NCBI GenBank assembly: GCA_022565805.1 | Contig: JAIULZ010000015.1 | Span: 1-44,726, forward strand | Reading direction: 5' to 3' | Length of the DNA stretch: 44,726 bases | From: Balneolales bacterium | GTDB taxonomy: Bacteria; Bacteroidota; Rhodothermia; Balneolales; Cyclonatronaceae | Shown: positions 1-44,726 of the stretch, one piece after another | Numbering within the stretch: position 1 is the stretch's first letter | Layout of the letters: each line of letters begins with the position of its first letter | Position numbers and translations under genes: made by a program | The notes under the pieces: model-generated | What the model saw: the letters and a program-made list of their open reading frames with translations, nothing else | The model's database searches: none | What the model was told of the DNA's origin: nothing

Positions 1-80
1 TTCTGCTGCGTGGCTTTTAGTTCGAATTTAAGCAAAAATGGCTTACACGTCAGCAGGAAATGCTTTGTTATGTGGCAGTG
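1..80. repeat. attC-like imperfect palindrome, cut by window edge
   Basis: The first 80 bases form an extended imperfect palindrome. CTGCTGCGTG near position 3 pairs with CACGTCAGCAG near position 46, with one extra unpaired base in the right arm. A central TTCGAA lies at 21-26, and GCTT/AAGC arms surround it. The right end runs into GCTTTGTTATGT, which on the other strand reads ACATAACAAAGC, the form of an integron attC outer end. The matching outer left arm would lie before base 1, so the element is incomplete. An integron attC site fits, but a generic palindromic repeat is also possible. Confidence 0.4.
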
Positions 81-140
81 CGACGCGAGTGTTTGACAAA
101 ATAGTTTTCATAGATGCTTTTTGATGCCGATATTTTTCTG

Positions 141-794
141 TCATTTGAGTTTGATGATTTTGTCCGCTACCTGTCGGCAATGTTCAATACTTCCAACAAC
201 TCCGATTGCAACAGTTTCAATTTGATGCAATGTCTTTGCAATTGTTTCCTTGTCTGCACCATTTGATTTTAAATTGAATATTGCCGGTGTATAGCCTTGA
301 TACTCGTCTCGTGGTGCAATATCATTTATTCCAATTGGATCCCAGTCTTTCCATAATATCAAATCAATTGCTTCATATAGATTTGTTGGTTCTTCAAATT
401 TTAGCAATTTATGAAAGTCACTCAAAAGTGGCTCTATGCAAGTTTGGTCTGTGTGAAATTTGAATTTTAAGTGATGTTTTTCGTATGAACCGCCAACTTG
501 ACCAAATACAACTACTTCACCATTTGGTTTTATTTGGAAATTTACACTCGCATCACTGTCATTGTCATCGAGAGTTGTTGTACCTGACATCGCCTTCTTC
601 ATTGTTGTTAAATCAGAACACAGTTTTTGTATTTGGTCACGCCTTACACAAAAATGTGAAGTCACGCTGTAGCCGTTATATAAAACTGCCAAGTCAAATG
701 TATAATTGATTTGAACTAAATATCTTGTCGCAAACGAAAGTCGTTCCGTTTCACTGTTAGTTTTCAATTCAATTATGTCATCAATTTTTATCAT
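141..794 (-). CDS. Hypothetical protein with C-terminal DUF1871-like domain, possible cassette-borne immunity protein
   Basis: The product has 217 residues and no signal peptide or membrane segment. Residues 1-120 look like a beta-rich domain of the kind found in toxin-immunity families (weak resemblance only). Residues about 138-217 carry WDPIGIND followed by DEYQGYTP and a helical Cys-containing tail, resembling small proteins of the DUF1871 type common in polyimmunity loci and cassettes. Codons are AT-rich compared with the neighbouring housekeeping genes. It starts 56 bp beyond the lptB stop on the same strand and is followed by the palindrome at 1-80. This arrangement suggests a mobile cassette. 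No specific activity can be assigned; the domain calls come from memory of sequence patterns. Confidence 0.6.
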   Translation of the reverse strand: MIKIDDIIELKTNSETERLSFATRYLVQINYTFDLAVLYNGYSVTSHFCVRRDQIQKLCSDLTTMKKAMSGTTTLDDNDSDASVNFQIKPNGEVVVFGQVGGSYEKHHLKFKFHTDQTCIEPLLSDFHKLLKFEEPTNLYEAIDLILWKDWDPIGINDIAPRDEYQGYTPAIFNLKSNGADKETIAKTLHQIETVAIGVVGSIEHCRQVADKIIKLK

Positions 795-844
795 TCGTTT
801 GATTGATGAGAGATAAGTTCAATTTGGTTACAGGTATTTCTGCC

Positions 845-851
845 ACCTAAC
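845..851 (-). other. GTTAGGT, possible integron-type recombination site
   Basis: On the minus strand the last base of the lptB TAG stop is the G of GTTAGGT, which fits the GTTRRRY core site where integron integrases join cassettes. It lies exactly at the border between the housekeeping gene and the AT-rich orphan gene. A seven-base match can occur by chance, so it only has weight together with the palindrome at 1-80. Confidence 0.25.
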
Positions 852-1612
852 TATGTATTCTGCCCTGCTCCGAAACGGTCAAGCTTAAATTGTTTACCCA
901 AATAAAGCCGCCGGGCATCCTCATCATCGGCCAGTTTATCTGCCGTACCTTCCATCAGGATTTTGCCTTCGAACAGCAGGTAAGCACGGTCTGTAATGGC
1001 AAGAGTTTCGTGAACATTATGGTCGGTTATAAAAATGCCGATATTTTTATTTTTAAGGGTGTACACAATTTTTTGTATGTCTTCTACGGCAATGGGATCT
1101 ACACCTGCAAAGGGTTCATCCAACAAAATAAATTTAGGGTCTGTTATTAGAGCGCGCGCAATCTCGGTTCGTCTCCTCTCCCCGCCAGACAAAGAGTACC
1201 CATAATTATTAACTACACCCTTAAGATTAAATTCTTCAATAAGCTTATCGGCCTTCTCTTTTCGTTCTTTTGATGAAACCGATTTGTACTCTAAAATAGA
1301 CTCCAGATTTTCCCGTACTGTAAGATTTCTGAACACGCTTGCCTCCTGCGCGAGGTAACCTACTCCAAGTCTCGCTCTTTTGTACATGGGCATACGCGTT
1401 ATTTTCTTCTCATTCAGATAAATATTGCCACTATCAGGCCGGATGAGACCCATTACCATATAAAAAGTAGTTGTTTTGCCAGCACCATTAGGACCAAGCA
1501 AGCCAACAATTTCTCCCTGATTAACGTTAATTGAAACTTCGTTAACGACTTTCCTTTTTTTATATGATTTAATGAGCGCGTCTGAATGCAGCTTTAATTG
1601 AGTTTCTGCCAT
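851..1612 (-). CDS. lptB: LPS export ABC transporter ATP-binding protein LptB
   Basis: This is the cytoplasmic ATPase that powers extraction of lipopolysaccharide from the inner membrane through LptFG to the Lpt bridge. The 253-residue length fits the family. Visible motifs are Walker A GPNGAGKT (40-47), the Q-loop YLAQE around Q89, the signature LSGGE (141-145), Walker B FILLDE (161-166) and the switch His in ITDHN (H198). The stretch [17 protein letters not shown] is characteristic of LptB rather than other ABC ATPases. The ATG start is the only sensible one; no strong Shine-Dalgarno precedes it. It lies 74 bp after the M42 peptidase gene on the same strand and is probably co-transcribed with it. 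The C-terminal tail GAGQNT ends directly at the possible cassette junction. Confidence 0.95.
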
Positions 1613-1686
1613 AGTTATTGGAAAACCTGCCTGTTTAGAAAATTACGATGACTCTGCACTTTAAGGCTATTTATGGATTCAAACGC

Positions 1687-2718
1687 TTATGAATAGGTAT
1701 GTATTTCTTCAATAATACGTGTCATGAGCTCAATACCGGCCTCTACGTCAGCCCTGTGGCAGGTTTCGACTGTTGTGTGCAAATAACGGGTTGGTGTTGA
1801 TATACAGCTTACTTGCGCCCCGACTCCGGTAAGATACTGGAGTGCCGCTGTATCAGTTCCGCCTGCGGTTAGAATTTCCCGCTGATTAGAGATATCGTTA
1901 CTCTTTGCGAGATTTTCCAAAAAGTGAACCAAAGCCGGTGTGCAAATAACGCTACCATCCATAACTTTAATTGCGGTACCAGCACCAAGTTCTGTAATTC
2001 GCTGATGCGTATCTGCACCCGGCAAATCGTTGGCAAGCGTAACATCCAAAGCAATTCCTATTTCGGGCTGCACAGACTGTGCGGCAACCCGAGCTCCACG
2101 CAGGCCAACTTCTTCCTGCACGGTAAAAACAGCGTAAAAATCAGACTTAGTATAACTGGCCCGTTTAAACGCTTCCGCTAAAATATAAACAGAGATGCGA
2201 TTATCAAGAGACTTTGTGCTAATCATATCTCCAAACTGATGAAGCTTTTGATAGCGGGTAACCGCACAACCTGGTTTTACCAATTGTGTAATTTGCTCTT
2301 CGCTCAAACCACAATCTATAAATAAATCGGTGGTTTTTGGAGTTCTTTTCTTCTCTTCATCGGTTTGTAAATGTGGCGCTTTCCCGCCAATAATGCCTTC
2401 AATCGTTTCGCTACCATGTACAAGTACCCGCTGATTTAAAAGAGATTTCGCGTCGAAGCCTCCAAGTGTATGAAATCGTATAAAGCCATTTTTATCGATA
2501 CCCGTAACGATCAGGCCTATTTCATCCATATGAGCAGCAGCCATAACCCTGCGTTTCCCACCTTTTTTCCGTAAAATCAGGTTTCCGATTCCGTCGGTTT
2601 TCATTTCATCGGCATACGGTTCAAGATGTTCCGCAAGAAAACTCCGGATGTTATCTTCAAAGCCCGGTGCGCCCGGTATTTCACAGATCTTCTCAAGCAA
2701 ATCAAAATCAACTGACAT
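1687..2718 (-). CDS. M42 family metallopeptidase (glutamyl/leucyl aminopeptidase-like)
   Basis: A 343-residue cytoplasmic di-metal aminopeptidase of the TET/FrvX family, which trims peptides from their N-terminus. From the chosen start, candidate metal ligands and catalytic residues are H63 and D65 in AAHMDEIG, D172 in KSLDNR, E202-E203 in VQEEVGLRGA, D225 in ALDVT and H314 in RYLHTTVE. The set is complete, so the enzyme should be active. The open frame reaches a GTG at 2775, but the ATG at 2718 begins the usual N-terminus (MSVDFDLLEKICEIPGAPGFE) and the extra residues look untranslated. It lies between purQ and lptB on the same strand. Substrate preference cannot be read from sequence. Confidence 0.92.
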   Translation of the reverse strand: MSVDFDLLEKICEIPGAPGFEDNIRSFLAEHLEPYADEMKTDGIGNLILRKKGGKRRVMAAAHMDEIGLIVTGIDKNGFIRFHTLGGFDAKSLLNQRVLVHGSETIEGIIGGKAPHLQTDEEKKRTPKTTDLFIDCGLSEEQITQLVKPGCAVTRYQKLHQFGDMISTKSLDNRISVYILAEAFKRASYTKSDFYAVFTVQEEVGLRGARVAAQSVQPEIGIALDVTLANDLPGADTHQRITELGAGTAIKVMDGSVICTPALVHFLENLAKSNDISNQREILTAGGTDTAALQYLTGVGAQVSCISTPTRYLHTTVETCHRADVEAGIELMTRIIEEIHTYS

Positions 2719-2868
2719 ATTTATATAAACTTTATGGAGATAAATTCGAAATGAAATAGTAGCGGCACCGCACACATTAGTACGGTCTTCTATGTATTTG
2801 ACAACATTAATTACAAATGCTTACCTATGGCTATGACACAATCATAAGACCGTCGTAAAATGGTGCTG

Positions 2869-3570
2869 TCAAACTCCTTCAAGAACACTTTTGAGCGAAT
2901 TAAAGATGATGCGTCCGTCATCTGAGCCAAGAATGGGATCACAGGCTCTTTCAGGATGAGGCATCATGCCCAGAACATTTCGCTGCGTATTGCAAATACC
3001 CGCAATATTATAGATCGAACCGTTCGGGTTTACCTCGGGAGAAATTTCACCAAGCGGATTACAATACTGAAAAACTATTTGATCGTTATCCTTTAATATT
3101 TGCAGGGTTTCTTCAGAAGCTGTATAGTTTCCTTCTCCATGCGCAATGGGAATTTGTATAGTTTGCCCCTGCTCCATAAGCCCTGTAAACGGTGTAGCTG
3201 TTGCTGCCGCAAGTTTCAAATGCACCATTTTGCAGGAAAATTTCAGATGCTCATTTGGAAGCATAGCCCCGGGCAATAAGCCGGCTTCGAGCAGTATCTG
3301 GAAACCATTACAGATACCAATTACTGCTCCTCCTTTTCTCGCAAAGGTAACCACTTCTTGCATTACTGGAGAAAAACGAGCAATAGCACCGGATCTGAGA
3401 TAATCACCATAAGAAAAACCACCTGGTACAATTACGGCATCTACATCATTTAGTGCCGTTTCTTTATGCCAAACAAAATTAACATCCATTCCAATTTCGT
3501 GCTTAACGGCATAGTAAGCATCATGATCACAGTTTGAGCCTGGAAAAACAATTACAGCACACTTAGCCAT
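2869..3570 (-). CDS. purQ: Phosphoribosylformylglycinamidine synthase subunit I (glutaminase)
   Basis: PurQ supplies ammonia from glutamine to PurL in the fourth step of purine synthesis. It is a class I amidotransferase of 233 residues. The nucleophile is C87 in GICNGFQ, and the catalytic pair is H205 and E207 in MMPHPERA. The oxyanion region [12 protein letters not shown] is intact. The ATG at 3570 is chosen because it overlaps the purS stop (ATGGCTAA) and is preceded on the minus strand by AAAGGAG at proper spacing, one of the few clear Shine-Dalgarno sites in the window. An upstream in-frame extension inside purS is unlikely. PurL is not in this window. Confidence 0.97.
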
Positions 3571-3823
3571 GGTGCAGCTCCTTTGTAATTTCAACTTCAA
3601 AATCTTCCATTACTTCATTTGCCAGTAGCTTTCTGGATGCCATTTCTGCAGCTACTTTTGCCTCCGCAGCTGTATCGGCTTCAATATCAAGCTCAATCAT
3701 TTTACCGATTCGAACTGATTTTATTTTATGATAGCCTAAATTATGAAGTGCTCCCTGAGCCGCTTTACCCTTAGGATCCAGAATGGAGGGCTTTAAGGTT
3801 ACATAAACACGAGCTTTAAACAT
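3563..3823 (-). CDS. purS: Phosphoribosylformylglycinamidine synthase subunit PurS
   Basis: PurS is the small subunit that bridges PurQ and the small form of PurL in the multi-subunit FGAM synthase. The 86-residue protein has the typical start [19 protein letters not shown] and the conserved middle [14 protein letters not shown]. It ends with an 8-base overlap with purQ, so the two subunits are probably made in fixed ratio by translational coupling. Its presence implies that the organism uses the three-subunit enzyme rather than the large fused PurL. The gene starts 71 bp after the miaA stop on the same strand. Confidence 0.95.
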
Positions 3824-3894
3824 GTTAGAAGAATTAGTATGAGTAATTAGTCTGTGTGGTTAACCGCTAAATAACGGCTTTTTGAAGCAAAGTC

Positions 3895-4875
3895 TTAAGA
3901 TACGGATTCATAATCTTGAATAAGCTTTTTTATTTCTTCTGAAACTACATATGGGTAAGAATCTTTAGTGTCGTCTAATAAAGGCATCAGATGTACGCAA
4001 CCCCAGCGACGAAACCAGGTAAGCTGCCGCTTGGCATATCTTCTGGTATTTGTTTTAATTTTTTCGGTCATATAATCGTAGGAGCAGTTCCCTTTCAAAT
4101 AATCAATAACCTCTCTGTAACCCACAGTCTGTAATGATTGAAGATCGGGTGAATAGATTTTCAGCAAGTCCCGTACTTCATCAACAAGGCCGGCAACCAG
4201 CATTTGATCTACGCGTCTGTTAATTCTGCTGTACAAAAGATTTCTGGAAAGATTGAGCTGTATAACCATTGTGCCAGCTCTTGCCCTGCTAAAATCCTGA
4301 TTGCGATGGAAGCTGCTAAATGGCCTTCCCGTTTGCATCCACACATCAAGAGCACGAATGGCGCGATGACGGTTATTAAGGCTAATGGAGTCATGATATA
4401 CAGGATCTGCTTTCAGAAGCATTTCATAAAGAGCAGAAACGCCTTTTTTGTCCGCAATTTTATTTAGATGAAGCAGGTTCTCCTCGTTCGACGGTGGAAC
4501 TTCATCCATATCAAAAATAATATTTTGCAGGTATAAAGTGGAACCTCCGGCATAAACAACAGGCTTTATTTCGTTTTCTTGAGATTCGCTTAACCAATTC
4601 GATTCCCATTTGTCGGTTTTTCTTCTGAAGGATGCGGCTGTTTCAGATTCTTCCGGTTCGAGTTCCGAAATATAAAAGTGTGGAACCATTTTAAGGAGTC
4701 TGCCTTCCGGCTTGGCTGTTCCTATGTTCAGCTTTTTATAACACTGCCTGGAGTCTGCCGAAATTACCACAGAACGAAGCTGTGCCGCCAGGTTTGCGGC
4801 TACTTCGGATTTGCCTGAAGCTGTAGGGCCGATTATAACGATTCGCCTCAATGGTGACTTTTCTGTTGGGCCCAT
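3895..4875 (-). CDS. miaA: tRNA dimethylallyltransferase MiaA
   Basis: MiaA transfers a dimethylallyl group to N6 of A37 in tRNAs that read UNN codons. The 326-residue length is normal. The P-loop GPTASGKS lies at 16-23, the DSRQ motif that binds the tRNA and activates the base at 41-44, followed by YKKLNIGTAKP. Further conserved pieces are VYAGGSTLYLQ, NNRHRAIRALDVW and the C-terminal QLTWFRRW. All catalytic elements are present. It lies upstream of purS on the same strand; the 137-bp gap to the upstream barrel gene could hold a separate promoter. Confidence 0.96.
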   Translation of the reverse strand: MGPTEKSPLRRIVIIGPTASGKSEVAANLAAQLRSVVISADSRQCYKKLNIGTAKPEGRLLKMVPHFYISELEPEESETAASFRRKTDKWESNWLSESQENEIKPVVYAGGSTLYLQNIIFDMDEVPPSNEENLLHLNKIADKKGVSALYEMLLKADPVYHDSISLNNRHRAIRALDVWMQTGRPFSSFHRNQDFSRARAGTMVIQLNLSRNLLYSRINRRVDQMLVAGLVDEVRDLLKIYSPDLQSLQTVGYREVIDYLKGNCSYDYMTEKIKTNTRRYAKRQLTWFRRWGCVHLMPLLDDTKDSYPYVVSEEIKKLIQDYESVS

Positions 4876-5012
4876 AAATTATTCGCTTCTAATGTTGAGA
4901 TTGCTCATAAATCTATTCTAAACTCAGTCTCTTTCTGAATTACGTTATCGACAAAACGGATTTGAGCTTCTTGAAAGATTCGTTTTGAAGAAAGATTATT
5001 ATAGAAGCAATG

Positions 5013-6137
5013 CTACATTCTTGCCATAGAAAACCTGAGCGAAAGCCTATGCGTAAATCCCAGATCCGACGAAATACCCGCAAAGCTACTGAACCCGTAG
5101 TCGAAGTCGAACGCCCCGAGACGAAACCCAGCACCAAGGGTTGGTGATGTGTATATTCTGCTGCTACGGTCTGTGGCAAAATCTGTGAAACCGAATCGCA
5201 AAAAAAGTCGCTCCAGGTAAGATGCCTCCAGACCGATATGGGGCTCTATACTCATAGAACCTACGTTAAAATAATAGGTACGGCGGTTTTCGAAACGGAA
5301 TGAAGTATCGAAAGAGCCAATTAGTTTAAGATCGCCGAAATCGAACACCCTTGCAGCACCGGCCCGTATTGTCGGTAAAATAACCTCGTTTTCTCCCACC
5401 GGTATTTCATCCCCAAACTCTGTTTCTAAAGCTTGTAATTCTGATGCATTGACAGACCAGAATTTCATCATTGTGGTTATATCCATCAGGTTTATCCCAA
5501 ACATATAATCTCCCGAGCGATACATTGCACCAACGTCTACGCTGTAGCCCCAAGCATTTGCAAAAGGACCAATCCGGCTGTTAAGAACCTTAACTGTAGC
5601 TCCCCAGCTTAAATCATCGGTAACAGGAGAACCATACGAAATCAAAAAAGCCAAATCGGCTGCACTAAATTCTGTTATAAAGTCGTTGGGGTTTTCCCGG
5701 GGGCGCTGCCTATCCCTGTCCCAGGCGTTGAGGGTATTTTTAATATTATCTACCCCCTGCCGGAAAAAGCTAACTGCGAATGTGCCCTGCGATCCTGGCA
5801 CCGGCATTGCAATACCGCCATAATCATAGCCAACAATTCCGCCGAATCGCTCGGAATGCATGTAGGCCGCTTCAAAGCCTTCTACAAAAACCAGACCAGC
5901 GGGATTCCAGTATGCAGCCGTAACGTCGTTCACAATTGCGGTATGGCTCCCGCCCATGCCCAGGGCTCTTGCTCCGCTGCCTACCGACATAAAGTCGTTG
6001 CCATAAGACACCCGGATAAAGTTTTGAGCTTGAACATCAACAGCCATTGCAGATAGCAAAGTGGCTATAAAAAAACTAATAAGTGAGGTTTTTGCCTTCA
6101 AAAGATGGATGAAAAAAAATGGTGGTAAAACATGCAT
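5013..6137 (-). CDS. PorV/PorQ family outer-membrane barrel protein
   Basis: A 374-residue exported beta-barrel of the PorV/PorQ (FadL-like) group tied to type IX secretion. The N-terminus has a long hydrophobic signal ending near VQAQ. It is followed by VGSGARALGMGGSHTAIVNDVTAAYWNPAGL, the family hallmark, quoted here in separate parts: SGARALGMGG, then DVTAAYWNPAGL. Alternating hydrophobic strands run to the end (RLSLRFSMARM). The open frame begins at a TTG at 6164, but the ATG at 6137 gives a normal signal peptide and is preferred. It resembles PorV (36740-37855) only in this general plan. PorQ-like and uncharacterised paralogue are both possible; PorQ in known systems helps PorZ and sugar attachment of cargo. 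Confidence 0.8.
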   Translation of the reverse strand: MHVLPPFFFIHLLKAKTSLISFFIATLLSAMAVDVQAQNFIRVSYGNDFMSVGSGARALGMGGSHTAIVNDVTAAYWNPAGLVFVEGFEAAYMHSERFGGIVGYDYGGIAMPVPGSQGTFAVSFFRQGVDNIKNTLNAWDRDRQRPRENPNDFITEFSAADLAFLISYGSPVTDDLSWGATVKVLNSRIGPFANAWGYSVDVGAMYRSGDYMFGINLMDITTMMKFWSVNASELQALETEFGDEIPVGENEVILPTIRAGAARVFDFGDLKLIGSFDTSFRFENRRTYYFNVGSMSIEPHIGLEASYLERLFLRFGFTDFATDRSSRIYTSPTLGAGFRLGAFDFDYGFSSFAGISSDLGFTHRLSLRFSMARM

Positions 6138-6507
6138 GAATTGTGTTTTCTTAACTAAACTCAAAACTATTATTCAGTTTCAAAATACTGTACAAGACCA
6201 TTTATGAGTCTTGATTCTTTTACTCTGTTTTGACAAGGGATTCCGTCTCTGGTCTGCAATAACCCTTTTTGGACATAAGTAAATGATTCGAAAATGACTC
6301 AGATCATATAATATATAGGAAGCTTTACGAACGCATGGAGCTCTTATGCATTATACAGAATAATAGTAACGAATTGATTCTAACTACAAGAATCAGTTAC
6401 TAAAATTCGTTTCGAATGGTATTCCTGATTCCTCAATATTGAAATTGAGCATTTTTAGAACGCTTTCAATATAAGATAAACTAAAAAAGCACCCAAAGAC
6501 TCAAGTG
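6138..6507. other. Gene-free stretch with nested inverted repeats
   Basis: No credible ORF was found. Two mutually exclusive inverted repeats overlap at 6365-6410. One is AGTAAC-TGATTCT pairing with AGAATCA-GTTACT, with a 4-base bulge; the other is ACGAATT (6369-6375) pairing with AATTCGT (6404-6410). A further perfect 9-base pair ATATTGAAA (6436-6444) / TTTCAATAT (6464-6472) lies just past the luxC-like stop. They could end the luxEC transcript or control the barrel gene, but none has a proper T-run. Confidence 0.4.
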
Positions 6508-7632
6508 TTAAACCTCATCAGGCAAATTGTGTTCCGTATTTAGCAACCAAAGCAATGGGTCGGTTCCATCTGGCTTCCAGCTAATAGGCGGTGTTTGTGC
6601 CATATGTAGCGATTCTGTATTAGCGTAAAGGAACGGTATATCGGTCCCATCCACACTATATACAGATTGAATTGCGCTACCTGCAGATTCCAGGAAATTG
6701 TGAAGATCCTGAGGTTTCGATCGCGTAATAGTAACTTGCTTATTTTTCCAGATGTCGGGTTCTCCGCACACAAAGAGAGTATCTGCTATTAACACGGCTT
6801 TTCGACCAACAGATTTATGATACGAGTAGCTGAATTTAACTTCAGCAGTAACCGATAGAATGCGATTTTCGAGCTGCATTGCACTGGCCTTATCTGAAAG
6901 CATTTGTACCACCATGTCTTCATCTGCATCGGTAAAAATAGCGGCTAAACTTCTGCATCCTTTTCCATTATGTCGAAAACAGGCCCATACTATAGATTCA
7001 ATAGTTTCATTTTTTTCTAAATCTGCTGCGCTGATCCAGGCAACGGAAGCGTGGGCCGTACGAATTAAGGATTTCGTTTGCGGGCTTGTAATTTGCAGCT
7101 CACCTAAAAGCTTCGTTAAAGTTATGACACTTTCACCGGAGCCCGAAAAAAGAATTGCATCAGCATTTAATCCTTCAAAGTCTCTGATTTCAGTACTGTG
7201 CTCACAGCTTATTTCTGCTTTATCTTCCAATAATCCTATAAGAGATGGTAATAACCATGGATCTTTAACAGAAACTTTCCCGAAGTAATGGTTTCCTGAA
7301 AGCATTACAGCCAAAACATCCTGTAAACCAACAAGCGGCAGATTACCGGCGTGCAGACAAAGCACTTTTTTAGTCAATAAACGGCTATTAATATCTTTAC
7401 TAGCCGAAAATGAGTTATTTAACCACTTATGAAGGCTTTCGTAGCTGATACTTTCTCTATAATGCTGTATTGCAAAATCAATGTCATCTCTGGAGAATCT
7501 GCCGTCTTCTTTTGTTTTTAAAATGGCATCTTCAATCGGGCTCTGGGATGAATGCAGCCAAAAATCGAGTACATCCCAAACAAGACTCAAGTTTTTTAAC
7601 AGCAGCTCTTTTTTTTGCATACTTAGCCCCAT
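6508..7632 (-). CDS. LuxC-like acyl-CoA / acyl-protein reductase
   Basis: A 374-residue member of the LuxC fatty acid reductase family, an aldehyde-dehydrogenase-fold enzyme that reduces an activated fatty acyl group to an aldehyde with NADPH. The probable catalytic cysteine is C226 in HNGKGCRS. HAGNLPLVG (94-102) and ILFSGSGESV (160-169) fit the cofactor-binding regions of the family. The start shares one base with the stop of the upstream gene (TAATG), so the two are translationally coupled. In luminous bacteria LuxC works with LuxE and LuxD for luciferase; no luxA, luxB or luxD is here. The product aldehyde may feed lipid, wax or another secondary pathway; which one is unknown. Confidence 0.8.
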   Translation of the reverse strand: MGLSMQKKELLLKNLSLVWDVLDFWLHSSQSPIEDAILKTKEDGRFSRDDIDFAIQHYRESISYESLHKWLNNSFSASKDINSRLLTKKVLCLHAGNLPLVGLQDVLAVMLSGNHYFGKVSVKDPWLLPSLIGLLEDKAEISCEHSTEIRDFEGLNADAILFSGSGESVITLTKLLGELQITSPQTKSLIRTAHASVAWISAADLEKNETIESIVWACFRHNGKGCRSLAAIFTDADEDMVVQMLSDKASAMQLENRILSVTAEVKFSYSYHKSVGRKAVLIADTLFVCGEPDIWKNKQVTITRSKPQDLHNFLESAGSAIQSVYSVDGTDIPFLYANTESLHMAQTPPISWKPDGTDPLLWLLNTEHNLPDEV

Positions 7633-8636
7633 TAATCCTGATCAATGAGAAAATTACAGCCTCTTAGCTGCGACGGTCTGTATCTCCCAAGAACTTCGAA
7701 TGAACCATCGGAAAATTTCACGCCTTTGTCACCCGTTAAGATAAAGCTGCAGCTGTAGAAATTTGCAAGGTCCACAACTCCAATCAAGCCCTCCTTGCCT
7801 ATCGGAACGGCTTCTAAAGGGTTATGTGGATTCCTAATGCTGATTTCCATCCATTCCGGAGTTTTATAGCGATGCGTAAAATCTGAATAGGCCTGGCTGA
7901 GCATTTCTGTCATGCCGTATTCTGAGTATACAGAGCATTGCGGCAGCCCAAACGAAGCTGCCAGCTTAGCATGAAGTTCGGAGCGACTCATTTCCCTTCG
8001 GTGTGTTTTCATTCCGCCAGTTTCAATTATGATAGCATCTTCAGGTAATATCGTTCTAAAAGATTCACTCATATCTAGTAGCCCGAATGCAGCTCCGAAA
8101 AGCATCACCCTTTTATCTACTGATCTAATGGCATCTAAAGCCATTGCAGATATTGGCTCATTGAGCTCCAAAAACCTGCTTAATCCGGATTTGTCCTTTT
8201 TAATAAGCTCATTTAGCATCCATATAAGCGAGGAAGACGGGTTTTCGTTATAGCCGGGAGTATATGCAAGAATAACATAATCTTCCATTTTAAAGAACTG
8301 TTGAATCCCTTTCCATAAGCTCTGCCGGTAGATTCCCGGCTCTGGCACAAAATGCGTTGAACGCAACATACTGGTAGTGCCCGAGCTTTTAAAGCGGAGT
8401 GTTTGGGCTTGGTTTACAGCTACTGTCGAAACAATTGTGTCTTTAAATGCCTCTACCGGTAAAAGAGGTATGGTATTAAGATCAAAGGCTGATTCGGCGG
8501 ATATAAGGTTATGATCCTTAAGATTGTCGCAAAAAACGCTATAAACAGAGCATTTTTCCATCTGATATTCTAAAACTCTCTCCATTTTCTGTTCAAACGA
8601 GATAGTTTGGTCGAAAATAAAGTTATAAGATGTCAT
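7632..8636 (-). CDS. LuxE-like acyl-protein synthetase (acyl-adenylating)
   Basis: A 334-residue enzyme of the LuxE / long-chain acyl-protein synthetase family, which activates a fatty acid with ATP and passes it to a cysteine for reduction by LuxC. The nucleotide loop is FKSSGTTS (82-89). The conserved IIETGGMKTHRRE (203-215) and SEYGMTEM (238-245) are present. C327 in LRGCNF near the C-terminus sits where LuxE proteins carry the acyl-accepting cysteine (position known from the family, role here inferred). The open frame reaches a GTG at 8642, but ATG at 8636 is the better start. It is the first gene of a two-gene unit and follows the terminator of the sdh operon, so it probably has its own promoter near 8645-8670. 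Confidence 0.8.
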   Translation of the reverse strand: MTSYNFIFDQTISFEQKMERVLEYQMEKCSVYSVFCDNLKDHNLISAESAFDLNTIPLLPVEAFKDTIVSTVAVNQAQTLRFKSSGTTSMLRSTHFVPEPGIYRQSLWKGIQQFFKMEDYVILAYTPGYNENPSSSLIWMLNELIKKDKSGLSRFLELNEPISAMALDAIRSVDKRVMLFGAAFGLLDMSESFRTILPEDAIIIETGGMKTHRREMSRSELHAKLAASFGLPQCSVYSEYGMTEMLSQAYSDFTHRYKTPEWMEISIRNPHNPLEAVPIGKEGLIGVVDLANFYSCSFILTGDKGVKFSDGSFEVLGRYRPSQLRGCNFLIDQD

Positions 8637-8650
8637 TCCCACAATTCAGT

Positions 8651-8670
8651 TATATCCTAATATATCCTAA
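8651..8670. repeat. Direct tandem repeat of TATATCCTAA
   Basis: Two perfect adjacent copies of a 10-base unit lie just upstream of the luxE-like gene, between its start and the sdh terminator. The repeat may be a chance duplication or a regulator or promoter element for luxEC. Confidence 0.6.
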
Positions 8671-8672
8671 AG

Positions 8673-8706
8673 AAAAAGGGCCGCACCTTTACACAGGCCG
8701 GCCCTT
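8673..8706 (-). terminator. Rho-independent terminator of the sdhCAB operon
   Basis: AAGGGCCG (8676-8683) pairs with CGGCCCTT (8699-8706). On the minus strand the stem is followed by a T-rich run (CTTTTTCTTT), so it works for the sdh genes, 20 bp beyond the sdhB stop. Confidence 0.85.
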
Positions 8707-8726
8707 CAATTTTAAAGTATGAGATT

Positions 8727-9485
8727 TTAGCCTAATACTGCTTTTACATACTCTGTACGCATGTTTGCGATAGCGGTAATAGAAATACCAACCGGGCAAA
8801 CGGCTTCGCATTCTGCAAAATTAGAACAATCGCCAAAGCCTTCTTTTTCCATTTGGTCTACCATAGCAATTACCCGCTTTTTACGCTCTGGCGCACCTTG
8901 CGGGAGCCTTGAGAGCTGGGAAACCTTAGCACCTGTAAACAGAGACGCTGAGGAGTTCGGGCAAGCAGCCACACATGCGCCACATCCAATACAAACGGCA
9001 TAATCCATAGCGCTGTCTGAATCTGGCTTCGAAATCGGGATTGCATTGGCATCCGGTGCATTTCCGGTAGATACAGAAATATAACCACCGGCAGACATAA
9101 TACGGTCGAAGGCATTACGATCTACTACCAGATCTTTAATTATCGGGAAAGCAGTTGCTCTCCAGGGTTCGATAGTAATTGTTTCGCCATCTTTAAAATG
9201 GCGCATATGCAGCTGACAAGCAGCTGTAAGCATTTCAGGGCCGTGTGGCACGCCATTAATAACGAGGTTACAGGACCCGCAAATTCCTTCACGACAATCG
9301 TGATCAAATTCGATAGGCTCTTTTTTATCTTTCATGAGACGCTCATTTAACACATCGAGCATTTCCAGAAAAGACATATGCGTATTAACTTCATCAAGAG
9401 TATAGTCTTCAAAGAAACCCTTAGCCTGAGGGCCATCTTGTCTCCATACCTTGAGGTGTACTTTAATTAAATCTGTTGAACTCAT
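8727..9485 (-). CDS. sdhB: Succinate dehydrogenase / fumarate reductase iron-sulfur subunit
   Basis: SdhB passes electrons from the flavin of SdhA to quinone in the membrane subunit (TCA cycle and respiratory complex II). The 252-residue protein has ligands for three clusters. C64, C69, C72 and C90 ([10 protein letters not shown] and TAACQ) fit the [2Fe-2S] site. C165, C168, C171 and C175 ([12 protein letters not shown]), with C220, C226 and C230, supply the [4Fe-4S] and [3Fe-4S] sites. Nothing is missing. It is the last gene of sdhCAB, 15 bp after sdhA, and is followed by a strong terminator. Confidence 0.96.
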
Positions 9486-9500
9486 AATAACTTTAAAACC

Positions 9501-11441
9501 TTATTTGTAACTACGCTGAGTGAGTTTTACATTTTCGAATTCCAGAGGTTCGCGGTGCTCTACCGGCTCTGCATCTTTGCCTTTAAACTCCCAGGCAGAT
9601 ACATGAGAATAGTTTTCATCATCGCGCTTTGCTTCGCCTTCCGGAGTTTGAGACTCAAGGCGGAAGTGACCACCACAAGACTCTTTTCTTTCAAGTGCAT
9701 CGCGTGCCATGAGCTCGCCTAATTCGAGGAAGTCTGCAACACGCAGGGCATACTCGAGGTATTTATTGTAGGTTGCAGCTTTCCCGGGAACAAACACGTC
9801 TGTCCAGAATTCTTTACGAAGTGCCTGTATTTCTGCAATTGCCTGTTTAAGACCATCTTCATCGCGAGACATTCCCACTTTATCCCACATAATTTTACCA
9901 AGCTGCCTGTGGAAATCGAGAATTGTTTTTGATCCTTTTATGGACAAAAGCTTAGATATTTCTTCTGTAATTTCTTTTTCGACCTGATCAAATGCCGCAT
10001 GGTCGGTAGTAATCTGACCGGGCTTTGTTTCTGCAAGATAATTCCCGATAGTGTAAGGAATCACAAAATAGCCATCCGCCAAACCTTGCATAAGCGCCGA
10101 AGCACCAAGTCTGTTTGCGCCATGATCCGAGAAATTAGCTTCACCGAGGGCAAATAGTCCGGGTACAGTCGTCATCAAATTGTAATCTACCCAAAGACCA
10201 CCCATTGTATAGTGTACGGCCGGATAAATACGCATTGGTAATTTGTATGGGTTGTCGTCTGTGATTTTGTGGTACATATCAAACAGGTTACCATATCTGT
10301 CCCTAATTGCGTCTTCGCCATCGCGCTTAATCGCATCACGGAAATCAAGGTAAACAGCCAGACCTGTTTCGCCAACACCGCGGCCTTCATCACAAACTAT
10401 TTTTGCGTTTCTGGAAGCTACGTCGCGTGGTACGAGGTTACCAAAACTTGGGTAAATACGCTCGAGATAATAATCTCTTTCGTCTTCAGGGATTTCGTTG
10501 GGATGCCGCTTATCATTCACTTTCTTGGGAACCCAAACGCGTCCGTCGTTTCTCAACGACTCGCTCATAAGTGTAAGCTTAGACTGATATTCGCCTGATA
10601 CTGGTATGCAGGTTGGGTGAATTTGTGTAAAGCTTGGGTTTGCAAACAAGGCACCCTTACGATGGCAACGCCATGCGGCTGTAACGTTCGAGTTTTTTGC
10701 ATTTGTTGAAAGGTAAAAAACGTTTCCATAGCCACCAGTGCAAAGAAGTACTGCGTCTGCTGCGTGTCTGTTAATCTTACCTGTAACAAGATTTCTGGAA
10801 ATAATGCCTTTAGCCTCGCCATCCACAGTAACAAGTTCGAGCATTTCTTCGCGGGTATGAACCGCAACTTTGCCCGACTTCATAGATTTCATGAGAGCGG
10901 AATAAGCGCCCAACAGCAACTGCTGCCCGGTTTGGCCGCGGGCGTAAAAAGTGCGCGAAAGCTGAGCACCACCGAAAGAGCGGTTTGTAAGAGTTCCGCC
11001 ATACTCTCTGGCAAATGGAACCCCTTGAGCCACGCACTGATCGATAATGCTGTTGCTTACTTCGGCCAGGCGATAAACATTTGCCTCGCGCGAGCGGTAA
11101 TCGCCACCTTTAACCGTATCATAAAAAAGTCTCCAGATACTGTCGCCATCATTTTGGTAATTTTTTGCGGCATTAATTCCACCCTGAGCGGCAATACTAT
11201 GTGCTCTTCGGGCAGAATCTTGTATGCAAAAAGCTTTTACGTTATAACCAAGTTCGCCAAGAGAAGCAGCAGCAGATGCACCTGCAAGACCTGTACCTAC
11301 AACAATAATATTGTATTTACGCTTATTGCTTGGGTTAACAAGTTTAATATTATTTTTATGGGTAGACCATTTTTTTTCTACTGGTCCGGTCGGGATTTTA
11401 TTATCCCAGTTGAAAGTGTATTTCTTATCTGCGACTTCCAT
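9501..11441 (-). CDS. sdhA: Succinate dehydrogenase / fumarate reductase flavoprotein subunit
   Basis: SdhA oxidises succinate to fumarate. The 646 residues match the Bacteroidota-type subunit, which is longer than the proteobacterial one. The FAD-binding fold begins with [18 protein letters not shown] (45-62), and H81 in [11 protein letters not shown] is the expected site of covalent FAD attachment. The active-site stretches [17 protein letters not shown] and [10 protein letters not shown] are intact, as is [10 protein letters not shown] near the C-terminal side of the flavin domain. The start codon directly follows the sdhC stop (TAAATG), which means coupled translation. Direction in the cell (succinate oxidation or fumarate reduction) cannot be told from sequence. 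Confidence 0.97.
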
Positions 11442-12134
11442 TTACAAGCCTCCGTTAATAAATATATAGAGTGGTATTGCTAAAAAACCGAGCGAAAGCA
11501 ACAGGGCAACGATGCCTCCGACCGTGTAAAGAACAGGCGTTAGTTTAGGATTTTTTGCTCCAAGAGAAATAAAAGCGCTCCAAACTCCATGCTTAAGGTG
11601 CACGCCAATTAGCACCATAACAAAAGTATAGGCTGCAACAATCCATGGATTCTGAAATGCTTCAGAAACATGTCTGGCAAGGTCTACCATTTCTGTACCC
11701 TCTACCATGTATGTTTCCGGGCTAAACAGGTGGTATTTAAAGTGCATTACGTGCAGTACTACGAACAGCAGAATAATGCTACCGGAAATAAGCATCGATG
11801 TTGAAGCGAAGTTTTGCTTGCTGGGTCCGCCTTGTGATTTGTAGTACTTGTAGTTTTCCGGACGCGCCCTCTTTTTTTTCAGATAAATACTAACACCAAG
11901 GTAGGCATGAGTTAAAAACAGGATTACAAGAATAATTTCGGCTATCCAAAGCAAGGGACCAAGACTGTGCAGAAAATCTGCATACAAATTAAACGATTCC
12001 CCGCCGTCGGGAATAAAGAGTGAGAGATTGCCGGAAAGGTGAGCTACAAGAAAAAGTGTCAAGAAGATACCGGTAAGACCGGTTAAAATTTTGCGCCCAA
12101 CCTGCGACTGCAGAGCATTTGCAATTGTTGACAT
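11442..12134 (-). CDS. sdhC: Succinate dehydrogenase cytochrome b subunit
   Basis: The single membrane anchor of a type-B-like complex II, 230 residues with five predicted transmembrane helices (about 16-38, 60-84, 113-132, 163-182, 203-226). Candidate haem ligands are H32, H76, H128 and H179 or H182, which would support two haems b as in the Bacteroidota/Bacillus-type enzyme. It is the first gene of the operon and its stop abuts the sdhA start. The 350-bp region upstream is shared with the divergent yigZ-like gene and must contain the promoter. Confidence 0.93.
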   Translation of the reverse strand: MSTIANALQSQVGRKILTGLTGIFLTLFLVAHLSGNLSLFIPDGGESFNLYADFLHSLGPLLWIAEIILVILFLTHAYLGVSIYLKKKRARPENYKYYKSQGGPSKQNFASTSMLISGSIILLFVVLHVMHFKYHLFSPETYMVEGTEMVDLARHVSEAFQNPWIVAAYTFVMVLIGVHLKHGVWSAFISLGAKNPKLTPVLYTVGGIVALLLSLGFLAIPLYIFINGGL

Positions 12135-12484
12135 CAGTGAAATAATGGCTTAATGTTGAAGTTTATTCGAATACATATATTAATAATATAATAATTGAGC
12201 AGGCATTATGCGTATAACCAAGACTTGAAATTACCAATTTGTAATGCTTCTTAATAATCTAATGCCAGTATGCGAAATTAAAAATAAAAAATAGTACTTA
12301 GTTCTGAAATATAGGTTTCTGGAAAATACTCCTAAATAATAGTAAATTAAAGGCTCTTTTGCACGTAAATTATGGAGAATGGAGCTTTTTTAACGCTACT
12401 TTGGCTACAAAATTTCGACGTTTATTCCGGTCATTCACAAGCTCAACTGCCGCAAGCATTAATTAAATTATTTTTTACTCCGCG
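12135..12484. other. Divergent promoter region between sdhC and yigZ-like gene
   Basis: A very AT-rich 350-bp stretch with runs such as TATATTAATAATATA close to sdhC. It should hold the promoters for both directions. No reliable -33/-7 or -35/-10 pair, operator or riboswitch could be picked out. A short ORF starting at 12372 overlaps the yigZ-like gene in another frame and is not considered real. Confidence 0.5.
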
Positions 12485-13120
12485 ATGTCGCAAACATACC
12501 GACTGGTCCAAAATCATGTTAGTTTTGAGCAAAAAATACAGGGGTCACGTTTCCTTTCCTTCGCTATTAGATGTGATAGCAGAGAAGCTTTTGACCATGA
12601 AATTTCGGCTCTAAAAAAAGAACACTTCACCGCAACACATCACTGTTATGCTTGGCGGATAAACCCGTTTAAAACAGAGGAGTTTTCGCAGGATGATGGC
12701 GAACCTTCCGGCACAGCGGGAATGCCTATATTGAATGAACTTAGGTCCCGGAATTTTTGCAATACGGGTATTGTGGTTATTCGCTACTATGGCGGCACAA
12801 AACTCGGGAAAAGCGGGTTAATTCACGCCTATGGCTCTTCAGCAAAAATGGCGCTAGACCAAGCAGATTTATCTGAGCTACAAGCAGGGTTTTTGCACAA
12901 ACTTAGCTTTCCTTATGAACATAAACGCTTAATCGACGATATTGTAAAGGACTCGGACGCCACCATAGCTGATCAGGTTTTTACCCAGCATATTACCTAC
13001 AAAATTAAAATTGCAACTAATATGGTAGATCGTTTTACAGAATCTGTCGACAAACTATCATATCTTGGACTCACTTTACACAAACTGGGCCCGACTCTCA
13101 TTGAGTCTCCGATTAGCTGA
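12485..13120 (+). CDS. YigZ/IMPACT family protein
   Basis: A 211-residue cytoplasmic protein of the UPF0029 (IMPACT/YigZ) family. The N-terminal domain carries DDGEPSGTAGMPIL (70-83) and RYYGGTKLGKSGLIHAYG (100-117), the family signatures. The C-terminal domain (about 140-205) has the ferredoxin-like DUF1949-type layout. In eukaryotes IMPACT relieves GCN2 kinase; the bacterial role is unsettled. It stands alone, divergent from sdhCAB, with 276 bp to the next gene. Confidence 0.9.
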   Translation: MSQTYRLVQNHVSFEQKIQGSRFLSFAIRCDSREAFDHEISALKKEHFTATHHCYAWRINPFKTEEFSQDDGEPSGTAGMPILNELRSRNFCNTGIVVIRYYGGTKLGKSGLIHAYGSSAKMALDQADLSELQAGFLHKLSFPYEHKRLIDDIVKDSDATIADQVFTQHITYKIKIATNMVDRFTESVDKLSYLGLTLHKLGPTLIESPIS

Positions 13121-13223
13121 GTAGTTGAATAGCTGAATTTCACCTGTTTACGCTAATTCCCTTAAAGAAACGGTGCTATGTGTCTGTTGGGTTAATTGAT
13201 GTTTGGGTATTTATAACAGACCA

Positions 13224-13252
13224 CCCGAAAGCATTGCAAATATCGTTTCGGG
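13224..13252. other. Hairpin in the yigZ-like / pduO gap
   Basis: CCCGAAA (13224-13230) pairs with TTTCGGG (13246-13252) around a 15-base loop, about 105 bp after the yigZ-like stop. No T-run follows, so a terminator is uncertain. No B12-box was found near it although the next gene is cobalamin-related. Confidence 0.35.
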
Positions 13253-13352
13253 GCCCGTTCCGCTTTGAACAATGCTGAGGTATTAGAGTTGAAATTTATT
13301 CATTTGTAATTATTACCATTTACTTACACAAGCTGAAAAAAAATCCTCCATA

Positions 13353-13381
13353 TTGAGAACTGATTCACCTTTTTATATTAA
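13353..13381 (+). promoter_or_regulatory. Candidate sigma70-type promoter of the pduO-SGNH unit
   Basis: TTGAGA (13353-13358) and TATTAA (13376-13381) are separated by 17 bp. The predicted transcript would begin only about 10 bases before the ATG at 13397, giving a very short leader. Confidence 0.35.
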
Positions 13382-13396
13382 ACATTTTACTACTAC

Positions 13397-13939
13397 ATGA
13401 AAATTTACACTAAAACCGGCGACAAAGGACAAACATCTCTTTTTGGAGGGCAGCGGGTCGCCAAAAACTCCATAAGAATTGAAACCTACGGCACTGCCGA
13501 TGAGCTAAATTCTTTTATCGGTCTGGCGCGAAGCTATGGTCTCACCGATCGTAACGAAGAAATTGCCACAGACTTACAGAATATGCTTTTTGTTCTGGGC
13601 GCCGATTTAGCCACACCGCCAGAAAAAAAGGCGAAGATAGATCGTATTTCTGCAAGTCATATAGACAACCTGGAAAGCTACATAGATGAAATAACGGCTC
13701 AGCTACAACCGCTTCGGTATTTTGTCTTGCCAACAGGTACCAAAACAGCTTCTGCCCTGCATATTGCGCGTACCGTTTGCAGAAGAGCAGAGCGCATTTG
13801 CATTGAAGCAAGACAAACCGAGGATATTTCAGAAGAGATTATCATTTATCTTAATCGATTATCGGATTTACTTTTTACAATGGCCAGGCTCGAAAACGAG
13901 ACCTCGGATGTGCAGGAAACCAAATGGATAGTTCGTTAA
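13397..13939 (+). CDS. Cob(I)yrinic acid a,c-diamide / cob(I)alamin adenosyltransferase, PduO type
   Basis: Makes adenosylcobalamin by transferring the adenosyl group of ATP to cob(I)alamin. The 180-residue protein has the PduO signatures: YTKTGDKGQTSLFGG (4-18), the ATP loop TADELNSFIG (33-42), VCRRAER (127-133) and YLNRLSDLLF (151-160). One small departure is FVLPTGT where many relatives have FILPGG. It is 6 bp ahead of a large SGNH-hydrolase gene and likely co-transcribed with it. No cobalamin synthesis gene or B12 riboswitch is in the window, so it may salvage imported corrinoids. Confidence 0.93.
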   Translation: MKIYTKTGDKGQTSLFGGQRVAKNSIRIETYGTADELNSFIGLARSYGLTDRNEEIATDLQNMLFVLGADLATPPEKKAKIDRISASHIDNLESYIDEITAQLQPLRYFVLPTGTKTASALHIARTVCRRAERICIEARQTEDISEEIIIYLNRLSDLLFTMARLENETSDVQETKWIVR

Positions 13940-13945
13940 ACGATT

Positions 13946-15955
13946 ATGGCGCTCACTACCAAGCAGAAAGCTTACATCACAAAACATAAGGTTAACAAGT
14001 CTGCAAAGACTATAGCTGCAGATCTTAAACTTAATGTAGCCGAAGTTAATGAGTTTATCCTTAGCCAGAGTGAGGAAAGCAAACCCGATTCGGCACCCCA
14101 AAAAAAGAAGCAGCTTATTTTTACCGTAATTATGCTGCTTATCCCCGTCTTGTTTTTTGCTTCTCTCGAAATTGGCCTCAGGCTGGGTAATTATCGGGGC
14201 GACCTTTCCCTTTTTGTAGTCCCTAAGTCTTTGGATGGTAAATACGTAGTTCCTAATCCCAACTTCACTTCTCGTTATTTTTTTAGCACGCAGTCTAACC
14301 CGAGCCCATCCGACGATGTATTTCTTTTTGATAAACCCGAAAATAGTTTTCGTGTTTTTGTGATGGGTGGCTCTACGGCTAACGGCTATCCTTACGGGTT
14401 TAACGGTAGCTTTAGCCGTGTATTTCGGGATGCCTTGCAGGATGTAATGTACGACAGGCACGTAGAAGTGGTTAATGTGGCAACTTCGGCCATTAATACC
14501 TACAGTCTGTACGACCAAATTCGCGAAATTTTGCACTACGAACCCGACGCTATACTTGTCTATTCGGGTCATAACGAATATTATGGCGCGCTTGGTGTCG
14601 GCTCTTCCGAAACATTTGGTGCTTTTCCCGGATTTGTCCGCCTGTATTTGGGATTACAGCGATATAAAACGTTTTTACTAATACGCGACGGTATTACCAG
14701 AATGGCTTCTTTATTTGCCAGACCTACCGAAATGCAGCGTACCGGCACGCTTATGCAGCGTATGGTAGCTCAGCAGCAAATACCGCTCGACAGCGATATC
14801 TACCAGCTTGGCAAGAATCAGTTTGAAAGTAACCTTAACGCAATCATGAAGCGTTTTGGAAGAAAAGATATTCCCGTTTTCATAGGTAGTCTTACCAGTA
14901 ACCTTAAAGATCATGCTCCTTTCTTATCGGTTGCCTACAACGATCACCCGCCAGCGGCAGATGTATTCAACGAGGCTCTGAGAGCCTATTCTAATGAGCA
15001 ATATGATGAAGCCAGACAAGGTTTCATTCGCGCCAAAGACCTGGATGCACTACGTTTCCGGGCTCCTGAATCGTTTAACGAAATCATTTACAGAACATCG
15101 AACCGGCATTCAAATGTTACTTTTGTTCCGGTTTCAGAATATTTCACGGATGCCAGCACAAACGGAATTGTTGGGTTTGAGCTCATGCTCGAGCACCTTC
15201 ATCCTAACCTTTCCGGTTACCATCTAATGGCACAAGCCTATCTGGAAACTTTCGTACAAACATTTATGAGTGGAGAATCTGGCCGCTTGAATCCTGATTG
15301 GGAATACTACCGCGGAAGAATGCAAATAACTGAATTAGATGAGCGCATTGGGGATCATCGCATAAAGTTACTAATGAATAGTTGGCCGTTTCGGGAATCA
15401 AGAGACCCGTTTGGTTACCCAAGAAACTATAGATTTACATCAGAAGCCGACAGTATGGCTTTCTTAGTGGTTCATGAAAGCAAAAGGTGGGATCAGGCCA
15501 AAGTTGAGCTCGCCACTATTTATGAGCGAACGAATCGTCCACATCTTGCCCTGGCAGAATATCACGGACTAATGCGGGCGCAGCCATTTAACGACAGCCC
15601 TTTCTTGTTTGCCGCACGTATATGGTTAGCCCAAAATAATTTTGTTGAAGCCAGGCCCCTACTCGAACAGGCTTTGGCCATAGAAACATCGGCGTTTGCA
15701 TCCAGAATGCTTGGAGCTATAGAAGTCGATTCCGGCAACATAGATATTGGCATAGAGCTTTTGGAACAATCTCTTAAAATAGAGTCACGGGATGCTCAGG
15801 CACTGTTTAACCTGTCGGGCGCCTATGGGCTTAAGCGCGATTTCTCTAAAGCAGATGAAGTTTTGCGTAGGCTGGAATCTATAGACCCCAATTTCCCGGG
15901 TGCAAGACAATGGAGACAACAGCTGGATGCGCATCTCAGAAACAGTTCACGCTAA
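13946..15955 (+). CDS. Membrane-anchored SGNH-hydrolase-like protein with TPR tail
   Basis: A 669-residue protein in three parts. Residues 1-40 look like a small helix-turn-helix-type domain (AKTIAADLKLNVAEVNEFI). One transmembrane helix lies at about 57-75. An SGNH fold follows: probable nucleophile S143 in VMGGSTANG, N210 in SGHNEYYG and H419 in EHLHPN, where E416 takes the place of the usual Asp of DxxH. A helical tetratricopeptide region covers about 500-665. SGNH enzymes cleave or transfer acyl groups on sugars and lipids; envelope polysaccharide acetylation is a reasonable guess only. The 6-bp gap suggests co-transcription with the PduO-type gene. Confidence 0.75.
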   Translation: MALTTKQKAYITKHKVNKSAKTIAADLKLNVAEVNEFILSQSEESKPDSAPQKKKQLIFTVIMLLIPVLFFASLEIGLRLGNYRGDLSLFVVPKSLDGKYVVPNPNFTSRYFFSTQSNPSPSDDVFLFDKPENSFRVFVMGGSTANGYPYGFNGSFSRVFRDALQDVMYDRHVEVVNVATSAINTYSLYDQIREILHYEPDAILVYSGHNEYYGALGVGSSETFGAFPGFVRLYLGLQRYKTFLLIRDGITRMASLFARPTEMQRTGTLMQRMVAQQQIPLDSDIYQLGKNQFESNLNAIMKRFGRKDIPVFIGSLTSNLKDHAPFLSVAYNDHPPAADVFNEALRAYSNEQYDEARQGFIRAKDLDALRFRAPESFNEIIYRTSNRHSNVTFVPVSEYFTDASTNGIVGFELMLEHLHPNLSGYHLMAQAYLETFVQTFMSGESGRLNPDWEYYRGRMQITELDERIGDHRIKLLMNSWPFRESRDPFGYPRNYRFTSEADSMAFLVVHESKRWDQAKVELATIYERTNRPHLALAEYHGLMRAQPFNDSPFLFAARIWLAQNNFVEARPLLEQALAIETSAFASRMLGAIEVDSGNIDIGIELLEQSLKIESRDAQALFNLSGAYGLKRDFSKADEVLRRLESIDPNFPGARQWRQQLDAHLRNSSR

Positions 15956-15987
15956 TAAAGCCGATGAAATTACTTTAGCTTTATTAG
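15952..15987. terminator. Hairpin overlapping the SGNH-gene stop codon
   Basis: CTAATAAAGC (15952-15961) pairs perfectly with GCTTTATTAG (15978-15987); the first arm includes the TAA stop. It has no T-run after it, so it could be a transcript-end stabiliser rather than a classical terminator. Confidence 0.4.
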
Positions 15988-16495
15988 TTCGAACTGCAGT
16001 ACAGGTGGATAGCAAACATTAATCTGGGTTAATAAATACTAAATCAACTTTGGCAGTTCAAATTACAGAATTGGCAAAATGGATGTTTAATCCGAAATTT
16101 GGGCAGCCTATCATTTGATTGTGGGCTTTTTGAGCGTGCGAGATTATTACTTTCATGTGTTTAGATAGTAAGTTCCCTTATTAAAAAACAGCCTGGCCAG
16201 GGCTTATTTCTGTTTTTTTACCCCCGGATTTCGGACTGTAAAAAGTTGAGATAATTATTTTAAACTTCGATAATTGAGTTTTTATCCAATGTTTTCTTAC
16301 TTTCTCAACCCGTTCTTTGCATAGTACCGGGGCAATTCTGCTTTACCTTTATTTATTTCTTTTGTGAGTAATCTACATTTAGCGTCTGTAACATAGAAAG
16401 CTTAGAATGCTTATTTCCTGCAATATCATACTTATTTTTTAGTCTGCTTTTTTCTTGTAAGCAGTAAATATTATTTTTTTTAAAATGTACATCTT
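15988..16495. other. Gene-free stretch before glmM
   Basis: About 510 bp without a credible ORF. It contains the hairpin at 16183-16219 and, close to glmM, CTGCTT paired with AAGCAG near 16443-16464 followed by an AT-only run. The glmM promoter should be here but no clear elements were recognised. Confidence 0.5.
16183..16219. terminator. Bidirectional terminator-like hairpin
   Basis: AAAAAACAG (16183-16191) pairs with CTGTTTTTTT (16210-16219), and a further AGCC/GGCT pair lies within the loop. The A-run on one side and T-run on the other fit a Rho-independent terminator usable in either direction, about 230 bp beyond the SGNH gene. Confidence 0.6.
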
Positions 16496-17839
16496 ATGGC
16501 TTTAATGGTATCCGTTTCCGGAATTAGAGGAATATTTGGCACAGACCTGAACCCCGAAAACCTGGCCCGCTACAGCGCGGCTTTTGGTCAATGGGCCGGA
16601 AAGGGATCAACTGTTGTTTTAGGCAGAGATACACGGGTTACAGGCGAGCTTTGTGAGCGAGTAGTATCTGCGGCGCTGCAATCAGTAGGCTGTAACGTGG
16701 TAAACCTGGGTGTCGCCCCCACGCCAACCGTTGCTATGGCTGTACTAAAACACAAGGCCTCTGGTGGTATAATACTTTCGGCAAGTCATAACCCTGCCGA
16801 ATGGAATGCCTTGAAAATGCTTAATAGTAAATCTGAGTTTTTAGATAGCGATGAAGGAAAGCAGGTCTTGGATATTGCAGCCTCCGGTAAAATAGAGTAT
16901 GCAGCATATAACGAAATTGGCGTAGTAACTACAGATGTACAGGCGCTGGAGTGGCATGTCGACAAAATTCTTGATCTCCCGTTCATAAACGCTGATGAAA
17001 TTAAGGCTGCAGGATTTACTGTGGCAATAGATGCGGTTAACGGAGCCGGATCAGAGTCTATACCTTATTTGCTGCAAAGACTTGGGGTAGAAAAAATCCA
17101 CAGATTGCACTGCACGCCCAATGGACTTTTCCCGCATAATCCCGAGCCTTTGCCCGAACATCTTGGTGAAATTTGCGAATTAATTCGTCAAAAAGGGGCT
17201 GACCTCGGCGTAATCACCGATCCCGATGCCGATCGTCTTGCACTGGCAGACAATAACGGTCGGCTTATGGGTGAAGAGTATACGCAGGCCGCCGCATTCG
17301 ATTTTTATTTGGGCCACAACAAAGGGGATGTTTGCACCAACCTTTCATCGTCTATGATTTGCGATTTCGTAGCCGAAAAGCATGGGGTTAAATGTCACAG
17401 ATCGGCAGTTGGAGAAATTAATGTTGTAAAAGAAATGCGCGCAAAAGGTGCCGTTATAAGCGGTGAAGGTAATGGTGGCGTCATTTTGCCGGAGTTGCAT
17501 TCCGGTAGAGATGCGCTTGTGGGAATTGCGATGATGCTTCAGCTCATGGCAGACAAAAAGATTTCATCATCTGCCTACAGAGATTCTTTGCCCGACTATT
17601 TTATATCCAAGAATAAAATACAGCTGGAAAATATAAACGCAGACGATGTGCTCAAGCGGGTTATCGAAACCTATGCATCCTATAATCCGGATACGCGGGA
17701 TGGGGTTAAAATCGTACTTGAAGAGGGCTGGGTACATTTGAGGAAATCAAATACCGAGCCTATTATTCGTGTTTACTCAGAAAGCTCAAGCCCGGAAAAA
17801 GCCCGGGCACTAGCTCAACAGATTATTGATATAGTTTAA
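16496..17839 (+). CDS. glmM: Phosphoglucosamine mutase (GlmM-like)
   Basis: An alpha-D-phosphohexomutase of 447 residues, most likely converting glucosamine-6-phosphate to glucosamine-1-phosphate for cell-wall and LPS precursors. The phosphoserine is S97 in SASHNPAEWNALK. Metal ligands D242, D244 and D246 lie in TDPDADRL. The sugar-specificity loop is GEGNGG (323-328), and the phosphate site RKSNTEPIIRVY is near residue 420. The MVSVSGIRGIFG start is typical of the Bacteroidota form. Phosphomannomutase is the alternative, since members of this family are easily confused. It stands alone with long flanking gaps. Confidence 0.85.
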   Translation: MALMVSVSGIRGIFGTDLNPENLARYSAAFGQWAGKGSTVVLGRDTRVTGELCERVVSAALQSVGCNVVNLGVAPTPTVAMAVLKHKASGGIILSASHNPAEWNALKMLNSKSEFLDSDEGKQVLDIAASGKIEYAAYNEIGVVTTDVQALEWHVDKILDLPFINADEIKAAGFTVAIDAVNGAGSESIPYLLQRLGVEKIHRLHCTPNGLFPHNPEPLPEHLGEICELIRQKGADLGVITDPDADRLALADNNGRLMGEEYTQAAAFDFYLGHNKGDVCTNLSSSMICDFVAEKHGVKCHRSAVGEINVVKEMRAKGAVISGEGNGGVILPELHSGRDALVGIAMMLQLMADKKISSSAYRDSLPDYFISKNKIQLENINADDVLKRVIETYASYNPDTRDGVKIVLEEGWVHLRKSNTEPIIRVYSESSSPEKARALAQQIIDIV

Positions 17840-18206
17840 TTTCGCGTAACCCTAATTAAATTAATTGCCGGCAAAGTACTCTGCGAATCCGTATCAACCA
17901 CTATTATGATATTTCCCAGATGATAAAAAGAACGGGAGATTAAACCAAATATAAACGCTAAAATCCGGCACAATTGTGTTAATGTGCAAAAGCTATCTAG
18001 TCAACAAATTTGGTAAAGCTTTTTTAAATAAATGTTGATAAAATTTGGTGATGAGCTGTTTTTTCATATATTGCACATATATGTAAACAGATGTCCGTTT
18101 ATTTCAAACTCCACCAAAACACTTCTCAACACCAATCCTGTTTGAAGTTTCCTGTAAGAGAGTTATAGACATCTTCATCACTTTCCTCTACCTATTGCGT
18201 TCCATC
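17840..18206. other. glmM-lexA gap with candidate operator
   Basis: A 367-bp AT-rich stretch without ORFs. It carries the dyads at 18075-18101 described separately. Nothing else was recognised. Confidence 0.5.
18075..18101. promoter_or_regulatory. Candidate LexA operator / autoregulatory dyads
   Basis: Two adjoining dyads lie about 105-130 bp before the lexA ATG: the perfect palindrome ACATATATGT (18075-18084) and the 18-base sequence 18084-18101, in which TAAAC pairs with GTTTA and 7 of 9 positions are symmetric. LexA normally represses its own gene, and no LexA box is known to me for this group, so assignment is by position and symmetry. Confidence 0.35.
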
Positions 18207-18851
18207 ATGGATAATAAACAGCTTACTAAAAAACAGAAAGAGTTCTTTGAGTATATCAGTGATTATTATCACGAACATGATATTTGGCCTACTTATCGTG
18301 AAATTGCCGAGCAGTTTGGCTTTAAATCACCTAATAGCGTTACTCAAAACCTGCAGGCGCTTGTCAAAAAAGGTGTTCTGATAAAATCTGAGGATAATGA
18401 ATATTCTCTCGCCGAAGAAAACGACGAGAATAGCCGAAATATTGATGAAGGAATACCGGTTAGAGGTATTATCGCCGCCGGCTTACTTCAGGAAGCGGTA
18501 GAAGCCAATCTCGGGGTCATTACATTAAAACACTTATTCCCAAAAATTGACAAAATGTACGCCCTGCGGGTAAGCGGCTATAGTATGAGGGAAGCAGGTG
18601 TAATGGATGGAGATTTTGTTTTACTGATGGATGACGATGTTAAAGACGGGGATATCGGGGCTGTATTATTTAATGGTGAAACAAGTCTTAAACGAATTTA
18701 TTACGGTCCTAATGGGCTGCGTCTGGAACCTGCAAACGACAGCTATAAAGATATTTTCATTGAACCGGATATCTTTGAAGAAGTGAAAATTTTGGGTAAA
18801 TATATTGGTCATGTAAACCGCTCGGGCATTTACAGAGAGAAGCCAAACTAA
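18207..18851 (+). CDS. lexA: LexA-type SOS repressor
   Basis: A 214-residue repressor with an N-terminal winged helix (LTKKQKEFFEYISDYY, then TYREIAEQFGF) and a C-terminal S24 self-cleavage domain. The cleavage bond is A91-G92 in IIAAGLL, and the Ser-Lys pair is S126 in SGYSMREAG and K162 in TSLKRIYY. RecA-triggered autocleavage is expected. The open frame can be extended to a TTG at 18195, but the ATG at 18207 matches the usual MDNKQLTKKQ-type start. The gap before it contains symmetric sequences that could bind LexA itself. Other S24 repressors are possible, but the N-terminal domain and length are those of LexA. Confidence 0.9.
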   Translation: MDNKQLTKKQKEFFEYISDYYHEHDIWPTYREIAEQFGFKSPNSVTQNLQALVKKGVLIKSEDNEYSLAEENDENSRNIDEGIPVRGIIAAGLLQEAVEANLGVITLKHLFPKIDKMYALRVSGYSMREAGVMDGDFVLLMDDDVKDGDIGAVLFNGETSLKRIYYGPNGLRLEPANDSYKDIFIEPDIFEEVKILGKYIGHVNRSGIYREKPN

Positions 18852-19387
18852 ACAGACGAAAGCAGGCTTACCGAATTTATTGTCCGAAAATGAATTGCCT
18901 TCTAAGGAACCTTAAGAAGTTTTATAGCGGGTTTTGCCAAATAATTCATTCTCCTTTCTATCATACTTTAGTCTTAACAAACCGGGATTCCGGCTGGGAA
19001 AGCACCAAAATTTCGTCGATGCATTTCTTTTAAGCGTTTTTAAAGAGTATTCTTCTTTGCGGTAAAGAATGTATTTGCCGAGGGAATTCTTCTGTATGAC
19101 ATTTTGCATTAATCCCAAAATGAATGGGGATTATGCCGTTTGGCATTAATTTTGCCATATTAAAAACTGTTCTCTTATTAAGGATGATTAAAGCAGCAAC
19201 TGCTTCACTTGCGTTGGCAGTATTTATTAAGAACATCTGCTTAAAGACAAGACACAATCATTTTTAAATTAATTTCGGGCCCATTATTAGAAAAGCCAGT
19301 TTTTTTACATGTAGTAAGAGAGCGTATATTAACAGATTTGAATCCCTATAAAATCCATTCCCATCACCTTTAGTTTTAAAAATAATA
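18852..19387. other. Gene-free stretch with small hairpins
   Basis: About 536 bp. Two short minus-strand ORFs (18912-19118 and 19030-19257) overlap each other and show no family features. Around 19110-19146 two hairpins adjoin: TAATCCC/GGGATTA and ATGCC/GGCAT. The octamer GCATTAAT also occurs twice there (near 19106 and 19143). A small RNA or operator is possible; no known RNA family is recognised. Confidence 0.4.
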
Positions 19388-20236
19388 ATGGTTGATTACG
19401 AGCTTAAAGACATTCGAAAAGATTTAGTAGAACCAAGCAACGAAGTGCCCGTTGTAATAGATTTTTGGGCTCCATGGTGTGGTCCGTGCAAAACATTGGG
19501 ACCACTTATAGAAAAGCTCGCCGCGAAAGCAGCCGGAAAATGGAAACTCGTAAAAATAAACGTAGACGATCCGAAAAATCAGCCTATAGCCCAGCAGTTC
19601 CAAATTCGGAGTATCCCTGCTGTACGCATGCTTTTTCAGGGTCAGATTTTAGGAAGTTTTGAAGGCGCTCTACCTGAAGCGCAGCTAAAACAATGGCTAA
19701 AAGAAAATCTACCCGAAAGTGAGGACGATAATAATGATGAGGAAGATGAAATAAGTATAGACGATTTACTCGCAGAGGGCAAGCGCGAGCTTGCCTTGGA
19801 GGTCGCAAAGAAAATCTACAGCGACGATCAGAAAAGCGACACTAATAAAATACAACTGGCTCTTCTGTTGCTACCAGGAGATTTATCGACGGCCGGGCAG
19901 CTATTTAGCGCCCTGTCTGAACCCGGCAAATATGAAATCGAAAAAGAATGTATCAAAACTCTTGAGTCGCTAAAACAGCTGCTTGATGGAGACCGTACTT
20001 TGGAAAAAGATGGTTCTGCCGATGCCATTAAGAAGAAATACGTGGATGCCTCATCCAAGCTTTTTTCGCAGGATTTTGATGGCGCGGCAGAAACCTTTAT
20101 TGAAGTATTAATGGCAGACCGTACGCTGGACGACGATGGTGCACGGAAAGCATGCATCAGTTTATTTAAGCTATTGGGAGAGAAACATCCGGTTACGCTT
20201 AAATACAGAAGACGATTCTCTATGGCACTGTATTAA
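19388..20236 (+). CDS. CnoX-like thioredoxin-TPR chaperone
   Basis: A 282-residue cytoplasmic protein with a thioredoxin domain (1-108) and a C-terminal TPR_19/TPR_20-like region. The active site is WCGPC (30-34) and the cis-proline is in IRSIPAVRM. An acidic linker (about 111-126) joins a tail ending in DDDGARKACISLFKLLGEKHPVT, quoted as parts DDDGARKAC and LGEKHP, which is typical of the YbbN/CnoX family. Unlike E. coli CnoX, which has lost the second redox cysteine arrangement, this one keeps a full CxxC and should be redox-active. CnoX protects substrates from bleach-type over-oxidation and hands them to GroEL; that role here is by analogy. Confidence 0.88.
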   Translation: MVDYELKDIRKDLVEPSNEVPVVIDFWAPWCGPCKTLGPLIEKLAAKAAGKWKLVKINVDDPKNQPIAQQFQIRSIPAVRMLFQGQILGSFEGALPEAQLKQWLKENLPESEDDNNDEEDEISIDDLLAEGKRELALEVAKKIYSDDQKSDTNKIQLALLLLPGDLSTAGQLFSALSEPGKYEIEKECIKTLESLKQLLDGDRTLEKDGSADAIKKKYVDASSKLFSQDFDGAAETFIEVLMADRTLDDDGARKACISLFKLLGEKHPVTLKYRRRFSMALY

Positions 20237-20270
20237 TAACCTATAATTTCATCTTCAGGCTACTAAAATA

Positions 20271-20308
20271 AGAAAGCCCGGATATGTAATTGAATACATA
20301 ACCGGGCT
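20271..20308 (-). terminator. Terminator for the small minus-strand ORF
   Basis: AGCCCGG (20275-20281) pairs with CCGGGCT (20302-20308), extended inside by TATGTA/TACATA. On the minus strand the stem is followed by TTCTTATTTTAG, so it acts mainly for a transcript coming from the small ORF at 20339-20533. It may also slow readthrough from the thioredoxin gene. Confidence 0.75.
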
Positions 20309-20338
20309 GTTGACCCGTACCGGGCACTTAAAACTAAA

Positions 20339-20533
20339 TTACCCTTGTAGCAAAGGCTTATCTGTTTTCTCTTCTTTTGTAGAAGGATTTCTTTCAATTG
20401 AAATTCCGGTAAATTTGACCGCATCATGGAGCTGGCCATTTTTAATCCAGGCACGACCGCCGTCAAACTTAAGACGTCGTTTGTTTTTCATGGCCATTGC
20501 CTGCTTGTGTAGATCAGGAAGTTTTTTATCCAT
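20339..20533 (-). CDS. Small basic hypothetical protein
   Basis: A 64-residue hydrophilic, Lys/Arg-rich protein with no signal peptide, membrane segment or known motif; it contains MKNKRRLKFDGG and KFTGISIERN. It is convergent with the thioredoxin gene and divergent from rplU. Support comes from an ATG start, a strong terminator 31 bp past its stop on the same strand, and the lack of a competing gene here. The overlapping frames in the same region look like shadows. Function unknown; binding to nucleic acid is a guess from charge alone. Confidence 0.55.
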   Translation of the reverse strand: MDKKLPDLHKQAMAMKNKRRLKFDGGRAWIKNGQLHDAVKFTGISIERNPSTKEEKTDKPLLQG

Positions 20534-20862
20534 AGTAAACTCGGGGTTTTAAAATGCTTTATTAATTTCGTTGCCCGAATATACAAAAGAAGCATATTAC
20601 CTTGCACGATATTATTCTAACTCAACTCTTTCTATTAAAAACTGAGACTAATAAATAAGATATTTATACAATTTAGAGTTTTTACAGGATTAGAAATTTG
20701 GTTTATAGAATTGACAGATCCATAGGGAGGTACCTTTCAATATTTATTTTAAAAAAGCGTAAGTTTCAGTCAATTACGGCTTTTCTAAAGTTGAAAAAGA
20801 TTTTGGAATGCGCTATATTAGCAAGCTTACAACAAAAATTAATTACAGAACTCTAAACGATT
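20534..20862. other. Upstream region of rplU and of the small ORF
   Basis: A 329-bp divergent region. It contains a hairpin AAAAGCGTAA/TTACGGCTTTT at 20752-20784 with one bulged base and ending in CTTTTCT, and directly after it the promoter at 20791-20819. The hairpin precedes the promoter, so it cannot be an rplU leader unless a second start exists upstream. Confidence 0.5.
20791..20819 (+). promoter_or_regulatory. Sigma70-type promoter of rplU-rpmA
   Basis: TTGAAA (20791-20796) and TATATT (20814-20819) are 17 bp apart, a near-consensus arrangement, ending 43 bp before the rplU ATG. It is the best promoter match in the window. Confidence 0.6.
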
Positions 20863-21174
20863 ATGTTCGCAATAGTAAAGATTGGCGGTCATCAATACAA
20901 AGTTCGCGAAAATGACACCATTTTCGTAGATCGTATTGCTGATGAAGCTGACGCTACCGTTACATTCGAAGATGTAATGCTTGTTTCCGACACTGATGGC
21001 GTTAAAGTCGGGACACCCTCCGTTGAGAACGCAAAAGTAACTGCCACGGTAGCTCAACACCTTAAAGGCGACAAAGTAATTGTATTCAAAAAGAAACGCC
21101 GTAAAGGCTATCAGAAGCAAAACGGTCATCGCCAGCATCTCACGCAACTCTCCATCAACGGTATAACTGCCTAA
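20863..21174 (+). CDS. rplU: 50S ribosomal protein L21
   Basis: The 103-residue protein matches L21 along its length: MFAIVKIGGHQYKVRENDTI, then KVTATVAQHLKGDKV and the RNA-binding KKKRRKGYQKQNGHRQ. It binds 23S rRNA with L20. It is followed after 21 bp by rpmA, as in most bacteria, and is preceded by a good promoter. No truncation or unusual insertion. Confidence 0.98.
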   Translation: MFAIVKIGGHQYKVRENDTIFVDRIADEADATVTFEDVMLVSDTDGVKVGTPSVENAKVTATVAQHLKGDKVIVFKKKRRKGYQKQNGHRQHLTQLSINGITA

Positions 21175-21195
21175 TCACTCTAAACAAATAATAAA

Positions 21196-21444
21196 ATGGC
21201 TCATAAGAAAGGTCAAGGCTCCAGTAGAAACGGTCGCGATTCTGAAAGCAAACGTTTGGGTGTGAAGAAATTTGGCGGTCAATATGTTCAGGCGGGTAAT
21301 ATTATCATCCGCCAGAGAGGCACCAAGTTTCATCCCGGCGAAAACGTAGGAATTGGCAAGGATCATACCATTTTTGCTACAACAACAGGTACAGTTCAAT
21401 TTAAAGTTGGAAGAAACAAGCGCAGATTTGTTTCCGTAGTATAA
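21196..21444 (+). CDS. rpmA: 50S ribosomal protein L27
   Basis: The 82-residue L27 begins [20 protein letters not shown] and contains [19 protein letters not shown]. Its N-terminal tail reaches the peptidyl-transferase centre. It starts directly with MAHKKG, without the cleavable extension known from Firmicutes. It forms a two-gene unit with rplU, closed by the terminator at 21484-21513. Confidence 0.98.
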
Positions 21445-21483
21445 TTAATTCTTTGACTACCTGCTGTTTTGTCAGCTATATTT

Positions 21484-21513
21484 AGCCCCAATGTAACCCA
21501 TTGGGGCTTTTTT
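21484..21513 (+). terminator. Terminator of rplU-rpmA
   Basis: AGCCCCAATG (21484-21493) pairs perfectly with CATTGGGGCT (21499-21508), followed by a T-run. It lies 39 bp past the rpmA stop. Confidence 0.92.
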
Positions 21514-21613
21514 ATTTAATTAGCTGTAAGCTAAAGTATCCTTCACCTTTCTAACAAAGCCCGTTTCTTAACCACAAATACCAGAAACTTACTTTTCAAC
21601 AGAGCTTAGATAA

Positions 21614-22294
21614 ATGAGAAATATTAAAATTCCGGGATTAACTAAAGCAGAATCTGTACATACCATCTATTGTATCGGGCGAAATTATTCTGAACATGCC
21701 AAAGAACTAAATAACCCAACACCGGTTCTTCCTGTTGTTTTTACCAAACCCTTGAGCAGTTTAACCTTCGATGGCGGGGAAGTAATTATACCTTCTGCAC
21801 TAACCCAAAACGTGCATCATGAAGTTGAAATGGTAGTTTCTATTGGTAAGTTTGGTCGGTTTATTCCGGAGAGTGAAGCCATGAAATATGTTTCGGGCTA
21901 TGGTATCGGTATCGATGTTACTGCCAGAGATGTACAGAATGAGCTAAAAGCACAATCTTATCCCTGGACCCTCGCCAAGGGCATGGATACTTTCGCGCCG
22001 CTTGGCACCTTTACAGACGCTGCAAAGGTTTCAGCGCCAGACAAATTACAGCTATCTCTCTACGTAAATGGCGAAGTTCGGCAGTCTGGCAATACCAGTG
22101 ATATGATTTTCAGTATTCCTGCTCTTATTAGCTTTATCTCGCAATACTGCTCTCTCCATAAGGGTGATTTGATTTTTACAGGAACTCCGGCAGGGGTTGC
22201 AAGAATGTCTCACAAAGACGAAGTTTACGCAAGACTTTCAACTGAGAATGGAAAAGTTATTAGTGAGCTTAAAGTAAATGTACGCGAAGTTTAG
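21614..22294 (+). CDS. Fumarylacetoacetate hydrolase family protein (acylpyruvase / oxaloacetate decarboxylase-like)
   Basis: A 226-residue cytoplasmic enzyme of the short FAH family (FAHD1/YcgM-like). Visible motifs are IYCIGRNYSEHAKEL (18-32) at the start and metal ligands E70 and E72 in VHHEVEMVV with D101 in GIGIDVTARD. K122 lies in TLAKGMDTFAPLG, and TGTPAGV is near the C-terminus. Such enzymes split acylpyruvates or decarboxylate oxaloacetate; the exact substrate cannot be told. It stands alone between the L27 terminator and a secreted peptidase gene. Confidence 0.88.
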   Translation: MRNIKIPGLTKAESVHTIYCIGRNYSEHAKELNNPTPVLPVVFTKPLSSLTFDGGEVIIPSALTQNVHHEVEMVVSIGKFGRFIPESEAMKYVSGYGIGIDVTARDVQNELKAQSYPWTLAKGMDTFAPLGTFTDAAKVSAPDKLQLSLYVNGEVRQSGNTSDMIFSIPALISFISQYCSLHKGDLIFTGTPAGVARMSHKDEVYARLSTENGKVISELKVNVREV

Positions 22295-22435
22295 ACACGT
22301 AGTAAAAAGCGGTTAAAAAAATCATTTTAAAACAGATATAATCCCCAATGCAAAGACCAAAACTATTCGAATTCCGTTACGCTTCGATGCGTTACTTTGT
22401 ATAGACGCCTAATCTGATCTACGCTTTCATCAATA

Positions 22436-24457
22436 ATGTTCATATCCGGATTTCAATTACTTTTAGCCATTTCCAAGCATTTATGTACCAGCCTGCTTCT
22501 AATGCTGTGTCTCACGCTTACTGCAGAGGCACAGCACAGGTATCCTGATTTAATTCGTATGCCGGATTTTGTTTCGCAGGGAGCCGTTTACGCTTGGCCC
22601 AGCAATGCAAGCGACTACTTTTCGGCCACTTTCGCAGAAACAAGATCTGCTCACTTTCATGCTGCTGCCGATATTGGCACATGGGGTCAGGAAGGCTTCG
22701 ATGTCTACGCCACGAGAGATGGGGTATTATTTAGAATTGGCATTAGCCCGCACGGCTATGGTAACGTTATTTACCTTAAACACGACGACGATTCTTTTTC
22801 TGTATACGCCCATCTGCAAGATTTCCATCCGGAGATTCGTACCATTGCAGACTCTGTTCGTATTGCCCGGGGTTACATTAATTCCCTCGATATTCGCGCG
22901 GAAGATTACAACATACAATTTCGCAAAGGAGACTTTATTGGCCGCACAGGCTCTACTGGTATTGGTCCGCCGCACCTTCATTTTGAGCTGCGCTCGCCTC
23001 ATAACGACGCAATTAACCCTAAATTGGCCGGTATACATGTAGCTGATCGCGTTTCTCCTGTTTTTTCGGGCTTAGCTGTGATTCCGGTAGATGCCGAAAG
23101 CTATGTACGAGGCAGAAAAGATATTTTAAGATTAAACCCGGTTCGAAGAGGCGGCGATTTTCACTTCGGAACAATAGAAACGCAGGGCTCATTCGGCCTT
23201 GCAGTTAACGCAAGCGACAGAGCCGATAACGGTCGAAACGTATACGCCGTTTATGAGCTTAAGGCAAAAATTAACGGTAAAGCATTCTTCCACTCACGGG
23301 TAGACAGCTTCCCTATGGCAGACGGGCGAAAAATGCTTATCGATCGGGTTTATCCCATTCTGCTAAACCGTAATGGCGGCTACCAGCGACTACACATTAT
23401 GGACGGAAACAATCTGCCTTTTTACGACCGTACATTAGGAAACGGAATACTGAGTTTACCGCCTGGCAATCATCAAATAGAAATAATTGCGGCCGATTAC
23501 TATGGTAACGAAAGCCGGGCCTTTGCCACCATTTCTGTAACTGAACCTACTTCGGCTCCACCAGATTCTGAACGTTTTTTTGCAGGTGGCAGCCCAATCG
23601 TTTCTTTACCGGTCGGCAGGCTCAACCGCCATCCCGAAGACGTTTTTCGCTGGTCTAAAGGGTGGATTAGCCCTAGACATAACATTCCGGTAGAAGAACT
23701 AACGATTAGGAGTTCCGGGGTTTTTAATCAGCCATCGCGAAAATACAAGAATATTTCGCCACATACGGGTTTAAGATTAAGCGGCTCGCATATTGAGATA
23801 AACAGCGAACAAACCGGTCCTTTCGTTTTGCACCGCATAGTGCCAGGACAATACACCGAAATTCGAAACCAAACCAGCAGAACAGTACTCAGGTTTGAAC
23901 CTGATTCGGTTTTTGACACAACCTATGTTCATGTTAGCGCATGGAATGAAAATGGAAACACGTACTTCCGAATATCACCCGAAGACATACCCTTACGCAG
24001 GCCATTTGAGCTTACGCTTAACCTCGCAGACAGCTCCTTAAGTGAACCAGGCTGGGGAGTCTATTTTGTAAACGAACGCAGAAACAGACTAGATTTCATT
24101 TCCTCCGTATCAGAAAAACAGCAAATAAAAACCCGCCTGAATGGCTTTGGCACATTCACCATTGCCAGAGATACAACCGCACCTCAGCTTAGCCGCCCAC
24201 GCCTTTGGAGAAGAGCAATCGACGGGCAATGGTTTGTGAGTGTACGCGCCGTAGATTTAATGTCCGGAATTAATTTTGACCAAGTAGAATTTTACGTTAA
24301 TGGCGTTCGGGGAATTCCCGAATACGACCCATTCGGGCATTTTATACGATATCATAAACCCGATTTCCAGCCTGTTCGTGGCCGAAATAAAGTAAGCATC
24401 CGTGTTCCTGACCGCTCGGGAAATGTTACCGTAGAAACGTACGAATTAAATCATTAG
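22436..24457 (+). CDS. Secreted M23 peptidase-domain protein with Ig-like C-terminal region
   Basis: A 673-residue exported protein. The signal peptide (about 1-32) ends in AEAQ. An M23/LytM domain covers about 70-190 with a full set of zinc and catalytic residues: H75 and D79 in HFHAAAD, H126 in VYAHL, and H180 and H182 in HLHFELR. It should therefore cleave peptide crossbridges in cell wall or in secreted proteins. The remaining 450 residues are beta-rich, Ig-like, with no recognised family. Two parts stand out: the stretch ending IIAADYYGNESRAFATISV (about 360), and the final segment VSIRVPDRSGNVTVETYEL. Such M23 proteins with long tails are common in Bacteroidota envelopes. No T9SS sorting domain is visible. 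Confidence 0.85.
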   Translation: MFISGFQLLLAISKHLCTSLLLMLCLTLTAEAQHRYPDLIRMPDFVSQGAVYAWPSNASDYFSATFAETRSAHFHAAADIGTWGQEGFDVYATRDGVLFRIGISPHGYGNVIYLKHDDDSFSVYAHLQDFHPEIRTIADSVRIARGYINSLDIRAEDYNIQFRKGDFIGRTGSTGIGPPHLHFELRSPHNDAINPKLAGIHVADRVSPVFSGLAVIPVDAESYVRGRKDILRLNPVRRGGDFHFGTIETQGSFGLAVNASDRADNGRNVYAVYELKAKINGKAFFHSRVDSFPMADGRKMLIDRVYPILLNRNGGYQRLHIMDGNNLPFYDRTLGNGILSLPPGNHQIEIIAADYYGNESRAFATISVTEPTSAPPDSERFFAGGSPIVSLPVGRLNRHPEDVFRWSKGWISPRHNIPVEELTIRSSGVFNQPSRKYKNISPHTGLRLSGSHIEINSEQTGPFVLHRIVPGQYTEIRNQTSRTVLRFEPDSVFDTTYVHVSAWNENGNTYFRISPEDIPLRRPFELTLNLADSSLSEPGWGVYFVNERRNRLDFISSVSEKQQIKTRLNGFGTFTIARDTTAPQLSRPRLWRRAIDGQWFVSVRAVDLMSGINFDQVEFYVNGVRGIPEYDPFGHFIRYHKPDFQPVRGRNKVSIRVPDRSGNVTVETYELNH

Positions 24458-24480
24458 GTAATAGGGGCATAAAAGCTATG

Positions 24481-24867
24481 TCACCTTGCAACAGCCGCGA
24501 TGCAGCTAATTTCTACAAGTGCATTTTTGGGTAACGTCTTAACTGCAACAGTCTCGCGCGCAGGCAGATGATCTTTAAAATATTCGCCATATAACTGATT
24601 TACAACGGGAAAATCATCCATACTTTTAAGATATATGGAGCATTTAATTACCTGCGAAAGTCCCGAACCTGCGGCTTGTAAAACAGCCTCCAGATTTTCC
24701 ATAATCTGCCTGGTTTGGGTACCGATGGTATCTCCGGCAAATTCCCCGGATTTGGGTTCTAAACCAATTTGGCCGGAAGTATATACAATATTGTCATGAA
24801 CTATAGCCTGGGAGTATGGTCCTATCGCCTCTGGCGCCGCCTTGGTTTCAATTCTTTTCAAATTCAT
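24481..24867 (-). CDS. ridA: RidA family enamine/imine deaminase
   Basis: A 128-residue trimeric deaminase that hydrolyses reactive 2-aminoacrylate-type intermediates formed by PLP enzymes. Signature pieces are IGPYSQAI (15-22), VYTSGQIG (28-35), R104 in PARET (the carboxylate-binding Arg) and E119 in ALVEISC. The frame reaches an ATG at 24882, but the one at 24867 gives the typical MNLKRIET start. It is convergent with the M23 gene and separated from it by 23 bp. A PLP enzyme is encoded about 4 kb away, but no operon link exists. Confidence 0.93.
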   Translation of the reverse strand: MNLKRIETKAAPEAIGPYSQAIVHDNIVYTSGQIGLEPKSGEFAGDTIGTQTRQIMENLEAVLQAAGSGLSQVIKCSIYLKSMDDFPVVNQLYGEYFKDHLPARETVAVKTLPKNALVEISCIAAVAR

Positions 24868-25614
24868 AAATAACCTATTCATAATTAATTAGCAGTGAAT
24901 AACTCAAAGATTTTTTTGCAATCAGTTTAAGCAGAATCAAGCCAGCAGATATTTACCTGTCATGTTTTAAGAAACAGCATTGTTTTCTCCTGAATAACAA
25001 TAAGATCAGCACAAAACTATAACCACTTTTGCTATCGAATATAGTAATCTTTATTTCGTAAAATCATCTTGAGATAACATCAAGCAAGTGGTACCGGAAG
25101 ACAAACCTTTGCTTCTAAAGTTCAGATACAGCTATAATTACAAAGCTGATAAAAGCAAAAACTAAGAATACCGGGTGCCCACATTAATAACGTTAAACTT
25201 ATAACCAAGAATAAACTGGCTCTGCACAAGGAATCTTGCAAATTATGCATAAGCCATTTTTTAATCTAATGCTCAACTTTCGTTATATTATTGTAAGGCT
25301 CTGTCTAACTGTGTGAGTAGCGCACAAGCAGGCCTTAAACGGAGATTGCATGAAATACAGCCTCCCGGGCAAATTAATACCTTTTTCTCAAATCTAATTA
25401 AGATCTAGAATTGAAATTGTTATTCCTTCCCGGTTGCCTTGTATTTTTGCAGTTCGCTTGCAGATGGATCATATTTTTAACAGTTTAAGGTCGTTTTCTT
25501 AACAGATAGTAATTTCCACCTATTTAGAACGTAAATAATACCTACAAAAGGTTAAGCCTTACTACAACAGGGCTTGTAATCACCTTTTGCAAATTAAAAT
25601 ACTTATAAAGAGTT
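24868..25614. other. 747-bp gene-free stretch
   Basis: AT-rich divergent region between ridA and the first TPR lipoprotein. No ORF above about 15 codons fits. I looked for tRNA, tmRNA, 4.5S and RNase P RNA signatures and saw none. It should hold promoters for both neighbours. This is the largest unexplained gap in the window. Confidence 0.5.
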
Positions 25615-26940
25615 ATGAAACTTAATTTCCAATTTGGAGCAGTATTGCTCGTATTAGCCGGGATTGTCGCATCCTGCGCGAGTGATCCGAATATCGAATC
25701 AGCTAAACTTAATCTTCGCAATAACGATTTCCAGGGTGTTATTACCTCTGCAGAAGCCGCTCTTGCCGAAAACCCCGAAAATGCGGATGCCTTCTATTAT
25801 ATAGGTGTTGCACATCTTCAAATCGCAGATGAAAAAGCGGTTACCGAACGTCGCGATAACCTTGCCAGTGCAAGAGAAAATATGTTGCGCGCAGACGAGC
25901 TTTACCGGCAACAGGAAATTAGCTCTAATGAGTCAGAAACAGCCATTCAGCTTCTTATAAATCGCTGGGCCGATGAATATTCACTCGCTGTTGGTGGCGT
26001 CGATTTCGAAGCCGACAACTCTCCTGAAGTGCTTCAAAAATCTATTGACCATCTCTACAACGCCTATACCGTAATGCCCGACAGCATTATGACCCTCGAT
26101 GCCTTGTCTGAAATTTATTTCATGAAAGATGATGTAGACAATGCCGTTAAGTATATGGAAATGGCTATCGATAAAGCTTCTGAACCTGAGCTTACCCGCT
26201 ATCAGCGCCTAACCTTCTTTTATCAGATTGCAGATAATGTTGAAGGTAGCCTGTCTATTCTTGAGCGTGCAGCCGTAATTTTCCCGGACGAAACGTTCTT
26301 CGTACAGGAACAGGCCAACATTTATTTCCGAACCGGCCAAAATGAAAAAGCCATGGCGGTTCTCGAAGATCTGATTGCTCAGGATCCGGAAAATGCACAA
26401 TACCGCCTGGTCTTTGGTTCGCAGATCTATCAGGAGTATCTGAATCTAACTAGTGATATCGCTGCTCTTTACGACGAACTTTTTGATAAAAACCAGAGAT
26501 TTCGTGAAATGGTCCGCAGTGGTCAATCAAACCAAAATCGCATTCGCGAGGTAGAAAGGGAAATAGACGGTATACAAAACAGAATTACTTCTTTAGACAA
26601 TACCCGCTTCGAAATTGCTGAAAGGGCAGAAGAGCAACTTATGATTGCATTCGAAATGGAGCCCGATAATCCTAATACAACCTATACGCTGGGAGCCATT
26701 AATGAAAATCGCGGTCTTGCTCTTATCGATCAGGTGAATAACATTTATGATGATTCCCTGGATTTAAGCGCAATGGAGCAGCAGGCTAACTCTTACTTTA
26801 TGGCCGCGCTACCATTTTATGAAAAAACGGCCGAGCTTGAGCCCGAAGATCCGGATAACTGGCTGAAACTATTCCAGCTTTATTTAAGACTTGGAATGGA
26901 TGAAGAAGCACAGGCCGCCGCAGAACGGGCCGGTATCTAA
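25615..26940 (+). CDS. TPR-repeat lipoprotein
   Basis: A 441-residue lipoprotein. The lipobox cysteine is C21 in IVASCAS. It is followed by tetratricopeptide repeats through about 30-280, a coiled-coil-like segment (about 288-330, with IREVEREIDGIQNRITSL) and further TPRs to the end (AELEPEDPDNWLKLFQLYLR). TPR lipoproteins usually scaffold envelope complexes. The gene is followed by a strong terminator and then by a second lipoprotein of the same plan, which suggests an old duplication. The specific partner is unknown. Confidence 0.8.
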   Translation: MKLNFQFGAVLLVLAGIVASCASDPNIESAKLNLRNNDFQGVITSAEAALAENPENADAFYYIGVAHLQIADEKAVTERRDNLASARENMLRADELYRQQEISSNESETAIQLLINRWADEYSLAVGGVDFEADNSPEVLQKSIDHLYNAYTVMPDSIMTLDALSEIYFMKDDVDNAVKYMEMAIDKASEPELTRYQRLTFFYQIADNVEGSLSILERAAVIFPDETFFVQEQANIYFRTGQNEKAMAVLEDLIAQDPENAQYRLVFGSQIYQEYLNLTSDIAALYDELFDKNQRFREMVRSGQSNQNRIREVEREIDGIQNRITSLDNTRFEIAERAEEQLMIAFEMEPDNPNTTYTLGAINENRGLALIDQVNNIYDDSLDLSAMEQQANSYFMAALPFYEKTAELEPEDPDNWLKLFQLYLRLGMDEEAQAAAERAGI

Positions 26941-26984
26941 GTTCTACTTGCTTCGCTTCGGGTTTGCAAAAACTCTTTTTCTTA

Positions 26985-27016
26985 AGCCCTGCATTTTTTA
27001 TGCAGGGCTTTTTTTT
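26985..27016 (+). terminator. Terminator after the first TPR lipoprotein
   Basis: AGCCCTGCAT (26985-26994) pairs with ATGCAGGGCT (27000-27009), followed by eight T. Together with the AT-rich 27017-27242 it fills the 302-bp gap; nothing else was seen there. Confidence 0.92.
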
Positions 27017-27242
27017 GGGGCACTCGGTTATAACAATTTAACTAAATGCAGTATTACCACTTAAGGTTTTAAGAGGGTAAATCAGTTAGTTTTTCGCTAC
27101 GTAAAAACATCAAAAACTAAACACAAAACGCGATTTATTCTGTAGCCTCAAAGCTTTCCGTTCACATTATTGCTATATTAAACTAAACCTATTCTACACA
27201 AAACCACCCCTATTTTTTCCAACAAAAAGATTTAAATAAATT

Positions 27243-28475
27243 ATGCATACTATTGCTGCCCGTCTTACCCCTTTTATTTTGATATTCGGGCTATTTTTAT
27301 TTGGTTGTAGCCAAACTGAGAATTTGTACAATGCAAAATCTGCATTCGAAGCCGCTAACATGAGTGAAGCCTTGCGATATGCAAATCAAGCTACAATGGC
27401 CAAGCCGGAAAACCCCGAAGCACATCTTTTAAAAGCCGAGATTATCGCAAATATGGTTGTTAATTACCAGCCCAAAGATCGATACTCACTTTATAACGAT
27501 ATGGCAGAATCTCTCCAAAAGGCTATCCAATTTAAAGATAATGCACCTGATGCAGATATTTCGGGGCGAGCATTTCAACTTACCGATACAGCATATCAAA
27601 GAGAAACGCAGGCTGCAGACAATATCCTGATTTCCAGCGAACAACTTACAGACGATAACCGCAATACCGCCATCGCCCATCTTAATAATGCTGTTGCAAT
27701 AAAAGAAGATGAAGCGAGAGTTTTTGACATGCTTTTTGAGCTTCACTACGAAATGGGCCAAATACAGCAAGCAGCAGAAGTGCTCGAACGCATGGAATTA
27801 AGCGGTTTTACATCTGCGAGACACCTTACCTCTCTTGGATATCTATTATACCAGCTGGAAGAGTACGATCGCGCTATTCCACATTTATATCGCTCCTGGA
27901 ATGAAGGGCTCGGACCCATAAACTCGGGTCGCGGTCTTGCTAATGCCCTATTGCAAACCGGTAATTACGCAGATGCCATGGAAGTGCTTGAAAGGCTAAG
28001 CCGCTTAGATGCTCAAACAGTGGAATCTAAGCTGGGATACGGCAGAATAATGGCACAAAGTGGCCTCGATCTTTTAGGTCAGCTCCTCGATGGGGATCAG
28101 TTTGGAGAAATGAGCTTTGATGAAATTACCGAATTATACGAAACAGCGCTTTCACAGCTTGAAACTGCAGAATCTGAATTTGCCGCTGCACTTATCCTAA
28201 ACCAGGATTACCTGCTTACCAATAAAACCATTGGCTTATACCACAGAAATGTTGCATTTCGTCTTTTAGATGTGTTTAGCCTGCATCCCGGCTTGAGTTC
28301 AGAAGAAGCAGAGGAATCGCTCGAAGAACATTTTTACCAAAGCCTGAATCATCTTGAATACGTAGCCGAAATGGAAAACTCGTCGGTAATCTGGTCTGCC
28401 TTAGCCGATGTTTACACACAGCTTGAAATGTATGATGAAGCCGAACAGGCCCGAAGCAACATAGTACTACCTTAA
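27243..28475 (+). CDS. Second TPR-repeat lipoprotein
   Basis: A 410-residue lipoprotein with lipobox cysteine C22 in LFLFGCSQ. TPR-type helical pairs run through about 30-410 (for example HLLKAEIIANM, LYQLEEYDRAIPHLYRSW and ALLQTGNYADAMEVLERL, the latter two typical). Layout and size are like the gene before it, but sequence identity looks low, so if they arose by duplication it was long ago. The terminator between them implies separate transcription. No enzymatic motif is visible. Confidence 0.8.
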   Translation: MHTIAARLTPFILIFGLFLFGCSQTENLYNAKSAFEAANMSEALRYANQATMAKPENPEAHLLKAEIIANMVVNYQPKDRYSLYNDMAESLQKAIQFKDNAPDADISGRAFQLTDTAYQRETQAADNILISSEQLTDDNRNTAIAHLNNAVAIKEDEARVFDMLFELHYEMGQIQQAAEVLERMELSGFTSARHLTSLGYLLYQLEEYDRAIPHLYRSWNEGLGPINSGRGLANALLQTGNYADAMEVLERLSRLDAQTVESKLGYGRIMAQSGLDLLGQLLDGDQFGEMSFDEITELYETALSQLETAESEFAAALILNQDYLLTNKTIGLYHRNVAFRLLDVFSLHPGLSSEEAEESLEEHFYQSLNHLEYVAEMENSSVIWSALADVYTQLEMYDEAEQARSNIVLP

Positions 28476-28885
28476 TTAAATTCTTCGGAAATCCCGTTTT
28501 TTTTGATATTCTGAAGTCGAGCCAGCATTATTCTCCAAAAAATTTGGCTTTGGGACAGGGCGTCTGTTAAATGGTGGTGGAAATGCACCTGAGTAAGTTA
28601 AGCAAACCATATTCACAGACTACGCAGTACAATGGGAATTTTATCTGTGTGAAATAGAACTTTATATTTTATATGATCTATCTGGCAGATAGCGAAATCT
28701 TCTCACTCAATCAACCATTATTTCTGAAGAATGCACGCTAATACCGATATGCCAAAGTAGTACGGCTTAAACTTACTTTGGCATACCGAATCATTTCTTC
28801 ACATATTGCAAACATAATTCTTTTTTATCTTTTGATTCTGCTGCATCGCATCCAGCGATTCTGACTGATATACACCAATTTTTAT
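28476..28885. other. Leader region of the cystathionine gene
   Basis: A 410-bp stretch without ORFs. The main structure is the inverted repeat at 28748-28785. A smaller dyad, CTATCTG/AGATAG, lies near 28679-28691. No known riboswitch core was identified. Confidence 0.5.
28748..28785. promoter_or_regulatory. Long inverted repeat upstream of the cystathionine gamma-synthase gene
   Basis: TATGCCAAAGTA (28748-28759) is perfectly repeated in inverse as TACTTTGGCATA (28774-28785) with a 14-base spacer; CG(A/G) extends the match to 14 of 15. It lies about 100 bp before the ATG at 28886. It could be an operator, a terminator or attenuator stem, or part of a small repeat element. Confidence 0.6.
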
Positions 28886-30031
28886 ATGAAATTTAACACC
28901 AAAGTAATTCACGCGGGCCAGAAACCCGAAGAGACAAGCGGTGCGGTGATGCCGCCCATTTTTCAAACATCAACCTACGCACAACAGGCTCCTGATGTGC
29001 ATAAGGGATATGATTACGCCCGTGTAGGCAACCCAACTCGCACTGCGCTGGAAAAACTTATTGCCGGTATTGAAGGCGCAGATGCATGTGCATGCTTTGG
29101 CAGCGGATGTGCAGCTATGGATGCTATGTTAAAGATGTTTCGTCCCGGCGATCATGTAATTTCTTCGAATGATTTATACGGGGGCACATACCGACTTTTC
29201 ACGCAGGTTTTTGAGCCCTTTGGCATCTCATTTTCTTTTGTAGACATGACAGATCCTAATCTTGTTGAAGAAGCTATTAAGCCTAACACTAAACTTATTT
29301 GGATCGAGACACCCACTAATCCTCTTCTGAATATTGTAGATATACGTGTACTAACAGACTTGGCTAAAAGCAGGCAAATTATAACGGTAGTCGACAATAC
29401 ATTCGCATCTCCTTACCTGCAGCAACCTCTAACTCTTGGAGCAGATGCCGTTTTACACTCTACTACAAAATACCTGGGCGGTCACTCCGATGTAATTGGC
29501 GGAGCTGTGGCAACATCACACGGAAAAATACTCAAAAATCTTCGGTTTCAGGTAAAAACTACCGGCGGTGTGCCCGGTCCAATGGACTGCTACCTCACTT
29601 TACGCGGCATTAAGACGCTTTCCGTTAGAATGGAGAGAAGCTGCAATAATACTCGCACAATTGCAAAATATCTGGAAAGCCATCCCAAAGTGAAGCATGT
29701 ACGCTACCCCGGCTTCACAAATCATCCCGGCCATAGCATAGCAGCCTCACAAATGAAGGATTTTGGCGGCATGGTATCTTTTACTTTGAAAAAAGACTCT
29801 GTGGAATCGGCTCATACTTTTATGAGTAATACCCACTATTTTACTTTGGCAGAAAGTCTTGGCGGGGTCGAATCTCTAATTAGCCATCCCGCCAGCATGA
29901 CCCACGGTTCTATTCCTGCCGAAGTTCGGAGGAAAGCCGGGCTAAGCGATTCGCTTATAAGAATCTCCGTTGGTATTGAGGATGAGCAGGACTTAATCGC
30001 CGATCTGGACCGCGCTTTCGAAGCTGTGTAG
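28886..30031 (+). CDS. Cystathionine gamma-synthase / gamma-lyase family PLP enzyme
   Basis: A 381-residue fold-type I PLP enzyme of transsulfuration. The PLP lysine is K195 in HSTTKYLGGHSD, D170 in VVDNTFASP holds the ring nitrogen, and YARVGNPTR (44-52) forms the tetramer contact with the phosphate. Conserved parts near the end include SLGGVESLISHPASMTH. Synthase, lyase and O-acetylhomoserine sulfhydrylase share these motifs; the family members in Bacteroidota are mostly labelled gamma-synthase. An odd feature is the cluster of cysteines in ACACFGSGCAAMDA (67-80) where Met or Thr is usual. The upstream inverted repeat may regulate it. Confidence 0.9.
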   Translation: MKFNTKVIHAGQKPEETSGAVMPPIFQTSTYAQQAPDVHKGYDYARVGNPTRTALEKLIAGIEGADACACFGSGCAAMDAMLKMFRPGDHVISSNDLYGGTYRLFTQVFEPFGISFSFVDMTDPNLVEEAIKPNTKLIWIETPTNPLLNIVDIRVLTDLAKSRQIITVVDNTFASPYLQQPLTLGADAVLHSTTKYLGGHSDVIGGAVATSHGKILKNLRFQVKTTGGVPGPMDCYLTLRGIKTLSVRMERSCNNTRTIAKYLESHPKVKHVRYPGFTNHPGHSIAASQMKDFGGMVSFTLKKDSVESAHTFMSNTHYFTLAESLGGVESLISHPASMTHGSIPAEVRRKAGLSDSLIRISVGIEDEQDLIADLDRAFEAV

Positions 30032-30069
30032 AAAACCGGCAATAACTGAGCAGACATATTTGCATAATT

Positions 30070-30636
30070 ATGGACGAAACAGCTCAAAACCTATCCACGA
30101 CGCTAAGCACACGATGCCGGCATACCGTCTGGGTGGGATTTGGCTTTTTCCTCCTTCTGTTTGTAACTGTTGGGTGTTGGAATCCTTTTGCGCCCGGGCT
30201 TCAGGATGGCGATCCGTTCGAAGAACTACTTGGAGATCCATCGACTATAGAAGGTTTTTTTACCCGATTTCAAAATGCGTATCAGCTACGTGATACCACT
30301 TTATACGGGCCTCTCATCGCTTCGGACTTTACCTTTACTTTTCGGGACTACGACAATAACGTAGATATCTCCTGGGGGCGTGTTGAGGAGATGAGCAGCA
30401 CTTACCGGCTATTTATAAACAGCCAGGACATTCGAATTCGCTGGAACAATATACTCTCGCAAGAGCGAAATGCCGCCGGAACAAGAGCTCAGGTAATACG
30501 CCGGTTTGATTTAACCATTGCTTTAGAAGCCTCCGATTTGATACGTACAGACGGTGCAGTTAACTTTATTATGTCGAGATCAGACTCTACAGAAAACTGG
30601 CAGCTGGAATCCTGGCGGGATGAATCTGACCTGTAG
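30070..30636 (+). CDS. Lipoprotein of unknown function
   Basis: A 188-residue protein with an unusually long positive N-region and a hydrophobic stretch (19-35) ending in the lipobox FVTVGC (C36). The mature part has a short Pro-rich linker (NPFAPGLQDG) and an alpha+beta domain that could be NTF2/SnoaL-like: IEGFFTRFQNAYQLRDTTLY, then SDFTFTFRD, and strands ending NWQLESWRDE. That fold call is a guess. It begins 38 bp after the cystathionine gene and may be co-transcribed with it. Confidence 0.7.
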   Translation: MDETAQNLSTTLSTRCRHTVWVGFGFFLLLFVTVGCWNPFAPGLQDGDPFEELLGDPSTIEGFFTRFQNAYQLRDTTLYGPLIASDFTFTFRDYDNNVDISWGRVEEMSSTYRLFINSQDIRIRWNNILSQERNAAGTRAQVIRRFDLTIALEASDLIRTDGAVNFIMSRSDSTENWQLESWRDESDL

Positions 30637-30983
30637 TAGCAATAACACAAATGCAACATACTTTTACGCATAAAAAAGCGCTTACTTCGAGCAATTTGCG
30701 ATATAAATAGTATATTTCGCGCGACAAAATTTTAACACACAGACTCTTATTTGCCAGCATGATGAGCGCTTACCTGCCACAACTCTAAGAAACTATTTAA
30801 GTGCGCAGAGGCACCAAAAATAATCTGATTTGATTAGATTTACAGAAGCGCAAAAATAGTTTTAGAAACCTTCCCGGTTTTAAAACACCCAAAACAGGGA
30901 TCTGTCCGTACTATTTATTTTGGCAGAGTCAGGATCAAATTCGAACTGTATTCTTATCATTAATCTAAAATAATATTTTTAAT
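30637..30983. other. Gene-free stretch before the thiolase gene
   Basis: 347 bp, AT-rich. A dyad GCGATATA-AATAG-TATATTTCGC lies near 30698-30720 and is the only structure noticed. The thiolase promoter should lie here; no clear hexamers were found. Confidence 0.4.
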
Positions 30984-32162
30984 ATGAAAAAAGCAGTCAT
31001 TGTAGGTGCATACCGCACACCAATAGGATCGTTTGGAGGGAGCCTTTCCTCATTTACCGCACCGGAATTAGGCGCGGCAGCAATATCTGGTCTCCTAAAA
31101 AAAGTCAACTGCAATCCCGACCACGTACAGGAAGTTATTATGGGATGTGTGCTTACGGCTGGAATTGGCCAGGCACCAGCCAGACAAGCAGCGCTTAAAG
31201 CAGGTCTAAGCTCAAAAACTCCCTGCACTACTGTAAATAAAGTGTGCGCATCGGGTATGAAATCTGTAATGATGGCTGTAAACCAGATCCAAAGTGGCGA
31301 AGCAGACGTAATTGTTGCGGGTGGAATGGAAAGCATGAGCAATGTACCGTATTATCTGCCTAAAGAGCGCAACGGTGCCAAGTTAGGGCACACTCAGGCT
31401 CTAGATGGGATCATTAAAGACGGTCTTTGGGATGTTTATAAAGATTATCATATGGGAAATGCCGCAGAAGTTTGCGCCAGAGAAATGAAAATTAGCCGTG
31501 AAGATCAGGATGCATTTGCTGTAGAATCATATAAAAGAGCACAAAAAGCTACGGCTGAAGGCTGGTTTAACGATGAGATTATCCCCATAAATGTAAAAGA
31601 CCGCAAAGGAAACGTTACCAAAGTTGTAGCCGATGAAGAGGTTCAACGTGTAAATTTCGACAAAATACCGTCTTTACGCCCGGTTTTCGAGCGGGAAGGC
31701 ACCGTAACTGCTGCCAATGCAAGCTCTATTAACGATGGTGCCGCGGCTCTGTTAATTATGAGCGAAGAGAAAGCAGGCGAACTTGGGTTAACACCACTTG
31801 CAGTTATTACCGGTCAGGCGAGTGCTGCCAAAGAACCCGAATGGTTTACAACAGCACCTGCAGATGCTATTCCAAGAGCTATAGAACGGGCCGGATTATC
31901 GATAGCCGACATAGATCTTTTTGAAATTAACGAAGCATTTTCGGTCGTTTCGCTTGCAAATAATGAACTGCTTAAGCTCGATTCTGCACGCGTAAATGTT
32001 AATGGAGGCGCTGTGAGTATCGGCCATCCTATTGGCTGCTCCGGAGCCCGCATTATTGTTACTCTCGTGCACGCTCTGAAGCGAACAGGTGGCCGAAAAG
32101 GTTGTGCAGGCATTTGCAACGGAGGCGGTGGCGCTTCTGCCCTTGTGGTCGAAATGATATAA
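30984..32162 (+). CDS. Acetyl-CoA acetyltransferase (thiolase)
   Basis: A 392-residue thiolase that condenses two acetyl-CoA or, in reverse, cleaves acetoacetyl-CoA. The acylated cysteine is C88 in NKVCASGMKS, the catalytic His is H348 in SIGHPIGCSG, and the second Cys is C378 in GICNGGGG. The NEAF motif (ELNEAF-type, here INEAFSVV) is present. The degradative 3-ketoacyl-CoA thiolase is less likely from size and motif type. The gene is alone, followed by a good terminator. Confidence 0.93.
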   Translation: MKKAVIVGAYRTPIGSFGGSLSSFTAPELGAAAISGLLKKVNCNPDHVQEVIMGCVLTAGIGQAPARQAALKAGLSSKTPCTTVNKVCASGMKSVMMAVNQIQSGEADVIVAGGMESMSNVPYYLPKERNGAKLGHTQALDGIIKDGLWDVYKDYHMGNAAEVCAREMKISREDQDAFAVESYKRAQKATAEGWFNDEIIPINVKDRKGNVTKVVADEEVQRVNFDKIPSLRPVFEREGTVTAANASSINDGAAALLIMSEEKAGELGLTPLAVITGQASAAKEPEWFTTAPADAIPRAIERAGLSIADIDLFEINEAFSVVSLANNELLKLDSARVNVNGGAVSIGHPIGCSGARIIVTLVHALKRTGGRKGCAGICNGGGGASALVVEMI

Positions 32163-32533
32163 ATCCTATTTACCATCGATTGTTAATCAGGTAGCGGATT
32201 TCAGTAACAATAGTTTATGTTTATCGCACCAAAAAATGCCGGTTTAATACTGCCGGCATTTTTTTGGAACAAAGCAGGAAATATTCGGTTTACAGGGTAT
32301 ACAATTTGCTTTTAAAGTTCACTAGAAGTATTTTTGAAACTAGCCACCACTCAGCCAAATAAGACACTATATCGCGAAAAGGTTACGTTCTAAAGCATCC
32401 GCTTCATTTTCCAGATTGCTGCCCTTGCCAGAGAAATTTTCAGTTTCAGCAGATCAACTCTACTGTTTCCGGATTATTTTCTGTCCAAACTCATGCTGTT
32501 TAATAAAAACAGTTTGTCATACAGGCAATAAAT
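32163..32533. other. Gap between thiolase and porU
   Basis: A 371-bp stretch with the terminator at 32230-32265. A short hairpin CTGTTT/AAACAG (32496-32512) lies 21 bp before the porU start and could influence its translation. Nothing else was recognised. Confidence 0.5.
32230..32265 (+). terminator. Terminator of the thiolase gene
   Basis: ATGCCGG (32236-32242) pairs with CCGGCAT (32253-32259), flanked by an A-run and a T-run, so it can act in both directions. Confidence 0.9.
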
Positions 32534-35500
32534 TTGGCAACTACGCTTCAAAATAATACACACTTGAACACTAATCTGAACACATTTCGCGCGGCCCTAC
32601 TTCTGCTGTTATTGCTGTTATCATTTCCAGCAACAACTTACGCTCAGTCTTTTAAAGTACACCAGCAGACTGCCACATTTACAGACTACGTTTTTTCGAA
32701 CGATAGTCTAAATGTACGTGCGCCTCAATATCTGCAGGTTCCATATATTTCCGGCGAAAGACGCTACAGAATTCTGGAACAAGAAGTCGTTCCTGTTCGT
32801 AACCCCCGAATACGATCTGATGTACCCGAAGCCAGACAGCATCTTTCAGCTTTACTTGCTACCTCAGAAGAACCCCTTGTTGTAGCCTCTCCGGTTCGTG
32901 AGTACAGGAAACAGCTAAAATCTACGCTTCAGGTAAATGTAGCCCGAATCAGTAGCCGCGACAATAACAGCTACCTTGTAGCCCGCCACCTTGTAATTCG
33001 TGTTTACAACGAAACCAGCTGGTCGCCTTCTGCTATACAAGCTGCCGAAAATATGTCGCAGCGCCTTAGCAGTGAAGGCATGCAACACCCGCTCTCTACA
33101 GGCAACTGGTACCGAATACCCATAACAAGAAATGGCATATACCGGCTCGATCGGGCATACCTCGAATCACTTGGAATTAATGCTGGTAGTATTGATCCAA
33201 GAAATATTCAGATTTGGGGCACAAGCGGCTATCAACTCCCATACGAAAACGCAGCTTCCAGACCTTCTTTCGAACAGATTCCAATAATTGTTGAGGGTGA
33301 AAGTAACGGAAGTTTTGGTAGTTCCGATGCGGTATTTTTTTACGCCAACGACGTTAATGAACGTATTTTCGATCCAGCAAACCGAAGCTGGAGTCACAAG
33401 CTGCACTCTTATTCCAAAATAAATTATGTTTACATTACTGTTGGACCGGAAAGAGGGTTACGCCTTACAAATTTTACCCCGCAGGGCACTGTTTCCGAAA
33501 CAATTACCCAGTTTCGTGATTTTCTATGGTTAGAGGAAGATCTTTTTATGCCGGAATCGCAACAACGTTCAGGCACAACTTGGTTTGGGAAACTTTTCAC
33601 ACCGGAATTTAGCAGCGATGTTATTTTTCGCGATACACTGGCAGGCTACATACAGGGTACACCTATTGAATTCACCGCGCGAATGGCTGGCCGCTCCCGT
33701 ACTGCAATGACCTTCGATTTTTTTCAAAATAATAATTCGTTTGGGTCAATCAACATTGCCGCAATAAGTGATTTACAGGGAGCTACGGGAAGAAATTCAA
33801 ATTTTGGAAACATTATACGGATTCTTAATAACCCTACACTTCAAAATAACGACGTATTCGAGATACGGGCAGATTTTAGCACAACATCTCTCGAATCGCG
33901 CGGCTGGGTAGATTATATTAATGTAAGAGCTACACGCACTCTTTCCCCGGTTAATGGTCGTCTTCAGTTTTTAAGTCCGGATGATGCCCCATTAAGTGGC
34001 AATCAGGTTGCTGAATACCGTTTTAGTGGTTTTACTCAGCGACCACTGGTTATGGATGTAACTAATCCTGCTTCTCCGGTGCTTCTGCCCGCTAACGGTA
34101 ATGGCAATAACTGGTCTGTAAACTATTACAAGCGGGCGGGGCAGAAAATGATCGCACAAACAAATTTTTACAGGCCTGCAGCAGGAGAAGCTGTTATAAA
34201 CCAGAATTTGCACGGGATTAATTTTTACCCCAACTACATTATTGTAACCTCAGCTTCATTGCTTGAAGAAGCCGAGCGCCTTGCCGATTATCGCACCAAC
34301 CGTAATGGCTTTAGAACGGTAGTTGTAACTCAAGAACAAATTTTCCACGAATTTTCTGGCGGAGTGCCCGACCCTACTGCTATACGGGATTTTCTGAAGT
34401 ATTTGTATGATTACGCCGGACTAAACGAAGAACTGCTTCCCGAGTACCTGGTCATGTTTGGAAACGCCACCTTCGACTATAAAGGTATCGAGCAGTCACC
34501 CATGCAAAATCTGGTGTTTAACTTTCAGCATTATGTAGATCAGGACAATCTCTCCCGAGCAGGAACCTACGGCAGCGACGATTTCTTTGGATTTTTAGGG
34601 GATGATGAGGGCTCATGGAGATCTTCTGACCTGAATAACCGTCTGGATCTGAAAATTGGTCGTTTACCAGTCCAAACACTCAATGAAGCGCGCATTATGG
34701 TTGATAAAATCATCACCTTTGAAAACCGTGATCAGGACGGGGACTGGCGCACTTTGTTTACCTTTACGGCCGATGACAACGATAATGGTGGCGGAAACGA
34801 GCGCGACTTGCATACATTCAACGCCGATTTCACTGCAGATACCATAGATCAGGACGCATCCGGAATCAGGCTCAGAAAATTGTATCAGTTCAGATACCCG
34901 ATCGAAAATACGCCGGCCGGGCAGCGGGTACCGCAAGGCACTTCAGCAATTATACAGCAAATAAATAGCGGCACCTTAACTTTTCATTTTTCGGGACATG
35001 GTAGTGAGCAACAGCTTACTCGCCAACGACTTTTTCAATCTTCGGATATCCCAAGGCTTACAAATAGAGAACGACCCACTATTTTAGTTACAGCTACCTG
35101 CTCTTTTGGTCGCTACGACGACAATATAGATTTCTCGGGTGCCGAAAAATTAATGTTACACGATAATGGTGGCGCTGTAGCGGCATTCACTACTTCGAGA
35201 GTTGTTTTTACAAGCCCTAACCCATCCCTCGATAACGACAATAATTTTTCTCTCCATATCGAGCTAACTAATCAAATGGTGCAGCGAAATCCGGATGGTT
35301 CGGGCCGGTCTATCGGGGAAATTTTTAAACGCACGAAAAACTCAATTCTGGCTACCAATGAAACCCGTAATACTTTTAGCGTAAATAATAGAAAGTTTAT
35401 TCTACTGGGAGACCCGGCTATGTCTTTCGGGCTTCCGGAACAACAAATGACAATTAGTTCAATAAATGGGCAAACAGATTTCGAAGGTGGACCAATACAG

Positions 35501-36559
35501 ATTCGTAGCCTCGACCGCGTAAATATAAATGGATTTGTTCAGTCGCCTAATGGTGGTATAGACGCTTCGTTTAATGGCGAGGGCTTGCTTCGGGTATATG
35601 ATGCGGCCAGAATCGAGGAATTGCCAAATCCGGAGCTCACTTGCAATTATCTTGGTCCGGAATGTGGTTTTCGCGTGCAAAACGATCTTTTATTTAACGG
35701 AAGAGTAAGTATAACAAATGGCGAGTTTTCTGCAGAATTCATCGTTCCTAAAGATATTGCCTACTCCGATTCGTTAGCACGTATTCATATTTATGCTACA
35801 AACCCCGACCGAACCGATGCGGTTGGGTCTTTTTCATCCATTCGCTTTAATGGTATTAATGAAGAAGCCCAAAACCTGTTTGATGGGCCCGAGTTAGATG
35901 TTTATCTAAACGATGATACCTTTGTTAATGGCTCACTTGTTAACAGAAACCCGCAGTTAATTGTAGATGTGAATAGCGAAGGCGGTGTAAATACTACTGG
36001 CGCAGGTGTAGGCCACGAAATTATAGGTATTTTAAGAAATACTAACAATCCACAGCAGGAGCAAACGTTTATACTAAACGACTTCTATACCAGCGCATTA
36101 GACGACTTTACCCGTGGTCGTATCGAATACCCGCTGGATAACCTGCCCGATGGCAGCTATTCCCTGTTCGTTCGCGTTTGGGATGTATTCAACAATGTTG
36201 GCGAGTCTGAAATATTTTTTGATGTTGCAGGCGGTGGAAATCTGCTCATACGAAACGTGTACAACTATCCTAACCCAATGCACAACTTCACCCGTTTTGC
36301 ATTCGAGCATAATCAGCCTGCTGGTCAACCGATGGATGTTTTTATACGTATTTATACATTGAGCGGCAGACCCGTTGCACAAATCAGAGAAAGCAGGATT
36401 GCAAACGGAAACCTGGAAATGTTTGAGTGGGCTGGTCGCGACGACGATATGAACCGTCTTGCTGCCGGCACATATCTTTACCATCTTCGTGTTCGAACAG
36501 ATGGGCCAGAAGGGCGACAAACCGAAGAAAAAATTGAACGACTCGTAATTATTCGCTAA
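32534..36559 (+). CDS. porU: Type IX secretion system sortase PorU (C25 peptidase family)
   Basis: PorU sits on the cell surface, removes the C-terminal signal of T9SS cargo and attaches A-LPS. The 1341-residue protein has a signal peptide (hydrophobic Leu-rich run, ending TTYAQS) and a gingipain-type catalytic domain: H822 in HFSGHGSEQ and C856 in TATCSFGRYDD. A C-terminal Ig-like/FlgD-like module ends in VIIR (about 1235-1341). The frame has no upstream ATG; an in-frame TAA lies at 32504, so the start is TTG at 32534 or a later TTG, which is rare here. A hairpin sits just ahead of it. It is 180 bp before porV. Confidence 0.92.
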   Translation: MATTLQNNTHLNTNLNTFRAALLLLLLLLSFPATTYAQSFKVHQQTATFTDYVFSNDSLNVRAPQYLQVPYISGERRYRILEQEVVPVRNPRIRSDVPEARQHLSALLATSEEPLVVASPVREYRKQLKSTLQVNVARISSRDNNSYLVARHLVIRVYNETSWSPSAIQAAENMSQRLSSEGMQHPLSTGNWYRIPITRNGIYRLDRAYLESLGINAGSIDPRNIQIWGTSGYQLPYENAASRPSFEQIPIIVEGESNGSFGSSDAVFFYANDVNERIFDPANRSWSHKLHSYSKINYVYITVGPERGLRLTNFTPQGTVSETITQFRDFLWLEEDLFMPESQQRSGTTWFGKLFTPEFSSDVIFRDTLAGYIQGTPIEFTARMAGRSRTAMTFDFFQNNNSFGSINIAAISDLQGATGRNSNFGNIIRILNNPTLQNNDVFEIRADFSTTSLESRGWVDYINVRATRTLSPVNGRLQFLSPDDAPLSGNQVAEYRFSGFTQRPLVMDVTNPASPVLLPANGNGNNWSVNYYKRAGQKMIAQTNFYRPAAGEAVINQNLHGINFYPNYIIVTSASLLEEAERLADYRTNRNGFRTVVVTQEQIFHEFSGGVPDPTAIRDFLKYLYDYAGLNEELLPEYLVMFGNATFDYKGIEQSPMQNLVFNFQHYVDQDNLSRAGTYGSDDFFGFLGDDEGSWRSSDLNNRLDLKIGRLPVQTLNEARIMVDKIITFENRDQDGDWRTLFTFTADDNDNGGGNERDLHTFNADFTADTIDQDASGIRLRKLYQFRYPIENTPAGQRVPQGTSAIIQQINSGTLTFHFSGHGSEQQLTRQRLFQSSDIPRLTNRERPTILVTATCSFGRYDDNIDFSGAEKLMLHDNGGAVAAFTTSRVVFTSPNPSLDNDNNFSLHIELTNQMVQRNPDGSGRSIGEIFKRTKNSILATNETRNTFSVNNRKFILLGDPAMSFGLPEQQMTISSINGQTDFEGGPIQIRSLDRVNINGFVQSPNGGIDASFNGEGLLRVYDAARIEELPNPELTCNYLGPECGFRVQNDLLFNGRVSITNGEFSAEFIVPKDIAYSDSLARIHIYATNPDRTDAVGSFSSIRFNGINEEAQNLFDGPELDVYLNDDTFVNGSLVNRNPQLIVDVNSEGGVNTTGAGVGHEIIGILRNTNNPQQEQTFILNDFYTSALDDFTRGRIEYPLDNLPDGSYSLFVRVWDVFNNVGESEIFFDVAGGGNLLIRNVYNYPNPMHNFTRFAFEHNQPAGQPMDVFIRIYTLSGRPVAQIRESRIANGNLEMFEWAGRDDDMNRLAAGTYLYHLRVRTDGPEGRQTEEKIERLVIIR

Positions 36560-36691
36560 AACAATTTGTACAAAATCTTGCCTCTGTATCGTTAGCGCAA
36601 AGCTGTAAGCAATTCATTTAAAAGTGAACGTTTATTGCTCACGTGCTATATATACCATGGGGCGAAAGTTTAACAAAGCCTTAAAAAGAAA

Positions 36692-36712
36692 ATCACCAGT
36701 TAAAATGGTGAT
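36692..36712 (+). other. Hairpin in the porV leader
   Basis: ATCACCA (36692-36698) pairs with TGGTGAT (36706-36712), ending 27 bp before the porV ATG. It might stabilise or regulate the mRNA of this highly expressed barrel gene. Confidence 0.45.
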
Positions 36713-36739
36713 GCAGAACAACCACACATAAAACATGTT

Positions 36740-37855
36740 ATGAAGCAACTTACAAAATCGCTGTTTACCGTTACGGCTCTCACTCTGCTATTTGCAGGTC
36801 AGGCGCTGGGACAGGTAGGTATAACTGCTGTACCATTCATGCAAATCGAACCTGATTCACGCACTCCCGGCATGGGTAATGCAGGTGTTGCCATAGCAGA
36901 CAATGCATCAGCTGTATTCTGGAACCCCGCCGGACTGGCCTTCCAGGAAAAAGAAACTCAGATGTCTTTTACCTACGCTAACTGGCTGCCTGCATTCGAT
37001 ACCGACCTTTTCTACATTTACAACGTAGGTAAAACCTATATAGAAGGCATCGGAACAATTGGCGGGCACATCACCTATCTAAACTTGGGTGAACAAATCC
37101 AAACCGATGAGCGCGGAAATGTAATTAGAGACTTTTCGAGTTACGAACTTGCTGCCGGCGTTAGCTACGGCTTCCGGATTACCGATAATTTTGCAGCAGG
37201 CTTGGGCGCACGATTTATTTACAGCCGTCTTACACCCAATATCGATGTAGGTGGCCAAACAGCAAAGGCAGGTACCTCTTTCGGAATGGATCTTGGCGCT
37301 CTTTATCGCACAAATGAATTCATGCTTCTCGATAGAACAGCCCGTTTCAGCGCTGGTTTTAACCTTTCTAATGTTGGCCCGCCTATACAGTATACAGACG
37401 ATGCACAAAGTGATCCTCTTCCTACACTTCTTCGCGTTGGAATTGCACAAGATATCGCTTTAGACGAAGAAGGGTTTAATACTCTTACTTTCGCCTTCGA
37501 CGTCTCTAAAATAATGGCACGGAACGACACCTCCGGCCGGGCTATGGCTGTTGGCGAGGCTCTTTTCCGCTCATGGGATACCTACACCCGATTCGATGGG
37601 CAGCAGTTTGTAGATGTACCTTTGGTTGAGCAGTTTATGTATGCTGTTGGCGTAGAATACTGGTACAATAAGATGTTTGCTATCCGTACAGGTTATTTCT
37701 ATGAAGCGCCCAACAACGGGGATCGTCAGTTTATAACTTTTGGTGCCGGACTCAGATACAATATGTTTGGCGTAGATTTCAGTTATTTATATACGCTTCG
37801 AGAGGATCACCCTCTGGCAAATACCATTCGATTATCGGTATTACTGAATTTCTGA
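36740..37855 (+). CDS. porV: Type IX secretion system outer-membrane shuttle PorV
   Basis: PorV (LptO) collects CTD-cargo from the Sov translocon and delivers it to PorU. The 371-residue protein starts with a signal peptide (ending near ALGQ). The family block follows as DSRTPGMGNAGVAIA and ASAVFWNPAGLAF, then repeated amphipathic strands of a FadL-type 14-strand barrel end in RLSVLLNF, a typical outer-membrane terminal motif. It is directly downstream of porU, the known partner, which makes the identification firm. A 41-bp gap leads to the next gene, so the cargo protein is probably co-transcribed. Confidence 0.92.
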   Translation: MKQLTKSLFTVTALTLLFAGQALGQVGITAVPFMQIEPDSRTPGMGNAGVAIADNASAVFWNPAGLAFQEKETQMSFTYANWLPAFDTDLFYIYNVGKTYIEGIGTIGGHITYLNLGEQIQTDERGNVIRDFSSYELAAGVSYGFRITDNFAAGLGARFIYSRLTPNIDVGGQTAKAGTSFGMDLGALYRTNEFMLLDRTARFSAGFNLSNVGPPIQYTDDAQSDPLPTLLRVGIAQDIALDEEGFNTLTFAFDVSKIMARNDTSGRAMAVGEALFRSWDTYTRFDGQQFVDVPLVEQFMYAVGVEYWYNKMFAIRTGYFYEAPNNGDRQFITFGAGLRYNMFGVDFSYLYTLREDHPLANTIRLSVLLNF

Positions 37856-37896
37856 CCTGATTAGAACCTCTTCGTTTCGTATCCAAAGCATTTTTC

Positions 37897-40800
37897 ATGC
37901 ACTTCATTTTCATTACGGGCAGAAGAATTACCCTTTGCGGGGTTCTTCTGCTTTTTTTTATGCTCCCTGCTACTGCTCAGAATAACGCTGAGCTAATAAG
38001 CAAAGATATCCACTATACTCCATACCACAGGATTTCCGAAGATGACCGGCTTATTAACCGGACAACTCCAGGGCAGGCTTTAGGGACCGGGACTATACAT
38101 ATAGTGGCTGTAATGGCAGAGTTTGAACCCGAAGAAAACCGATTTACCTCCGGTAATGGTACCTTCGAGCTCGACTATCTTATGCGAGACGATATCATTA
38201 TCGATCCGCTGCCGCACGACCGGGGTTATTTCGAAGCTCATCTGGAGTTTGTTAAGAATTATTTTGACCAAGCCTCTTTTGGTCAGCTTAACGTAGAATA
38301 CATTGTTCTACCAGAAATTGTGCAGCTATCCGAGCCTATGCGGGAGTATTCCCCAACCGGTCCGGATAATTCACTAAACTTCCGGCTCGGCAATTTAGCA
38401 AGAGATGTTTGGGAGCAGGTTGCCCAAATGAGTCTACCATCCGAAATTGATCAACTGCCGCAGGACAGAACCATGTTCATACTGTTCCATGCGGGTGCAG
38501 GACGCGATATTGAGCTTACCGGAACCACGCTCGATAATACCCCACAGGATATTCCATCCGTTTATTTAAGCAGCGAAAGTATTGGCCGGCTTTTAGACGA
38601 GCCCGGCTTCGATGGCTTCCCTATAACCGAAAATCTTCGGGTTACCAACACTGCTATTCTCCCGCAAACACAGTCTCGCAGGGGTGAAGACGTAACCGGA
38701 GAAGAGTTTGTGCTCGAGCTTTCTATTAATGGCATTGTTACCGCTAATGTTGGCTCATTTATAGGAATTCCCGATTTATTTAACACCAACACAGGCGCAT
38801 CCGGTATTGGTCAGTTTGGTTTGATGGATGGCGCCGGAATCTTTTCTTATTACGGGCTATTCCCGCCTTTACCCTCTGCATGGGAAAGAGTGTATATGGG
38901 GTGGGATTCTGCATTCGATGTGCGATTAGACGATCAGGAGATTCTACTGCCATCCATAGCTGGCAACCCTCCCGGGAATATAGCCCGCCACAGGATCTCT
39001 GCTGATGAATATTTCCTGGTTGAAAACCGCCACCGTGATCCTTCTGACGAAGGCGTTACACTTACAATTCGTACACCCAATGGCCTTATTGAGACCAGAA
39101 CTTTTGATAATAATGAAGAACGCTTCACCCCAACATCTCAGCGTGATTTTGATGAAATTTTGCCCCCCGGTGTTTTAATTAACGTAAGTAATTTCGACTG
39201 GAGTCTTCCGGGTGGTCTGGATATTGGGGAAGATGGTGTGTCCGGCTCCGACGACGACAGAATTCTTAACGGCGGTATGCTAATCTGGCATATAGATGAA
39301 GCCGTAATTCGTTCACAGATGCCCAATAACGCGATCAATAATAATCCGGATCGCCGAGGAGTTGGCCTGGTTGAGGCAGACGGAGCTCAGGATATTGGGA
39401 GACCGGCATTAGGTTTTTCGAATTTTTCAAACGGTGGCCCATTCGACTTTTGGTGGTCGGGAAACGACTTTACGGTAATCACTCCAACAGGTCAGCGTAT
39501 TGTTCTATACGAAAACCGGTTTGCCGACGACAGCATCCCGCCAAACCGCAGCAACACCGGAAGCCCTACCTATTTCGAGTTTTATGACTTTTCAGACAAC
39601 ATCGCAATTTCATCTTTCAGAGCCAGAAGAGCCGGGAGCGATCAGGTTGAACTTTTATACGAAGTGCAACTCGACGGAAACTTTGCCTTAGATCCTTTAT
39701 ATGGCATTAGCTGGCCTGTTACAACCGCATGGTTTGTTCCCCAAACCAGTGCTAACTCTGTGTATGATGCATATTTGTTGGTTCCCTCATCAGATAACAT
39801 AAACGCCATCCCCTATCTTAGAGAGCAGGGTTTTGTAGAAGACGGGTACCTGCAGTTTGGCTCTGGCACAACAACTCCATTACTTATAACCGAATCTGTT
39901 ACCTCCGTAAAATCTGCTTCATCCGGCTTTTTGATTCAAAACTGGATTTACAGCGATGGAGCATTCGAGTTGCGCTGGGAACAGCAACAGGATGCGCCGC
40001 TAAATGGAATGCCAAGCCGCGGCCCCGGCGCAAACAGCCTTATCCATTTAGACGGAACTCCATTTCAGTTTGATGAGCAAACCGGCCAAATTACTACCAT
40101 TAACGGCGGGTTCCAGGAAAGCGGCTCTATCGATTCTCAAACTGCCGTAATACAGAACCTAAGCCTTTCGTTTAACGGAACAGAGCGAAACCTGGATGCC
40201 TACGGATCAGATCGCAGACTGTATGCCGCTCTTGTACAGCCCGAAGCTTCCGCACCGGCTCAACCATTGCTAATCAGCGATGATGAGCTGATTCTGCTTG
40301 GCCCTGGCAGCTCTGACGACATTACACTTACGCGTTCCTCTTTTTCATGGCCCGCGATTACCGATCTTAATCAGGACGGAAATCTGGACTACCTTTTTGT
40401 GAACTATGAGGAAAACCAGCTTGAGGCCAAAAACCGGAATGGTGGTTTCCTTTGGAACTTCCCGGCCCGCACTCCCGAAGGCGTTCGTCTGGCGGGCACT
40501 CCCCTTCTTGGAGATTTTACCGGCACAGGAGAAACAAGCATTCTTGTACCAGCTGCAGACAGCCTGTCTTACGTAATACTGGGCTACGATAATAGACTGC
40601 AGCCTCTGGATGGATTCCCTCTGTACGTGGGCTCATTAAATCATTCGGGAGAGGCTCTTCACCAGCCTGTTTTCATAGATTCTGAAAGTCTGCTTGCCGT
40701 AGTTTCCCCACGAGGCGACCTCAAGGTCTGGAAACTTGGTGAAGCCGAGGATCTTTCCTGGAGCCGCGTTTATGGTCTGCTACCTGGCAATAAAGTGGCG

Positions 40801-41121
40801 GCTGCCTACAGCGGGAGTGCTCAAACCCAGCCGCTTTCCGGTCTTTTAAATAAAAGCGAAACCTATAACTGGCCAAACCCGGCCTCTACGGAAACCTGGA
40901 TTCGTTTCCAAACCCAAACCGAAGCCGATATTACCATATCTATTGCTTCTATGAGTGGGCGCATGCTTTATGAGCAAAGAGTTAGATCGCGCGGAGGTAC
41001 TGCCGAAGAAGTTCGCGTGGACACATCCGGCTGGAGCAGCGGTGTTTACTTTGCGCGGGTACGGGCACAGGCAGATGGAAGAGAAGAAACTGAACTGATT
41101 AAAATTGCAATCATTCGCTAA
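37897..41121 (+). CDS. T9SS cargo with degenerate M6-metallopeptidase domain
   Basis: A 1074-residue secreted protein. The signal peptide ends around TAQNN. Residues about 60-620 follow the immune-inhibitor-A (M6) framework: HIVAVMAEF near the start, then FILFHAGAG, then GIGQFGLMDGAGIFSYYG and PSAWERVYMGW, and ILNGGMLIWHIDE. The place of HExxH reads ANVGS (283-287, within GIVTANVGSFIGIPDL), so no zinc site is left there. A calcium-type repeat DLNQDGNLD begins at 823. A C-terminal type-A sorting domain (from NWPNPAST at 991 to IAIIR) sends it to PorU/PorV. It probably binds rather than cuts. A catalytic role is unlikely but not excluded. Confidence 0.85.
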   Translation: MHFIFITGRRITLCGVLLLFFMLPATAQNNAELISKDIHYTPYHRISEDDRLINRTTPGQALGTGTIHIVAVMAEFEPEENRFTSGNGTFELDYLMRDDIIIDPLPHDRGYFEAHLEFVKNYFDQASFGQLNVEYIVLPEIVQLSEPMREYSPTGPDNSLNFRLGNLARDVWEQVAQMSLPSEIDQLPQDRTMFILFHAGAGRDIELTGTTLDNTPQDIPSVYLSSESIGRLLDEPGFDGFPITENLRVTNTAILPQTQSRRGEDVTGEEFVLELSINGIVTANVGSFIGIPDLFNTNTGASGIGQFGLMDGAGIFSYYGLFPPLPSAWERVYMGWDSAFDVRLDDQEILLPSIAGNPPGNIARHRISADEYFLVENRHRDPSDEGVTLTIRTPNGLIETRTFDNNEERFTPTSQRDFDEILPPGVLINVSNFDWSLPGGLDIGEDGVSGSDDDRILNGGMLIWHIDEAVIRSQMPNNAINNNPDRRGVGLVEADGAQDIGRPALGFSNFSNGGPFDFWWSGNDFTVITPTGQRIVLYENRFADDSIPPNRSNTGSPTYFEFYDFSDNIAISSFRARRAGSDQVELLYEVQLDGNFALDPLYGISWPVTTAWFVPQTSANSVYDAYLLVPSSDNINAIPYLREQGFVEDGYLQFGSGTTTPLLITESVTSVKSASSGFLIQNWIYSDGAFELRWEQQQDAPLNGMPSRGPGANSLIHLDGTPFQFDEQTGQITTINGGFQESGSIDSQTAVIQNLSLSFNGTERNLDAYGSDRRLYAALVQPEASAPAQPLLISDDELILLGPGSSDDITLTRSSFSWPAITDLNQDGNLDYLFVNYEENQLEAKNRNGGFLWNFPARTPEGVRLAGTPLLGDFTGTGETSILVPAADSLSYVILGYDNRLQPLDGFPLYVGSLNHSGEALHQPVFIDSESLLAVVSPRGDLKVWKLGEAEDLSWSRVYGLLPGNKVAAAYSGSAQTQPLSGLLNKSETYNWPNPASTETWIRFQTQTEADITISIASMSGRMLYEQRVRSRGGTAEEVRVDTSGWSSGVYFARVRAQADGREETELIKIAIIR

Positions 41122-41185
41122 ACAGCACTCATCACACGATGTAAACCGCTATACTTTATCCGAATTTCTCTGAACAGCACACTTC

Positions 41186-44100
41186 ATGACCAAAAAGAAA
41201 CCATTAAGCTATAAAGACGAAGCCATACAGCTTCCCACAAGGCGTTTTTCGCTCTTTATATTTTTATTTCTGCTCATTATTACCGTCAAAACCAGCTTTT
41301 GGGAAGAAGCAGCTGCACAGCAGAGACCGGCATTTTTGTCGTATCCGCATAACCATCTCGACTGGTACACCATAGAAAGCGATCGGTTTCTGGTGCATTT
41401 TCAGGAAGGTAACGACCGGCCGGCAAGAGTAATTTCGCGTATTTCTGAAGAAATTTGGGATGACATCACCAGTCTGTACGATTATGAGCCCGATACGCCC
41501 ATCAGCATTGTTTTAATAGATCGGGAAGACTACTCAAACGGAGCCGCGTATTTCTTCGATAATAAAATTGAGATATGGCTGCCTTCGCTCGATACTCCGT
41601 TTCGCGGCACTAATAATTGGCTTAGGGATGTAATCGCACACGAATTTACACACCTTGTGCAGATACAGGCTTCTATGAGCGGAAAAAGATCGAGGCCGAT
41701 AACTTATGTACAGTGGCTTTCATACGAGAATGTTCGTCGCCCGGATGTGCTGTACGGCTATCCGTCGGGTATCATTTCGTATCCTTTTTCGACCGTGAGT
41801 ATGCCTGCATGGTTTGCAGAAGGGACCGCTCAGTTTATGCGAGACGATCTCCATTACGACTACTGGGATACCCACCGCGACATGATGTTGCGTACACGTA
41901 TTTTAGATGGCAAAGAGCTGGGTCTGGTCGAAATGGGCCACTTTCAGTCGAAAAACAGCATGGAAAGAGAGCTTTCCTATAATCAGGGGTTTGCATTTAC
42001 GCAGTATTTATCGAACCGGTTTGGAGAGCAAGTAATTGCAGACATTACGCATGGGCTTAAAACCACAAATGACATTCGTACTTCCATGCGCAGGGTAACC
42101 GGCATTCCAGGCGAGCAGCTTTATCGTGAATGGACCGATAGCCTTCGCACAGAATACAGGGCCTATGCGGCCAATATTAATCCTTTCGAAGCTAAAAAAG
42201 TATATGATCTCGGTTTTATAAATGTGCATCCAAGCTTTACGCCCGATGGAAAAATTGCGTTTCTGAGCAATACATTTTTCGATTTTGCGCGGACTCAGCT
42301 CATCGTTCTGGATGAAGACGGCACAAAAAGAGAGCTTTTGGATACAGGTAACGCCGAGCAGTCTGCCGGTGCGGGTTCGTTCCGCCACAGCTGTGGCATG
42401 TTCTCCACGCCGCTCATCAGCCGAATCGGAAGCGGCTTTAGCTTTTCCCCCGATGGAAAAACCATTGCCTATAATTTTATCCGTCAAAACCGATATGGCG
42501 AAACATATAACGATATTTATCTGTACGATACCGATTCGGGCGATACACGTAAACTAACCCGCGATGCCCGATTAAGCGAGCCCAGCTGGAGCCCGGATGG
42601 CAGTACTTTAGCAGCCCTTCAAACGAAAGACGGAACCATCAACCTTGTTTTGGTAGATCCCGAAACGGGCGATATTAAGCCGCTTAGCAGCTTTAACCGC
42701 AGTGAGCAGCTCTTCCGGCCAGCCTGGAGCCCCGATGGAAGCCGCATTTATGCCGCAATGGGTGCCCAAAAAGGCAGGAATATCGTAGTTTTTAACCCGG
42801 ATGAGCCTGATAAGTGGGATATTCTGCTTATGAATCCCGAGCTGGATATGCGCGACCCTTTTGTTTCGCCCGATGGCAAATTTCTTTACCTATCTGTAGA
42901 CCGAAATCATAAATTCGATATTTATCGCTACAATCTGAAAGAAGGCGGGAATCTGGAGCAGCTAACCGATGTAGTTGGCGGAGCATTTATGCCGCATATT
43001 AGCGAAAACGGAGATCTGCTTTACAGCGAGTTTACCTCAATGGGCTACAAAATAAGAAAAGCACCCGTCGATTCGCTCCTCGCCCATGCCGCAGCTAATC
43101 AGCTGGCGGTGCGCCCTGCATTCGGGCCGCCTCTTCGCCCCGACATGACAACAAACCCGCTCAATACGTTCGACGACATGGATATTGAGCCCTTTGATGA
43201 TGACATTTACCGCATTGCGCGCAGCGAACCCTATAGCTTCGATTTAAGAACTCGTGGAGCCAATCAAGAACGACTGTTCTATTCGTATGAAGACACTTTC
43301 CTGAATTTCAGCTTTTTACCCGCCGTGCGTTTCGATAATTACTCTCAGGAATTCGGGCGCAACAGCTCGCTCATTCGCGCCGGAAATTTTGGAGATTTAG
43401 GTCGAAATATCATCAGAGACACTAAGCTCGGTTTCTACATGAGTTCGCGGGAAGTTTTAGAGCGATTTTCAATTTTCGGCGGACTTCTGGTCGGACCCGC
43501 ATCCCGCGAAGCAGATACCATCAATAATTTCTTTAGTCCGGGCAGGTTGATTGATCTGGACAGAGACTTATTTTTCATAGCCGAATACACCGGTCTGCCT
43601 TTTATTGAGCGGCACTGGTCCCCTACTATCGAAGTTGCATTCTACAACCTCCGCAGAAACGTTCGCGATGGCATCGATATCGAAGAATTTGCCTGCACCG
43701 CCTGTTTACCCGACACCACCTCTATTGATATTGCCTACGATATCTGGCAGGCAGAGATAAATTTATATAGCAAGATAAACCGATACAGCCTCGTACAGCT
43801 GGGCTGGCACCACTCTCCGTACCGGGTTTCGACGGCTTCTTTTTTCTCTAACGAGTTTGAGCAATTTGTACCCGGCTCAACCGCCCGCTACTTTATCGGT
43901 AACACCTTAACCGCAGCTTATGTAGTAGATGCCTACCTGCCATACCGCCACGGAGATATTGCCCCGCTTGGTTTTAGAGGGCATATACGCTACAGCTATG
44001 AACCCAGCAGACTGCTCGACAGTTACGAGATTCGAGACGGAACACTCATTCCTGTTTACAACACTTTCCGTAATCACTCGGTAGAATTAGACGCTCGTTA

Positions 44101-44608
44101 TGGCTTTATGGGGCCGTTTTTCCGGGTATTCCAGGCAAGAGCAAGATTATTCTCCTACTTTGACAATCCCGACGAGTACTTCTTTCTGGATTATATTGGC
44201 GGTTTCGACGGGATGCGTAGCTACCCATTTTTTGCACTTGGCGGCAATCGTACTGCGTTCGGGCAAGTTTCTTTTTATCAGCCGCTATTTACAAATATAA
44301 ACCGGCAGTCTGGCAGATTTACGCTGGATAAAGTCTTTGCCCGCTTTTTTGCGGAAACCGGAAACGGCTGGGGTGGACCGCTTGATATCGGAGACAATTT
44401 AAAAACCGGAATCGGCGCAGAACTTCGGATAGCGGTAAATTCGTATTACCTGTTTCCATCCAGATTTTTTATAAGCGGGGCTTACGGCCTCAACCAGTTT
44501 AACCTCCGTATCCCGGATGGTTTTGTAAGTGCCGATCAGCGTGAAAACGTTACTTTCGGTGGCGAGGTTCTCATCAATTTTGGTCTGCTGTTCGATTTCG
44601 AACTTTAG
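41186..44608 (+). CDS. Gluzincin peptidase / TolB-like propeller / Omp85-like barrel fusion
   Basis: A 1140-residue envelope protein in three parts after a signal peptide (about 20-45). The first is a gluzincin peptidase with zinc site H152, E153 and H156 in AHEFTHLVQ and a third ligand E212 in WFAEGTAQF. The second is a TolB-type propeller (about 335-640) with repeated PDGK/PDGS blades: SFTPDGKIAF, SFSPDGKTIA, SWSPDGSTLA, AWSPDGSRIY and FVSPDGKFLY. The third is a C-terminal beta barrel (about 700-1140) whose GGFDGMRSYPF...ALGGNRTAFGQ region recalls the Omp85/surface-antigen motif, with RSY for RGY. The soluble parts could face either side of the outer membrane. It lies 64 bp after the M6-like cargo gene, and its catalytic residues are intact. 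Confidence 0.85.
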   Translation: MTKKKPLSYKDEAIQLPTRRFSLFIFLFLLIITVKTSFWEEAAAQQRPAFLSYPHNHLDWYTIESDRFLVHFQEGNDRPARVISRISEEIWDDITSLYDYEPDTPISIVLIDREDYSNGAAYFFDNKIEIWLPSLDTPFRGTNNWLRDVIAHEFTHLVQIQASMSGKRSRPITYVQWLSYENVRRPDVLYGYPSGIISYPFSTVSMPAWFAEGTAQFMRDDLHYDYWDTHRDMMLRTRILDGKELGLVEMGHFQSKNSMERELSYNQGFAFTQYLSNRFGEQVIADITHGLKTTNDIRTSMRRVTGIPGEQLYREWTDSLRTEYRAYAANINPFEAKKVYDLGFINVHPSFTPDGKIAFLSNTFFDFARTQLIVLDEDGTKRELLDTGNAEQSAGAGSFRHSCGMFSTPLISRIGSGFSFSPDGKTIAYNFIRQNRYGETYNDIYLYDTDSGDTRKLTRDARLSEPSWSPDGSTLAALQTKDGTINLVLVDPETGDIKPLSSFNRSEQLFRPAWSPDGSRIYAAMGAQKGRNIVVFNPDEPDKWDILLMNPELDMRDPFVSPDGKFLYLSVDRNHKFDIYRYNLKEGGNLEQLTDVVGGAFMPHISENGDLLYSEFTSMGYKIRKAPVDSLLAHAAANQLAVRPAFGPPLRPDMTTNPLNTFDDMDIEPFDDDIYRIARSEPYSFDLRTRGANQERLFYSYEDTFLNFSFLPAVRFDNYSQEFGRNSSLIRAGNFGDLGRNIIRDTKLGFYMSSREVLERFSIFGGLLVGPASREADTINNFFSPGRLIDLDRDLFFIAEYTGLPFIERHWSPTIEVAFYNLRRNVRDGIDIEEFACTACLPDTTSIDIAYDIWQAEINLYSKINRYSLVQLGWHHSPYRVSTASFFSNEFEQFVPGSTARYFIGNTLTAAYVVDAYLPYRHGDIAPLGFRGHIRYSYEPSRLLDSYEIRDGTLIPVYNTFRNHSVELDARYGFMGPFFRVFQARARLFSYFDNPDEYFFLDYIGGFDGMRSYPFFALGGNRTAFGQVSFYQPLFTNINRQSGRFTLDKVFARFFAETGNGWGGPLDIGDNLKTGIGAELRIAVNSYYLFPSRFFISGAYGLNQFNLRIPDGFVSADQRENVTFGGEVLINFGLLFDFEL

Positions 44609-44675
44609 GAAAAGCCAAATATAAGATGACTTAATTCCATGCTGAATCGCACATTTATTTAATGAAAAGACCTTT

Positions 44676-44704
44676 TAGAAGGCTTTGAAAAACCTTCTAT
44701 TTTG
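44676..44704 (+). terminator. Candidate terminator after the fusion peptidase gene
   Basis: TAGAAGG (44676-44682) pairs with CCTTCTA (44693-44699), followed by TTTTG. It lies about 68 bp past the stop and probably ends the porV-cargo-peptidase transcript. Confidence 0.55.
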
Positions 44705-44726
44705 TTCGTATTCGACGCCGGAGCAA

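Follow-up and report, generated by a model that had tools for sequence, protein, structure and literature searches.

The window, the 44,726-nucleotide stretch of Balneolales DNA that was analysed, is the whole of contig C15 in an assembly of 4.47 Mb and 290 contigs. Towards its end lie four genes on one strand, three belonging to the T9SS and the fourth encoding a peptidase-propeller-Omp85 protein for which we coined the label MAprop in this analysis:

32534..36559, + strand: porU, T9SS sortase (NF033707, 979 bits, cut-off 420)
36740..37855, + strand: porV, T9SS shuttle (NF033710, 287.6 bits, cut-off 250)
37897..41121, + strand: M6i, T9SS cargo, an inactivated M6-like metalloprotease (NF052323, 1092.7 bits, cut-off 600)
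38725..38880, + strand: dead M6 active-site region of M6i, residues 277-328 (alignment, conservation)
40870..41073, + strand: type A T9SS sorting domain (CTD) of M6i (PF18962 34.6 bits, TIGR04183 31.5 bits, both above cut-off)
41186..44608, + strand: MAprop gene (open reading frame, 1140 aa; AlphaFold2 model)

The MAprop reading frame is unbroken from the ATG at 41186 to the stop at 44608 and encodes 1140 residues. A phage origin was ruled out, as PHROGs gave no match. Its upstream neighbour M6i is matched by an NCBIfam profile (NF052323) named for a T9SS-dependent M6-like inactivated metalloprotease, and HExxH is found in 0/69 aligned homologues. Despite the loss of HExxH in 69/69, residues 277-328 of M6i are among its best conserved stretches, as expected for a pseudoenzyme that has kept a role in binding.

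Gene order was surveyed in 60 loci from Balneolota, Rhodothermota and Ignavibacteria that had more than 8.2 kb of upstream sequence. The order porU-porV-M6i-MAprop on one strand was found in 57/60, the remaining three lacking porU alone, and M6i lay directly upstream of MAprop in 70/70 loci with enough flank. MAprop is thus linked genomically to T9SS genes, and the conserved neighbourhood that the original prediction looked for around homologues is present.

Domain architecture of MAprop

The protein was divided as follows:

41186..41317, + strand: low-confidence N-terminus, with a hydrophobic helix at residues 19-34 ending AAAQ (sequence and model)
41321..42175, + strand: Peptidase MA (gluzincin) domain, residues 46-330 (Pfam and NCBIfam profiles, motif, conservation)
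41639..41653, + strand: HEFTH zinc-binding motif, residues 152-156 (HExxH kept in 80/80 MAprop-family sequences examined)
41819..41821, + strand: E212 (in PAWFAEGTAQ), presumed third zinc ligand (invariant column, 54 sequences)
42194..43066, + strand: TolB-like six-bladed propeller, residues 337-627 (PD40; TolB structural matches)
43310..44605, + strand: 16-stranded Omp85-type barrel, residues 709-1140 (two AlphaFold2 models; fold matches)
44213..44224, + strand: L6 motif MRSY, residues 1010-1013, between barrel strands 11 and 12 (model and alignment)

The AlphaFold2 model of the full-length protein (pLDDT 84.6, pTM 0.83) consists, from N- to C-terminus, of a mixed helical domain (46-330) and the propeller (337-627), then a linker leading into the barrel of 16 strands; by inspection, the N-terminus is a putative Sec signal peptide. 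For comparison, we collected 79 relatives among Balneolota, Rhodothermota and Ignavibacteria; an alignment was made of 54 sequences. NCBIfam searches returned partial similarity to TolB and to HExxH peptidases, all of it far under the NCBIfam equivalog cut-offs. Domain searches, AlphaFold2 and barrel fold matches together upheld the original prediction that a peptidase, a propeller and an Omp85-like barrel share one polypeptide. No T9SS sorting domain (Por_Secre_tail) was matched in MAprop by Pfam or NCBIfam, the C-terminal end being a barrel strand, and a role as T9SS cargo was ruled out for lack of such a domain.

The zinc site proved intact, as had been claimed: H152-E153-xx-H156 and E212 are complete by sequence and invariant across the 54-sequence alignment, and E212 would be the third zinc ligand by analogy with other gluzincins. 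Pfam Peptidase_MA_2 matched the window protein weakly (23.4 bits against a cut-off of 32.4) and exceeded its cut-off in two relatives (L050 and L014). The nearest named profiles to the catalytic domain were flagellinolysin (NF033876), which matched in 31/31 MAprop members searched, and the MXAN_6640-type HExxH peptidases (NF045524), both scoring far short of their curated cut-offs. Flagellinolysins lie within flagellin and have no outer-membrane barrel anchor. Profile searches of the PDB with the peptidase alignment and with the barrel alignment gave chance matches alone, so that the peptidase assignment rests on the motif, Pfam and NCBIfam evidence. Conservation among MAprop relatives peaks in the peptidase domain (mean 2.92 bits per column, compared to 2.33 for the barrel and 2.13 for the propeller), which fits a working enzyme; judging from its sequence, the domain is presumably proteolytically active.

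A five-bladed propeller had been predicted; the propeller stands and the count does not. Five PD40 repeats score in Pfam (74.9 bits against a cut-off of 20.9, E 4e-21), while the AlphaFold2 model contains six four-stranded, TolB-like blades. A fold search aligned it to TolB with Z 26 (about 245 residues, rmsd 2.5-2.8). TolB itself is a soluble Tol-Pal protein of the periplasm, with an N-terminal domain of its own. Though it shares this fold, MAprop scores 76.6 against a cut-off of 343 for TolB (TIGR02800), and its propeller is set between a peptidase and a barrel.

Since propeller matches filled the fold search of the whole model, the barrel was modelled separately (pLDDT 86). Both the whole-protein and the barrel-only AlphaFold2 models contain 16 strands between residues 709 and 1136, which excludes the absence of a barrel after residue 700 and bears out the predicted C-terminal, 16-strand Omp85-like barrel. 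With VIA-align, the best 50 PDB matches were all members of the Omp85 superfamily, including BamA of D. radiodurans (Z 23.5; rmsd 4.3 across 331 residues) and of E. coli (Z about 21-22), FhaC (Z 22.9), TamA (20.9) and Sam50 (20.2); Foldseek also returned Omp85 matches (E 7e-8). At the L6 position between strands 11 and 12, which in BamA is occupied by VRGF, MAprop relatives have M/V/A-R/K-G/S/A-Y (MRSY, ARGY and MKGY types). Pfam Omp85 (PF01103) gave no match in the window protein and weak matches in 3/54 family barrels (best E 1e-4). By strand count, nearest fold and L6 motif, the modelled barrel would place MAprop in the Omp85/TpsB superfamily. No POTRA match was found, the region before the barrel being the propeller and an 80-residue linker; canonical Omp85 proteins such as BamA, TamA and FhaC differ in bearing periplasmic POTRA domains.

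Co-occurrence of MAprop and M6i

To follow the genes across genomes, 198 near-complete genomes were drawn from the phylum. Orthologues and paralogues were well separated by score, with listed paralogues below 160 bits and full-length unbroken orthologue matches at 865 bits or more. MAprop and M6i were each found in 77 genomes, PorU in 135 and PorZ in 113, and the MAprop and M6i sets were identical (77/198). PorU and MAprop occurred together in 72 genomes, PorU without the pair in 63 and the pair without PorU in five (G028, G036, G044, G047, G058). The original prediction of a functional set comprising MAprop, the dead protease and porU/porV is supported by these counts, but with five genomes that keep the pair and lack porU, and 63 with porU and no pair, MAprop is partnered more tightly by M6i than by porU/porV. 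The 63 genomes also argue that MAprop would be at most a clade-specific part of the T9SS. A porU-porV locus without the pair was seen at L100 and L101 (families f6, f8 and f9 have PorU and PorV and no pair).

The two genes were adjacent in 68/77 pairs. Three non-adjacent cases (G003, G072, G213) may reflect contig breaks. Six others (G064, G128, G135, G165, G173, G176) appear truly unlinked, on separate contigs or about 0.86 Mb apart, yet retain both genes; in G064, porU, M6i and porV lie together and MAprop about 0.86 Mb off. One genome (G055) has neither gene, its genus mate G036 both. As presence varies mostly between families and independent gains and losses are few, the perfect co-occurrence partly reflects shared descent, and independent events number far fewer than 198. 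A mirror-tree analysis gave partial r values of 0.06 for M6i-MAprop and 0.56 for both MAprop-PorV and M6i-PorU, that is, no preferential M6i-MAprop signal, and is uninformative, probably because rate classes are shared between the two barrels and between the two exported proteins.

The pair is independent of PorU and PorZ. At three Balneolota loci (L095-L097), porV, M6i and MAprop are consecutive and porU is absent, while in PorU-less Balneolota the CTD of M6i still exceeds its cut-off and is conserved at least as well as the M6i body. SprA was present in 14/14 genomes tested, and the PorU-less Balneolota genomes among those tested kept it together with 7 to 33 CTD matches. The persistence of the pair and of an intact M6i CTD without porU indicates that the pair does not need the sortase. 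PorZ coexists with M6i in most pair-bearing genomes and is absent together with PorU, which ruled out M6i as a stand-in for PorZ. Like the PorU-PorV-PorQ-PorZ attachment complex, MAprop shares the porU-porV operon and its partner bears a type A CTD; unlike PorZ, which goes missing with PorU, MAprop and M6i stay, and the pair is thus no PorZ substitute.

Several other observations were made in these genomes. First, a T9SS without the PorU sortase was seen in G028, G036, G044, G047, G055 and G058 (same order) and in G181 and G224 (same class): PorU and PorZ fell below threshold there, yet SprA and 7-33 CTD matches were found, and porV is retained beside M6i in those examined. Second, in PorU-less Balneolota the gene of a secreted protein (about 300 aa) starts at or a few bases from the MAprop stop (L095:15201-16163, L096:15063-15950, L097:14984-15964). 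The one copy scanned had no NCBIfam match, and in the window the contig stops before this downstream gene could appear. Third, many genomes of the same phylum (e.g., G117, G165, G128, G185) contain a second, longer PorU-like reading frame (about 1360-1930 aa), perhaps PorU2, which at 230-260 bits falls short of the PorU cut-off. Lastly, the source genome (G000) has 115 T9SS sorting-domain matches, compared to 7-46 in other members of the order tested.

Topology and candidate roles

When an Omp85 barrel has an even number of strands, its N-terminus lies in the periplasm. In PlpD, an enzyme domain N-terminal to an Omp85 barrel resides only in the periplasm (PMC11116518), a result that recently overturned the accepted topology. 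Because a 16-strand barrel follows them and PlpD offers a precedent, the MAprop peptidase and propeller are probably periplasmic, contrary to the original prediction of a peptidase at the cell surface.

We tentatively favor, at somewhat less than even confidence, a reading in which MAprop is an outer-membrane-anchored metallopeptidase paired with the T9SS-exported pseudoprotease M6i in a complex across the membrane. MAprop would enter the periplasm via Sec, and its Omp85-type barrel would be inserted in the outer membrane with propeller and peptidase below, as barrel topology and PlpD suggest. M6i, predicted to lie outside, would be exported by the T9SS through its CTD, brought by PorV, and would most likely be seated on the outward side of the MAprop barrel at loops L3-L6. 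With M6i outside and the enzyme in the periplasm, contact through the outer loops would be the simplest mutual need. The complex may then cleave or clear a T9SS-related client on the periplasmic side; the client is a guess, with outer-membrane proteins in transit and clients of the T9SS as the natural candidate substrates. Among the long extracellular loops, L6 is the most conserved (3.03); L5 is conserved, L3-L4 are near the barrel average and L1, L2 and L7 are variable. Conserved L3-L6 against variable L1, L2 and L7 is as expected for a partner-binding surface, but to our knowledge internal requirements keep L6 conserved throughout the Omp85 proteins, which makes loop conservation weak evidence of a partner.

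Less likely, though still worth weighing, MAprop could be mainly an assembly factor, an Omp85 insertase or translocase like TamA or BamA that is dedicated either to some outer-membrane component of the T9SS or to the seating of M6i. Its propeller would serve as a BamB-like platform, and its peptidase would degrade or trim clients that fail. The barrel is nearest to BamA, FhaC and TamA and has the L6 motif, and the same role was proposed for WD40-Omp85 proteins (PMC4104836). PlpD, however, is described as evidence of an Omp85 scaffold adapted for novel functions (PMC11116518), the best conserved domain of MAprop is its peptidase and not its barrel, and SprA and PorU occur in many genomes without MAprop, which is therefore not generally needed to build them.

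Display at the surface, as originally predicted and as in the original type Vd model, is unlikely. The N-terminal domains would be exported by the barrel or another route, with the peptidase acting outside together with M6i; a common location would be simple given the predicted export of M6i, and FplA of Fusobacterium is described as a type Vd autotransporter (PMC5724010). The full-size barrel that follows these domains instead points to the periplasm, MAprop has no T9SS CTD match, and about 580 residues of folded propeller and peptidase would need to cross. No patatin match was found in MAprop, whose N-terminal domain is Peptidase MA and so not the type Vd passenger. Inheritance of one porU-porV cassette by two genes in unrelated processes is consistent with the frequent adjacency and the mirror-tree result, but is improbable given that both genes are retained in the six unlinked genomes and that the pair persists where the neighboring porU is gone.

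Should MAprop and M6i indeed form a complex across the membrane, MAprop would be a metallopeptidase with an Omp85 anchor, matched one-to-one with a T9SS pseudoprotease over several phyla or classes, an unannotated protein present in 59/60 relatives would gain a partner and a testable role, and the T9SS of these lineages would have parts missing from the Porphyromonas and Flavobacterium models. These results suggest that MAprop and M6i constitute a previously unstudied two-protein device of the T9SS. A far bolder version, which we consider a long shot, is that Balneolota, Rhodothermota and Ignavibacteria share a new transmembrane T9SS module in which surface M6i controls the periplasmic zinc peptidase through the Omp85 barrel, independently of the PorU sortase; an outside event would then switch proteolysis inside without that sortase.

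Relation to described Omp85 proteins and paralogues

Omp85 proteins are regarded as assembly and secretion machines, and enzymatic Omp85 fusions are few. PF00149 is, we presume, the calcineurin-like metallophosphoesterase family. The "Omp85-metalloprotease" class of Heinz and Lithgow rests on that profile (PMC4104836) and would thus differ from MAprop. By architecture, MAprop fits their WD40-Omp85 subfamily, which they discussed as a BamA-BamB fusion and in which a TolB-like propeller takes the N-terminal, non-POTRA position before the barrel (PMC4104836). For this subfamily, that account mentions neither a peptidase domain nor a link to the T9SS, whereas MAprop has an intact gluzincin domain before the propeller and the T9SS pseudoprotease M6i as its constant partner. 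MAprop resembles PlpD in having an enzyme domain N-terminal to an Omp85 barrel, in PlpD a periplasmic one, but PlpD combines a patatin lipase with POTRA (PMC11116518) and MAprop a metallopeptidase with a propeller. The architecture had been called unusual, which now holds for the peptidase version and not for propeller-Omp85 fusions, which are already described (PMC4104836), nor within a genome that has two paralogues. Literature covering few subscription journals and preprints yielded no publication on the Peptidase MA-propeller-Omp85 combination or on its pairing with M6i. What appears to be new is the active-type, intact peptidase and the strict pairing with M6i; propeller-Omp85 fusions are known.

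The two paralogues in the same genome, L091:3679-6885(-) and L092:5289-8441(-), have the peptidase-propeller-barrel layout. The first carries HELAH and VRGF motifs, and the second exceeds the Pfam cut-offs for Peptidase_MA_2, PD40 and Omp85 (Omp85 30.0 against 24). Together with weaker second and third MAprop-like matches in many relatives' genomes, they indicate that this architecture constitutes a small family, of which, in its own genome, the window MAprop is the T9SS-tied member. Both paralogues lie outside any T9SS locus seen, and one gene further on from the L092 copy is a TamB-like protein (11746-14001), recognized by inspection only.
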